DNA of 53,315 nt. Origin: Candidatus Poribacteria bacterium (lineage in GTDB: Bacteria; Poribacteria; WGA-4E; WGA-3G). Shown one piece after another: positions 1-53,315 of the stretch. A program made the position numbers and the translations under genes. The first letter of the stretch is position 1. Every line of letters starts with the position of its first letter. The stretch covers positions 1 to 53,315 of the forward strand of contig JAAXHO010000123.1 of NCBI GenBank assembly GCA_012270795.1, written 5' to 3'. Below the pieces are notes generated by a model. The model ran no database searches. It was given only the letters and a program-made list of their open reading frames with translations, and was not told the origin of the DNA.

Positions 1-84
1 AGGAGCGACCTCCCGGTCGCGACCAGGAGGTCGCTCCTACCAGTTCTCCACAGCTAATGAGAAATTATATTTTAGAAATGGTAT
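1..84. repeat. Family A palindromic repeat, partial (right part)
   Basis: The window opens inside a family A element. It shows the palindromic core (AGGAGCGACCTCC, TCGCGA centre, GGAGGTCGCTCCT), then CAGCTAATGAGAAATTATATT, and ends in TTAGAAATGGTAT. The same arm occurs at 17208-17541 and 32215-32367. Non-coding; the left part lies outside the window. Confidence 0.85.
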
Positions 85-668
85 TAGTTGTTTTTTTGCG
101 TTTTTTGCATTTTTTTTCAAAAGTGTTCTCGATCCTTTCGTGGTATGGGTTTGTGAAGGTTTAATAAATTTGCGAAATTTTGAAAAAAACAACTAAATGG
201 GGTTTTTATCGTTTTTTTGTAGTGCATTTTTGTTTTGGATTTGCCTGCTGTTTTTGTGTTTGTTGATGTGCGTTACATGATCATTTTCAGTTCGTATTTT
301 GAATTATATCAATTCTAATTAATCGGAAAAATAGATAAATCCCGTTAATTTGATATTATGTAAAAATTGTCCAAACTATAGCAGTTATATTATATGTGGT
401 TTTTGGTTGGGTTGGTAGTTTTTTGGATATTGTTTATTGGGATTTCCAATAGATACCCAATAGGTTTGGGGTGAATCGCGCTTGATTCTGAATCGCGGAT
501 TTCGCGGAGGACGCGGATAAGACATCTGGGTAGGTTGGTTGTATTAAGGGTATCTTGGACATTTTCATGGGGTTACAGATAGTCGTATCTGGGCTGGTCT
601 GAAATGATAAAGAGAACGTTTGGTTTATTGGTTTTTCTGTTCATATTTCCTCTTTATTTTTCGCGAGC
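85..668. other. AT-rich intergenic region
   Basis: No convincing reading frame was found. The stretch is T-rich with homopolymer runs. Around 485-520 it holds a degenerate copy of the 'GAATCGCGGA...GCGGAGGAC' repeat that also occurs at 6300-6446 and 11975-12000. No promoter or RNA gene is evident. Confidence 0.5.
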
Positions 669-1547
669 TTATGTTGTTAAATTACTGAGTTCTTGAATCT
701 TCTTCTGAATGGAGATGATGAGATTTTCTTGTTTCTGCTGTTCAGCAAGTTCTAAGGCAGTTTGGAAATCTGATTTTGCATCATCAGGACGATTCAACTC
801 AATCTTTGTCATTCCTCTGCAGCAATAGGCTTTTGCATAACTTGGATTTAACTTAATTGCATAGTTAAAGTCGTCTTTGGCATGTTTATGTTGACCAGAT
901 AAACCTTTTGCACAACCTCTGTTAACGTAAAGTTCGGCAGAATTAGGAGCAAAACCGATTGCTTTCCCAAAATCAGCAATTGCTTCATCATATTTGCAGA
1001 GTTCCTGCAGTAAACCACCCCTGTTGTTATAAGCTTCCCAAAAATTAGGTTTCAGTGCAATTGCCATGCCGTAAGCAGCAAGAGCTTTTTCTGCTTGTTT
1101 GCCTTGATAGAGAAGATAACCAATTAAAAAGAAAGCATGTGCAGCAAGATCATCTTCACTTACATCTTCAAGTGTTTCTTTCTCTGCTAATTTTAGAGAT
1201 TGTTCTGTCAGTTTTGGAACATAAGCATCCTCATAACTGCTAATGAGACGAGTAACAAATTCTATCAATGGTGCTAATATGTGGTTTTCATTCTCACCAA
1301 CAGAATAGATTAATTCTTCAAGGACATCATCAAGCCATTCATATTCGTTTTCTGTCAAATTAGTGGTACCAAAATGTCCGTGTCGTTCCCAGAAATTTAT
1401 TAATCTGTCTAATATCTCCACTAACCATTGATAAGTACCCTCTGGATAGGTTACGGACGCAACAGGATCGAAGTGCTGAAGTCTTTGTCTGGCAGTTGAG
1501 TGTCTTTTTGCAAATTCGTCCAATTTTCTTCGTCCGATGATCCGCAT
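669..1547 (-). CDS. Tetratricopeptide repeat protein
   Basis: 292 aa soluble protein with no signal peptide or membrane segment. Residues about 134-270 form four consecutive TPR units, recognisable by the A/Y/G/A/F/A pattern and by PN/PS turns (for example ALKPNFWEAYNNRG, FAPNSAELYVNRG, LNPSYAKAYCCRG). TPRs are protein-interaction scaffolds, so a specific partner cannot be named. The N-terminal 130 residues are helical, acidic and not recognised. The ATG at 1547 has only a distant purine-rich stretch as possible ribosome site. The gene stands alone and is divergent from the isomerase-like gene at 1730. Confidence 0.85.
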   Translation of the reverse strand: MRIIGRRKLDEFAKRHSTARQRLQHFDPVASVTYPEGTYQWLVEILDRLINFWERHGHFGTTNLTENEYEWLDDVLEELIYSVGENENHILAPLIEFVTRLISSYEDAYVPKLTEQSLKLAEKETLEDVSEDDLAAHAFFLIGYLLYQGKQAEKALAAYGMAIALKPNFWEAYNNRGGLLQELCKYDEAIADFGKAIGFAPNSAELYVNRGCAKGLSGQHKHAKDDFNYAIKLNPSYAKAYCCRGMTKIELNRPDDAKSDFQTALELAEQQKQENLIISIQKKIQELSNLTT

Positions 1548-1729
1548 TAGTAATTTTTAATGGCCCCTTCTATGTGTGGACGCAGCTAATTTTTTCTGAA
1601 ACTATTATACCATATTAAGACTTAAGTTGTCAAAAATTGGAATAGTGAGCATCACCAAACTTTCCTTGCAATCTCGCCATAATTATGGTATCCTATTCTT
1701 TAAAGTAATATACATACGGGGAAAAAGCA

Positions 1730-2536
1730 ATGAAATTGGGTTTATGCAGCATCGCTTTTCAAGATAAACCGTTAGATGAAGTGATCAATATCGCTTCTGA
1801 TTACGGATTTAATGGTATTGAAATTTGGGGTAAATCTCCACACATGCCAGCAGAATACGATGAATCTCATGTAAAAAGCATCAAGGAATTGACTCAACAA
1901 AAGGGTTTAGAAATTTCTGCTTACGGTTCCTATGTCAATCCGTTGATGGACCTCCATCAAAAGCATTTTGAGGAAGCGTTTAAAATCGCCCAAGAACTTG
2001 GAACAAATCTTGTAAGAATTTGGTCCGGCGGCGGTCCTTCAAAATCCGTTACGCCCTACGATAAACAGATGATCCTATTCCGATTGGTCAGTTTATCCCA
2101 ATGGGCAAATTTCAGGAGTCTCACAATGGGTATGGAGATGCACAACAATCAACTTACTGATACTGCTGATAGCATTTTAGAGATAATTGAGAGAACGAAT
2201 ATGTCTTCCCTGAAAACCTACTATCAGCCACTTGCCCAACACAGTGCGGAAGAAAATCAAGAAGCTGCGCAAAAACTTGCACCTCACATCGTGAACGTCC
2301 ATGCACAGAACTTTGATGAACAGGGAAAACCGTGTGCAATCTCCGAAGGTGTTGTTGATTACAGCAAGATCGTTGAGACGCTCAACGCTGCTGATTATGA
2401 TGGGTACATTCAGGTAGAATTTGTTCGTGGTGACAATAAACTGGAAGCACTGCAGCGGGATAGAGACTATCTTGCAAGTTTAACGAATCCTTTAGTTGAG
2501 AGTTCATTGAAGGATTTGGAAACTGAACCTGTATAA
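1730..2536 (+). CDS. Sugar phosphate isomerase/epimerase (xylose isomerase-like TIM barrel)
   Basis: 268 aa, the usual length for the AP endonuclease family 2 / xylose isomerase-like TIM-barrel fold. The N-terminus MKLGLCSIAFQDKPLDEVI, then YGFNGIEIWG, is the typical first strand-helix pair. Later strands carry likely metal ligands: E and H in GMEMHNN, NVHAQNF, and VQVEFVRG near the end. Enzymes of this family isomerise or epimerise sugars or sugar acids, and the exact substrate cannot be read from the sequence. The start is supported by a GGGGA stretch just upstream. The next gene follows after 20 bases and is probably co-transcribed. Confidence 0.85.
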   Translation: MKLGLCSIAFQDKPLDEVINIASDYGFNGIEIWGKSPHMPAEYDESHVKSIKELTQQKGLEISAYGSYVNPLMDLHQKHFEEAFKIAQELGTNLVRIWSGGGPSKSVTPYDKQMILFRLVSLSQWANFRSLTMGMEMHNNQLTDTADSILEIIERTNMSSLKTYYQPLAQHSAEENQEAAQKLAPHIVNVHAQNFDEQGKPCAISEGVVDYSKIVETLNAADYDGYIQVEFVRGDNKLEALQRDRDYLASLTNPLVESSLKDLETEPV

Positions 2537-2556
2537 ACAAAATCGGTTCTGTTTAG

Positions 2557-3159
2557 ATGCGATTAGAAGTCGGTATTATCGCGCTTGTAGAAGAGGTATT
2601 AGAAACGCCAGCAGAAAGACGCGCACAATTTGAATGGCTTCGGAACAAACCGTCGCGTGAGGATTTCGGAAGTTTCTACGACGCACTCATGCAACTCTAT
2701 CATGAATTCAATGGGGATTGGGAAGGGACAACAGCAAAATCTGATGGATACTTGACACCAGATGCCTATTTCCCAGAACCGTATCACTTTATATTTGAAT
2801 TTGATGAGCTGCAACACTTCACCCAATTTCGCGAAACCACATTTAGGTATTACCCTAACGACGTACCGCTTTCTTACAAAAAAGAAAAATACTTAAAGTT
2901 TTGCCAGCAGTATCATGCAGCAGCACTTGCCAAAGGACCAGACAGATTTAGGCGACACACAGCAGATTTTCCTTACATGAACGGACGGGCAGCACAAAGA
3001 GCTTTTTTTGATACTTTTCGGGATTGGTTACCCACAAAACATGGACTTAATCCGACACTAAGACTCGCAGAATTTGAGGTCACACCTATTCTCAAGGGTG
3101 AATTGACTGGAGATGCTGCAAAGAACTACATGACACAGTTGCTAAACGAAAGATTGTGA
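2557..3159 (+). CDS. Conserved-looking hypothetical protein, possible nuclease-like fold
   Basis: 200 aa soluble protein, not recognised with confidence. It starts 20 bases after the isomerase-like gene, so it is likely in the same transcript, although no clear ribosome site precedes the ATG. Around residues 70-80 it carries FEFDELQHFT, a hydrophobic strand followed by D-E-x-Q-H. This resembles the active-site strand of some small endonuclease-like proteins, but no second catalytic strand could be assigned. The rest is rich in aromatic and basic residues (KFCQQYHAA, RRHTADFPYMNGRAAQRAFF). Function unknown. Confidence 0.7.
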   Translation: MRLEVGIIALVEEVLETPAERRAQFEWLRNKPSREDFGSFYDALMQLYHEFNGDWEGTTAKSDGYLTPDAYFPEPYHFIFEFDELQHFTQFRETTFRYYPNDVPLSYKKEKYLKFCQQYHAAALAKGPDRFRRHTADFPYMNGRAAQRAFFDTFRDWLPTKHGLNPTLRLAEFEVTPILKGELTGDAAKNYMTQLLNERL

Positions 3160-3206
3160 CATCAATAAGTTGACACATAAAGGAAAGGGAAGGTACATAA
3201 CGCTAC

Positions 3207-4136
3207 ATGGGCACCCGAACCGATACTATCGTGAACCTATCAGATCATCCGCTACTGCAAATCATTGGAAACACCCCACTTGCTAAAATTGATCTTTTTG
3301 CTAATGAATTACCAAACATAGAGATCTACGCAAAAGTAGAGACCTATAATCCAGGTGGTTCTATTAAAGACCGCCCCGTATTACGCATGATTACTGAGGC
3401 AATTGCCTCAGGAGAACTCACACGCGAAAAGGTTATATTAGATTCCAGCTCAGGGAATGCCGGAATTGCTTATGCAATGATTGGGGCAATTCTCGACTAT
3501 AAAGTTGAACTCGTTATTCCCGACAACGCCAGTGAGGAACGAAAAAAACGCATCCATTCACACGGCGCAAAGATTATCTACACCGATGCAATACTCGGAT
3601 ATGATGAGGCTTTGCGCGAGGTAGACCGAAGGTATAAAGCACAACCAGACAGGTACTTTTTCAATTCACAATACGACAACGAGAATAACTGGCGTGCACA
3701 TTACGAAACAACCGGTGTAGAAATCCTAAACCAGACAGACGGTAAACTGACACACTTTGTCGCTGGTGTTGGTACTGGCGGTACTATCACTGGGGTCGGT
3801 AGACGACTTAAAGAATATAACGCTGATATACAGATATGTTCCATTGAACCTGATGAGTTCCCCGGCATAGAAGGGCTCAAACATCTTGGACATCCAGACG
3901 ACATCGTACCAGAAATCCTGGATCAATCCGTAATTGACTGCCAAATTCCTGTTACCATTGAAAATGCACACGAAATGTGTATTCGTCTTGCGCGGCAAGG
4001 ATGGTTTGTTGGGCAATCATCGGGCGGATACCTTTACGGAGCATACAAACTTGCACAGCAGATACAGAAAGGTGTTATCGTCACAGTATTTAATGACATC
4101 GGCGAAAGGTACTTCAGTACGAAGTTGTGGGATTAA
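3207..4136 (+). CDS. cysK: Cysteine synthase family PLP-dependent enzyme
   Basis: 309 aa, fold-type II PLP enzyme of the O-acetylserine sulfhydrylase/cystathionine beta-synthase family. Visible motifs are NPGGSIKDRP with the PLP lysine K54, SSSGNAGIAYA (residues 80-89) for the substrate carboxylate, GVGTGGTITG (187-196) for the PLP phosphate, and GQSSGG (268-273) near the pyridine nitrogen. The expected reaction is O-acetylserine (or O-phosphoserine) plus sulfide to cysteine. CysK and CysM cannot be separated by reading alone. An AAGGGAAGG stretch precedes the ATG. The gene is plus-strand after the unknown 200 aa gene and is followed by a family C repeat. Confidence 0.85.
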   Translation: MGTRTDTIVNLSDHPLLQIIGNTPLAKIDLFANELPNIEIYAKVETYNPGGSIKDRPVLRMITEAIASGELTREKVILDSSSGNAGIAYAMIGAILDYKVELVIPDNASEERKKRIHSHGAKIIYTDAILGYDEALREVDRRYKAQPDRYFFNSQYDNENNWRAHYETTGVEILNQTDGKLTHFVAGVGTGGTITGVGRRLKEYNADIQICSIEPDEFPGIEGLKHLGHPDDIVPEILDQSVIDCQIPVTIENAHEMCIRLARQGWFVGQSSGGYLYGAYKLAQQIQKGVIVTVFNDIGERYFSTKLWD

Positions 4137-4165
4137 GACATTTGGAGACTTATATTCGTAATCAT

Positions 4166-4316
4166 AACCTAAGTTGCCACCTACTGTACCACAATCTTCC
4201 AGATTGTGTCATAAAGGGCGCAAACTGGATTGCTACAAATAATAGACTAATTATCAGCATTTTTTCATTAAAAACGGTGTTTCCAGGTTTAAAATTTATA
4301 GATAGCAACTTAGATT
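4166..4316. repeat. Family C repeat (AAGTTGC-ended element)
   Basis: Inverted ends AACCTAAGTTGC (4166-4177) and GCAACTTAGATT (4305-4316) bracket a CACAATCTTCCAGATTGTG palindrome and an ATTAAAAACGGTGT block. The same layout and blocks recur at 9071-9282. It lies directly between the cysteine-synthase gene and the DUF1015 gene. Non-coding. Confidence 0.75.
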
Positions 4317-4336
4317 AATCATAATAGAGGAGTTAT

Positions 4337-5599
4337 ATGGAGACAACGGTTATTCCATTTCGCGGTTTACGCTACAATCTTGAAAAAATAAACAGTATAG
4401 CGGAAGTGATTGCACCTCCCTACGATGTCATTAAACCTGAAGAACGCATTGATTTAGAAGCACGACATAAAGCCAATATCATTCACCTTATATTGAGCCA
4501 ACCCCAAGCGGATGACAGCGAAAAGAACAATCAATATACACGTGCTGCAACACTATTCCAACAATGGATATCTGATGCTACCCTCGTTCAAGACCCGTCT
4601 CCGTGTTACTATGTTTATGACCAATCATTTCATGCACCAGATGGAAAAGACTATACCCGCCGCGCTTTGATTGCACTTATCAAGTTGGAACCCTTTGAAA
4701 ACAAAGTTATCCTACCTCACGAAAAAACACACGCCGGACCGAAGATTGACCGACTCAATCTGATGCGCACATGCCATGCAAACCTTAGTCCGATCTTTCT
4801 TCTATATCAAGACCCAAATGGTGATATTGAGCAAATCTTTCAAGGTTTTACCGATGTCCAACGCCCCATGGTAGATTGCCCAGAAACTTTTGGAAGCACA
4901 CACCAATTGTGGTCTTTAGATGGTCCAGAATCTAATCGTGAAATTCAGAACCTTTTTTCATCAAAACCGCTGCTGATTGCTGATGGTCATCATAGATATG
5001 AAACTGCTTTGGCATTTAGAGATGAAATGTCTCGTCAAATAGGAATAGACACATTAGAAGGTTACGACTATATGATGGTGAACCTTGTACGGATGGAATC
5101 ACCCGGTTTAGCGGTTTTGGCAATTCACCGTTTACTCAACGATCTTACGGCAGAACAGATAAATCATGCTATTGCTGGATTGCCTGAAGAATTCGAGGTA
5201 CACGAAATTGATTCTCTGTCAAACCTTATGGAAAAATTGGGGACTTTTAAGGGGAAATCACCTGCGGTTGGCATGTCCACGCCTGACAACAAATATCGTT
5301 TGTTAATTCCACATACACCCTCTGCAGGACAATTGGATGTTACGCTTGTTCAAGATACTATCATCAGCAAGTTGTTTAAGATTGAAACATTAGCAGACCA
5401 TATTAGTTATACTGCTTACGTTGATGATGCAGTCGCACATGTAAAAGAGGGTCCTGACCGTGTGGCATTGTTGATGAATCCCACGCCTGTTGAGCAGGTT
5501 TTGGATGTGGCTATGGCAGGCTCGGTGATGCCGCAGAAATCAACATATTTCTATCCGAAGATGGCGACAGGGTTTGTGATAAATTTACTGAACAGATAG
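4337..5599 (+). CDS. DUF1015 family protein
   Basis: 420 aa, matching the usual length of DUF1015 proteins, whose N-terminus has the pattern PFRGLRYN...IAEVIAPPYDVI seen here. Other hallmark stretches are HEKTHAGPKIDRL around residue 133 and LLIADGHHRYETALAFRDE around residue 214, the latter with a conserved DGHHR motif. The family is soluble, and its biochemical role has not been settled to my knowledge. It is often found beside amino-acid metabolism genes, and a cysteine-synthase-like gene lies upstream here. GAGGAG at 4326-4331 sets the ATG start. Confidence 0.88.
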   Translation: METTVIPFRGLRYNLEKINSIAEVIAPPYDVIKPEERIDLEARHKANIIHLILSQPQADDSEKNNQYTRAATLFQQWISDATLVQDPSPCYYVYDQSFHAPDGKDYTRRALIALIKLEPFENKVILPHEKTHAGPKIDRLNLMRTCHANLSPIFLLYQDPNGDIEQIFQGFTDVQRPMVDCPETFGSTHQLWSLDGPESNREIQNLFSSKPLLIADGHHRYETALAFRDEMSRQIGIDTLEGYDYMMVNLVRMESPGLAVLAIHRLLNDLTAEQINHAIAGLPEEFEVHEIDSLSNLMEKLGTFKGKSPAVGMSTPDNKYRLLIPHTPSAGQLDVTLVQDTIISKLFKIETLADHISYTAYVDDAVAHVKEGPDRVALLMNPTPVEQVLDVAMAGSVMPQKSTYFYPKMATGFVINLLNR

Positions 5600-5791
5600 A
5601 AGCTTGACATTGGGGTATGTAAAGTTTTTGGCATACCCAGACATTGCAGGGGCATTCAATCGTCCAGTTTTTTCAATACATTATGAAGCATTAACCGAAA
5701 TCTATTGGATATTTATTGGATATCTATTGTTCCACACCAAAGACAATTTGGAAACTGACATACATAACGCGCTATAATATAAACAATACCC
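5600..5791. other. Intergenic region with a small hairpin
   Basis: Immediately after the DUF1015 gene lies a 7-bp stem, GGGTATG (5613-5619) with CATACCC (5632-5638). It has no clear T-run after it, so it is only a weak terminator candidate. The remainder is AT-rich without a supported gene. Confidence 0.35.
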
Positions 5792-5909
5792 GGACTTACG
5801 CATTTCTTCTTAAAGTCCCCTTGATAAGGGGGATTTAGGGGGTTAAATATCTGAAATGACGACTTTTTAACCCCCCTAACTCCCTTATCAAGGGGGGATG
5901 CGTAAGTCC
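5792..5909. repeat. Family D repeat (GGACTTACGCAT-ended palindromic element)
   Basis: Perfect 12-bp terminal inverted repeats GGACTTACGCAT (5792-5803) and ATGCGTAAGTCC (5898-5909). Inside are imperfect complementary arms, CCCCTTGATAAGGGGGATTT and its counterpart near 5870-5896, so the whole unit folds into one long hairpin. It has no coding capacity and resembles a MITE. Confidence 0.85.
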
Positions 5910-5956
5910 TTAATACTATAAAAAACAAAAAAAATCACAACAAACGTTAAAAATAC

Positions 5957-5985
5957 TTGACATACACTATTATACGTGTTATAAT
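5957..5985 (+). promoter_or_regulatory. Consensus sigma-70 promoter without an obvious gene
   Basis: TTGACA at 5957-5962, a 17-base spacer and TATAAT at 5980-5985: all twelve consensus bases at optimal spacing. No convincing gene follows for over 600 bases. Only tiny frames start at 5998 (17 codons) and 6019 (36 codons), both without ribosome sites. It may drive a small RNA. Confidence 0.6.
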
Positions 5986-6125
5986 ATACTTCACACATGA
6001 AACTTACGGTAAAATATTATGACCACATCAATAAAACTGACACATTCTAATCGTAAAAGGACAAGAAATTTCAAAATGTTACACTTTTCAAAAAATATTT
6101 TTTTAAATTCACAAGAAATTGCCTG

Positions 6126-6216
6126 TTAACCCTTGCTACGACTGGGTTTACACCACATTATAAATGTTTTCAAAAAAACGAAATTTGTTTTCATTTGAAA
6201 ACATTTTAAGGGTTAA
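6126..6216. repeat. Nested inverted repeat downstream of the orphan promoter
   Basis: The outer arms are TTAACCCTT (6126-6134) and AAGGGTTAA (6208-6216). The inner arms are AAATGTTTTCA (6162-6172) and TGAAAACATTT (6196-6206). Both pairs are perfect. The RNA would fold into a two-tier stem about 140 bases after the promoter at 5957. It could end or form part of a small transcript. Confidence 0.5.
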
Positions 6217-6299
6217 TCGTCCAAGAAAAAACGCAAAATCAACAGTCTTTGCAGGGAGAATCGACAACATCTCCTAATTTGCAAATCCTGGTTCAGACA

Positions 6300-6446
6300 G
6301 AATCGCGGAATTCGCGGAGGACACGGAAGATACAGAAAAGATACCCCAATAAATAGTCTTGCTTATATGATGTTTATACTTAGCAATAAATTCTGATACA
6401 GCAGTCTTTTCCGCGAATTCCGTGTCATCCGCGAATTCCGTGATTC
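6300..6446. repeat. Inverted repeat of the 'GAATCGCGGAATTCGCGGA' family
   Basis: A 29-base arm at 6300-6328 recurs inverted at 6418-6446 with two mismatches, separated by about 90 AT-rich bases. It is preceded by 'AATCCTGGTTCAGACA', a phrase also present near 10384, 12003 (inverted) and 53110. This is a dispersed non-coding repeat. Confidence 0.7.
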
Positions 6447-6614
6447 TGACAAAAAAGGTAACAAAAACTTTACACACCCATATAGACAACTATATGTTAA
6501 ATGTGCTAAAATATGTGAAATAGGTATAATAGTCTTGCAGTATTAGACATTGGGAGAACATTTTTATCTCCCTGATTTTATTTTCTTGAATAGGTTTTGT
6601 AAAAGGAGTATTAT

Positions 6615-7409
6615 GTGGCAATAGAACTGTTTTCAATCGGAACGGAGTTGGTCCTCGGACAAATACAGGATACCAACGCACACTGGATCGCACAGCAGAT
6701 ACTCCAACTCGGAGGAGAATTACGAAGGGTAACCATGCTTCGCGATGATTCTGATGACATGACCGAAGCGTTGGACTCAGCAATTCACCGTCAAACATCG
6801 CTTATCCTAACAACAGGCGGCCTCGGACCGACACCAGATGATATGACAGTCACAGTTGTTGCGTCACTCATCGGCACAAAACCTGTCGTGAGTGAGGTGA
6901 CTCTTGCAGAATTTCGCAAACGACGCGGGATGTCAGAAAACGACCCGCTTAATGACGCATTGATGAAAATGGCAACAGTACCAGAAACGGCAGAAGTGCT
7001 GCAGAACCCAGCAGGGTGGGCACCGTGCATCAGTGTTCAACATAAACAATCTACGATACTGATGATGCCCGGACCGCCGCGCGAAATGAAGGCAATTTTT
7101 GAAACGCATATTCAACCGCTTATCATAGAACGATACCGTGCCGAAATCAGCACCGCGCGCGTTTTTGTAAGTATGTTTGAAGCAGAAGTTTCACCCCTCA
7201 TGCAAAAGGTCATGCAACGGCATCCAGAAGTATATCTGAAAGCTTATGTATCCTTACGTAGCACCGAAAACAATACAATGCCTATTGACTTAGTTTCTAC
7301 AAGTAGCGATAAAGTGGAATCTGAAAAAAAACTCCAACTCGCTACTAATTATTTTAAAGAGCTTGTTCTGGAAGCAGGCAAATCTTTCAGTTATGAAGAT
7401 CAATCATAG
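6615..7409 (+). CDS. cinA: CinA-like protein, N-terminal molybdopterin-binding domain only
   Basis: 264 aa. Residues 1-165 form the MoCF/CinA domain: IELFSIGTELVLGQIQDTNAH, then LILTTGGLGPTPDDMTV, then MMPGPPREMK, the classic series of this family. About 90 residues of the KH-like middle part follow. Full CinA proteins are near 410 aa and end in a nicotinamide-nucleotide amidase domain, which is absent here, so this is the short form. The family is linked to NAD by-product handling (ADP-ribose pyrophosphatase activity in some members). The start is GTG at 6615 with AAAGGAG at 6602-6608. An overlapping ATG at 6613 runs into a stop at its fourth codon. Confidence 0.85.
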   Translation: MAIELFSIGTELVLGQIQDTNAHWIAQQILQLGGELRRVTMLRDDSDDMTEALDSAIHRQTSLILTTGGLGPTPDDMTVTVVASLIGTKPVVSEVTLAEFRKRRGMSENDPLNDALMKMATVPETAEVLQNPAGWAPCISVQHKQSTILMMPGPPREMKAIFETHIQPLIIERYRAEISTARVFVSMFEAEVSPLMQKVMQRHPEVYLKAYVSLRSTENNTMPIDLVSTSSDKVESEKKLQLATNYFKELVLEAGKSFSYEDQS

Positions 7410-7556
7410 TACTGTGTCAACACCTACAAATACTACAACCTATCTCATCAATGGTGGGAGGGGGTTTCTAACCCCGATTTACCAAAAACAAGATGCGGTG
7501 AATTTGGACAAAATCGCATTTATGAGATTAACTGAATCTTTTATACTATTTTAAAT

Positions 7557-7717
7557 ATACCATTTCCGTAGGCGGGGAATGCCTAAATGGCATTCATACC
7601 GTTGATTTCGGGTAGAGCGCAGCGAAACCCGACATGTGTTGATTGTGTCTATCCTGTTGGGTTTCGCGCCTCTACCGACCTACGGAAGAATGGAATAAAA
7701 ATAATTAAAATTGGTAT
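7557..7717. repeat. Family B repeat with nested GAATGCC hairpin
   Basis: ATACCATTTCCGTAGG at the left and ACCTACGGAAG...GGTAT at the right enclose a long hairpin (GGGTAGAGCGCAGCGAAACC and its near-complement). A GAATGCC-AAAT-GGCATTC hairpin is inserted near the left end. The element ends a few bases before the ribosome site of infA at 7725-7733, so it forms the whole leader of that gene. Confidence 0.8.
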
Positions 7718-7740
7718 TATAAATAAAGGAGAACTATATT

Positions 7741-8103
7741 TTGAATCGTAAACCATCAGGAAATAAACGAAAACCTCAGACAAGGACTTCAAATAAGCGA
7801 ACGTCAAAACGTAATCGACAATCGACTATTCCTCAAGAGGAAATTCTCAGTGAAGAGTTTGATACAGACAGTATTGATAAGAAACCTTCCAAAAAAGATA
7901 AAATTGAGGTAGAAGGTATTGTTGTTGAACCTTTACCCAATGCAATGTTTCGGGTTGAATTAGAAAACAAGCACAGAATCCTTGCACATATCTCTGGTAG
8001 GATGCGTAAATTCTTCATCAAAATTCTACCCGGCGACAAGGTAACCATTGAACTATCACCGTATGATCTGACACGGGGTCGTATTACATATCGAAAAAAA
8101 TAA
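7741..8103 (+). CDS. infA: Translation initiation factor IF-1 with N-terminal extension
   Basis: 120 aa. Residues about 51-120 are an S1-like IF-1 domain: [39 protein letters not shown] and [17 protein letters not shown] follow the bacterial IF-1 pattern closely. IF-1 binds the 30S A site and assists initiation. Standard IF-1 is about 72 aa. Here about 50 extra residues lead the domain, the first half strongly basic ([19 protein letters not shown]) and the second acidic. The start is TTG at 7741 with AAAGGAGAAC at 7725-7734. No internal ATG, GTG or TTG in frame precedes the domain, so the extension appears to be translated. Confidence 0.92.
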
Positions 8104-8228
8104 ATTTGTGATCGTTGTTTTTGCCCTATAAACTTATACAACTTCATCAGTATACACAATAACGTATGACTGATAAGAGCAGAATGTACATTCAATACAA
8201 AAGTCTTCTGTATCTGTAGGAAAACGCC

Positions 8229-9053
8229 ATGAATCCTACCACCTTAGTTTATGTCAATAGCCATGACGAAAAAGAGATCGACAGATTACGCAAGACAATT
8301 GAGGAAAAACAGGAACAGATTGAGGAACTTACGGTAACTATAGAGAACCTTAAGGCTGAAGTTGACCTGTTTCAACATCGCTATAATGCGCATGTGGGTC
8401 GTCATTATCTTGAACTTGAAAAGGTTGATCTTGAGACAAAAGAATATCGTCTTCGCCTACAATTAAAAAGAGAAAACCTCAGTGAAGAAGAAATAGAAAA
8501 ACGCGTAGAATCCTGTTTCCGAGAAATTCGTTCGCGAATCAGTGCTGCTGAAGAATACAAAGAAGCAGAACAAGAATCTGAATCAAATAAACTTCCTGAC
8601 GAAGAAGCAAAATATTTTCAATCACTTTACAGAAGGCTGGCAAAGCGGTTTCATCCCGATAAAGCTGAGAATTCAAAAGAGAAAAAAAGACGTAAAAAAC
8701 TTATGCCGCTGATCAACCGAGCGTATAATGAACAGGATGTAAAGGTCCTGGAACGACTCAGTATTGGTGATTTTGAATTGACGTTACAGTTTGAATCCTC
8801 TGCAGCAGAGAAACGGGAGAAATTACAATCTGAATTGCGAAGTCTCTACCGCGTTACAAGTGAATTACGTTCAGAGATAAACAGAGTAAAGGCAGGTCGA
8901 ACCTACCAACTAAAGCAAGAGGTGGAAAAGGCAGAGGAGAACGGTCAAGATATGCTCTCTTCGCTTGCTACCGACTTAATACGTAAAGTCAAATCAGGTC
9001 GCTCACAATTGACACGTTTAGTCAAAATGTGGCATCAAACAGGTCGTACATAA
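8229..9053 (+). CDS. J-domain-like coiled-coil protein
   Basis: 274 aa, very charged. Residues 14-115 are predicted coiled coil (IEEKQEQIEELTVTIENLK). Residues about 127-175 look like a DnaJ J-domain, with LYRRLAKRFHPDKAENSKEK containing H142-P143-D144, the tripeptide that stimulates Hsp70 ATPase activity. A second coiled coil fills 185-265. No Gly/Phe or zinc-finger region is present, so this would be a type III-like J protein, possibly recruiting DnaK to an unknown client. AGGA precedes the ATG by 8 bases. Confidence 0.75.
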   Translation: MNPTTLVYVNSHDEKEIDRLRKTIEEKQEQIEELTVTIENLKAEVDLFQHRYNAHVGRHYLELEKVDLETKEYRLRLQLKRENLSEEEIEKRVESCFREIRSRISAAEEYKEAEQESESNKLPDEEAKYFQSLYRRLAKRFHPDKAENSKEKKRRKKLMPLINRAYNEQDVKVLERLSIGDFELTLQFESSAAEKREKLQSELRSLYRVTSELRSEINRVKAGRTYQLKQEVEKAEENGQDMLSSLATDLIRKVKSGRSQLTRLVKMWHQTGRT

Positions 9054-9070
9054 AACATTTTACCTATTAC

Positions 9071-9282
9071 AACCCAAGTTGCCACATAGTAGCACAATCT
9101 GCCAGATTGTGCATCTTATCACACAAACTGGCAGTTTGCGCATCTTACCACACAATCTGCCAGATTGTGCATCTTACCACACAAACTGGCAGTTTGTGCT
9201 ACAAAAACTTCCAAAAAGTGTATTATACTCTATTAAAAACGGTGTCTGTAGGTCTAAAATCCTATAGGTAGCAACTTGGGTT
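9071..9282. repeat. Family C repeat with 58-bp internal tandem units
   Basis: Terminal inverted repeats AACCCAAGTTGC (9071-9082) and GCAACTTGGGTT (9271-9282). Inside, a 58-base unit starting at 9093 and again at 9151 contains two perfect palindromes, CACAATCTGCCAGATTGTG and CACAAACTGGCAGTTTGTG, which alternate. Apparent reading frames over this region come from the repeat. Confidence 0.85.
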
Positions 9283-9316
9283 ATTACAATCAACATGAAA
9301 TATGAAGGAATCAACC

Positions 9317-10051
9317 ATGCAACTGACTAACAAAGTCGCTATCGTCACAGGTGCTGGACGTGGTATCGGCAGAGCGATTGCAATTGCTTATGCTGCAGAA
9401 GGTGCAAATGTTGTGATCACATCCCGCAGTCGTGACCAACTTGATGAGGTCGCAGAAGTCATTACATCAAATGGTGGAAATGTTCTCGTTGTCCCAACTG
9501 ATTTGCGAAACCGAAATGAAGTGGAAAGCCTTGTCCAAAAGACTGTGGAAAACTACCAACACATAAACATCCTTGTCAACAATGCCGGCATCAATCCAAG
9601 AGGATTGTTCTTAGACACAACCGACCAGGAATGGGATGATGTATGGCAGATCAACGTCATGGCTGTTGTCCACTGTTGCCGTGCTGTGTTGCCCATCATG
9701 CAGAAACAGGGATCGGGGAATATCATCAACATCGGTTCAGGTTTAGGACAGGTAGGACATGCAAACCTCAGCATATATAGTGCATCAAAAGCTGCATTGC
9801 ACGGCTTAACACAAGCCATTGCTGAGGAGGTATGGCAGGACGGCATCATCGCCAATGTGCTTATACCGGGGCCTGTGAAAACACAACTCTCAAAACCTGC
9901 ATGGGAGAGTAAGGATACATTTAGAGGAGATAGTGATCCTTGGAAAGACCCGGAGCAGGTTGTTCCATCCGCGCTTTTCCTTGCGACACAACCCACCGAC
10001 AGTGGCATGACAGGTCAAATACTGAGCATCATGCGGAGGAATAGTCCTTAA
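9317..10051 (+). CDS. SDR family oxidoreductase (3-oxoacyl-ACP reductase-like)
   Basis: 244 aa classical short-chain dehydrogenase with a Rossmann fold. VAIVTGAGRGIGRAIA at the N-terminus is the TGxxxGxG cofactor site. VITSRSRDQ suggests NADP preference. LVNNAGINPRG is the NNAG strand, and IYSASKAALHG carries the catalytic Tyr and Lys. The family reduces or oxidises carbonyl/alcohol groups, and FabG-like activity is possible but substrate unknown. The ATG at 9317 was chosen because GAAGGA lies seven bases upstream; the ATG at 9302 has none. The C-terminus ends SIMRRNSP, without the usual D-G-G turn. Confidence 0.88.
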   Translation: MQLTNKVAIVTGAGRGIGRAIAIAYAAEGANVVITSRSRDQLDEVAEVITSNGGNVLVVPTDLRNRNEVESLVQKTVENYQHINILVNNAGINPRGLFLDTTDQEWDDVWQINVMAVVHCCRAVLPIMQKQGSGNIINIGSGLGQVGHANLSIYSASKAALHGLTQAIAEEVWQDGIIANVLIPGPVKTQLSKPAWESKDTFRGDSDPWKDPEQVVPSALFLATQPTDSGMTGQILSIMRRNSP

Positions 10052-10218
10052 GTGGTTTACTCGCTAAACAATTATTATATGAAGAACGGACCTAATAGAT
10101 CTAAAAGTCTCCTCCCCTCGCTTGCGGGGGGTTGGAGGGTCGGGATAAAGGGGGGTGTATTTAGGCGTTCAAAACACAAAAACTTAACGAGTTTAACCAC
10201 TTAGTTATAGGACTGTCC
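10052..10218. other. Intergenic, GC-rich imperfect palindrome
   Basis: Contains CTCCCCTCGCTTGCGGGGGG near 10110-10130 and further G/C runs to 10157. The stem could act as a terminator for the dehydrogenase gene, but no T-run follows. It looks like a degenerate relative of the G/C blocks in family D. Confidence 0.3.
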
Positions 10219-10287
10219 CTATAGCGGAAACGCAACCCGCTTTCCTTCTTGTGCAGAACGATATGCTCCCAACACCATCCTCCACCG
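10219..10287 (-). pseudogene. C-terminal remnant of a Gfo/Idh/MocA oxidoreductase
   Basis: On the minus strand the frame ending with TAG at 10219-10221 reads RWRMVLGAYRSAQEGKRVAF then PL and stop. This is the characteristic last helix and strand of Gfo/Idh/MocA sugar dehydrogenases (compare LAAYRSAxEGRRVxLPL). An in-frame TGA lies one codon upstream, and no further homologous sequence could be seen, so only the tail survives. Recognition rests on about 20 residues, hence moderate confidence. Confidence 0.5.
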
Positions 10288-10458
10288 TCATATAGGAGAG
10301 TTTTGTGTCGTAGGACATATATTTTGAAATTATACCAATTTTAATTATTTTTATTCCATTCTTCCGTAGGTCCAAATCAAGAAATCCTGGTTCAGACAAG
10401 TGGCAAAACTTTACACACCCGATATGATTTTTTTGTTGACATTTTTGCAAACAATATT

Positions 10459-10649
10459 ATACCATTTCTAAAAAATAAGATGCCATTTGTCAAAATGTTC
10501 TGGTAGGAGCGACCTCCAGGTCGCGACCCGGGGAATGCCATAAGGCATTCATACCGTTGATTTGGAGGTCGCTCCTACCGAAGAGAGGCACCCCAACCAG
10601 CAATAAAAGTGGAATTCCTTAATGGGACAATATTAATTTCAATTGGTAT
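10459..10649. repeat. Family A repeat with GAATGCC hairpin inserted in its core
   Basis: Starts ATACCATTTCT and ends CAATTGGTAT. The core GGTAGGAGCGACCTCC...GGAGGTCGCTCCTACC is interrupted just after GGTCGCGACC by about 35 bases, CCGGGGAATGCCATAAGGCA plus TTCATACCGTTGATTT. The flanks (GAAGAGAGGCACCCCAACCA, AATAAAAGTGGAATTCCTTA) are the reverse complement of those at 12255-12411. Confidence 0.9.
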
Positions 10650-11116
10650 TATAATGTTCGTGACGTTAGTTAAAGCATACAACATTCGGTTTGACATAAA
10701 TATAAGGGATTTTCGGACATGGTAAGATTTTCAATCCCAAGCACACAAACCGAATTCCAAATACGCAGGATTTGAGCAGCGGCAAAATGCACGGATCCGG
10801 TACTTTTAGGTTAATTGAATAGATTTTTACGGAACTCTGAATTTGTTAGTTACATATTTTTCATTGAGTTGTTATGGGGTATGAACATGCATTAAAACGC
10901 ACATCAACCCCGAAATATTGACGTAATACCAATTATATGAAGAATTAATTTTTTTAAATGTATCTAATCAAGCAACAATCTTTTATATTCTATATTACAG
11001 GACACCGCTTAAAAATGCGTTATAGGGCATTCTGAACACTTTTTTGAGACATTAAACCGAATATCACGCTATACACCGCGCACGTATAGCAGCAGAACCA
11101 ACAGACACCGGCATAA
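10650..11116. other. AT-rich intergenic region
   Basis: No supported gene. A TTGACA occurs at 10691-10696 but no matching -10 box lies at the right distance. The last 100 bases form the upstream region of the membrane protein at 11117. Confidence 0.4.
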
Positions 11117-11935
11117 ATGCCAAGTGTCTATCCTATAGGAGATACACACATAACACCGAAAAAGTTTTTAACCACATTGATAATATTCGCTATCCTAATC
11201 ATAGGACTTTGCACCTACTGGATAGTGAACGACTTACAAGTATCAAATAGGGCAAGAGGCCTTGATAATTACCTCGATGAACTGCTTGCAGAAAAAGATC
11301 AGGAAAAAGAACAACGCCAAACTGTTTCTGATGACACCGTGCCACCTACAGACACGTCACCAGAGAAACCAACCGACCACAACCAGACACCGAATCCACC
11401 AGATCAGTCAACCAACGTCACCCCTTCAGAAGCCGAAGAAACATTACCGATAACACCCCTAACCTACAGGTATAAAGAAGGTATCTATAAAGACATGACT
11501 TACCCTGAAGCATGCGCGGCATGGCGAGACAAAAGAGACAAATTATTAGATGAATTTTTAGAAAGGTCAAAAAAATCAACAGAACTTTCATACATTCTAC
11601 TTGAAAATACAGACGATGAAATAGCGTTAATGCTTTCTTTTCTAAAAAGTATGTCGCCCGAAGAACTGGAATTAACAAAAGAAGCAACGTTCTATCTTCA
11701 CCCCAACAAAACGGAAAAGATAGAAGCCTTTTTCAACGAGGTTCAGAACAAAGGAGAAATTTTATCTGATAAAGAACTCATTGAAAAAGCAAATTCTATC
11801 ACCAATTCTTACGAACTGAACAAAATCGCGCGCAGGCAAAACCGCGCTGAATTCCGAAAAATCGAGGCAGAACTGAAAGAACACTACAAAACACAACCGA
11901 AGCGTCCAGAAATACCATTTCCACCACAACGATAA
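11117..11935 (+). CDS. One-TM protein with proline-rich linker, unknown
   Basis: 272 aa. Residues 17-38 (FLTTLIIFAILIIGLCTYWIV) form a single membrane anchor with a short basic lead. Residues 60-115 are a low-complexity Pro/Thr/Ser/Asp/Glu linker. Residues 120-260 are a helical, charged soluble domain starting with YKDMTYPEACAAWRDKRDKL. The topology (short N-in, long C-terminal part outside) and the linker are like those of the protein at 16370-17047, although sequence similarity is not obvious. No ribosome site is evident, so the start is uncertain. The gene is bracketed by two inverted copies of family A. Function unknown. Confidence 0.7.
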   Translation: MPSVYPIGDTHITPKKFLTTLIIFAILIIGLCTYWIVNDLQVSNRARGLDNYLDELLAEKDQEKEQRQTVSDDTVPPTDTSPEKPTDHNQTPNPPDQSTNVTPSEAEETLPITPLTYRYKEGIYKDMTYPEACAAWRDKRDKLLDEFLERSKKSTELSYILLENTDDEIALMLSFLKSMSPEELELTKEATFYLHPNKTEKIEAFFNEVQNKGEILSDKELIEKANSITNSYELNKIARRQNRAEFRKIEAELKEHYKTQPKRPEIPFPPQR

Positions 11936-12036
11936 GGAGAAATTCATACCATGACAAGAACTTATCAACGTATCATCACCATCCGCGCCTTCCGCGATTC
12001 TGTCTGAACCAGGATTTTCAGGATTATCAGATTACC

Positions 12037-12183
12037 AAATCAACGGTATGAATGCCTTATTGGCATTCCCCGGGTAGAGGCACGACACCCGACAAATGCC
12101 ATACGCGCATTTGAGGTTGATTTGGACAGGATAGCCACAATCAACACATGTTGGGTTTCGCTTCGCTCTGCCCGACCTACGTA
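12037..12183. repeat. Family B repeat with nested GAATGCC and GCATTTG hairpins
   Basis: Begins with the AAATCAACGGTATGAATGCC hairpin unit, continues GGGTAGAGGCACGACACCCG and closes with GGGTTTCGCTTCGCTCTGCC then CGACCTACG. A second small palindrome (AATGCCATACGCGCATTTG) is embedded. Just upstream (11975-12030) lies the 'CGCGATTCTGTCTGAACCAG' repeat phrase. Confidence 0.75.
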
Positions 12184-12254
12184 TTTTAGATTTTTTAGAG
12201 ACTAAAAAATATGGACAATTAAACTATTAAAATGTCTAAAGTAAAAATGGTATT

Positions 12255-12411
12255 ATACCAATTCTAATTAATATTGTCCCATTAAGGAATTCCACTTTTA
12301 TTGCTGGTTGGGGTGCCTCTCTTCGGTAGGAGCGACCTCCAGGTCGCGACCAGGAGGTCGCTCCTACCAGAACATTTTAACAAATGGTATCTTATTTTTT
12401 AGAAATGGTAT
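12255..12411. repeat. Family A repeat, uninterrupted copy
   Basis: ATACCAATTCTAATTA at the left, GGTAGGAGCGACCTCC core with TCGCGA centre, and TTAGAAATGGTAT at the right. It is the inverted counterpart of the copy at 10459-10649 but without the inserted hairpin, so it shows the empty site. Confidence 0.9.
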
Positions 12412-12443
12412 TATATATCCCACAACACTATTGATGAAATTAA

Positions 12444-14237
12444 CTACTGACTTTTCTGCAAACGGGTTTCTAATGCGTCTAATTCTTCAGACAAAGCAGC
12501 AGGAAGTCTTTCTTCAAAACGTTCATAATGTTCACGTATTGACTGAATTTCGTTCAGCCATTCATCTATGTCTACGTTCAGAAGTTCGTCCATTTGTTGT
12601 TCCGTTACATCAAGTCCTGAAGTATCAATTGCGTCCTTTGCAGGTAGGTACCCGATAGGCGATTCAACTGCTTCGCCCTTTCCGTTTATTCGATCAACGA
12701 TCCACTTTAGCACACGACTGTTTTCGCCAAAACCTGGCCACAACCAACCCCCGTCTGCATCCTTTCGGAACCAGTTGACATAGAAAATTCGGGGTAGTTT
12801 GTCGGCATCAGTCTTTCCTCCCATTTCTAACCAGTGTGCAAAGTAGTCCCCCATGTTATATCCGCAGAAGGGGAGCATCGCCATAGGGTCACGTCTGAGT
12901 TCACCGACGGTGCCTGCAGCGGCTGCTGTGCGTTCAGATGAAGCAATAGATCCGATGAATGTGCCGTGTTGCCAGTTGAATGCCTCAAAAACGAGCGGTA
13001 CCGTTGAAGCTCTACGTCCACCGAAAAGAATTGCTGAAATCGGTACACCGTTCGGGTTTTCCCAATTCGGATCAATTATGGGACACTGCGCTGCGGGAGT
13101 TGTATAACGTGAGTTGGGATGTGCTGCAGTCTTTTCATCGCCAGGGTGCCACTCTTCTCCGAGCCAACTTATAGCAGTTTCTGGCGGTTCTTCAGTCATC
13201 TCCTCCCACCAGACATCGTTGTCAGGGGTGAGTGCTGCGTTGGTAAAGATAGAGTTGGATGCAAGTGTGTGCATCGCATTCGGGTTAGTGTGCATAGAGG
13301 TGCCGGGGCCGACACCGAAAAACCCTGATTCTGGATTAATCGCATAAAGTCTACCATCCTCACCGAACTTCATCCAAGCGATGTCATCACCAATCGTCTC
13401 TGCTTTCCAACCCGGGATTGTGGGTGTGAGCATTGCCAGGTTCGTTTTACCACAAGCACTTGGAAACGCTGCGGCGATATACCTCTTTTCACCTTCTGGG
13501 TTGGTTAACCCCAGAATAAGCATGTGTTCTGCCATCCATCCATCATTCTTCGCCATAATAGAGGCAATGCGAAGTGCATAGCATTTTTTACCGAGTAATG
13601 CATTCCCGCCATATCCACTCCCATAAGACCAAATGGAACGTTCTTCAGGAAAGTGGACGATATATTTGTTGTCAGGATCGCAGGGCCAAGAAACATCATC
13701 TTGTCCAGGCTCAAGTGGCATCCCAACAGAGTGCAAACAGGGAACAAAATCGCCATCTTCACCCAATACTTCTAACACCTCTTTACCCATACGTGTCATA
13801 ATCCGCATATTCACAACGACATAAGGCGAATCGCTAATTTCTACACCGATATGAGATATTGGGGAACCGAGGGGGCCCATACTGAAAGGGACGACATACA
13901 TCGTGCGTCCTTTCATACACCCTTTGAAAAGTCCGTTTAGAGTCTGTTTCATCTCATCGGGGTCATGCCAATTGTTTGTAGGTCCTGCCTCAGCTGGGGT
14001 TTTGGCGCAGATATAGGTTCTTCCTTCAACGCGTGCTACGTCTGCTGGATTGGAACGCGCAAGGTAACTGCCAGGACGTTTGTCCGGGTTTAACCGAACA
14101 AATGTTCCATTTTGTACCAACTGTTCACACAATCTGTCGTTCTCTTCCTGCGAACCATCGCACCAATAAATATCGTCGGGTTGGCATAGCTCCGCTGCTT
14201 CCTTAACCCAACTGAGCAATTTACTATTGTTTGTCAT
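12444..14237 (-). CDS. pckG: Phosphoenolpyruvate carboxykinase (GTP)
   Basis: 597 aa, the normal length of GTP-dependent PEPCK. It converts oxaloacetate plus GTP to phosphoenolpyruvate, GDP and CO2 (gluconeogenesis or the reverse). Seen directly: the P-loop stretch [15 protein letters not shown] (255-269) with the hyper-reactive Cys262, [20 protein letters not shown] (283-302) with the metal-binding aspartates, FGVGPGTS after it, and [13 protein letters not shown] (guanine pocket region). The ATG at 14237 has GGAGG seven bases upstream. The gene is monocistronic and the family A repeat lies directly downstream. Confidence 0.97.
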
Positions 14238-14390
14238 CCAAGTCCTCCATTTTATTTTCTCAATCTATATTATCATGAATTCGGGAATGTGGCAATCAAA
14301 TAGAGATTCGGTCACGGATATACGTCACTATTACAATCACACTGTTTTCCTAATTATCAAGACGTTTGAATATCAATAAAGTTGAAATAT

Positions 14391-14627
14391 TAGTAGTGAA
14401 TTATCAACAAAAAAACGCATTGGAAAACACAAAGAGAATCTAATACCATTTCCGTAGGTCGGGTAGAGCGTAAGCGAAACCCGACACGTATTTCTTGTGG
14501 TTATCCTGTCGGGTTTCGCAAGCTCTACCCGACCTACAGTTTATTATAGTAATTTGTTATTTAGAAATGGTATTAGTAGCGAATTATCAACAAAAAAACG
14601 CATTGGAAAACACAAAGAAAATCTAAT
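14391..14627. repeat. 54-bp direct repeats flanking a family B element
   Basis: TAGTAGTGAATTATCAACAA... at 14391-14444 recurs as TAGTAGCGAATTATCAACAA... at 14574-14627, 54 bases with two mismatches. The segment between them is exactly the family B element at 14443-14573. This pattern suggests either an insertion with a very long target duplication or loss and gain at a pre-existing repeat. Confidence 0.85.
14443..14573. repeat. Family B repeat (MITE-like hairpin)
   Basis: Ends ATACCATTTCCGTAGG and TTAGAAATGGTAT. The body is a hairpin built from GGTCGGGTAGAGCGTAAGCG... and ...GCAAGCTCTACCCGACC. No nested GAATGCC unit is present in this copy. It lies upstream of pckG in the gap before 14810. 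Confidence 0.85.
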
Positions 14628-14790
14628 GACTGGAGGCGGGGCTAAACTTGCAGCTGAACAGCATACCGCAAGGTTACCTCGCCGAAGGGAGAAGACACAC
14701 AAGGTGGCAATTGCATGCGCCTTACCCGATTGCTGTTGTTCGTTTGCAAAATAGAAGGCAGATACCTATAACAGATACCTGCCTATAAAC
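14628..14790. other. GC-richer segment able to form stable RNA stems
   Basis: On the plus strand GGCGGGG near 14635 pairs with CCTCGCC near 14687. CTTGC pairs with GCAAG inside it, and AAGGTG pairs with CGCCTT near 14710-14725. The segment is richer in G and C than its surroundings. No plus-strand gene follows. No known riboswitch class was matched convincingly. Confidence 0.3.
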
Positions 14791-14809
14791 AAATTAGAAG
14801 GGAAAACGA

Positions 14810-15316
14810 CTATCGCGTGGTTATTAATTTGTAACCTGTTTTGTCACCCGTGCCTTCGCCATTAACAGCGCGCATGCGCACACGAAACTTGGTTCTACTG
14901 TATTGTGTGCTAATTAATTTATACATACTCGTGCCAGCAGAAGTCCAGTTGCAATAAGTAACATAACGTCGCAGACTCACACTATAATAATCTAACTGAT
15001 ACTCGTAGTCTGTAATCGGTGAAAAACCATCAAAATCAGGTTTCGTCCATGTCAATTCAATACTGCCACGAGCCGTGCCTTTAGATAGACTGAAACTCTT
15101 CGGTCGCCAAGGTTTTTCCTTTGGATGATTAGCCCGCGCATCCGGGCAAGCAAGGTTGCCACAGATACACGTATCACAATCTGGCGACTTGTCAAAAGCA
15201 TCCGAAGCAAAACCGACACCATTTGGACCATAAATGGACACCGCAGGCGGAGTCGTCGTCCCTTTGCCATGGGGTGTCGCAGCATTTGCACTATACGAAG
15301 AAAAGTAGTAACCCAT
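14810..15316 (-). pseudogene. 3' fragment of a split secreted protein: fibronectin type III domain
   Basis: 168 aa if started at the ATG at 15316. In fact the frame is open from 15437 and continues the gene at 15438-16370 once one copy of a 19-base duplication is removed. Residues about 75-165 are a fibronectin type III domain: PWRPKSFSLSKGTARGSIEL, TWTKPDFDGFSPITDYEYQL, TKFRVRMRAVNGEGTG. Before it is a Cys-rich stretch, CDTCICGNLACPDA. Such domains bind proteins or glycans outside the cell. No ribosome site precedes the ATG, so separate translation is unlikely. Confidence 0.75.
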
Positions 15317-15428
15317 TACATCAGCATATATATTATCATTAAATGCATAATTAACAGAATACCGATGTACTTCCTTCTTAGTAGGATCGTCACACCGACG
15401 ATACGGCGCACCACAAATACCAAGTTTA

Positions 15429-15466
15429 TTTGTCCAACTAGGCGTATTTTGTCCAACTAGGCGTAT
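15429..15466. repeat. Perfect 19-bp tandem duplication causing a frameshift
   Basis: TTTGTCCAACTAGGCGTAT occurs twice in direct succession (15429-15447 and 15448-15466). It lies inside the reading frame on the minus strand. Nineteen is not a multiple of three, and the second copy brings an in-frame TAG at 15438-15440. Removing one copy joins the two flanking frames without any other change. Confidence 0.95.
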
Positions 15467-16370
15467 ACGGTACAGAAAAATATAACTCTATCTCAAGACC
15501 ACAATACAAAACCTGATGTTCTTTAAGCTCTGCGGGACGACACGTCCAATACGGATCGCTGCACCCCTCACAAGTCGCATGATGACTCAACGCACTCGAA
15601 CTCAATTCTGATGTCGCAACATGCACACCCGTTACACCCGTAAATAGATGATTGAGAGAAATATCATCAATATTGTCGCTGGCAGAGGTGCTGCCATAGC
15701 TAACATAAACATCTTCCGCACCAGGATTCCCAAGCACATAAAGGAGATACGCAGTGTTATAATACCAATCACTACACTCACCCAGACACAGCATAGCAAA
15801 TGGAGGAGTAGTTCCCTGCATATCTGCTAAAGATGTCTGATTCTGCTTCTTACGATGGTTCCCTTCAAACTGAGCAAGTGCGTTCCAAAACAGATCTCGA
15901 TCCGCAAACGCAGTCGCTAACACAGCATTCTGAGCCTCTATCTCACCCCACTTGTCATACAGCTGCAACTTATACTTAAAAAGTTTCACATTGCCAATTA
16001 ACTCACGCAGAATGCCGTCTATTAACAGCGTAACTGCTATGACATCTGCACGTTTACGTAACATCGCAGCGAGAGCCACAGGCATAGCAAGACCTCTCAG
16101 CCCAGATTCGTCACCATCAGCCGCTATCTGAAGCACATCCGCCTCATATTTCAATCTATCCATCTTATCTTCGGCATCATCCAAGTACTCTTCGTAGGTG
16201 TTCCATTCTGCATGTGCTTGGATCGCGCTGGTAAGTTCGAATTTTGTTCCATCAGAGGTAGTAACAGTTACGGATGTCGGGGTATCATTCTGCGCGGGGG
16301 ATGGACTGATTGGCAATGCCACAGCACAAACGATCAGGATCGTAAGGGGAATTCTGTGTAAACGTAACAT
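15438..16370 (-). CDS. 5' part of a split secreted protein, unknown N-terminal domain
   Basis: 310 aa as it stands. Residues 1-27 are a signal peptide (RIPLTILIVCAVALPISPSPAQ), so the product is exported. Residues 30-170 are helical (EEYLDDAEDKMDRLKYEADV, IDGILRELIGNVKLFKYKLQ). Residues 195-300 contain paired Cys (CLGECSDWYY, CEGCSDPYWTC). The frame stops within a 19-base tandem duplication. The single-copy version would encode 513 aa ending in the fibronectin III domain at 14810-15316. The ATG overlaps the stop of the upstream gene as TAATG, so the two are translationally coupled. Function unknown. Confidence 0.8.
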   Translation of the reverse strand: MLRLHRIPLTILIVCAVALPISPSPAQNDTPTSVTVTTSDGTKFELTSAIQAHAEWNTYEEYLDDAEDKMDRLKYEADVLQIAADGDESGLRGLAMPVALAAMLRKRADVIAVTLLIDGILRELIGNVKLFKYKLQLYDKWGEIEAQNAVLATAFADRDLFWNALAQFEGNHRKKQNQTSLADMQGTTPPFAMLCLGECSDWYYNTAYLLYVLGNPGAEDVYVSYGSTSASDNIDDISLNHLFTGVTGVHVATSELSSSALSHHATCEGCSDPYWTCRPAELKEHQVLYCGLEIELYFSVPYTPSWTKYA

Positions 16371-17047
16371 TATTGGTCATCTCCTTCTTCTTCAGCATCA
16401 AGCGTGGGAAGCGGTCCAACAAGAATAGGTGAACGATCATACTTAATATTGGCACGTCGCCATTCCTCATGCTTTTTCTTGGCTGCTGCTTTTTTGTCAT
16501 TCTTGATATAGCCTAACTCAGTTATTTTATCGTTAATTTTACGACTCAAATCTGACTCTTCTGGCGAAGCATTTTTGTCATCAAAACTCCGCTTTGAAAC
16601 ACCATATTGAATCACTTTTTTACCGAATTCACGTTCATAAAGTTCGTCCAATGACGGGTCATCACCAAAGGATTCAAAGTAATTTAGCCATTCGTTGAGG
16701 TCTCCCACGCCATCAATAATGACAGGTTCAAATTTTTGTTGTGGGTTTTCGTTAGGAACCTCAGCATTCTGCACAGGTGGATGCTCAATCGGTTCGTTTG
16801 GACTGTCAATCGGTACTTTGTCCCAGTGGTCATTATGCCGCACCCATTTGAAGCCGGGTACATCAGCAGGTTTTTCGTCACTGAAAATAATGTTTGGCGT
16901 TGTTGGGGGTTCGTGTTTTACTTTTGGGCCGCTGTTAAGATTTTTATCGAAGTTTTTCCGGTCTATGTGCAAGTAGATTTGCAACGCGGCGAAACCGACT
17001 ATTACTATAACAAGGACACTGAATGCCCATTTTAATTGGCGAGTCAT
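16370..17047 (-). CDS. One-TM protein with proline-rich linker, unknown
   Basis: 225 aa. Residues 6-27 (KWAFSVLVIVIVGFAALQIYL) are one membrane anchor. Residues 40-110 are Pro/Asn/Glu-rich linker. Residues 115-225 are charged and helical, ending with a basic stretch (NDKKAAAKKKHEEWRRANIK) and an acidic tail. Its stop overlaps the start of the secreted fibronectin-III gene (TAATG), so the two products probably work together at the cell surface. The architecture resembles the protein at 11117-11935. No known family was recognised. Confidence 0.75.
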   Translation of the reverse strand: MTRQLKWAFSVLVIVIVGFAALQIYLHIDRKNFDKNLNSGPKVKHEPPTTPNIIFSDEKPADVPGFKWVRHNDHWDKVPIDSPNEPIEHPPVQNAEVPNENPQQKFEPVIIDGVGDLNEWLNYFESFGDDPSLDELYEREFGKKVIQYGVSKRSFDDKNASPEESDLSRKINDKITELGYIKNDKKAAAKKKHEEWRRANIKYDRSPILVGPLPTLDAEEEGDDQ

Positions 17048-17207
17048 GTTTTTATCCTCCTATTTATATAGGACGAATCTCATACAATCATTTGTAGGGT
17101 GGGATCCCTGTAACTAACCATTACTAATATATAACCACAGTTATAGTAAGTCAATTTGTTATATTAATCAAGTTAAATTTTTTCATATAATCTAAATATA
17201 ACAAATA
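17048..17207. other. AT-rich intergenic stretch
   Basis: Upstream region of the one-TM protein operon (minus strand). The sequence is AT-rich with possible -10-like boxes, but no well-spaced promoter pair was seen. Confidence 0.35.
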
Positions 17208-17541
17208 ATACCATTTCTAAAATATAATTTCTCATTAGCTGCGGAGATCTGGTAGGAGCGACCTCCAGGTCGCGACCGAGGGAATGCCATTGGGCGAATG
17301 CGCTTGGTAGAATACGCCAAATCAAGAAATCAACGGTATGAATGCCTTTTAGGCATTCCCCTAAATCAACGCTACAAATGCCATTTAGGCATTTGGCGGG
17401 TATGAATGCTATAGAGCATTCCCCGTGTGGTATTCTACATGATTTGCCATGATTCATACCGTTGGTTTACTGGTCGCGACCAGAGGTCGCTCCTACCAGT
17501 TTCTCCGCAGCTAATGAGAAATTATATTGTAGAAATGGTAT
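17208..17541. repeat. Long family A element with several nested hairpins
   Basis: Terminal arms of about 65 bases (ATACCATTTCTAAAATATAA ... GCTGCGGAG ... CTGGTAGGAGCGACCT) recur inverted at the right end. The interior, between two GGTCGCGACC sites, holds at least three small hairpins: AATGCCATTGGGCG-like, GAATGCCTTTTAGGCATTC and AAATGCCATTTAGGCATTT. Its last base is the first base of the sense-complement of the stop codon of the Omp85 gene. Confidence 0.92.
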
Positions 17542-19409
17542 CAGAAGGACGCGCCTAACTTTACATGAACCTTACCCCGAAGAGCAGAATCGCCAGCTGC
17601 AAGTCCATAATCCAGTTGTATAATCCCATTTTTGGATTCAAGTCTTGCACCGAACCCGTAACCGACACGCAGCTTGTCAAACACAGACGGTCTGTCAATG
17701 AAGGTAACCGCCCCTAAATCAAGGAAGGTGAAAATCTGTGAGTTTTGACCTGTCAAGAATCTATATTCAATATTTGAATACACCCTGCGGGGGCCTGAGA
17801 ACCAATCTTCGTCGTATCCGCGTAATGTAGTTGCCCCACCTAAATAAAACAGTTCTGTCGGTGGTATGTTGACACCCCATGCTGCTGCGCCATGCAGTTC
17901 AACAGCAAAAATCTGTCTTTTCCATGTCTGGAAGTATTGTTGCATGTCAACCCATATTTTTCGTAGTCTAAAATCACTTCTTGAGAGTTCAACTGCGATA
18001 CTATCGCGTCTCCCGCGTGTCGGATTAAGGAAATAATCTCGCGAATCACGTGTTAACCGAAAGGTGACACTATACTTAGAACCTTCATCAAAGGATATAG
18101 GGGTCGTATTCAAGCTGGCGTTTGTAGTAGGTGAGAAGGTGTCTATTGTGGTGGCGACTGGTAATGGTGCTGTTGTGTTTGCATACCGAATCTGTTTATA
18201 GCCAAGTGTGATCTCACTTTCATAGAAACTCCCAAATTTCGTGTTACCACTGAGACGTGCTGCCCGTTCTTCAGATTCGACATCGTTGAAGGGATTGCGT
18301 TGTTTGAGTTGACTATAGGTTATCCCCATATTGATGGGTTTCCCTAATATCCAAGGTTCTTTGTAACCGACTTGAAGTGCAGTTAGCAACCCCGATTTCC
18401 AGTAGAAATTGACATCACGCCCGGTACCTAATAGATTTGTCTCGCGCATTTCTACTACACCCGTGAGCTGCGGCACGGAGTCTAATCCCTCTACAGGCGG
18501 CGCATAGCCGAGGACACCGACTAAACGTCCTGTCGGTGCTTCAGTTACTTTTGCATGAAAAATGATAGTGTCTTCAGTTAAACCTTCCTCTAAGAGGTTT
18601 GGTTGAATGGAATGAAACAATCCTATATTTCGCAATCGGTGATAACTCTGATCAATCTTTCGCTGGTCAAATAACTCATGGGTCTTAATTGGTAGTTCTC
18701 GCATTACAACATGGCTTTTGGTTTTCTTTAATCCACTTACCTTGATGTGGCTCAGTTTGACCTTGGGGCCTTCCTGAATCAGCAAGCTGATATCCATACT
18801 CCCAGTCAATGGTGAAAGATTTGAGATTGTAGGTTTGATTTCTACCTTCGGATGTCCATGTTCGCTGTATAGTTGTTGAATCCTTTCAATGCCTTGTTCC
18901 AGTGCGGTGAGTGCATAGAATTGTCCTTTTCGTAGACCGAGCTGCCGCCGTAATTCATCTTGAGAAAAAAGTCTATTTCCGATAAATGCGAAATTACCAT
19001 TCCGCAGACGTTTTCCTTCTCTGACTTTGACAGATAGCAGAATACTTTGTGATGTCGTGGGGGTTGCGAGGGGGGTTATCTGTGCAAATACAAATCCGTT
19101 TTGCCGATATGTGTTTATGATACGGTCAAATCCCGCAACAATTTCATTGCGTGAATATGCTTTTTTTGTTTGCCACCTAAACAGATTTCTCAACTTTCGC
19201 TGGTTGAAATGTTTGTTTCCTTCAAAGTTGAGTCGAGAAATGTAGTAGAGAGGGAGTGTGTTGATGTCTTCTGTTATGTTGTCTGGTGCTGTTTTTTCTG
19301 TAGTGGTATTTTGACCTTCGCTATTATTTTGGGCAAAGGTTACCCCTTTTATCGTTGTCAGGCAGAGCAGTATTATGTTGATAGACAATAGGAGGCGTGT
19401 TACATGCAT
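17541..19409 (-). CDS. Omp85/TamA-like outer membrane protein with three POTRA domains
   Basis: 622 aa from the ATG at 19409. The signal peptide is RLLLSINIILLCLTTIKGVT ending FAQ. Residues about 55-300 hold three POTRA units: ISRLNFEGNKHFNQRKLRNL, FAFIGNRLFSQDELRRQLGL, and IKVSGLKKTKSHVVMREL. The C-terminal half is a beta barrel with the lid motif GGATTLRGYDEDWFSGPRRV and a terminal Phe (VHVKLGASF). Omp85 proteins insert or export proteins across the outer membrane; three POTRAs resemble TamA more than five-POTRA BamA. A longer start at 19517 is possible, but it would overlap the promoter at 19504-19533 and puts a non-signal segment first. Confidence 0.9.
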   Translation of the reverse strand: MHVTRLLLSINIILLCLTTIKGVTFAQNNSEGQNTTTEKTAPDNITEDINTLPLYYISRLNFEGNKHFNQRKLRNLFRWQTKKAYSRNEIVAGFDRIINTYRQNGFVFAQITPLATPTTSQSILLSVKVREGKRLRNGNFAFIGNRLFSQDELRRQLGLRKGQFYALTALEQGIERIQQLYSEHGHPKVEIKPTISNLSPLTGSMDISLLIQEGPKVKLSHIKVSGLKKTKSHVVMRELPIKTHELFDQRKIDQSYHRLRNIGLFHSIQPNLLEEGLTEDTIIFHAKVTEAPTGRLVGVLGYAPPVEGLDSVPQLTGVVEMRETNLLGTGRDVNFYWKSGLLTALQVGYKEPWILGKPINMGITYSQLKQRNPFNDVESEERAARLSGNTKFGSFYESEITLGYKQIRYANTTAPLPVATTIDTFSPTTNASLNTTPISFDEGSKYSVTFRLTRDSRDYFLNPTRGRRDSIAVELSRSDFRLRKIWVDMQQYFQTWKRQIFAVELHGAAAWGVNIPPTELFYLGGATTLRGYDEDWFSGPRRVYSNIEYRFLTGQNSQIFTFLDLGAVTFIDRPSVFDKLRVGYGFGARLESKNGIIQLDYGLAAGDSALRGKVHVKLGASF

Positions 19410-19503
19410 GTGATGGAAAACCTGTGGGTAATGTGGTAGGAACATTTTACCATGCGCGGCGCGATAAATGCAAATGCGTCTTGCGAACATCAGAGATTTT
19501 TTA

Positions 19504-19533
19504 TTGACTTTAAACATTAGTTTACTGTATAAT
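19504..19533 (+). promoter_or_regulatory. Sigma-70 type promoter for the coiled-coil gene
   Basis: TTGACT (19504-19509), an 18-base spacer and TATAAT (19528-19533). It lies 58 bases before the start at 19591 and points towards it. Confidence 0.6.
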
Positions 19534-19590
19534 GTAATATGCTGTTAAAGATATTGATGATAAGCATTTCACACAATTAAGGAAAATGCA

Positions 19591-20130
19591 ATGTGGAACA
19601 CAATGATATTGCCCATTCTTACATCCCTTACCGCAACAGGTTTGGGTATCTTCATAGTCTGGCTCTTTAACCGCAAAAGACAATCTGACGAGAGAACAAA
19701 CCAAATTTCCTATATTATCAATGAAATTAGCGATATTAAAAATAAAATAAGTAACCTTTCTGACGAAAAGAATAACCAAACTGCCCATATTTTGAATGAA
19801 ATTAGTGATATACGAAATAATGAAATTAGTGATATACGAAATAAGGTAAGTAACTTTTCGGAACGGTTAGAACTTGAAACTGCCAAGAACGAAAAATTCA
19901 GGGAAGAGGTTAAGGAAGAAGTTCAACAATTAAGGGTAGAACTGCAGGAAGAAATTCAAATCATAAATGGGGAAATCCAAGGTATAAATGGGGAAATTCA
20001 AGGCATAAAAGAACAGGTTACTGAAAATAGAAACATGATTTACAAACTGATCGGTGTTGTAGAAAATCTCCAAAGTATTGTAACAGGCAGTCAAAACAAA
20101 ATACAAGGTGATGTTCAGAGCGAATCATAA
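19591..20130 (+). CDS. Membrane-anchored coiled-coil protein
   Basis: 179 aa. Residues 5-27 (MILPILTSLTATGLGIFIVW) are one membrane span near the N-terminus. The rest is coiled coil with short internal repeats: NEISDIKNKISNLS, NEISDIRNNEISDIRNKVSN, and INGEIQGINGEIQGI. The repeats look recently amplified at DNA level (GAAATTAGTGATATACGAAA twice, AATGGGGAAATCCAAGGTAT-like units). AAGGA lies seven bases before the ATG. Function unknown; such proteins often act as tethers or sensors. It opens the accessory cluster. Confidence 0.7.
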   Translation: MWNTMILPILTSLTATGLGIFIVWLFNRKRQSDERTNQISYIINEISDIKNKISNLSDEKNNQTAHILNEISDIRNNEISDIRNKVSNFSERLELETAKNEKFREEVKEEVQQLRVELQEEIQIINGEIQGINGEIQGIKEQVTENRNMIYKLIGVVENLQSIVTGSQNKIQGDVQSES

Positions 20131-20282
20131 TGGAAATCTCTGATGTCTGACTGAAGCAGAATAAGGTAGGAAACGATGTGATACCTACGAACTAACCACT
20201 TTTTCTGTTATCCAGTTTCTGATACAATATTGGGTGTGTAGATATGAAAACTCTGGGGAACTTGATTGTAGGGAGAAAATTC

Positions 20283-20624
20283 ATGGAACAAATAAAGACT
20301 GTAGATATTCATGACAAGGTCTTTGAAGAAACCTATACCGCCCACATCCAAAGAAACGGAGCGAACTGGCTTGGACAGATACCAGACGTTCCAAAAGTCA
20401 AGTGTGAGGCACCTACAGAAGCCGTACTCCTGAAAACCCTCGAAAAAAAACTTCATGAGGCACTCATCGCCGAAGAAGAAGCTTGGGAGAAGCAATTTGA
20501 GGAAGACGTGAAAGCCGGACGGCTGGATCACCTTGCCGAAAAAGCTATTAAAAATTATAGAGAAGGCAAATACCGAAGCGTAGACGAACTACAAAACACA
20601 TCATCGTATATAGACCAAACTTGA
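20283..20624 (+). CDS. HicB-like antitoxin paralogue, no toxin beside it
   Basis: 113 aa. Residues 16-60 have the HicB-like pattern (TYTAHIQRNGANWLGQIPDV followed by an amphipathic helix KTLEKKLHEALIAEEEAW). The C-terminal part is DVKAGRLDHLAEKAIKNYRE. It is clearly homologous along its length to the next gene (20690-21007), indicating tandem duplication. No toxin gene follows this copy. GGGAG at 20271-20275 supports the ATG at 20283 over an upstream ATG at 20244. HicB-like proteins neutralise a partner toxin and often repress their own operon; this copy may be an orphan. Confidence 0.65.
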   Translation: MEQIKTVDIHDKVFEETYTAHIQRNGANWLGQIPDVPKVKCEAPTEAVLLKTLEKKLHEALIAEEEAWEKQFEEDVKAGRLDHLAEKAIKNYREGKYRSVDELQNTSSYIDQT

Positions 20625-20689
20625 TGAGGGTATTAACTAACGAATCCTTATAACCAAAGGATTGTTTAACGATCGAGGAGATATTTAAT

Positions 20690-21007
20690 ATGGTTATTAA
20701 ATGGGACGGTATAATAACCTATTTCATTTATAACGAATTGTTCGATGAAACTTATACCGCACATATTCAAAAGAATGGAAAAGATTGGGAAGGATCAATC
20801 GTTGAACTGCCCGAAATAGAATGTGTAGCCGAAACAGCGGAAGTTGTGCAAGAACAATTGCCGGACATGCTTCATGATATTTTAGTTGCGAAAGAAGCAG
20901 CATGGGATCAGCAGCTCAAAGAAGATATGGAAGCTGGAAAACTTGACTCCCTTATTCAGGAGGCTATTGAAGACTATAAAGCAGGTAGATGTACTAAGAT
21001 AGTGTGA
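20690..21007 (+). CDS. HicB-like antitoxin
   Basis: 105 aa paralogue of the upstream gene: TYTAHIQKNGKDWEGSIVEL, then EAAWDQQLKEDMEAGKLDSL, then a short basic tail. Its stop overlaps the start of the RelE/ParE-like toxin gene as GTGA, the tight coupling usual for toxin-antitoxin pairs. GAGGAG lies about ten bases before the ATG. The partner identity comes from context. The fold assignment is by pattern only. Confidence 0.7.
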   Translation: MVIKWDGIITYFIYNELFDETYTAHIQKNGKDWEGSIVELPEIECVAETAEVVQEQLPDMLHDILVAKEAAWDQQLKEDMEAGKLDSLIQEAIEDYKAGRCTKIV

Positions 21008-21282
21008 CGTTAGGTATGAAAAACTCACAATTCGAGCATATTAGACATCAGAAGTTTATAGCGTTGGTGCAAAAACTGCCGACACATATACAAAGACGTG
21101 CTGCCAAACAATTTCAAATTCTACAAGAAAACCCCTTATATCCATCACTTCATTTCAAAAAAGTCTCTGGTCTTTGGTCATTACGTATTACTGACGATTA
21201 CAGAGCTTTAGGATATGAAGAAAACGGTACGATTATTTGGTTTTGGATTGGAAAACATGATGAATACGAGCGGCGGATCTGA
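21004..21282 (+). CDS. RelE/ParE family toxin-like protein
   Basis: 92 aa. FIALVQKLPTHIQRRAAKQF, then HFKKVSGLWSLRITDDYRAL and IIWFWIGKHDEYERRI match the RelE/ParE/YoeB fold: two N-terminal helices, an antiparallel sheet with the R-I-x-D-D-Y-R-A strand, and a terminal H-x-x-Y-E. RelE-type members cleave mRNA in the ribosomal A site, ParE-type poison gyrase; the sequence alone does not decide. Start is GTG at 21004 overlapping the antitoxin stop, or ATG at 21016. Confidence 0.8.
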   Translation: MTLGMKNSQFEHIRHQKFIALVQKLPTHIQRRAAKQFQILQENPLYPSLHFKKVSGLWSLRITDDYRALGYEENGTIIWFWIGKHDEYERRI

Positions 21283-21307
21283 TTATCTCTCCTTCCCTAA
21301 TTAACAT

Positions 21308-22084
21308 CTATGAGTCTGACTTTAATTCCCTCAATATTGAGTCTACGTCTTCATTAGGAATTTGATCCAATTTGGCAAATTTGAATAGGTTTTCGCTAAG
21401 CACATCAGAAAACCCTTCCGAGTTGGCAAATCCAGGATATTCAGGATCCGCGTGCCTATCAACGAAAATAGGACCAGAAGGAACACCTAAATACAATTCA
21501 TGAATTTTCTCCATAAGTGGATTATTGGAGTTAATGAGTCCTTTATCGCAAACTTCAAGACAATCTGTAAGGATTGAAGACAAGTTTTGGGTAATATTTG
21601 GATTGCCGCAACTGTTTAAATCAATTTGGGCTACATTCATAAATAATTTGGTTATGCAAAGTTGGCGATAAGATAGTTCCTCAAGATACTTTAGGATACG
21701 TCGATAGGTATCTAAATCTAAATCAGAATCGAAATGAACATTTTCAGTTAAGTTCGCCATAAACTTGATTTTAGGTTCTTCTGTCGTATCCATCACCTTT
21801 TTCAACGTGGATTCTACGACTTCGTCCATTTTGGAGCAATTTGTAGGTGTTTCAGAAAAGAATCCATCATCCCGAAATTTTTCACCATTTTCCAATCTTT
21901 GAGATATATTTTCTGCGGCTTGTGTGCCCCATTGAAATAATCTTACAGTTTGTCTTTTACTTATAAATGGCGTGATAAATCGGTCTAAACCCCATCCACC
22001 AAGCACCCCAATAGCTCCACCTGATATCCCAGTTGTGTCTCCAATAGCAGGACCAACTGCTATCCCTGATCCTAATGCAATCAA
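21308..22084 (-). CDS. Unknown Gly-rich protein following the methyltransferase gene
   Basis: 258 aa if started at the TTG at 22084. The N-terminus is Gly/Ala-rich and hydrophobic (GSGIAVGPAIGDTTGISGGA, then IGVLGGWGLDRF), compatible with a membrane-associated hairpin. The remainder is acidic and helical, with KIKFMANLTENVHFDSDL and YRRILKYLEELSYRQLCI. A strong ribosome site (AAAGGAG) and ATG lie upstream at 22134, but that frame closes after 17 codons with a TGA that overlaps the TTG (22081-22084). The gene is therefore either frameshifted or translated by coupling to a leader peptide. It is co-oriented with the methyltransferase, 67 bases after it. No family recognised. Confidence 0.55.
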   Translation of the reverse strand: MIALGSGIAVGPAIGDTTGISGGAIGVLGGWGLDRFITPFISKRQTVRLFQWGTQAAENISQRLENGEKFRDDGFFSETPTNCSKMDEVVESTLKKVMDTTEEPKIKFMANLTENVHFDSDLDLDTYRRILKYLEELSYRQLCITKLFMNVAQIDLNSCGNPNITQNLSSILTDCLEVCDKGLINSNNPLMEKIHELYLGVPSGPIFVDRHADPEYPGFANSEGFSDVLSENLFKFAKLDQIPNEDVDSILRELKSDS

Positions 22085-22134
22085 TTGAAATAGGGAAATC
22101 CTTTACCTTCTTTTTCGTCTTTAATTAGATTCAT
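22081..22134 (-). other. 17-codon leader frame overlapping the Gly-rich gene
   Basis: ATG at 22134 with AAAGGAG six bases upstream encodes MNLIKDEKEGKGFPYFN and stop. The TGA overlaps the TTG of the next frame. It is either the true N-terminus of the Gly-rich protein separated by a one- or two-base shift, or a coupling leader peptide. Confidence 0.5.
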
Positions 22135-22201
22135 TCAAATCTCCTTTCATTGATTTCAGTTCATAAAAAAACTAATGTCCAAATATCGAATCCCTTTAAT
22201 A

Positions 22202-25162
22202 TTATTCCTCACTATACCAACTCGGAAACGCAACCCCCTTCTTCTTAAGCCCAACCAACTCCGCATCAAGATCACATGTAGACTGCTTCCCACCGTGAAT
22301 ACTTGGCTCAGCGCAGAACATCTCGCGCAGCGTCTGCATGGATTCAAGCACGTTATCACTTGTAATGCCTAATACCTCAGTCAGTAAGCACCGATCTAAT
22401 TCCGCGCGGACAGGGTCATGGGCGCACTCATTGACAGGCAGCATCCGCTGATACTTCAAACGTTCAAAAATTGCCTCAGCGTTTGCTAACGCCGCATCGG
22501 AGAGTTTACGGACATCCAGCGTAGGTAACGTCCCTAATGTATTGAGTGTTAGAATACCGCGGCCCGACTGTTGTTTTCCACTATGTATCCAATGGCACAT
22601 TAAGCCCAATGTTGAGTTGCACCACAGAGCAAAAGCAGTCTCATGCTGTAGATATTCAAATGCCACGTTGGTTAACCTGTTAACCCCAACCGAGGGATTC
22701 TCCGTTACAAGTGCCAGAGTAGAGTTAGCATTGAATCTCAAGTACAAATTGTAATGAGCCCTACTGTTTTTAGTCAGGATTCTTCGAAGGATATCCTCTG
22801 CGTTCCTGCGCGGAATACCCCTCGAATCAGGGTTTACAAACATCGATCGCTGAGTTTCACTTTTCAAACTCCACAAGCAAGGATACCCATCACCATTGGT
22901 ATCACCTTTAATCATGTCAAATGGTCCCTCTTTTCCGTAGACACTTTCTGGGTGCCACCCAACCTGGGCTATATCCTCTACACGACACATAGGCACTTCA
23001 ACGTTAGTTGTTTGCATCGGTAGATATAGGTTCCCTCTTTGTATGCTATAGGCAGACTGAATCAATGCCATTGATCGTACGCGTGATACTCCCCAACCTT
23101 CACCGAGTAAGAGTGGACAGTCTAACATTTGTCCAACGATGTCATTACCAATTCTGATTATATCTCCACCATTAGGGGCATCTTCTAACCGCCGCGCGCC
23201 CTCGTTTCGGTTAACATACTTGGCTATTTCCATCGCTTCTAATAGGCTTTGAGGGCGTTGGTTCAGACACACGAATTTCCCTCGTCCACTTGTTTTGTCT
23301 GTCCCTTTCATTGCTATCACAATGCATTCCGCCATGCCAGTATCCGCGGAAAACGCAGCGGCCTCTGCTTTTGCTTCAGCAATAGTCATTACCACGACCT
23401 TGTGATATTCTGATGCCAGCATGTCACGCATTTTTTGCACAGTAGATGATGTCAGAATTGTTGCAGGCAAGATGAAACCCATGGTGCCACCGTGTTTAAG
23501 TTTCCGGTCTGCAAGGTCTACAAAGTAAGACGCGAGTCCGCTCAATCCATGTGCTATCCGGGAGTTTTTACTTCGCAGCACTGCCTGCATTGCCTTTTTA
23601 TCTGCCTCTGGACGATCACTACCTTGAAATGTTGTTTTTGGTATACTACTACCTTGATCTGTTCCTGGTTTCGTAAACGGAGGATTCTGGATTACAATAT
23701 CAACATCACCATGCTGGAACGTCTGCTGGAGTTTAATTACGGTGTTCTCCTCACCGCCTACCTGCTCAGCCTCTGTGTCAAATAGTTTCATATCATCAAG
23801 CAATTCCAATGAGCCGATAGCGTAATCTCTATTATCCATTACACCGTAAGGTGCAGTTACTATTTGAGTCCCACCGATTTTAACACCTGCGTACGTACTC
23901 GCAAGCGCAGCAGCCGTGAGATGTGTAGCATTTGGCATAATATCTACACCGCCAATGTTCTCCTCTAACATTTTCTGATGAATCTCCCTGCCGTTGCCAC
24001 CCGCCTGTTCATACAGAGACAAAACACGTTGATAGACACCGTTGAGCAACGCGCCTGTGCCGCAAGCAAAGTCTGCTACTTTCGGGAGTTTGCCTTTCGG
24101 CAGTTCAGGCATCACAAGCGTAGAGAGCAGCACAGCACTTTCCGGGAGCGTATAGTTCGCCTTGACGTATTTCCTATCGGTGATTAACTTTTGGAACACG
24201 ATACCTGCAAGTTCGTGAATCTGCGCGATACCTGTATCAACAAGGTCTTTGGCAGCTTCACATAGAAGTTTCAGGATATACTTAACAAGTCTATCATCCG
24301 TAGCAAGTGCCTCAACGAGGTTCCGGGCATCTTCAAAGATCGGACGGTAATTAACCTTGAGAATCGTGTTCCAGTCATCAATCACATCGGCATAATCAAT
24401 TGTCGGCAGGAGTTGGCGGAGTGAGCGCACAGATTCCATCTCCGTTTTACCAGCGAGGGAACTCTGAAACACAAAAGCATCGGTAATAATCAGTGCTGCC
24501 ATGCGGAGCGTTTGGATGTTCGGTTTCTCTTCCGCGTTATCTTCCTCTTTAGAGAAGACCTCTTGGTGCAGAATTGTCTCAATCTTCTTGGCGATGGCAG
24601 GATGGTCAACGATAGCATCTTCAAGCAGGTAAGCTGCCTTGTTGATACTTTTCTCCATCTCTTCAGCCGCCGCTTCAAGTTGAGAGTTCGGCATTGCACC
24701 GACGTGGAGCGCGTTTGCGATGTCGCCTACGGTGCCTTTTGCCCATCCGTTTTCTGGGAAGTGTCCTACGGTATCACCGACGGTATTGACAAGTTTGTAT
24801 TGTAGGTCAGCTGCATCGCGTAGTTGTGGGTTGATATCCCTTCCCGGCATCGTCTTAAAACGGTCGGGATAAAGGATTGCCATAACGTTATTGAGCGTTT
24901 TTCCAACGACGTGATATTCCGTTTCAAGTTCCAGAACAAGTCTCGTTTCCGCTTGTTCAATCAGATTTTTTGCGTTGGTCGTGGTAGCAAACTTCGCTTC
25001 AATTCCGACAGGTTCTCTACCGTGTTCAATGACAATAGCATCAAGTTCGCTGTTGCCTCTAATAAATGCGTTGACTTCTGTTTCGAGTTCCCATCCGTGG
25101 CGCATGTGCCGTAAGATATTCACCAGTTCGTTTGTGATTGTCGTTTCGCGTCTTTTTGGCAT
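22202..25162 (-). CDS. Single-chain nuclease plus N6-adenine DNA methyltransferase (type IIG-like)
   Basis: 986 aa. Residues 24-60 resemble a PD-(D/E)xK nuclease site: D41 followed by E55-A-K57 (SELDAIVIEHGRE, then VGIEAKF). Residues about 335-640 are an N6-adenine methyltransferase: SAM site VADFACGTGA (362-371), catalytic NPPF (493-496), plus KHGGTMGFILPATIL. The last 300 residues contain no known motif and would be the sequence-recognition part. Type IIG and BREX-like enzymes combine these functions in one chain. No separate specificity or restriction subunit gene is nearby. AGGAGAAAG precedes the ATG. Expected role: restriction-modification or other DNA-marking defence. Confidence 0.85.
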   Translation of the reverse strand: MPKRRETTITNELVNILRHMRHGWELETEVNAFIRGNSELDAIVIEHGREPVGIEAKFATTTNAKNLIEQAETRLVLELETEYHVVGKTLNNVMAILYPDRFKTMPGRDINPQLRDAADLQYKLVNTVGDTVGHFPENGWAKGTVGDIANALHVGAMPNSQLEAAAEEMEKSINKAAYLLEDAIVDHPAIAKKIETILHQEVFSKEEDNAEEKPNIQTLRMAALIITDAFVFQSSLAGKTEMESVRSLRQLLPTIDYADVIDDWNTILKVNYRPIFEDARNLVEALATDDRLVKYILKLLCEAAKDLVDTGIAQIHELAGIVFQKLITDRKYVKANYTLPESAVLLSTLVMPELPKGKLPKVADFACGTGALLNGVYQRVLSLYEQAGGNGREIHQKMLEENIGGVDIMPNATHLTAAALASTYAGVKIGGTQIVTAPYGVMDNRDYAIGSLELLDDMKLFDTEAEQVGGEENTVIKLQQTFQHGDVDIVIQNPPFTKPGTDQGSSIPKTTFQGSDRPEADKKAMQAVLRSKNSRIAHGLSGLASYFVDLADRKLKHGGTMGFILPATILTSSTVQKMRDMLASEYHKVVVMTIAEAKAEAAAFSADTGMAECIVIAMKGTDKTSGRGKFVCLNQRPQSLLEAMEIAKYVNRNEGARRLEDAPNGGDIIRIGNDIVGQMLDCPLLLGEGWGVSRVRSMALIQSAYSIQRGNLYLPMQTTNVEVPMCRVEDIAQVGWHPESVYGKEGPFDMIKGDTNGDGYPCLWSLKSETQRSMFVNPDSRGIPRRNAEDILRRILTKNSRAHYNLYLRFNANSTLALVTENPSVGVNRLTNVAFEYLQHETAFALWCNSTLGLMCHWIHSGKQQSGRGILTLNTLGTLPTLDVRKLSDAALANAEAIFERLKYQRMLPVNECAHDPVRAELDRCLLTEVLGITSDNVLESMQTLREMFCAEPSIHGGKQSTCDLDAELVGLKKKGVAFPSWYSEE

Positions 25163-25187
25163 AATTTATTTCTTTCTCCTATAATCT

Positions 25188-25216
25188 AAATTAACACATT
25201 AGATAGAAAAGTGCAA
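25188..25216 (-). promoter_or_regulatory. Possible promoter of the nuclease-methyltransferase gene
   Basis: Read on the minus strand: TTGCAC (25216-25211), a 17-base spacer and TAATTT (25193-25188), 25 bases before the start codon. It faces away from the strong promoter at 25239-25266. Confidence 0.4.
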
Positions 25217-25238
25217 GGTTTATATTGATAAAATTTTA

Positions 25239-25266
25239 TTGACATGTTTTCCAAGTTTTGTATAAT
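25239..25266 (+). promoter_or_regulatory. Consensus sigma-70 promoter of a small divergent transcript
   Basis: TTGACA (25239-25244), a 16-base spacer and TATAAT (25261-25266). It is divergent from the methyltransferase gene and is followed after 243 bases by a strong intrinsic terminator. Confidence 0.7.
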
Positions 25267-25272
25267 AGAATG

Positions 25273-25508
25273 TACAATAAAATTTGGAGGAACGATTTTT
25301 TCTGCAAGTAAACAACTATTTTTGTCTCTTTTGGACAATCGTAAGTTATGATTGTTATTTGATTGGAATCGTGCTCTTTCTGATGCTGAAATGGAAAGGA
25401 GCATGAATGCTGTAGGTGATAACCTATTAGATGTCAGCCCAAATGACAAACTTGCTATATCTTGGGGGTCAATTAAGAAAATACGTTAATAATTTATGAA
25501 AATGAATA
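25273..25508 (+). other. Small transcript: ncRNA or broken small gene
   Basis: The stretch between promoter and terminator. One frame runs from about 25268 to a TAA at 25487-25489 interrupted only by TGA at 25349-25351. Before it the frame reads IFSASKQLFLSLLDNRKL; after it LLFDWNRALSDAEMERSMNA, then VGDNLLDVSPNDKLAISWGS and IKKIR. GGAGG lies at 25286-25290 but no ATG follows at a usual distance. An ATG at 25391 would give 32 aa. It may be a decayed small protein gene or an RNA regulator of the neighbouring methyltransferase. Confidence 0.4.
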
Positions 25509-25534
25509 GGCGGCATGATTGCCGCCTTTTTCTT
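25509..25534 (+). terminator. Intrinsic terminator
   Basis: A 7-bp GC-rich stem GGCGGCA/TGCCGCC with loop TGAT, followed by TTTTTCTTT. It ends the small transcript and lies before the O-methyltransferase start at 25547. Confidence 0.8.
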
Positions 25535-25546
25535 TGTGAAGGTAAA

Positions 25547-26092
25547 ATGGAAAAATACGAACCTATATTGGAACGACTCGAAAAAACTGCGAAACAATAC
25601 ACCAATATTGCACCGGAAAACGGGCAATTTCTATCAATTCTCATCCGTGCAATTCAGGCAAAATATGTGCTTGAGGTCGGCACCAGCAACGGGTATTCTG
25701 CGATTTGGATCGCTTCCGCATTGAAACAGACTGGTGGGCAACTGATTACGTTAGAGGTCGACCACAAACGCGCAGCAGAGGCACAAGCACATTTCAATGA
25801 AGCAGGTCTTACCAACATTGTTGAGATACGCGTCGGGAATGCAATTGACGAAATCCCAAAGTGTGAACCTCCTTTTGGCCTTGTTTTTCTTGACGCAGAG
25901 AAAAACGAATACCTACGTTATCTTGAGTTGGTGTTACCGAAGATCCGTTCAGGTGGCATAATTGTTGCAGATGACACAGTGACGATGCGGAATGAAATGC
26001 TGGACTATGTTGATTTTGTATTTAACACATCACTGCTAAATTCTGTTGACATTCCACTGGATGATGGTATAATTCTAAGTTATAAAAACTGA
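25547..26092 (+). CDS. SAM-dependent O-methyltransferase (caffeoyl-CoA/catechol type family)
   Basis: 181 aa. SAM-binding motif VLEVGTSNGYSAIWIASALK at about residues 43-62, acidic ligand strand LITLEVDHKRAAEAQAHF, then FGLVFLDAEKNEYLRYLELV and GGIIVADDTV, which supply the metal-binding Asp residues of class I O-methyltransferases. The family transfers methyl to a hydroxyl of a small molecule; substrate unknown. The ATG at 25547 was chosen because GAAGG precedes it and because a terminator hairpin overlaps the longer version that starts at 25496. Confidence 0.85.
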   Translation: MEKYEPILERLEKTAKQYTNIAPENGQFLSILIRAIQAKYVLEVGTSNGYSAIWIASALKQTGGQLITLEVDHKRAAEAQAHFNEAGLTNIVEIRVGNAIDEIPKCEPPFGLVFLDAEKNEYLRYLELVLPKIRSGGIIVADDTVTMRNEMLDYVDFVFNTSLLNSVDIPLDDGIILSYKN

Positions 26093-26204
26093 AGGGAAAA
26101 TGTTTTAACTTAACATAAATACAACTAAAAGGACATTCAATATCTCACTTCAATCCAAAATCTCAAATAAATCCACCCGTTTCACCGAATCTGTCATACG
26201 TGGT

Positions 26205-27335
26205 ATGACGCAAATGTGTCTGCGTTACAATGCGATAAACCTGTCACAAGGTACACCTGCATATCAACCTCCAGATGAGGTAAAAGCAGCAGCCATCAAA
26301 GCAATTCAAGAGGGATACAATCAGTATAGCATCACGTGGGGCGCACCCGAGTTTCGCGAAGCAATCGCTCACAAAATGAACACTTTTAATGGCATTCCTA
26401 CGGATGCTGCCAAGAACGTCACGGTGACTTGTGGTTCTACGGAAGGCATGTTATCTGCACTGCTTGCGATCATCAATCCAGGGGACGAGGTCATCATCTT
26501 TGAACCCTTTTATGAAAACTATGGACCGGATACAATTATCTCAGGCGCGAAACCTGTATACGTACCACTTCAAGAGACACAGACTGATGATGGTGACATG
26601 CGGTTTACTTATGACCGAAATGAACTAAAAGAGGCGTTTTCTTCTCATACAAAAGCGATTATCTTAAACACACCGAACAATCCGCTTGGAAAGGTTTTTA
26701 CACTTGACGAACTTCATGAGATTGCTGACCTTTGCGAAGTGTATGACTGCATCGCTGTTACGGATGAGATATATGAGCACATGATTTATGACGGTGGAGA
26801 GCATTTTAGCATCGGAGCTCTACCGCAAATGCGAAATCGGACAATCACGGTGTCAGGACTGAGTAAGACATATTCCATGACTGGATGGCGTTTAGGATAT
26901 GTCGTTGCACCAGAGGTCCTGACAGATGCTATCCGCAAAATGCATGATTTCCTAACGGTGGGGGCACCGCATCCGTTACAACGGGCAGGGGTCGCTTCCT
27001 TAAACTTACCACAACAATATTACACAGACTTGATTGCAAAATATGACAATAATCGGCAAAAACTTGTTAAGATACTTACAGATGCGGATTTCCGCTGTCA
27101 TCCGCCTGAAGGAGCATACTATATTATGACCGACATATCAGATTTCGGGTTTGAAGATGATACAGCATTTGGACATTGGTTGGTCAAGGAAATTGGGGTC
27201 GGGGGTGTGCCAGGGTCCAGTTTCTACAGTCGTCCCGAACTCGGTAAGACAAAGTTCCGTTTTATGTTTAGCATAGCTGATGATATCTTAGATGAAGTTG
27301 GTGAAAGGTTGATGAAAATAAGATCGAAAATATAA
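26205..27335 (+). CDS. PLP-dependent aminotransferase (class I/II)
   Basis: 376 aa from the first ATG. Fold-type I aminotransferase: INLSQGTPAYQPP near the N-terminus, TCGSTEGMLSALLAIINPGD, LNTPNNPLGKVF with the NPxNP-type turn, VTDEIYEHMIYDG, and SGLSKTYSMTGWRLGYVVAP containing the PLP lysine. It moves amino groups between amino and keto acids (aspartate/methionine-type); substrate not fixed. Homology clearly begins earlier: in frame upstream are ISNKSTRFTESVIRG residues typical of the family start. No ATG, GTG or TTG lies in that stretch. AAAAGGA at 26127-26133 would place initiation at the ATC codon at 26142. Confidence 0.88.
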   Translation: MTQMCLRYNAINLSQGTPAYQPPDEVKAAAIKAIQEGYNQYSITWGAPEFREAIAHKMNTFNGIPTDAAKNVTVTCGSTEGMLSALLAIINPGDEVIIFEPFYENYGPDTIISGAKPVYVPLQETQTDDGDMRFTYDRNELKEAFSSHTKAIILNTPNNPLGKVFTLDELHEIADLCEVYDCIAVTDEIYEHMIYDGGEHFSIGALPQMRNRTITVSGLSKTYSMTGWRLGYVVAPEVLTDAIRKMHDFLTVGAPHPLQRAGVASLNLPQQYYTDLIAKYDNNRQKLVKILTDADFRCHPPEGAYYIMTDISDFGFEDDTAFGHWLVKEIGVGGVPGSSFYSRPELGKTKFRFMFSIADDILDEVGERLMKIRSKI

Positions 27336-27377
27336 GCAATAGCAAATAACTTGATCAAAACTATTGATGAGGAATTT

Positions 27378-27584
27378 ATGGACACTATCCTTGAAAATGA
27401 AACCCGTGAAATCTATAAAGCAGAAATCATGACACTTATTCAGCAGGATGAAAAGTATATTACGCTGGGTCCTGAAGAACTTGATGCAATTGTCAACGCA
27501 TTTGATTTTACTTTGGCAAACGGACGCGAGAAAGTGAGAGCACAAATGCTATACGATCTCATTCAAGAGAAAAGCGATGAATAG
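27378..27584 (+). CDS. Small acidic helical protein ahead of the Rad50-like gene
   Basis: 68 aa from the ATG at 27378 (TGAGGA four bases upstream); a TTG start at 27351 would add nine residues. The chain is helical and acidic (LIQQDEKYITLGPEELDAIV, REKVRAQMLYDLIQEKSDE). Its stop is two bases before the start of the Rad50-like ATPase, so they are co-expressed and the product may be a partner of it. Not recognised. Confidence 0.6.
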   Translation: MDTILENETREIYKAEIMTLIQQDEKYITLGPEELDAIVNAFDFTLANGREKVRAQMLYDLIQEKSDE

Positions 27585-27586
27585 CT

Positions 27587-29467
27587 ATGCGATTAGAACG
27601 GATTCGCCTAAAGACATTCGGTTGTTTCAAACAGCAAGATTTTGACCTGTCTGACGGTATCAATCTCATTTTTGGTCCCAATTTCAGCGGTAAAAGTACG
27701 CTTGTCAACGCTATTTTTTTCACATTAACAGGGAAACCGATAGTGCCGCGTGTGGACGCTGCATCCATAAAAAGTACAAGGTCAAATAGTGGTACAGCCG
27801 GACTCCAGTTCGTAGTAGATGGCGAACGATACATGCTTTTCCGCGGTACACGGAAGCAGTTCCAACTCCGCCAAGAAAAAGATGGACAATGGTATGTTAT
27901 GTTTGAAGATACCCGTATCACAGTCGTTGAAAAAACGCTGAAAGAACGTTTTGGTATTTCACATGATCGCTTAGCATTGACAACATTTCTTCGCGAAGGA
28001 GAGATATTTGAGTTTCTTGCACGTCAACCCGCAACCCGACGCGACATCCTATATGCCCTCCTCGGTATTGACAGATTGATAGATGTTCGGGATCGGTTCA
28101 TAGAGGCACGCCGTCTTGCTAAACGTGAAAGGAACCGGATTCAGTCACATCAAAATAGTCTACGTTACGGTGCACAGAATACAAACGATACAGAGATTGC
28201 AAAAATAGAAGCAAAGATAAAGGAATTAGAAGCAGTATATAGTGCTGAAACCGGTGATGCAGAATTGATTTCTGAATGGGTACGAAACTGGAAACAAGCA
28301 CAGAAACAGTTAGATACACTCACCCAAGAACAGAAAGAAACGTTGAGCGGATTTAATGACATTGCACATCTACGTGAAATGAAGTCTACCATTGAAAAGG
28401 CAGTTCAGGAAGCCATTGGATTGGAGGCAGAACGGGATGAACTTGTCAGTAAAGTTGGAAGTCTTGATACGCAAGTTAACGCATTGACAAATGTTACCAA
28501 AGCACTTGAAACGTTACTTGAGAGTGATGATAGACACTGCCCAACATGTCATCAGGAAGTTGAACGTGATGTTGTTGAGAAGATCATTGACGATAACGAG
28601 AACAAAAAAGCACAACTAACAACCGAATTGAAAACGCAGAAAAAAGCACTCAAAGAAATTACCGATAATCTAAAAAGTAGAAAAGAATTAGAGCAACGAC
28701 TACAGATTTTGCAGTCAAATGTGACTCGATTTGAACAACTTGTTGAAGAAATAAATAAAACAAACGAAGAAATTATCACTCTGACTAAGCGTTTAAGTGA
28801 AAAGGGTGTACAAGTTGATTCAGAAACAGCAGACACGACTTCACAAACTTCGGAATCAGTTAATGCGAATTTGGATAAGAGTCAGTTGAAAGCACAAATT
28901 GAAAGTGAACGAAAAAAACTTGACAACCTCAAGCAAAAAGAAGCAGTAAAGTTGGATAGACTCAATCAACTTCAGAAGGTTAATGCGGAAGCGGAACAGG
29001 TGGAAAAGACAACACTTTGTTTGGAACTCGCTTGTGCAGGTGTTGAAAAGACAATTGATGCGCTGCAGCGACAAATACTGAAACCTGCAGAAAATGAACT
29101 CCAACGTTGGCTAAAAAAAATGAACCTATTTACAGAATCAAGTATTGACTTACAACGACAACATCTGCTGCCATCCCTTAAGATTGATGGTGAAGATCGG
29201 AGTCTGTTACTTTTGAGCGGAAGCGAAAAAATGTTCCTCTATCTATGTTTCAAAGTTACGCTTGCCAAGATATTGGGAAATACAGGCTTTTTTGTATTTG
29301 ACGATCCCACGCTGCATTTAGATGGTGAACGAAAGGCACTGATGGTGGATTTTATCCGGCAACTTGCCGAAGAGCATCAAGTTATTGTAACGAGCTATGA
29401 TGAAGATGTCCGTGCCGGATTGGAAGAGGCAAACTTGATTGAAATGAAACGGGAGGTGCAGGAATAA
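27587..29467 (+). CDS. Rad50/SMC-like ATPase with zinc hook
   Basis: 626 aa. Walker A FGPNFSGKSTLVNAIFF (residues 29-45), coiled coil about 175-510, zinc-hook CPTC at 318-321 (HCPTCHQEV), ABC signature LLLSGSEKMFLYL near 541-553 (LSGSE in place of the usual LSGGE), Walker B GFFVFDDPTLHLD near 566-578. Rad50 proteins dimerise through the hook and tether DNA ends, usually with the Mre11/SbcD nuclease. The arms here are much shorter than in normal Rad50 or SbcC, and no nuclease gene lies beside it. It follows the small acidic gene by two bases. Confidence 0.85.
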   Translation: MRLERIRLKTFGCFKQQDFDLSDGINLIFGPNFSGKSTLVNAIFFTLTGKPIVPRVDAASIKSTRSNSGTAGLQFVVDGERYMLFRGTRKQFQLRQEKDGQWYVMFEDTRITVVEKTLKERFGISHDRLALTTFLREGEIFEFLARQPATRRDILYALLGIDRLIDVRDRFIEARRLAKRERNRIQSHQNSLRYGAQNTNDTEIAKIEAKIKELEAVYSAETGDAELISEWVRNWKQAQKQLDTLTQEQKETLSGFNDIAHLREMKSTIEKAVQEAIGLEAERDELVSKVGSLDTQVNALTNVTKALETLLESDDRHCPTCHQEVERDVVEKIIDDNENKKAQLTTELKTQKKALKEITDNLKSRKELEQRLQILQSNVTRFEQLVEEINKTNEEIITLTKRLSEKGVQVDSETADTTSQTSESVNANLDKSQLKAQIESERKKLDNLKQKEAVKLDRLNQLQKVNAEAEQVEKTTLCLELACAGVEKTIDALQRQILKPAENELQRWLKKMNLFTESSIDLQRQHLLPSLKIDGEDRSLLLLSGSEKMFLYLCFKVTLAKILGNTGFFVFDDPTLHLDGERKALMVDFIRQLAEEHQVIVTSYDEDVRAGLEEANLIEMKREVQE

Positions 29468-29489
29468 CACTTTGATTAGAGGGCAGAGA

Positions 29490-29639
29490 CATTCAATTGT
29501 CGATTTAGCGCATAATCTAACATAGGTTTCTTAAGGTAGGAGCGACCTCTGGTCGCGACCAAAGGTCGCTCCTACAGAAGATAGGGAAAATTCAGGGTTG
29601 AAAACCCCTCCTACAATAGGGAAATTCGACAATTGAATG
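29490..29639. repeat. Inverted repeat enclosing a family A core
   Basis: Outer arms CATTCAATTGTCGA (29490-29503) and TCGACAATTGAATG (29626-29639), perfect 14 bp. Inside sits a core GGTAGGAGCGACCTCTGGTC...GACCAAAGGTCGCTCCTAC (29535-29575), then GGGTTGAAAACCCCTCCTAC. Directly follows the Rad50-like gene. Confidence 0.8.
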
Positions 29640-29743
29640 CCTCTGGATTAGAGGGACAAAAACTTTACACACCCCTGAAAATGTAGTACAATTTATGATA
29701 TATTTATTTATGGTGAATTATTGAAATAATTATACACATCTTC

Positions 29744-29833
29744 TGTAGGAGCGACCTTTGGTCGCGACCCGAGGAATGCTATAAGACATTCATATCTTTG
29801 ATTTCCTAATCGCGACCAGAGGTCGCTCCTACA
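29744..29833. repeat. Family A core with nested GAATGCT hairpin
   Basis: TGTAGGAGCGACC and GGTCGCTCCTACA form the outer arms. A degenerate GAATGCTATAAGACATTC + ATATCTTTGATTT unit is inserted right after GGTCGCGACC, and a TCGCGACC copy follows the insert. Lies upstream of the alcohol dehydrogenase gene. Confidence 0.8.
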
Positions 29834-29855
29834 ACTTAGAGTATAGAATTAATTG

Positions 29856-29861
29856 TATAAT
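29856..29861 (+). promoter_or_regulatory. Possible -10 box for the dehydrogenase gene
   Basis: TATAAT 30 bases before the start codon, just outside the repeat. No good -35 box is present; the position 17-18 bases upstream reads AACTTA. Confidence 0.35.
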
Positions 29862-29890
29862 CTACCATAGTTTAAAGATCGGATGTGTTT

Positions 29891-30994
29891 ATGTCAGCTA
29901 TCACACAGAATTATGCGCGTATTGCGTTGTTTCACGGTACAGATACCCCATTTGAAATACAACATATTCCTATTCAAGATATCAACAATACTGTTCTGGT
30001 ACAAGTTGACTTAGCAACTATCTGCGGGTCGGACTTACATACTGTATCAGGTCGTCGAAATGCTGAAGTGCCGTGTGTCCTTGGACATGAAACAATTGGT
30101 ACTGTTGCTTCAACTACTACTATACATTCTGCAGATGGAAAACTACTTCGTATTGGTGATAGAATTGTATGGAGTTTGACAACTTCTTGCGGCGTTTGTC
30201 ATCTCTGTGTAAACAAGAACATACCACAGAAATGCGAAACCCTGTTCAAATATGGACACGCGCAATGTGTTGGCGAGAATCAGTTAAGCGGAGGTTTTGC
30301 AACACATATCCAATTGAAATCGGGTTCAACAATCTTCCATATTCCTGAAGTAATTACTGATGTTGAGGCAGCTCCTATAAATTGCGCACTTGCTACAGTT
30401 ATCAATGGTTTAAATAAGATTGAAACATTTCCAGGCGAGACTGCTATCGTCCACGGTGCTGGGATGTTAGGAGTATATGCCGCATGTTATTTACGTGAAC
30501 AAGGATATGACATTGTAGTCATTGTTGACAAGAACTCAAACCGTTTACAGTTCGCCGAGAAGTTCGGAGCTACACACACTTTTAACTCTGACATTGTTTC
30601 CAATGACGAAATATCTGCACAACTGAAAGAACTAACAAAAAACTGTGGAGTAGATCTTGCGATTGAAGTAAGTGGTTCACCGTCTGCTCTCCCTGATTTG
30701 ATTGAATGGTTAGGAATCGGTGGCAGGTGTTTGACACTCGGATATGTATATCCCCTTGAAAACATACCCATACATGTGCACCAACTTGTTACGAAGTGTA
30801 TAAATCTGCAAGGTGTTCACAATTATCATCCTAATGTGCTAAAAACTGCTTTGAGATTTGTGGAAAAGAATCGAATAAAATATCCATTTTCAGAACTCAT
30901 TGGACATATTTATCCATTGTCTGGGATCGATGCTGCATTTAGACGTGCATTTCATCAAGATGCAATTAGGATAGGTATAAATCCGAGGTTGTGA
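29891..30994 (+). CDS. Zinc-dependent alcohol dehydrogenase, phosphonate-associated type
   Basis: 367 aa, MDR superfamily. The N-terminal catalytic domain has CGSDLHTVSG (catalytic-zinc Cys), LGHETIGTV (zinc His), and a structural-zinc cluster CGVCHLCVNKNIPQKC. The Rossmann part is AIVHGAGMLGVYAACYL then VIVDKNSNRL, with Asp for NAD. The closest remembered family is the putative phosphonate-catabolism alcohol dehydrogenase (TIGR03366-like), and the next gene is a phosphonoacetate hydrolase, which agrees. Expected: oxidation of a phosphonate-derived alcohol, inferred from context. Start at ATG 29891; GTG at 29885 is an alternative. Confidence 0.82.
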   Translation: MSAITQNYARIALFHGTDTPFEIQHIPIQDINNTVLVQVDLATICGSDLHTVSGRRNAEVPCVLGHETIGTVASTTTIHSADGKLLRIGDRIVWSLTTSCGVCHLCVNKNIPQKCETLFKYGHAQCVGENQLSGGFATHIQLKSGSTIFHIPEVITDVEAAPINCALATVINGLNKIETFPGETAIVHGAGMLGVYAACYLREQGYDIVVIVDKNSNRLQFAEKFGATHTFNSDIVSNDEISAQLKELTKNCGVDLAIEVSGSPSALPDLIEWLGIGGRCLTLGYVYPLENIPIHVHQLVTKCINLQGVHNYHPNVLKTALRFVEKNRIKYPFSELIGHIYPLSGIDAAFRRAFHQDAIRIGINPRL

Positions 30995-31013
30995 TGAACT
31001 ATTTAAAATATGC

Positions 31014-31042
31014 TTGGTAGACCTATGGATATATGCTATAAT
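31014..31042 (+). promoter_or_regulatory. Promoter of the phosphonoacetate hydrolase gene
   Basis: TTGGTA (31014-31019), a 17-base spacer, TGCTATAAT with an extended -10 (TATAAT at 31037-31042). It starts after the dehydrogenase stop, so phnA can be transcribed separately. Confidence 0.55.
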
Positions 31043-31101
31043 CTAACAAGAAAGAGTGCAATACTAATCAATATAAGCAGATTAAGAAAGTAAGACACAG
31101 T

Positions 31102-32211
31102 GTGAAAAGGCGAAAAGTACTTATACTCTGTATTGATGCGGGAAGCCATGATTACTTGGCAGCAAGCAACATCCCGAATATCCGCAGAATGGCGGAAGCA
31201 GGATTTTATCAGCATGCCAACGGTGTCATTCCATCCGTGACAAACGTTAACAACGTGAGTATTGCCACAGGCACATTCCCTGAAACACACGGCATTACTT
31301 CTAACTACTATGTTGATAGAAAAACTGGACAAGGGAACTATATTGAAGACAGCAGTTTTCTGCTTGCACCAACGTTGTTTGAGATTGCCAAGAAAAGTAA
31401 ATTTGCTGACACAACAGCACTATTCGTGACAAAACAGAAGTTGTTGCGTATATTGGAAAGTGGTGCAGATATTAAGGTTGCAGCAGAAGTACCACCAACT
31501 GAATTTATTGATGCTGTAGGTCCCGTTGAACCGATATATTCTATTGAAATAAACCTATGGTTGTTACGTGCAGTTCGTTGGACTTTGCGTCAGTATGATC
31601 CAGAATTCGTCTATTGTTCCACAACGGATTGGGTGCAGCACAAACACACGCCGCATGACGCATTGTCACAACAACACATGAGTGAACTTGACCTTATCAT
31701 CGGAAAAATCATAGAGGATAACCCAAACCGAGAGATATACATCACGGCTGATCACGGTATGTCAGACAAATCTGCTGCACTTGACATTAGTCGACGACTA
31801 AGACAGCACGGTATTATTGCAGAATCTATACCTATTATTAAGGATAGGTATGTGGCACATCATAGCAACTTGGGAGGTGCAGCATACATCTTTCTTGAAA
31901 ATAGAAGTGAGGTTTCACAAGCATTGCAGGTACTTCTGAATACTAACGGTATTGATGAAGTATATCCCGCAGAAAAAGCAGCACATAAATTCCGGCTCCA
32001 CCCTGATAGGATTGGTGATCTCTTTGCATTGGCAGACGAAAACACTGTTTTTGGCGAATTGGATATGACATCAGAACCTGTTTCTATACGATCCCACGGT
32101 TCTCGTCACGAAAGTTATGTGCCGATCATTGGATATAATAGTCCATGGTTGGCAACGGATTTTGAATATAACCTTGATGTGGGCAAATTTTTTTTGAAGA
32201 GCCTACAGTAA
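31102..32211 (+). CDS. phnA: Phosphonoacetate hydrolase (alkaline phosphatase superfamily)
   Basis: 369 aa. VLILCIDAGSHDYL supplies the first metal-binding Asp (D12). GVIPSVTNVNNVSIATGTFP contains the nucleophile Thr47 in the PSxTNxNN pattern of PhnA, followed by HGITSNYYVDRKTG. YITADHGMSDKS carries further metal ligands and SIRSHGSRHESYVPIIGY the C-terminal His. The enzyme splits phosphonoacetate into acetate and phosphate, using two metal ions. The close match to the PSxTNxNN and NYxxDRxTG stretches favours PhnA over nucleotide pyrophosphatases. GTG start. A family A repeat begins four bases after the stop. Confidence 0.85.
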   Translation: MKRRKVLILCIDAGSHDYLAASNIPNIRRMAEAGFYQHANGVIPSVTNVNNVSIATGTFPETHGITSNYYVDRKTGQGNYIEDSSFLLAPTLFEIAKKSKFADTTALFVTKQKLLRILESGADIKVAAEVPPTEFIDAVGPVEPIYSIEINLWLLRAVRWTLRQYDPEFVYCSTTDWVQHKHTPHDALSQQHMSELDLIIGKIIEDNPNREIYITADHGMSDKSAALDISRRLRQHGIIAESIPIIKDRYVAHHSNLGGAAYIFLENRSEVSQALQVLLNTNGIDEVYPAEKAAHKFRLHPDRIGDLFALADENTVFGELDMTSEPVSIRSHGSRHESYVPIIGYNSPWLATDFEYNLDVGKFFLKSLQ

Positions 32212-32214
32212 ATT

Positions 32215-32367
32215 ATACCAATTCTAAAAAATATTGTCTCATTAAGGAATTCCACTGTTATAGTTGGTTGAAGTGCCTCTCTTCGGTAGGAGCGACCTCC
32301 CGGTCGCGACCGGGAGGTCGCTCCTACCAGATCTTCCGCAGCTAATGAGAAATTATATTTTAGAATA
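32215..32367. repeat. Family A repeat with perfect 44-bp palindrome
   Basis: ATACCAATTCT at the left. The core at 32285-32328 is a perfect 44-base palindrome centred on TCGCGA. The right arm is GCAGCTAATGAGAAATTATA then TTTTAGAATAT. It begins four bases after the phnA stop and ends just before the ribosome site of the DUF1080 gene, so it fills the whole intergenic space. Confidence 0.92.
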
Positions 32368-32384
32368 TAGAAAGGAAAACATAA

Positions 32385-32987
32385 ATGGCAAATGAACAAG
32401 GTAATGGTTGGGTATCCCTCTTTGATGGCGAAACATTAACCGGTTGGGGAGCAACTGGTAAAGAAGAAGGATGGATTGTTGATGAAGGAGCAATCCTCTG
32501 TACTGTAAAAGGTGGGCAATACCTGTATACTGAAGAACAGTTTGATAACTTCATTCTGTCGCTGGAATATAAAAGTGAACCGAAGGTCAATAGTGGTGTT
32601 TTTATCCGTTGGGAAGACCTGAAACGTCCCGTTCAGACAGGACTTGAAATCCAGATATTGGATACACACGGCAGAGACCCCGCAACCAAACACTGCTGTG
32701 GCGCGCTCTACGATGCAAAAGCACCGACACGAAACGTATGTAAACCAGCAGGCGAGTGGAATGAGATGATCATCACTTGCGACGGCAGCAATATTACAAT
32801 TGAAATGAATGGTGAAAAAATCGTTGAAGCCGATTTGGATCAATGGGATACACCGCATAAGAACCCTGATGACAGCCGGAATAAGTTCGGCACAGCTCTG
32901 AAAGATTTTCCACGTAAGGGGCATATCGGTCTGCAAGACCATGGCGGGAAACTTTGGTTTCGGAATATAAAGGTCAAAACGTTATAG
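32385..32987 (+). CDS. DUF1080 (3-keto-disaccharide hydrolase-like) domain protein
   Basis: 200 aa, the single domain alone: GWVSLFDGETLTGWGATGKE, GGQYLYTEEQFDNFILSLEY, NSGVFIRWEDLKRPVQTGLE, AGEWNEMIITCDGSNITIEM, GHIGLQDHGGKLWFRNIKV. This is the jelly-roll fold seen in secreted glycoside-processing proteins of Planctomycetes, Bacteroidetes and relatives; some members hydrolyse 3-keto-glycosides. Unlike most, it has no signal peptide, so it is predicted cytoplasmic. AAAGGA precedes the ATG. Substrate unknown. Confidence 0.88.
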   Translation: MANEQGNGWVSLFDGETLTGWGATGKEEGWIVDEGAILCTVKGGQYLYTEEQFDNFILSLEYKSEPKVNSGVFIRWEDLKRPVQTGLEIQILDTHGRDPATKHCCGALYDAKAPTRNVCKPAGEWNEMIITCDGSNITIEMNGEKIVEADLDQWDTPHKNPDDSRNKFGTALKDFPRKGHIGLQDHGGKLWFRNIKVKTL

Positions 32988-33043
32988 ACATGCTTAATGT
33001 AATGCCAGTTCTGTGTAGCATAATCTGTTAGATTGTGCATCTT

Positions 33044-33317
33044 ATACCATTTCTATATGATAATCTTACATTATTTCGTAGGCGAGGAATGCCTAAATGG
33101 CATTCATACCGTTAATTTCGGATAGAGCTTGCGAAACCCATAAGCGTCAATTTAGGGGCTACTCTACCCCATTTCCCTCTTGTTGGAGGGGTTTCTAACC
33201 CCGATATGAAGAACCGTTCCATAAAATCGGGGTTAGAAACCCCTCCAACAAGAGTTTCATTTCTTAAATTGACGCTTATGGGTTTCGCAAGCTCTACCCG
33301 ACCTACGGAAATGGTAT
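33044..33317. repeat. Three-level nested palindromic element
   Basis: The outer level is family B (ATACCATTTC ... GATAGAGCTTGCGAAACCCA and inverted counterpart ... GGTAT). The middle level has ends TAAGCGTCAATTTA (33141-33154) and TAAATTGACGCTTA (33265-33278). The inner level has perfect 29-base arms at 33177-33205 and 33226-33254, starting CTCTTGTTGGAGGGG. A GAATGCC hairpin lies near the left end. Confidence 0.92.
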
Positions 33318-33439
33318 TATACCTTGTAGCATCCACCTCCAGTTTGTGCATCCATAGAACGCAAACTGGAAGTGGACGTTACATAGTTAGAACTTATGTT
33401 ACTATAAACATTTAACATTCATTCAACATTAAACGCACA

Positions 33440-35161
33440 ATGAAACAAAACCAAAAACTACAATTAAACATACAACACAGTGAACAAGTAAAATCTGCAT
33501 TAGACCGCGCCATATCATTTCTACTTACACAACAACAACCCAAGGGTAACTTTGAAGGACAACTCTCCTCAAGCACTTTTCCATCTTGTGCCTATGCATG
33601 GATCCAACTTGCACAAGGAAACACGCCTGACACGAATTTGATTGATTGGTTCATAAACACACAAAAGAACGATGGAGCATGGGGACTGGACACTGCGAAT
33701 CAATCTAATCACGCCGCAACACAATTTGTCCGGTTGATATTAGAACAGATAGATAATGACACACCCGACCCTCGACTCCAGAATACGATAACTCAAATCC
33801 CTCAATATCCCCTTGATTTAGCATTGATCAAACTTGCCTATGCATCCTTTAACCTTTTTGAATGGCATAAATTAACTATGTCCAAGAACGCGCTACCGTT
33901 GATGAAAATAGTGAAATTCCTAACACACATCCCGATACTGCGTGAAAAATTAAAACCACCGAGAAACATACTTCCCCCCGTTGACCTATTCAACACTCCC
34001 CTTTTTGATGACCTGTTTATTGCGGAACAACACACCTTAGTCCCTGTTTTTATCTTAATAGAACTCAACACAACCAAACGTCCTGACATCCTAAATGCTT
34101 TGGTTGAGTGGTTAAAGACCCGTGTGCTAAGTGATGGTAGTTGGTTTCGTGTGAATTATATCACTGCTCTGTCGGTTTTGGCACTGATAGAATATGACAA
34201 ATACGCGGGAACTGAACCTGAAATATCCGATTTTATTCAGAACGGTATAAAATGGTTACAATCTACTCAAAACCCAGATGGTGGTTGTAGAGAAGCAATT
34301 AATCTCAATGTGTGGGATACTGCACTTAGCATCATTGCCTTGACTGAGGTCAACAAAAACAGCAAAGAAACCATCAAGGCAATTAAAATAGCAGCGCAGT
34401 GGCTTGTGGAACATCAAAATGATGATGGGGGATGGGCATTTTCAGGCATGACCGATAGCGCACTTCCCACCGATGCTGATGATACCGCTTTAGCAACACT
34501 CGCAATAATTCGCGCAAATCTATCCTCCGAAAGTGCTAAAAACGCTATACATCGGGGTATTCAATGGTTGAAACAGAACCAAGGTAAAGATGGAAGTTGG
34601 AGCACATACCAACCCGGACAAGGTGATGTCGGATGTGTTAGCATCACATCCCATGCGATCGAAGCATTATTGACACACGGCAACAACAACATGTCAGTTA
34701 AACGTGCAATACAATGGCTACGTGCCAACATACATAAGGACGGATTTTGGGACGATCTCTGGTTAGCAAAACACACTTACGGAACTGCCTGCGCCCTTAT
34801 CGCACTTATCAAAGCAGGTTATGCAGAAGTGCCAGAAATCACACAAGGTGTCGGTTGGTTAGAACAGGCACAAAACCCTGATGGTGGTTGGGGAGAAGAT
34901 ATGTTCGGTAATCCATCTGAAAGCACAGTTGAACAGACTGCGTGGTGTACCCAGGCTTTGCTACTTGTCAATGCAGAAAACACCGCAGCACAAAAAGGGA
35001 TTGCATTCCTGCTTGAACATCAGAGAGAAAACGGCTCCTGGCAAGAGAGTTGCGTCGGTATTTATTGGGAGATCATTGGCGGATACAGCGACCCTATCTA
35101 TGCCTCTGTCTTTCCAATTTTAGCACTAAATCAGTATGCCAAAAAGTTATACCAATTCTAA
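33440..35161 (+). CDS. Squalene-hopene-cyclase-like class II terpene cyclase
   Basis: 573 aa alpha-alpha barrel of prenyltransferase/squalene oxidase repeats. QW-type motifs recur: QKNDGAWGLDT, QNPDGGCREA, QNDDGGWAFSG, QGKDGSWSTY, QNPDGGWGED, QRENGSWQES. The protonating DxDD motif of squalene-hopene cyclases is seen as D345-A-D-D348 (LPTDADDTALATLAI). This makes it a probable class II cyclase, somewhat shorter than standard SHC (about 630 aa). No signal peptide. The last codons (LYQF, stop) come from the end of a family A repeat. A glycosyltransferase follows. Whether it makes hopene or another terpenoid is unknown. Confidence 0.82.
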   Translation: MKQNQKLQLNIQHSEQVKSALDRAISFLLTQQQPKGNFEGQLSSSTFPSCAYAWIQLAQGNTPDTNLIDWFINTQKNDGAWGLDTANQSNHAATQFVRLILEQIDNDTPDPRLQNTITQIPQYPLDLALIKLAYASFNLFEWHKLTMSKNALPLMKIVKFLTHIPILREKLKPPRNILPPVDLFNTPLFDDLFIAEQHTLVPVFILIELNTTKRPDILNALVEWLKTRVLSDGSWFRVNYITALSVLALIEYDKYAGTEPEISDFIQNGIKWLQSTQNPDGGCREAINLNVWDTALSIIALTEVNKNSKETIKAIKIAAQWLVEHQNDDGGWAFSGMTDSALPTDADDTALATLAIIRANLSSESAKNAIHRGIQWLKQNQGKDGSWSTYQPGQGDVGCVSITSHAIEALLTHGNNNMSVKRAIQWLRANIHKDGFWDDLWLAKHTYGTACALIALIKAGYAEVPEITQGVGWLEQAQNPDGGWGEDMFGNPSESTVEQTAWCTQALLLVNAENTAAQKGIAFLLEHQRENGSWQESCVGIYWEIIGGYSDPIYASVFPILALNQYAKKLYQF

Positions 35162-35363
35162 TTAAAATTGTCCCATTAAGGAATTTCACTTTTACCGCTG
35201 GTTGGAGGTCTCTCTTCTGTAGGAGCGACCTCCCGGTCGCGACCGGGAAGTCATTCCTACAGAAGAGACCGCACGGTCACGACCAAAGGTCACTCCTACA
35301 GAAGAGTTGTATAATTATTTCAATAATTCACCATAATTAGACATTTTCAATTAGAAATGGTAT
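35149..35363. repeat. Family A repeat with two cores, overlapping a gene end
   Basis: Starts ATACCAATTCTAATTA inside the last codons of the cyclase gene and ends TTAGAAATGGTAT. It has two successive cores (GTAGGAGCGACCTCC...TCGCGA... and a degenerate ACGGTCACGACC... unit), showing growth by internal duplication. Confidence 0.85.
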
Positions 35364-35385
35364 TATATGATCAATAGAAAAAGCC

Positions 35386-36057
35386 ATGATTTCTGTCATC
35401 ATTCCAATCCTGAACGAAGCCAAAATATTGGATGAAACCCTTTCACGACTTCAGCCAGAATTGGTAAACCACGAACTTATTATTGTAGATGGTGGAAGTA
35501 CGGACGAATCTGTGAATATTGCAGAAAAGTACGGAAAGGTCGTGGCATCTCAACGCGGACGGGCAAAACAACTGAATGCTGGTGCCTCAATTGCATCAGG
35601 TGATTTTCTCCTTTTTTTACATGCAGATGTCTGGCTTGAACCGGGAGCGTTGAATGCAGTTGAAACCGCATTATCATGGGGATATGTAGGCGGTGGGTTT
35701 CTCCAAAAGATTGACAGAAAAAACATACTATACCGCTTAATTGAGATGACCGCAGATATGCGAGGAAAGTATCTAAAGGTCTTTTACGGTGATAGTGGTA
35801 TTTTCGTGAGACGAGATATATTTCAACGCATCGGCGGATTTCCAGATGTTCCAATTATGGAAGAACTCGGATTTTCAAAGCGATTACGCCGATTGGGTAA
35901 AACAAGAATGATCAGACCTCATATCCATATCTCTGCACGACGATGGGAGACCAACGGAATCATCCGCACAACTTTAAAGAACTGGTATATCACAGGATTA
36001 TATCATTGCGGTTTCTCATTGGAACGTCTGGCGAGAATATATCGGGATATTCGGTAG
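35386..36057 (+). CDS. Family 2 glycosyltransferase (TIGR04283-like)
   Basis: 223 aa. MISVIIPILNEAKILDETLS and LIIVDGGSTDES form the nucleotide-sugar binding site of GT-A fold family 2 enzymes. GRAKQLNAGASIASGDFLLF ending LHADV gives the DxD-like metal site. The pattern matches the small TIGR04283 transferases. It probably glycosylates a lipid or small molecule. Its position after a terpene-cyclase-like gene hints that the acceptor could be a cyclised terpenoid, but the repeat between them makes co-transcription uncertain. No membrane span. Confidence 0.85.
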   Translation: MISVIIPILNEAKILDETLSRLQPELVNHELIIVDGGSTDESVNIAEKYGKVVASQRGRAKQLNAGASIASGDFLLFLHADVWLEPGALNAVETALSWGYVGGGFLQKIDRKNILYRLIEMTADMRGKYLKVFYGDSGIFVRRDIFQRIGGFPDVPIMEELGFSKRLRRLGKTRMIRPHIHISARRWETNGIIRTTLKNWYITGLYHCGFSLERLARIYRDIR

Positions 36058-36063
36058 GGAGAA

Positions 36064-39000
36064 CTACTTGATGGATTCCTGTAGATTTGACTTCCCACCT
36101 TTTAGCCAGTCCTCATCCTTCTGTTTTAACTTCTCCATGTCATCCGGATTCTTAATATCTATAATGTGAGGCGTTATGATGAAAACAATCTCTGTATCTT
36201 GAACTTCGGTTTGCGTGCTTTTGAATAACCTACCGAGTAATGGTATATCACCCAGAATGGGAACTTTGTTCTCTACCTCTTTCTGCGTCTTCCGAATAAT
36301 GCCACCGACGACAATTTGCTGTCCATCTTCTACATCAATATAGACACTCAGCGAATTATCGTCAGTAATCGGTGCATTAAAATCAGTAAACTCAATAAAA
36401 CTACTGGCATTAATATTCGTTATATCTAAACCGATTGTCCGCTTCCCATCTTCTCCCGCTTGGGATTTGGCAATATAAGGCGTTAGTGCAATGTTTATTC
36501 CAACGGGTGGGTCAATAAAATCGTAGTTGAAAAGCGGTTGTGTCGCGGTTTCACCAAGAATACTGTTCGTGTCTACACTCTGCAAGTAAGGTATCCGCCG
36601 ACCACTGCTCCAAGTCGCAGGATGACTATCACGCGTCATAATCGTCGGTGAAGAAAGGGTTCTCACTTTATTCTCCCGTATCAACGTGTGCAACAGTGCC
36701 ATATACTCTTGCGTTGCCAAACTGTAGTTAAAACCAGAGATTTCCTGTTCCAATCCAAGTTCCGAGTTCGCTTCACCGATCAGCGGATTGTCCGGTCCCA
36801 GTTCTAACCCGCCAAGTCTCCTTTCAAACAATGCTGTCTCTATTCCCTGTTTTGTCGTTTCATCGAGTGTAATTTCCAAAATCTTTATCTCAATGCGTAC
36901 TTGTCCACGCACAAAATCTAACTGTTTGATGAGGGCTCTCACCTGATCCATATAACGGCTACGTGTTGTGACAATTAGTGAGTTCGTATCTGGATCCGCA
37001 TAGACTGTAACTTTACCGAACAAGGAATTCACATCAACAGGTTCTTCGCTGCTGGAGAAAGACATCCTGAAGAAGGGGCCAAACCCGAAACCGCCACCTT
37101 GGTTTTCCGCTTGCGGGTCTTGCCACACTTGAGCCAATAATTGTGCAATAGATTCTGCAGTCGCATACTCTAACCGAATTGTTTCTGTTATCTCTTGCTG
37201 TTCTTTAGGTGTCGGCACGTCAATCTGCTTGATAAAGTCCTCGATCATTTCAAAATTACGTTGTGTACCTGTAGAAATAATTACGGCATTCAGATTAACG
37301 AAAGGTGCAGCCGTTACATTACCAGCCAAGGAACCGCGTGTTTGTGAAGATGTCCCTTGATTGCGAAGCCACCAAAAATCATCTCCGCGGAACCCTCTAC
37401 CGCTACTGCTGCTACCTGCATTACCACCAAAATGTGAATTCAATAGGTTCGCAACGTTTTCAGCATCAGCATATCTCAGGTAGAATATTTTCGTTCCCCA
37501 TTCCTGTTCAGGTATACTCACATCAAGCTGCTTTATTAAATCGTCAATCAATGCAAAATTCTGTGTTGAAGTTGAAATAAGTAGCGCATTTAATCGGACA
37601 TCATGAACAATATGCACCGCACCTTGAACACCAAAACCGCTCCCATCAGACGAGTCACTACCTCTGTCCCAGTCCCACCAAGGACGATCCCGATCACTGC
37701 CGCCAGTGTCACCTTCAAAGAGGTCTCGCAAAAGTGTCGCAAGTGCTTCGGCGTTGGCAAACTCTAAGAAATACATTTTGATTTCTTCCTGAGTTTTCGC
37801 CTGATCCAGTTCTTCAATAAGTTTTTCAATGGTGGGGAAATTACGGGGATCCGACGAAACAATGACAATGTTCAAGCGATCATTACGTGAAATGTTAACT
37901 AAACCGACAAAACCGTGAAAGATGTCATCAACACTTACATCATTGCTTCGATAGGTAAGCAGCTCCAAAATATCTTCTCTGTCAACACTTCTTCTACCAT
38001 CACCGCGTAACCCTTCACCCGTAATTATCTCTTCAAGTGTATTAACCACTTCCTCTGCTGAAGCATATTGAAGACGATAAGTACGTATCTCTGTCTGAAG
38101 TGTTGAGCCTATATCCAGATGACGTATGATCTCTCTCAATATAATCAAGTTCTCTTCGGATGCTTTCAAAATAAGTGAGTTTGAGTTTTCATCAGCAATG
38201 ACTTTAACCGTTCCGTCAATCAAGTCAACGCCTAAACCTTGTTCCAAGGCCTGCCTAACCTGTTCTGCATCAATTTCTGTTGTACCTTCTTGTATTTTCT
38301 TTTCATCTTCGTCATCGCCTGCGTCAAATACGTTTGAAAGCGTCCTCTCTAAATCTGAAGCGTTTGCGTGAGTTAATGGAACTATAGCAACCTTTAGCGG
38401 AAAACGTTCGCCTTCATCTGCAAACTGTAGAATAGAAACGATTCTCCGGATATTGGATGACACATCCGTAATCACCAGTGCATTCGTAATCGCGTCCGCA
38501 AAAATGTTAGCTTGGTTATTTAACAGAGGTCTCAGTACATTTGCCTGTTCTGTAGCAGATGCATTTAACAATTGGATGATGTAAGTCTGAATTTCATCTG
38601 TCATTTCAACCAGATCAGGATTTGCCTCTATGATTTTTACCGGCACATTCATCACTTTTGCTTTTTCAAAGGTCGTGACAAGTAGAGTGCTATCCACTCT
38701 AACAAATGTTAGGTTATACTGCGCAAGAACTGTTTTCACTTTCTCTATGACTTCATCCAATGTGACGTTATTCAAGTTAATCAGTGAAAATCTTTTACCT
38801 TGAATATCGTTCTCACTTGCAATGATAGTTAGATCAGTTTCACGAGACAACCATTCAAACAAGTTCTTCAGTTCTTGACTGGTAAAGTTGAAGTTGAAAC
38901 GTATGGGGCGACCTGTTTCTTCATCTGTCTCCGCAACTTCCATTGTCCCTTCACCACGTTGCGCGTACAGATCTCCCTGAATTAGAACGAACAAGCCGAG

Positions 39001-39099
39001 GCTAAGCAAAGCAATAATACATATTTTGCTATGGTGTCGTGAAAATGCATTCAAAAACTCAAAAAACTTTCTTATCATTGACAATTTCCTCGTTTTCAT
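36064..39099 (-). CDS. gspD: Type II secretion secretin, second copy
   Basis: 1011 aa. Signal peptide about 24-47 (ICIIALLSLGLFVLIQGDLY, A-Q). N0 domain with INLNNVTLDEVIEKVKTVL. Then six N1-type repeats, each recognisable by a strand plus A-x-A/x-A-E motif and a closing helix: IQLLNASATEQANVL, VPLTHANASDLERTL, YRLQYASAEEVVNTL, YFLEFANAEALATLL, FYLRYADAENVANLL, IRLEYATAESIAQLL. The secretin pore at about 760-985 has VENKVPILGDIPLLGRLF and IVFIITPHIID. Typical GspD has three N1-type repeats. It is the tandem paralogue of the gene at 39135 and ends the operon. Confidence 0.93.
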   Translation of the reverse strand: MKTRKLSMIRKFFEFLNAFSRHHSKICIIALLSLGLFVLIQGDLYAQRGEGTMEVAETDEETGRPIRFNFNFTSQELKNLFEWLSRETDLTIIASENDIQGKRFSLINLNNVTLDEVIEKVKTVLAQYNLTFVRVDSTLLVTTFEKAKVMNVPVKIIEANPDLVEMTDEIQTYIIQLLNASATEQANVLRPLLNNQANIFADAITNALVITDVSSNIRRIVSILQFADEGERFPLKVAIVPLTHANASDLERTLSNVFDAGDDEDEKKIQEGTTEIDAEQVRQALEQGLGVDLIDGTVKVIADENSNSLILKASEENLIILREIIRHLDIGSTLQTEIRTYRLQYASAEEVVNTLEEIITGEGLRGDGRRSVDREDILELLTYRSNDVSVDDIFHGFVGLVNISRNDRLNIVIVSSDPRNFPTIEKLIEELDQAKTQEEIKMYFLEFANAEALATLLRDLFEGDTGGSDRDRPWWDWDRGSDSSDGSGFGVQGAVHIVHDVRLNALLISTSTQNFALIDDLIKQLDVSIPEQEWGTKIFYLRYADAENVANLLNSHFGGNAGSSSSGRGFRGDDFWWLRNQGTSSQTRGSLAGNVTAAPFVNLNAVIISTGTQRNFEMIEDFIKQIDVPTPKEQQEITETIRLEYATAESIAQLLAQVWQDPQAENQGGGFGFGPFFRMSFSSSEEPVDVNSLFGKVTVYADPDTNSLIVTTRSRYMDQVRALIKQLDFVRGQVRIEIKILEITLDETTKQGIETALFERRLGGLELGPDNPLIGEANSELGLEQEISGFNYSLATQEYMALLHTLIRENKVRTLSSPTIMTRDSHPATWSSGRRIPYLQSVDTNSILGETATQPLFNYDFIDPPVGINIALTPYIAKSQAGEDGKRTIGLDITNINASSFIEFTDFNAPITDDNSLSVYIDVEDGQQIVVGGIIRKTQKEVENKVPILGDIPLLGRLFKSTQTEVQDTEIVFIITPHIIDIKNPDDMEKLKQKDEDWLKGGKSNLQESIK

Positions 39100-39134
39100 T
39101 CTAAGTGGATAGTAACCTCAACGGTATTAAGTAA

Positions 39135-42125
39135 TTATTTGATAGATTCCTGTAAATTTGATTTCCCATTTCTAAACCATTTCTCGTCTGTCTTTTTTAA
39201 TTTTTCAAGGTCATCTGGATTTTTAATATCTATGATGTGAGGGGTAATAATAAAGACTATTTCTGTATCTTGGATTTCGGTTTCTGTACTTTTGAAGAGT
39301 CTACCGAGCAATGGTATATCACCAAGTATTGGAACTTTGTTTTCCACCTCTTTCTGTTTTTTACGGATAATGCCGCCGACGATAATTTGCTGTCCATCTT
39401 CTACATCAATATAGACACTCAATGAGTTATCATCCGTAATCGGAGCATTAAAGTCAGTAAACTCAATGAAGTTACTGGCACTGATATTTGTAATATCTAA
39501 GCCGATGGTACGCTTGCCATCTTCACCTACTTGAGATTTTGCGATATAGGGTGTAAGTTGTATGTTGATACCGACAGGTGGGTCAATAAAATCGTAGTTG
39601 AACAACGGTTGGGTCGCAGTTTCACCAAGGATGCTGTTCGTGTCTACACTCTGCAGGTATGGAATGCGGCGACCGCTGCTCCATGTGGCTGGACGACTAT
39701 CACGTGTCATAATCGTGGGTGTAGAAAGCGTTCTGACTTTGTTCTCACGCATAAGCGTATGAAGCAGCACCATATATTCTCGAGTCACCAAACTATAGTT
39801 AAACCCAGAAATTTCTTGCACAAGACCGAGTTCTGCATCCGCACTCCCAATAAGCGGATTCGTCGGACTGAGTTCTACACCACCAAGTTTGCGTTCATTG
39901 AGTGTCGCTTCTATTCCCAGTTTTGTCGCTTCATCAAGCGTAACTTCAAGTATCTTAATATCAATTCGCACTTGTCCACGCACAAAATCCAACTGTTTGA
40001 TGAGGGCTTTCACCTGTTCCATATAGCGGCGACGAGTCGTGACAACCAACGAATTGGTATCTGGGTCAGCATAAATTGTAACTTTGCCAAACAACGAATT
40101 TATATCTACAGGTTCATCACCTGCGAATACTGAGCTAAAAAATCTACCAAAACCGCCACCACCACCTTCATCTTCTGCTTGCTGTTCCTGCCAAACTTGA
40201 GCGAGCACTTGTGAAATTGCATCAGCAGTTGCATATTCAAGCCGAATTGTCTCAGTGATCTCCCGCTGTTCTTCTGGAATCGGCACATCAATCTGTTTGA
40301 TAAATTCTTCTATCATATCAAAGTTGCGTTTTGTACCTGTTGATACGATAACGGCATTCAGATTCGCAAAAGGTTCAGCCGAAACATTCCCCGCTAATGA
40401 CCCTTGTGTTTGTGCGGAAGTAGACCCTCGACTACGTACCCACCAGAAATCATCGCGACCACGACCGCTGGTACCTGCGCTACCGCCGAAGTGTGAATTC
40501 AGCAGATTCGCAACGTTTTCTGCATCCGCATATTTCAGGTAGAAAATCTTAGTGCCCCACTCCTGTTCAGGGATGCTAACATCAAGTTTCTTGATCAACT
40601 CATCAATCATTTGAAAATTCTGTGAAGCAGTTGAGATTAGCAAGGCATTTAGTCTAATATCATAGACAATATGCACATCACCTTGAACACCGAAACCTCC
40701 GCCTTCTGTTGCTTCACGGTTAACCTGTTCCCACCAAGGTCTATCCCGGTCCGCACCAGCACTGCCCCCCTCAAAAAGGTCCTGTAAATTAGCGGAGAGT
40801 TGTTCTGCATTCGCAAACTTCAGGAGATACATCTTGATCTCTTCCTGTGTCTCTGCCTGATCCAGCTCATTGATTATTTTTTCTATAATCGTATAATTAC
40901 GGGGATCTGATGATATGACAAGAATATTAAGACGATCATTACGAGAGATATTTACTAATCCGACAATACCTTGAAAGATATCCTCTGTGATACCACGTTC
41001 ACGCCGCTCCCTCATCAACCGTAGAATATCCTCTCTATCAAAACTTCTTCTACCATCTTGAATTTCTTCACCGGTGATAATCTCTTCAAGCGTTGTAGCA
41101 ACGTCCTCGGCTGAGGCAAACTTTAGACGGTAGGTCCTTATCTCTGTCTCACTCGTTGGGCCAGAATCAAGATGATTAATAATCTCCTTGAGAATAATAA
41201 GGTTGTCTTCAGTCGCTTTGATAATGAGGGTGTTAGAGTTCTCATCTGCATACACCTTAATTGTACCTTCAATCAGTTCAACGCCTAATCCCTGTTCAAT
41301 TGCCTCCCTTATCTGTTCAGCATCAATAACCGTTAAACCTTCTTGTGTTTTTTTCTCACCGTCCTCTTCCTGAAAAACTTGGTTAAGAGTTTTCTCTAAT
41401 GAAGAAGCTTCCGCAAATTTTAAAGGGATAACCGCAATTTGTAATGGAAACTGTTCACCCGCATCAGCAAATTGCAGGATTGAGACGATTCTTCTTACAG
41501 TTGAGGAAACATCAGTGATAACAAGTGCGTTTGTCATCGCATCAGCAAATATATTGGCTTGTCTGTTCAACAACGGTTTTAGCAAATTCGCTTGTTCAGA
41601 TGCATCCGCGTTTTGTAACTGGATGATGTACGTTCGAATCTCATCTGTCATCTCTACTTGTTCCGGGACCGCCTGGATTATATTCACCGGAACATTCATT
41701 ACAGTGGCTTTTTCAAACGTTGTCACAAGGAGGGTACTATCAATTCTAACAAAGGTTAGATTATACTGTGCAAGCACTGTCTTGATCTTTTCAATGACTT
41801 CATCAAGTGTTACGTTATTCAGGTTAATCAGAGAAAACCGCTTGCCCGATATGTCATTTTCACTTGCAATTATCGTTAGGTCAGTTTCTCGTGACAACCA
41901 TTCAAACAGGTTTTTCAACTCTTGGCTTGTAAAGTTGAAGTTAAATCTTATCGGTCTGCCAGTTTCCTCATCTGTTTCCGCAACTTCCATCGTCCCTTCA
42001 CCGCGTTGCGCATACAAATCGCTTGGGAAGGTCGTCATCAAACAGATACTGAACAAGATAAATAAGATTAAACTAAGTTTTTGTGTCCACTTCGGACATA
42101 CTACTCTAACACAAGATAATATCAT
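39135..42125 (-). CDS. gspD: Type II secretion secretin, first copy
   Basis: 996 aa with the same plan as the downstream copy: signal peptide (LILFILFSICLMTTFPSDLY, A-Q), N0, six N1-type repeats and the secretin domain with VENKVPILGDIPLLGRLF. Right after the signal peptide both copies share a long identical stretch beginning RGEGTMEVAETDEETGRPIR. The differences cluster in linkers, for example 'GGSAGADRDRPWWEQ' against 'GGSDRDRPWWDWDRG', and in the acidic loop of the second repeat. It overlaps the upstream PilO/GspM-like gene by four bases (ATGA). Forms the outer-membrane channel, probably as homo- or hetero-oligomer. Confidence 0.93.
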   Translation of the reverse strand: MILSCVRVVCPKWTQKLSLILFILFSICLMTTFPSDLYAQRGEGTMEVAETDEETGRPIRFNFNFTSQELKNLFEWLSRETDLTIIASENDISGKRFSLINLNNVTLDEVIEKIKTVLAQYNLTFVRIDSTLLVTTFEKATVMNVPVNIIQAVPEQVEMTDEIRTYIIQLQNADASEQANLLKPLLNRQANIFADAMTNALVITDVSSTVRRIVSILQFADAGEQFPLQIAVIPLKFAEASSLEKTLNQVFQEEDGEKKTQEGLTVIDAEQIREAIEQGLGVELIEGTIKVYADENSNTLIIKATEDNLIILKEIINHLDSGPTSETEIRTYRLKFASAEDVATTLEEIITGEEIQDGRRSFDREDILRLMRERRERGITEDIFQGIVGLVNISRNDRLNILVISSDPRNYTIIEKIINELDQAETQEEIKMYLLKFANAEQLSANLQDLFEGGSAGADRDRPWWEQVNREATEGGGFGVQGDVHIVYDIRLNALLISTASQNFQMIDELIKKLDVSIPEQEWGTKIFYLKYADAENVANLLNSHFGGSAGTSGRGRDDFWWVRSRGSTSAQTQGSLAGNVSAEPFANLNAVIVSTGTKRNFDMIEEFIKQIDVPIPEEQREITETIRLEYATADAISQVLAQVWQEQQAEDEGGGGGFGRFFSSVFAGDEPVDINSLFGKVTIYADPDTNSLVVTTRRRYMEQVKALIKQLDFVRGQVRIDIKILEVTLDEATKLGIEATLNERKLGGVELSPTNPLIGSADAELGLVQEISGFNYSLVTREYMVLLHTLMRENKVRTLSTPTIMTRDSRPATWSSGRRIPYLQSVDTNSILGETATQPLFNYDFIDPPVGINIQLTPYIAKSQVGEDGKRTIGLDITNISASNFIEFTDFNAPITDDNSLSVYIDVEDGQQIIVGGIIRKKQKEVENKVPILGDIPLLGRLFKSTETEIQDTEIVFIITPHIIDIKNPDDLEKLKKTDEKWFRNGKSNLQESIK

Positions 42126-43405
42126 TGATAAACCCTCGCAATCAAAAGGACTTCCACAAGTATTTTATTGTCTTTGTTATCAGCGGAAATTTGCAGGTCT
42201 CTCACCATCAACCATTTCGATTTCGTTTCAATCAAACGATTCAAGTTAATAAGCTTATCTATTTCCGTTGTGAACTTTATTTTTATGGTGAAACTTTCAG
42301 GTGTATAGGAGGTCTGTGCTAACTCTAATTTATCGGTAAGTTCCGAAACTTGTTTCTGGATCATACTAAAGTAATCCTGTAAGTCTGATGTTAAATTCTT
42401 CTTGTTCAGCACTTCACTATGGTTGTCAAGTAGATTAGTAAATTTTGCTAATATCTTGCTATCTCGTTGAAAGTTATACGCGGTTGTTGCTTCCTTTGCC
42501 CCGATACCCAAAAATCCTGACGATGCCGCCGTTTGTGTTTTGAAGAATTCATTCGCAAAAAGGACTTTTTCAGCACCGACTAAATGTTGCTCCGATATGG
42601 ACAAAATAAGGTCAATCAACTCTATCCGAATAGAACCAGGGATTGATTCGGGTAAAGAAACGTACTTCCATTCTTCAGGTTCCATTTCCTTATCTTCCTC
42701 ATCTGTCTTATTTTCGTCAGCGTCTTCGGTTGCAACCTCATTGTCTTTGTCCGCATCCTTCTTATCTTCATCGTTAGAAGGTTCTTCTGATTCGTCCCTG
42801 TTCTCGTCAGGTTTCTCTTTGTCAACCTCTTTCTCTTCACCTTCATCTTCTTCCTCTAACCAGGCATTCAACAACATACCCATCGATTCATCCTCATATT
42901 CAGATTCATCAAGTGCTTGTGTATCCTGCTGCGCAGATTCTATCTCGGTTTTGATAGCATCTCGTTCAGATTCCAAATGTCTCTGATACAGAAACACGAC
43001 TAAATTCCGCCGGGCTTGTGGAGAAATTTTCTCTGATCTCCGCCCAGGAACAGGTTCCATATTCATCTGGTAGTTCTGTGGAATTCCTGCCTGTTTGATA
43101 ATGCCATTGATCTTTTCACGGATAACCGTCTCAGGAAAATTCTCTTCAAAAATAGACGTAGTTTTGCCACCGTCAGCAATCCCCGTTTTCTGGTATAAAT
43201 CCGATTCTATAGGTTTCAGAATCTTTGATGCATACACCAAATCCTTTGACTTCTGCAATTCCATCTGTTTCGTCTTTATATCAGGATTCGCAATCATACC
43301 GTAGATGCCCGGCCCCAATTGGGTTACTACTGCTATGATGAGCACAAGCAAAAGCACACCGAGTAATAGCTTGGATTGTGTTGTGAGTTGGAGATCTAAT
43401 TTCAC
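42122..43405 (-). CDS. PilO/GspM-like inner membrane assembly protein
   Basis: 427 aa. One N-terminal membrane segment (KLLLGVLLLVLIIAVVTQLG). A periplasmic coiled coil follows, then an acidic low-complexity stretch at about 195-255 (Glu/Asp/Lys-rich). The C-terminal part ends in a ferredoxin-like pattern (FTIKIKFTTEIDKLINLNRL, then SKWLMVRDLQISAD, VEVLLIARVYQ) typical of PilO and GspM. Such proteins connect the cytoplasmic ATPase platform to the secretin. Position between the PilM/N-type gene and gspD fits GspM. The acidic insert is unusual. Four-base overlap with gspD. Confidence 0.78.
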   Translation of the reverse strand: MKLDLQLTTQSKLLLGVLLLVLIIAVVTQLGPGIYGMIANPDIKTKQMELQKSKDLVYASKILKPIESDLYQKTGIADGGKTTSIFEENFPETVIREKINGIIKQAGIPQNYQMNMEPVPGRRSEKISPQARRNLVVFLYQRHLESERDAIKTEIESAQQDTQALDESEYEDESMGMLLNAWLEEEDEGEEKEVDKEKPDENRDESEEPSNDEDKKDADKDNEVATEDADENKTDEEDKEMEPEEWKYVSLPESIPGSIRIELIDLILSISEQHLVGAEKVLFANEFFKTQTAASSGFLGIGAKEATTAYNFQRDSKILAKFTNLLDNHSEVLNKKNLTSDLQDYFSMIQKQVSELTDKLELAQTSYTPESFTIKIKFTTEIDKLINLNRLIETKSKWLMVRDLQISADNKDNKILVEVLLIARVYQ

Positions 43406-43470
43406 TTTAATATTTCCTTGCTTAATTTAGCTTATTTGCTGTATCTCTTACCGATGAACAGAATTTGTTT

Positions 43471-45192
43471 TTATCTATCCTCTTCAACGTTTTCATTTGA
43501 GATTTCTCTATTCTGAGGTGGAGAAATGTTCACCTCTTCTAAATTTGCATCTTCGTTTTCCGGTTCTACCTTAATGAATTCAATAACCGGTTTAGGATTT
43601 CGTTTTTGTGCAAACTTTTGGATAGCAGTTTTATCAATTTGGCAACTAATCTTAACTTCAAACGTCGGTCTACGTGGATCCCCTGTCGTTGTCGTCTCAC
43701 CCGTTTCAATTTTGCTGAACAACTTAGAATTACGAAGTGACCGATCCATTGAAATTATAGAGTCGTTAGAATTCGCTCGTACATTAAATGTAATTCGTGT
43801 CTTTGTCAGGTCATCTAAATTCTTGACTTCAAATGTCCTCCAAGCAATTTTAGTTCTATCATTAAAGAGCGTGCTAAGTGTGTGTAAAATGTCTACAGGA
43901 GAAATTTGATGCGTCAATTTGTCCGCAACGACAAGGTCAAGTGTAAGCTGTTTGTTTGCCAGTGTTTGTTCCTGCGTTATATTCGCTATTTCTCTATCCA
44001 ACTTATCAGCTTTTGAACTTTGCGTCTTACTCCAAGTCAAACTACCAAACACAATAGTCAGTATTGCTATTCCACTTGCTGCTGCTGCAAGTACCTGTTG
44101 ACGTTTACGACCGAATTCCGCCCGTTTTTCACCAACCTCTTTCGGTATCAGAGAGACAGGTTTTTCTGTTTCAAGAAGGTGAACCCCAACACCTAAAGGT
44201 ATGGCTAAACTGTTACCGTAAGATTCAATTGATGGTATAGATGGTGATGTTGTATCCAACGCACCAGCAAGAAGTGGATTCCAAACCCGGGTGGGTATCT
44301 GTAGCTGCTGTTGACAATTTTGTGCTAATTCTGGAACCTGTGCACCGCCACCGCATAATCGGATTTCGGAGATTTCCATCGGGCCACCACCGTTAACTTC
44401 ACGTTCAGCAGCCGCTATAGAACGCACAAGCTCAGCAATGAAACGTCTTGACCACGTACGCGTTGGTGTTTGATCGGCAGGAACTTGTCGCTTTTCCAGT
44501 TCGGCTTCTTCCGTTTCCAACTCCATCTCCGTTTCAAAGAGTTCGGTTAACTGATCACCGTTCACTGAAATTCTACGCGAAAACTGCAGCTTATTACCAT
44601 ACATCAAGCAGAACTCTGTGTTACCAGCACCAATGTCCACAATAATTGTCCGTTCCGCACTGTTCGGCAACGAGTTATGTGCAACTGCAGATATGGCATA
44701 CATAGACGGTATCACCGCAGTAGGTGAAATGCCCCCTTCTTTCAAAATATCTATGTAACGCCCAACAGTTTCACGTCTTGTTGACACCAATTCCACAGAT
44801 AATGCATCCGGTGACCGTTGAATATCGTGATATGTATAAATCGCATCTTGTACTGGAAATGGCAACTCCGTTTCAGCTGCCATCGCCACCATGGAAGGTA
44901 ATTGCGCCTCTTGCGTCGCGGGGGGTAGGTTAGACAAACGTTTCGTTACGACAAAACCACGGGGGAGGGATATTCCAATCTCTATACGATGTTTGTTGAA
45001 GAGGTTATATTTGATGCCCAGTTGATTCCACAACTTTTTTATTGCTCCAGCAACTTGCTGAGGATTATCTGGGTCAGGATTAGAGGTTACACCCGCACCT
45101 ATTAAACGTAAGACACCTGCAACCTTTTCTATGTGCAATATCTTTATAGACGCATTACCGATATCTATTGATATGACCTGATCTTTTGTCAT
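43471..45192 (-). CDS. PilM-PilN/GspL-like fusion protein
   Basis: 573 aa. Residues 1-345 form an actin-like ATPase domain as in PilM/GspL: VISIDIGNASIKILHIEKVA, IVDIGAGNTEFCLMYGNKLQ, EIRLCGGGAQVPELAQ. Residues about 374-395 are a membrane span (VLAAAASGIAILTIVFGSLT). Residues 400-540 form a PilN-like periplasmic domain (LDREIANITQEQTLANKQL). In T2SS, GspL recruits the GspE ATPase to the membrane. One chain here covers what PilM and PilN do separately in type IV pili. Between gspK and the GspM-like gene, as expected. Confidence 0.85.
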   Translation of the reverse strand: MTKDQVISIDIGNASIKILHIEKVAGVLRLIGAGVTSNPDPDNPQQVAGAIKKLWNQLGIKYNLFNKHRIEIGISLPRGFVVTKRLSNLPPATQEAQLPSMVAMAAETELPFPVQDAIYTYHDIQRSPDALSVELVSTRRETVGRYIDILKEGGISPTAVIPSMYAISAVAHNSLPNSAERTIIVDIGAGNTEFCLMYGNKLQFSRRISVNGDQLTELFETEMELETEEAELEKRQVPADQTPTRTWSRRFIAELVRSIAAAEREVNGGGPMEISEIRLCGGGAQVPELAQNCQQQLQIPTRVWNPLLAGALDTTSPSIPSIESYGNSLAIPLGVGVHLLETEKPVSLIPKEVGEKRAEFGRKRQQVLAAAASGIAILTIVFGSLTWSKTQSSKADKLDREIANITQEQTLANKQLTLDLVVADKLTHQISPVDILHTLSTLFNDRTKIAWRTFEVKNLDDLTKTRITFNVRANSNDSIISMDRSLRNSKLFSKIETGETTTTGDPRRPTFEVKISCQIDKTAIQKFAQKRNPKPVIEFIKVEPENEDANLEEVNISPPQNREISNENVEEDR

Positions 45193-45230
45193 TTATTTAT
45201 TCCTGTTTGAAAGTCTTGCTTTAGTCTTTA

Positions 45231-46694
45231 TTAGTCTTGTCGCCAATACGGAACACTCAACTGGCTTGCACTACGTTCAACAATGCCGAGACAAGTTGCA
45301 ATCACCTTACCATTAAGATCTATTCCATTGGATTGAATGCGATAGCCGTTGGAACGATAAGTGACCCAATCAATGACTTGACGGAACGTTTGATCGTCAA
45401 TTTCTTCAATATCCAGAAGTTGCCCGATGTCACTGAATGGGTTACCTTGTATGGGTTCCTCATAAGAATTTTGCAGTTCCTCATTTTCCTCTTCTCGGCG
45501 CGTAATAATGGCTTGTGCCTTTGCCTGGTCCATACCTGGTAGTAACTGTAGGATTTCCAAAGGTGCTGTATTGACGTTAACTAATCCTTCTATCCTTTGT
45601 TCTGACTTAATCGTTATTTTATCAACAATTCCTGCCAATTCATTGATTGTAATAACTTTTACATCCTTAACCGCATCAATGTTTTGAAACTGACCGACAG
45701 TATCTCTGTGGGATAGAATCCGATCTGCAATTCCTGCATCAATCCCTTGTAGATCCTCAAGCTCATCATCATCCGCAGTGTTTATATTGGTTAAGGAAGG
45801 GCCTTGTTGATTCTCTTCATCACCGCCGCCAGTGTCTTGAACTGTTATCCGATTTCTGATGTTATTGAATACGTTGTCAGATACTGCTTGCGCATCTAAC
45901 AAGGCTGAAAGTTGATTGAAAGTCCGCTGCTGAATGATAGCATTGGCTTCACCTTGTGAGAAAACTGTCTGATTATTGTTGGAACGGATCTGACTGATCT
46001 GCTGTGCATTTGCTGAGTTCAAATCCACACGTTGCTGTCCGTTAGTATCTGTGTTCGCATCAACTGAATACACTGTCGCAATATTTACTAATCCACCAAT
46101 ACTCGTTGCTGTGAGCGTTGGGGGAAGAGCTGCCTCTGTTTCCTCCTCCATCTCCTCCTCTACCGCTGCTTGTTGCTGCAAGCCATAGAGTATCTCATAA
46201 GTCATCCCTTCAACACGTGAAACATCACGCACCGTTCTATACGGTCGCCCCTCTACAATACGTGCCGCAAGATCACCCGTTGGATTGTTTTCAGGTTCAA
46301 CACCTAATAACAACAGCACATTGCGTAGAATTTCCTCATTTACTGTGTTGATGTTGATTCTTGCACCTTCATCCGTGATGGTAACTTCATAGTTTAATGG
46401 ATTACCGACTTGTATCATATCGTCAATTTGCTGTTGGATCGGTTGTGCCCAGGTTTCTCCAAGCGAGTCAAAATTGGTCTCATCTGTCCGCAATTTCGCA
46501 AGTGCCCATTCAAACCCCGATTTTGCCGCGTAATGATACTTCGTCCTATCTATGAAGTTTCCTTGTGCCTTGTTTTCAAGGTTAAATGAATACAGCATTT
46601 GCATCGCCAATACAGAAAGAATCGTCAAAATCCAAAGCGTTGATATAAGCGATAACCCAGATGTGTCACGCAAGCCAAACTTACCTGTTAGCAT
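45231..46694 (-). CDS. gspK: Type II secretion minor pseudopilin GspK, enlarged
   Basis: 487 aa, against about 330 in well-studied GspK. The prepilin-like N-terminus is DTSGLSLISTLWILTILSVL, lacking Glu5 as GspK normally does. Four helix-hairpin-helix or ComEA-like segments follow: RININTVNEEILRNVLLLLG, RVDLNSANAQQISQIRSNNN, INTADDDELEDLQGIDAGIA and VNVNTAPLEILQLLPGMDQA. GspK caps the pseudopilus tip with GspI and GspJ. The extra HhH repeats explain its length. The gap to gspJ holds a family B repeat. Confidence 0.88.
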   Translation of the reverse strand: MLTGKFGLRDTSGLSLISTLWILTILSVLAMQMLYSFNLENKAQGNFIDRTKYHYAAKSGFEWALAKLRTDETNFDSLGETWAQPIQQQIDDMIQVGNPLNYEVTITDEGARININTVNEEILRNVLLLLGVEPENNPTGDLAARIVEGRPYRTVRDVSRVEGMTYEILYGLQQQAAVEEEMEEETEAALPPTLTATSIGGLVNIATVYSVDANTDTNGQQRVDLNSANAQQISQIRSNNNQTVFSQGEANAIIQQRTFNQLSALLDAQAVSDNVFNNIRNRITVQDTGGGDEENQQGPSLTNINTADDDELEDLQGIDAGIADRILSHRDTVGQFQNIDAVKDVKVITINELAGIVDKITIKSEQRIEGLVNVNTAPLEILQLLPGMDQAKAQAIITRREEENEELQNSYEEPIQGNPFSDIGQLLDIEEIDDQTFRQVIDWVTYRSNGYRIQSNGIDLNGKVIATCLGIVERSASQLSVPYWRQD

Positions 46695-46803
46695 CTCATT
46701 TTCCCATTGATTCTCTGTTTATTCTCGCTGAATGAAAATCTTTTAACTGTTCTCTTATGTTTTTCCAAAACCTGTCTATAATTTTGCATTATTAGTATAC
46801 ATC

Positions 46804-46926
46804 GTAGGTCCAAATCAACGGTATGAATGCCTTATTGGCATTCCCCGGGTAGAGCGTTAGCGAAACCCGACATGTATTGATTGTGGTTATCATGTCGGGT
46901 TTCGCTAACGCTCTACCCGACCTACA
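46804..46926. repeat. Family B repeat inside the secretion operon
   Basis: CGTAGGTC...GACCTACATG with perfect 28-base arms at 46847-46874 and 46891-46918 (starting GGGTAGAGCGTTAGCG) and a 16-base loop. A GAATGCCTTATTGGCATTC hairpin is inserted at the left end. Lies 11 bases after the gspJ stop and 109 bases before the gspK start on the minus strand. Confidence 0.92.
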
Positions 46927-46937
46927 TGTCCAATTCA

Positions 46938-47843
46938 CTATTGAGCGTTATTTGCACTCGCAGGCAAATACACCATTGTGGACTGTGTTAACACACCTTG
47001 AACTAATCCTGTAGTTTCATCAACAGTTGTTTGGTTCGCTGCAGATGTTTGTCTCTCATCATCAATGACTGAAACCAGCACCTGAACTGCTGTCGGTATA
47101 ACATCTGTCTGATCCCACGTGTCATACACTTGTGCTTCTTCATCAAGATACTTCAGGTCAAAATTGATTATGCCGTCAATAAGCACATCAGGTTTATAGT
47201 AAATCTCAACACCATTTTCATCTACTGTTGGAATTGAACCTGAATGCATTGACTCTATCACAAGTTCGGGGTTGAGTCCGGTTGTTACAATACGGTAGAG
47301 CGCGAGTTCTTCAACTTCCCAAGATGCTGCCTGTCCAGGTTGTAGTGTACCTGTAGCAGGCGATGGAACACCGACGCCACTTTGCAGCATTTCTATCGGC
47401 ACTTTCGGACCAACATAGTACGCAACACGTCTTACATCACTCAACGGAGGTGTGTTTGTCACCGTCCCTTCCTTCAGTGCATCCAACTGCGCAGTAAACA
47501 CATCAATATCCGTTTTCACTATAGTTATAATACTGAGAATGTCCCGGTCACCTGACATTGTTGGAACATCTTCAGAATAAAGTGCCAACAACTCGTCCGA
47601 TGTGTCTGCCTGCATCTGGCTTAAATCGGTACTAATCGTGTCCAGAGCAACACGACAACGTTGTGCTTGAAGCACCTTAGATTGTGTCTGCTGATAGGAA
47701 TTTACCGCTGAATTAAATACCGCGTAAGTGGAACCCCCCATAATCACAATAATACTAACTGCCGTTAGCATCTCAACAAGTGTTAGACCGCTTTCACTTC
47801 GTATAAAAAGTTTTTTCATAGTAAATTTCATCTCTGTTGTCAT
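46938..47843 (-). CDS. gspJ: Type II secretion minor pseudopilin GspJ
   Basis: 301 aa. The prepilin cleavage site and hydrophobic helix are SESGLTLVEMLTAVSIIVIM with Glu5. The following region (AQRCRVALDTISTDLSQMQA) and beta-rich C-terminal domain (LALYRIVTTGLNPE, LIDGIINFDLKYLDEEAQVY, VQVLVSVIDDERQTS) fit GspJ. It is a tip-complex component. It overlaps gspI by four bases. The start may be an internal Met (MKKLF) a few residues later, since the leader before the cleavage site is rather long. Confidence 0.87.
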   Translation of the reverse strand: MTTEMKFTMKKLFIRSESGLTLVEMLTAVSIIVIMGGSTYAVFNSAVNSYQQTQSKVLQAQRCRVALDTISTDLSQMQADTSDELLALYSEDVPTMSGDRDILSIITIVKTDIDVFTAQLDALKEGTVTNTPPLSDVRRVAYYVGPKVPIEMLQSGVGVPSPATGTLQPGQAASWEVEELALYRIVTTGLNPELVIESMHSGSIPTVDENGVEIYYKPDVLIDGIINFDLKYLDEEAQVYDTWDQTDVIPTAVQVLVSVIDDERQTSAANQTTVDETTGLVQGVLTQSTMVYLPASANNAQ

Positions 47844-48256
47844 TGTCCCTGTTGTATTTCACGATCCGCCATATAGGTCAGCATGCCGATGGATCGCGTC
47901 CTACCCAAATGTTCCCAAAGCACTGTCAACTCAACCATCCGCAATCCTTCTATTACATCCGAATCTATATCTGTTACGGACGACTGCCATTGGAATAGGG
48001 AATTCTCACCAAATTCACCACTGTATTGCCCGGGTTCCGGATAACCCTGCATCTCAATTTGTGCCATCTGATATTTCAGCAAATAGAGTGCCGTAATTCG
48101 ATTATCTGATAGCGCGACATTACGTGAGGTATCACTAAAAACCTTCAACAACGCAGGAAAAATCGCCGCCATAACCGCTATTGTCACAAGGATTTCAGCA
48201 AGGGTAAAACCTTCTTCACTTGAGGAAAGAATTCGCCACTTCATCTTACAGATCAT
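47840..48256 (-). CDS. gspI: Type II secretion minor pseudopilin GspI
   Basis: 138 aa. The prepilin signal SSEEGFTLAEILVTIAVMAA is followed by a short globular domain (RITALYLLKYQMAQIEMQGY, LRMVELTVLWEHLGRTRSIG). Small size and position between H and J identify it as GspI, which initiates the pseudopilus tip. Overlaps gspH by 11 bases and gspJ by four, so translation is coupled. Confidence 0.87.
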   Translation of the reverse strand: MICKMKWRILSSSEEGFTLAEILVTIAVMAAIFPALLKVFSDTSRNVALSDNRITALYLLKYQMAQIEMQGYPEPGQYSGEFGENSLFQWQSSVTDIDSDVIEGLRMVELTVLWEHLGRTRSIGMLTYMADREIQQGQ

Positions 48257-48914
48257 TCGCTAAACCTAAGGTTTGAATCTCCTCCGATGATAACTGTTGG
48301 ATACTGTTACGTCCTGTTGATGCCTCAACATTAACCGCAATAAAGTGATCTCTCACATTCCGTAAATACACAACAGTATTCACTGAGGTCGCTGTCGGTG
48401 TGAAATATACGTAATCCACACCAGTCGTTAGATTTTGTATAACCCCGTTGTTCGTTGTTGACAACGCTGCGATGGTAATACCTTCGTTCAAGGGTTTAGC
48501 AATTCCCATGACACCACTTGTTCGAGATACCACAGGTTGACCTTGTGGTGTTGATGTTGTCGCCGCAACTCTCCCCGCTGATGCTATCGGATTCTGCACA
48601 TCAAACGTCTCACTGGATGCCAACCAATACCTATTGTTATCTACATCAAAAACGACCAAATGCGTAGTCCGTTCAGTGATTGCCATGTCACGCGCATAAG
48701 AAAACGTATCAGCAATGGATTGTGCAGATGATTTTAACCGACGAGACGCAGCAAAACCACGCATTACTGGCATGGAGACAGTTGACAATACAGCAATAAT
48801 TGACAAGACTATCATGATCTCCATAAGACTGAAACCATGTTCCGTACTTTTCCCAAGAGGTTTTCGCTTATAACTTAACATGCACATATCCTCAACAGAA
48901 ATACGTTGCTTCAA
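48246..48914 (-). CDS. gspH: Type II secretion minor pseudopilin GspH (FimT-like)
   Basis: 222 aa. The prepilin signal EHGFSLMEIMIVLSIIAVLS comes after a 27-residue leader. AASRRLKSSAQSIADTFSYA and ITERTTHLVVFDVDNNRYWL are typical of the GspH/FimT family. The C-terminal domain is somewhat longer than average. Overlaps gspG by four bases (ATGA) and gspI by 11. Confidence 0.87.
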   Translation of the reverse strand: MKQRISVEDMCMLSYKRKPLGKSTEHGFSLMEIMIVLSIIAVLSTVSMPVMRGFAASRRLKSSAQSIADTFSYARDMAITERTTHLVVFDVDNNRYWLASSETFDVQNPIASAGRVAATTSTPQGQPVVSRTSGVMGIAKPLNEGITIAALSTTNNGVIQNLTTGVDYVYFTPTATSVNTVVYLRNVRDHFIAVNVEASTGRNSIQQLSSEEIQTLGLANDL

Positions 48915-49366
48915 TTAACCTCTGTTTCCTCTTCAACCCAGTTTGTAATGTCCTTGTTTAAATCTTCTCCACCCACTTTTCCATCTTTACCATAAGAGAA
49001 TAGATCATAAGGAACCCCATAATGGGTGCCGGGATACCTATATTGATATTCGTTCCCCCATGGATCGTTAGTTATTGGACTTGTAAGATATGGTTCAGGT
49101 CCCCAATTTAAAGCATCACTCGGTGCACGCCACAACGCATCTAATCCTTCTTCTGTGGATGGATAGGTACCAACATCACGCATATAATTAGTAAGTGCTG
49201 TTCCCATATTAGCAATTTCCAATTGTGCCTTTCCAACTTTTGCATCGTCAATTGCAGTTATGACCTGTGGTGCGATAAACGCGGCCAAAATACCTAAAAT
49301 CGCAATTACAATCGTCAACTCTATTAATGTTAATCCGGATTCGTCTGTTCTCATTTGTTTGAACAT
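48911..49366 (-). CDS. gspG: Type II secretion major pseudopilin GspG
   Basis: 151 aa, the standard length. The prepilin site DESGLTLIELTIVIAILGIL has Glu5. The family signature continues with AQLEIANMGTALTNYMRDVG, TYPSTEEGLDALW and WGNEYQYRYPGTHYGVPYDL, then DLFSYGKDGKVGGED, the calcium-binding loop. GspG forms the body of the pseudopilus piston. AAGGAG lies nine bases before the ATG, and a separate promoter-like site lies upstream at 49403-49434. Confidence 0.95.
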   Translation of the reverse strand: MFKQMRTDESGLTLIELTIVIAILGILAAFIAPQVITAIDDAKVGKAQLEIANMGTALTNYMRDVGTYPSTEEGLDALWRAPSDALNWGPEPYLTSPITNDPWGNEYQYRYPGTHYGVPYDLFSYGKDGKVGGEDLNKDITNWVEEETEVN

Positions 49367-49402
49367 TTGTTTCTACTCCTTATAGTCATTCAAAAGTCTA
49401 CT

Positions 49403-49434
49403 TTGACAGTAATGACTATTGTTAATACTGTCAA
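49403..49434 (-). promoter_or_regulatory. Inverted repeat overlapping a probable gspG promoter
   Basis: Perfect inverted repeat TTGACAGTA/TACTGTCAA with a 14-base spacer. On the minus strand the first arm supplies a consensus -35 TTGACA, and 17 bases on lies TACTGT as a -10 candidate in the other arm. It lies in the 152-base gap between gspF and gspG, the only sizeable gap in the first half of the operon. Confidence 0.5.
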
Positions 49435-49518
49435 TAAATCAAAACTTATTTCTATTTAGACATATAATCTACATGATAGTTTAGAAAAATCTGAACTGGA
49501 TACATCAAAAATAACAAC

Positions 49519-50742
49519 CTAACCCCCTATCAATTTATTCGCTTCAAATATCGGTAATATCATCGCAACAGCAATAAAACCGATGAGCAAACCCATAAAC
49601 AAAATCACTAACGGACCGATAGACCCAGTCACACGTTCCAAATTCTTCCTGATCTCCATATCAAAATATTCTGACAATTTTTTTAGCATCGTCACCGGTT
49701 CACCAGACTCTTCACCCACAGCGATCATGTGTGTCACAAGTGTCGGAAAATCAGAACTTTTTTCAAGCTCACGTGACAACGTAGAACCTTGTTCTACCTC
49801 TCTTTCGGCTTCAGCAACTATATTACTGTATACCTTATTACCAATCGTATCTTTAACGACTTGCAACGCAGGCAGCATCCGCACGCCATTCTCCAGAAGT
49901 GTTGCCATAGTGCGGGTAAAACGCACAATAGCAAACGTGCTAAATATAGACCCAAGCAACGGTAACTTCAGCTTCAACTTGTCAAATTGTAATTGTCCAG
50001 ATTCAGTACGCAAGTAATTTCTTAGCAAAATACCCACTGGAACAGCAATCAATAAACCTAACCACCAATAGGTGCCAAGGGCATCCGAAATCCCAATGAG
50101 AATTCTTGTCGGTAAGGGTAAATCACCGCCAAGGTCTTCAAACATCGTCGTAAATTTAGGTATAACGAATATCATCAACACCGTAACCGAAAATATCATC
50201 AACGAGAAAAGAATCGCTGGATAGAAAAGTGCTGAAACAACCTGGTTTCTCAACAAACGCTGCCGTTCAGCAAATTCCGCAAGACGTTCCAACACTTCCC
50301 CTAACACACCACCGGTTTCTCCCGCTTTCACCATATTCACATAAAGATCCGAGAATACTTTCGGGTGTTGGTTAAGTGCATCATTAAAGGTCGCACCTTG
50401 TTCAACATTCTGTTTAACACCAGAAATAACCTTGTGGAATTCGGGATTAGCGATCTGTTCTAACGTAACTTCTATTGCACGGGGGAGCGCAACATGGGCA
50501 TTTATCAATGCAGCTAACTGATAGGTGAAAAACTCTACTTCTGCAGGCTTAATCTTCCGAGAACCTATACTAAACAAACGTTTCGCTTGCGTTTCAAGGA
50601 CCTCACCCTCCTCAACTATATTTGTAGGCCAATACCCCATCTGCTGCAGCTGTGCAATCAGGTCTGCACGAGAGTCCGCTTCTAGAGTATTATTTACCGT
50701 CGTTCCTGCATTCGTGATAGCTTCAAATTGATATCTTGGCAT
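49519..50742 (-). CDS. gspF: Type II secretion inner membrane platform protein GspF
   Basis: 407 aa, normal length. Two T2SSF domains with three membrane spans: SALFYPAILFSLMIFSVTVL, YWWLGLLIAVPVGILL and GPLVILFMGLLIGFIAVAMI. Conserved stretches are FTYQLAALINAHVALPRAIE, VNMVKAGETGGVLGEVLERL and HMIAVGEESGEPVTMLKKLS. GspF links the GspE motor to the pseudopilus. It begins 19 bases after gspE. Confidence 0.95.
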   Translation of the reverse strand: MPRYQFEAITNAGTTVNNTLEADSRADLIAQLQQMGYWPTNIVEEGEVLETQAKRLFSIGSRKIKPAEVEFFTYQLAALINAHVALPRAIEVTLEQIANPEFHKVISGVKQNVEQGATFNDALNQHPKVFSDLYVNMVKAGETGGVLGEVLERLAEFAERQRLLRNQVVSALFYPAILFSLMIFSVTVLMIFVIPKFTTMFEDLGGDLPLPTRILIGISDALGTYWWLGLLIAVPVGILLRNYLRTESGQLQFDKLKLKLPLLGSIFSTFAIVRFTRTMATLLENGVRMLPALQVVKDTIGNKVYSNIVAEAEREVEQGSTLSRELEKSSDFPTLVTHMIAVGEESGEPVTMLKKLSEYFDMEIRKNLERVTGSIGPLVILFMGLLIGFIAVAMILPIFEANKLIGG

Positions 50743-50761
50743 GGCACTTCCTTAAAATACA

Positions 50762-52627
50762 CTACTCAGCTTCATCAAACTCATGCGCATCTTCTTGTGT
50801 CAGACGAAGCACCTCATCAACCGTTGTTTGTCCAGCAGTGACCTTTTGCCAGCCATCTTCACGTAGACTCTTCATCCCCATTTTCACCGCAAGCTTACGA
50901 AGCTCAGATGTTGACGCATGTTGAAGCGACATATTACGCATTTCTTCCGACATAAATATCACCTCAAAAATACCGATTCGTCCTCGGTAACCTCTTCCAC
51001 GGCACTCCTTACAACCACCCTCTTTCGCACGCGGTATCTCAAGGTCCTCATCTACATGCACACCATTATTCCTAAAGATAACTGCAATTTCATCTGCACT
51101 GGGACGATACATTTCACGGCAAGATTTGCAGACACGACGTGCTAAGCGTTGCGCAATAATACCTTCAACCGTTGACGCAACCAAATAAGGTTCAACCTTC
51201 ATATCAATCAAACGCGTGATCGCACCCGGCGCATCATTCGTGTGAAGCGTACTGAACACAAGGTGACCTGTCAACGAAGTGTGTATTGCCATCTCCGCTG
51301 TTTCATAGTCACGAATCTCACCAACCAACACCTTGTCAGGGTCCTGACGCAGAATATGACGCAAACCTTCCGCAAATGAAAAATCAATATCAGGATTGAC
51401 CTGAATCTGGTTGATCCCCTCCAACTCATACTCCACGGGATCTTCAAGTGTGATAATCTTCACTTCGGGCGTATTGATCTCTTTCAAGCACGCATAGAGC
51501 GATGTCGTTTTACCACTACCCGTCGGACCTGTGGCAAGTATGATACCGTGCGGTTTATGAATCATACGTTGGAACAGTGTGTAATTCTCATTGGTAAGTC
51601 CTAATTCGGTTAATCCAAATTCAATAGATTGCCTGTCAAGGATACGAAGTACGACACTTTCACTATGTTGTGTTGCAACAGTCGGAACGGTTGAAACACG
51701 GAGGTCAATCTGACGATCCCCCAAACTGCCAATCTCTGTGTTAATTTTGCCATCTTGTGGACGACGACGCTCCGCAACGTCCATCCCCGCCATAATCTTA
51801 ATACGCGATGTAATCGCTGACTGCAAATACGCGGGGGGTTGCGGTTGGTCTTCTAATACACCATCAACACGAAAACGAATCTTCAACTCCCCCGGATACG
51901 GCTCAATGTGAATATCACTTGCACCCGCACGCACCGCGTCAATAATCATCTGGTCAACAGCGTTCATCACTGTCGGATCCTGACTCAGATCCTTTTCGTC
52001 TATACCAAAGTCCACAAGCTGACCACGTTCAACTGTCGCAGCTGTACCAACCGGACCCTTGATACCCCCACTCAAAAGTGAGGCAGCATCCTTACCATAA
52101 CAACGGATAATCGCTTCTGAAATCTCCTCCTCATCAGCAATTGCAGTCTTTATATCACACTCTGTCAGAAACTCTATTTCGTCAATTAACATGACATCCT
52201 GAACATCCGCCATCGCTATCGTAAGCACTTTACCTTCAAGACGGAGTGGCACTATCTTATTACGATTCGCAAAACTCGGCGGCACCTTCTCGAGCGCAGC
52301 CTCCTCCGGTGAAACCTCTTCCAACTGAATGATCGGCGAACCAGTATCGCGCCCCTTCTTTGCAAGCTCAAGCACCCGATCAGAAACATACGCTGATATA
52401 ATAGACTCTTCTGATTCCCCCGCCTTTTCAATCTCATCCAATATCTGTCTATACTTTTGCGACTCAGACTCAGGAGAATCCTCCGTCTCTATATCGGAAT
52501 ACACAGGTTTATTAACCCACCCTTCAAGAATTTTCTCGTGAATTTCTTGATATTCCTGTTCCGATATCAAATTCCCATCTCTTAAAACATCAACAAGTGA
52601 TTTTTGTGTGGATGTACTACTAATCAT
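50762..52627 (-). CDS. gspE: Type II secretion ATPase GspE
   Basis: 621 aa from the ATG at 52627 (AAGGA upstream); an ATG at 52678 would add 17 residues. N-terminal MshEN-like region (SLVDVLRDGNLISEQEYQEI), then the N1E/N2E segment (LSQDPTVMNAVDQMIIDAVR, ASDIHIEPYPGELKIRFRVD). ATPase core: Walker A ATGPTGSGKTTSLYACL, Asp box ITLEDPVEYELEGINQIQVN, Walker B LRQDPDKVLVGEIRDYETAE, His box THLTGHLVFSTLHTND-like. A four-Cys zinc site (CKSC ... CKECRGRGYRGRIG) lies near the end. Hexameric motor of the secretion system; first gene of the operon. Confidence 0.95.
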   Translation of the reverse strand: MISSTSTQKSLVDVLRDGNLISEQEYQEIHEKILEGWVNKPVYSDIETEDSPESESQKYRQILDEIEKAGESEESIISAYVSDRVLELAKKGRDTGSPIIQLEEVSPEEAALEKVPPSFANRNKIVPLRLEGKVLTIAMADVQDVMLIDEIEFLTECDIKTAIADEEEISEAIIRCYGKDAASLLSGGIKGPVGTAATVERGQLVDFGIDEKDLSQDPTVMNAVDQMIIDAVRAGASDIHIEPYPGELKIRFRVDGVLEDQPQPPAYLQSAITSRIKIMAGMDVAERRRPQDGKINTEIGSLGDRQIDLRVSTVPTVATQHSESVVLRILDRQSIEFGLTELGLTNENYTLFQRMIHKPHGIILATGPTGSGKTTSLYACLKEINTPEVKIITLEDPVEYELEGINQIQVNPDIDFSFAEGLRHILRQDPDKVLVGEIRDYETAEMAIHTSLTGHLVFSTLHTNDAPGAITRLIDMKVEPYLVASTVEGIIAQRLARRVCKSCREMYRPSADEIAVIFRNNGVHVDEDLEIPRAKEGGCKECRGRGYRGRIGIFEVIFMSEEMRNMSLQHASTSELRKLAVKMGMKSLREDGWQKVTAGQTTVDEVLRLTQEDAHEFDEAE

Positions 52628-52678
52628 AATATTGAAATTCCTTATAGAAAATACTGATAAACCAATATCTCTCCCCAA

Positions 52679-53315
52679 ACGGCTTATCCAAATTTAATGC
52701 TACTCCCAACGCTCTTTGTTTGAAAAGGCAAAATTGCTTTCGTGGTATTGTCGTTTCCACAATCGCCTTTTTAGACGATAATTCCTACAAATAAGTTTAA
52801 TCACATTCTCAGGACTATTAAGTTTTAGATACTAAATTTCATTGCTTTTCAACTGTAGGTCGGGTAGAGGCACGAAACCCGACAGACATACATTACGTCC
52901 TCTGATGTCTGAACAAGGATTTACAAGATTTACAGATTTCCAGGATTTTCCTCAACAGGTTCATTCTCAAAGTTGACATCAAAGTACATCAAAAATCCTT
53001 GATGAGGTAATCCCGGAGAATGCCGTATGGCATTCATACCGTTGATTTCTTGATTTGGAAATCTGCTAATCCCGGGGAATGCCATACGCGCATTCATACC
53101 GTTGATTTGGTAAATCCTGGTTCAGACAACTATCCCATATTTGTTCTATTAGACTACAAAACAGGGTATAAGTTCGGAATTTTAGAAACTCACTTGAAAA
53201 GTAAAAGCATTTATATGAAGATTAATAAGATATTTAGGCAATTCTAATTTTCCCTAATCCGGTAGGCGGGGAATGCCTAATGGCATTCATACCGTTGATT
53301 TGCGGTTTCCTAACC
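52679..53315. other. Intergenic region with several short repeats
   Basis: No supported gene. It holds a family B half (TAGGTCGGGTAGAGGCACGA, 52856-52880), the 'CTGAACAAGGATTT...CAGGATTTTC' phrase (52908-52950), two GAATGCC hairpin units (53017-53047 and 53076-53108, the second followed by GGTAAATCCTGGTTCAGACA), and another unit at 53262-53300. The upstream promoter of the secretion operon should lie near 52640-52750, but no well-matched pair was found. Confidence 0.6.

Follow-up and report, generated by a model that had tools for sequence, protein, structure and literature searches.

Is an exact 19-bp tandem duplication lying inside the gene of a probably exported protein a switch by which the protein can be turned on and off, an accidental lesion, an error of assembly, or simply the border between two natural genes? 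We examined this question in a window of 53,315 nucleotides (the whole stretch of DNA that was analysed) taken from the MAG of a sponge-associated Candidatus Poribacteria, a lineage also pointed to by a search with the Omp85-family gene that flanks the locus. The assembly comprises 298 contigs and 5.18 Mb and is 95% complete. The best reading is one of ordinary recent decay under relaxed selection, rather than of a purpose-built switch: the duplication is probably a recent chance loss-of-function mutation, by which a single gene was pseudogenized in a family of exported proteins that is multi-copy and fast-changing. The features on which the argument relies are the following:

15429-15447, no strand assigned: 19-bp unit TTTGTCCAACTAGGCGTAT (as read on the plus strand), copy 1; holds the premature stop (TAG on the minus strand, 15440-15438).
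15448-15466, no strand assigned: 19-bp unit, copy 2, identical, without extra flanking homology.
15438-16370, minus strand: N-terminal ORF of 310 aa with a signal-peptide-like start, shortened by the frameshift; homology to intact proteins of 375-553 aa.
14810-15445, minus strand: C-terminal remainder, 211 aa open, with LGICGAPYRRCDDP and then one fn3 domain; first ATG at 15316 (168 aa).
16370-17047, minus strand: partner gene of 225 aa, whose N terminus holds one transmembrane-like segment; it forms the constant first part of a two-gene cassette and has 12 further matches in the genome.
17541-19517, minus strand: Omp85-superfamily protein with POTRA domains, which borders the cassette site on the left in relatives.
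12444-14237, minus strand: putative phosphoenolpyruvate carboxykinase-like gene (by-eye reading); relatives have it at 87-98% identity, and it borders the cassette site on the right.

The two copies stand head to tail, and the bases adjoining both ends of the repeat mismatch, which leaves zero extra homology between them. Exact tandem duplications with a unit of at least 19 bp have a chance expectation of about 4e-7 in 53 kb of the same composition, and the unit has no other occurrence in the whole assembly, even when two mismatches are tolerated. The host gene lies on the minus strand. Its start codon, the ATG at 16370, shares bases with the stop codon of the gene upstream, as the sequence TAATG shows directly. 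From this ATG the frame reaches the premature TAG after 310 codons, and the C-terminal frame is open from 15445 to 14810. The 19 added bases, a multiple of three plus one, shift the frame; translation would then end at the TAG, and the product of 310 residues would lack the conserved C-terminal part, Cys-rich and with fn3. Removing one copy in silico yields a single frame of 513 codons, free of any further stop or frameshift. An earlier note on this DNA, which did not give the strand of the gene, had described a perfect direct duplication causing a frameshift and a stop, and a 513-residue frame free of other damage once one copy is removed; both descriptions proved accurate, as did its view that the duplication alone broke one gene, and the event does look recent. 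As for the origin of the duplication, a microhomology-mediated event was rejected because of the zero extra homology, and for Ku-dependent end joining no Ku match was found in the genome (95% complete assembly). Other repeated elements are present in the window. At 14388-14627, 57-bp direct repeats (96% identical) surround a MITE-like element with inverted ends GTAGGTCGGGTAGAGC, relatives of which are plentiful across the genome; upstream of the cassette, at 17206-17540, there is another MITE-like element with 39-nt inverted ends (TACCATTTCT...AGAAATGGTA); and at 19795-19844 an exact 24-bp duplication adds 8 residues in frame to a coiled-coil-like ORF of the plus strand.

The break sits between two conserved segments, EHQVLYCG and LGICGAPYRRCDDP. 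Congeneric homologues, each made of one ORF (G001, 530 aa; G005, 525 aa; G016, 375 aa; G006, 553 aa), align on both sides of it, with identities of 42-48% in the C part and, for G001, G005 and G016, of 28-36% in the N part; no repeat was found at the position of the break in any of these four. Because the homologues read through the break as single ORFs, the single gene is, on this comparison of sequences, the ancestral state. The earlier note had held that relatives with two independent genes and the same stop would speak against it, and the opposite was found, intact homologues across the break being what one looks for in a recent pseudogene. The same note had spoken of a secreted fibronectin-III protein. 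The domain is clear in the G006 homologue, with two fn3 stretches scoring 60.6 bits, whereas the C-terminal fn3 of the window scores 23.4 bits (E=7e-5), under the Pfam cut-off of 25, and a profile search against the PDB gave weak titin matches in the fn3 part and nothing else. No Pfam or NCBIfam model matches the Cys-rich N-terminal part, and fn3 is the sole model found for the two-gene cassette. The first 25-30 residues, read by eye, resemble a signal peptide, so the protein is probably exported.

The broken gene is the second, secreted half of a two-gene cassette, and the genome holds about 13 such cassettes. The first part of the first cassette gene matches 12 further places in the genome; a contig scan with the N-terminal ORF of the broken gene as query found no relative. 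In the nearest species (L183, JAJEBZ010000035.1), the flanks are 91-94% identical and a different pair of genes occupies the same site: when L183 6001-13227 is compared with window 12444-19517, the correspondence inside the cassette is limited to about the first 195 bp of gene 1 and about the last 100 residues of gene 2. No orthologous one-copy allele is available from the sister species, where the interior of the cassette is unrelated. In more distant species (L184-L190), a few hundred bases separate the Omp85 and carboxykinase-like genes, and no cassette match was found between them. The different interior in the sister species and the lack of a cassette match in the distant ones indicate, at the level of sequence, that a cassette whose ends are constant and whose interior varies was inserted and replaced at this site. 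Elsewhere in the genome (G000:C164:5411-6427; L158, L175), a transmembrane partner and a secreted protein seem to form one frame of 461 codons, possibly a product of fusion or deletion.

The window gene is not the only damaged member of its family. Among the secreted partners readable in the genome, 8 of 12 are frame-broken, in lists drawn from partial loci which do not amount to a complete inventory; those of C195, C147, C215 and C4 seem open over the sequence read. Exact tandem duplications are found in four of the eight: 19 bp in the window, 26 bp in C111 (with a second frameshift), 50 bp in C22 (where a 1-bp difference also breaks the first gene), and both 22 and 15 bp in C43 (with a 1-bp indel). 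C208, C227, C161 and C273 are broken by other small indels. The position of the lesion differs in every broken paralogue, and the duplications of C22 and C43 arose independently, because each of these near-identical paralogues is single-copy at the site duplicated in the other. C111 and C43 are not restorable by the loss of one repeat copy. In G001 and similar relatives, the family matches fall in frames that stay open, for the most part over 500-600 codons, and that no internal stop interrupts. In the assembly that contains the window, 62 ABC ATPase matches show no internal stop.

The earlier note had named an assembly error as the main alternative. A true sequence with one copy and an intact gene would suit a MAG of 298 contigs with at least one N gap within a scaffold (L160), but neither the unit nor its surroundings recur in the assembly, which discards a multi-copy repeat misleading the assembler, and the 38 bp fit well inside one read. 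The genome-wide pattern of duplications makes such an error at the 19-bp site less likely still; we consider it unlikely and keep some weight on it. A census of exact two-copy duplications with a unit of at least 15 bp, covering 1.38 of the 5.18 Mb, found 31 of them: 11 fall in genes, which make up 85% of the sequence, and 20 in the remaining 15% between genes (P=5e-10), and 10 of the 11 in-gene duplications keep the frame (P=1.3e-4). Of the 22 duplications whose extra homology is 0-2 bases, 16 lie between genes, which is the same bias (P=2e-9). Random joins are disfavoured since they would respect neither genes nor frames, and the pattern is as expected for real mutations filtered by selection. 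The rates amount to 96/Mb between genes and 9/Mb in genes, and similar duplications occur in the single-contig assemblies of the relatives G009 and G024 (67/Mb and 42/Mb between genes, respectively). Frame breaks, for their part, are concentrated in the cassette family. Its four duplicated loci in about 20 kb (an estimate of the family size) fit the between-gene rate (about 1.9 expected, P=0.13) but not the in-gene one (0.19 expected, P=4e-5), and the simplest reading is that the genes of this family evolve nearly without constraint. In favour of artefacts, this genome has a larger proportion of duplications whose extra homology is 0-2 bases than G009 has (22/31 vs 3/11, P=0.03), and an ABC ATPase has its Walker A motif interrupted by a 21-bp duplication that can hardly be harmless; for these two reasons, some duplications of the assembly may be minority variants or artefacts. 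The Walker A duplication itself, exact and in frame in an ABC exporter (G000:C159:19255, L043; GKSTLIKGKSTLI), is likely inactivating or a minority variant. Two other duplications were noted: an exact 19-bp one with zero extra homology at G000:C192:84022 (L094 local 4022), by which an unrelated ORF goes from 358 to 314 codons, and an exact 36-bp one at G000:C192:178012 (L098 local 18012), which includes a Shine-Dalgarno-like AAGGAG and directly precedes another transmembrane-type ORF.

If the duplication is real, the reversible slipped-strand switch proposed by the earlier note has to be weighed. In such phase variation, slippage or recombination between the 19-bp copies would toggle the exported protein at a useful frequency, and several observations are compatible with it: exact adjacent repeats can collapse and restore the frame, the affected protein is probably exported as judged from its start, several paralogues share exact frame-breaking duplications, and a passage of PMC4022640 refers to comparable reversible duplications in pneumococcal capsule genes. 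The proposal is nevertheless unsupported at this locus, and we regard it as improbable. There are two copies only, with zero extra homology, and hence no driver for switching from one copy to two; the homologues have no repeat at this position; each broken paralogue was hit elsewhere, half of them without an exact duplication of at least 15 bp; the further frameshifts of C111 and C43 are beyond repair by copy loss; and the expected reversion of a 9-bp insertion is given, in the same passage of PMC4022640, as at most about 1e-5. It is very improbable that the switch operates at the level of the family, frequent short tandem duplications free of flank homology, later lost, switching or diversifying the exported cassettes so that cells express different subsets. 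That each ORF is a natural gene of its own, or that the C-terminal part is re-initiated and functional alone, can hardly be credited: the C part does have an in-frame ATG at 15316, but this codon lies downstream of the conserved LGICGAPYRRCDDP, and both halves belong to one ORF in the homologues.

A recent chance loss of function remains the reading that we prefer. We infer that the lesion is fixed rather than polymorphic, and that selection on the family is relaxed in this lineage. Against this explanation stand the missing orthologous one-copy allele and the fact that C111 and C43 carry additional lesions where the window gene carries one, so that an on/off polymorphism may exist at the window locus alone. 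The frame could now and then be regained, in a passive reversion, if slippage or recombination removed one of the copies, while a new duplication starting from the one-copy form would have no repeat to work from. Because this reverse step lacks a repeat template, the anatomy of the locus does not suggest a programmed two-way switch. Taken alone, the duplication would be an ordinary pseudogene lesion, and its interest comes from the setting: cassettes with constant ends and variable interiors which differ between sister species, most members of the family being broken, half of them by exact tandem duplications. Mixed copy numbers, if true, would make it possible to test how surface proteins vary in an animal symbiont that is uncultured.

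Several known systems resemble this locus in part. Reversible tandem duplications in capsule genes of pneumococcus (the type 3 locus, cap8E and tts) underlie phase variation, according to the work of Waite et al. (2001, 2003) as cited in a passage of PMC4022640. The likeness is close for the lesion itself: in both cases a short exact duplication within an ORF abolishes the product (here, the loss of the full product is predicted from the frame), and the loss of a copy can in principle restore it. The difference is that the pneumococcal switch was observed in culture, whereas the present case consists of one static MAG sequence whose siblings are broken in several unrelated ways. Contingency loci made of simple sequence repeats also change frame through repeat number, but in their tracts many short units gain and lose copies; here there are two 19-bp copies, which form no multi-unit tract, the one-copy form has no pre-existing repeat, and no repeat conserved in position and varying in number was seen among G001, G005, G006, G016 and the paralogues. 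Pseudogenes in multi-copy families of surface proteins share with our case the many independently frameshifted members in one genome and the open homologues in relatives; what differs is that about half of the broken genes are broken here by short tandem duplications. Finally, in Poribacteria signal peptides or transmembrane helices are frequent among fn3 genes (Kamke et al. 2014, PMC3909097); the present gene comes from the same phylum, while its family with a Cys-rich N-terminal part and its cassette have no Pfam or NCBIfam model except fn3. The locus adds a further example of a familiar type of lesion, in a little-known family of cassettes.
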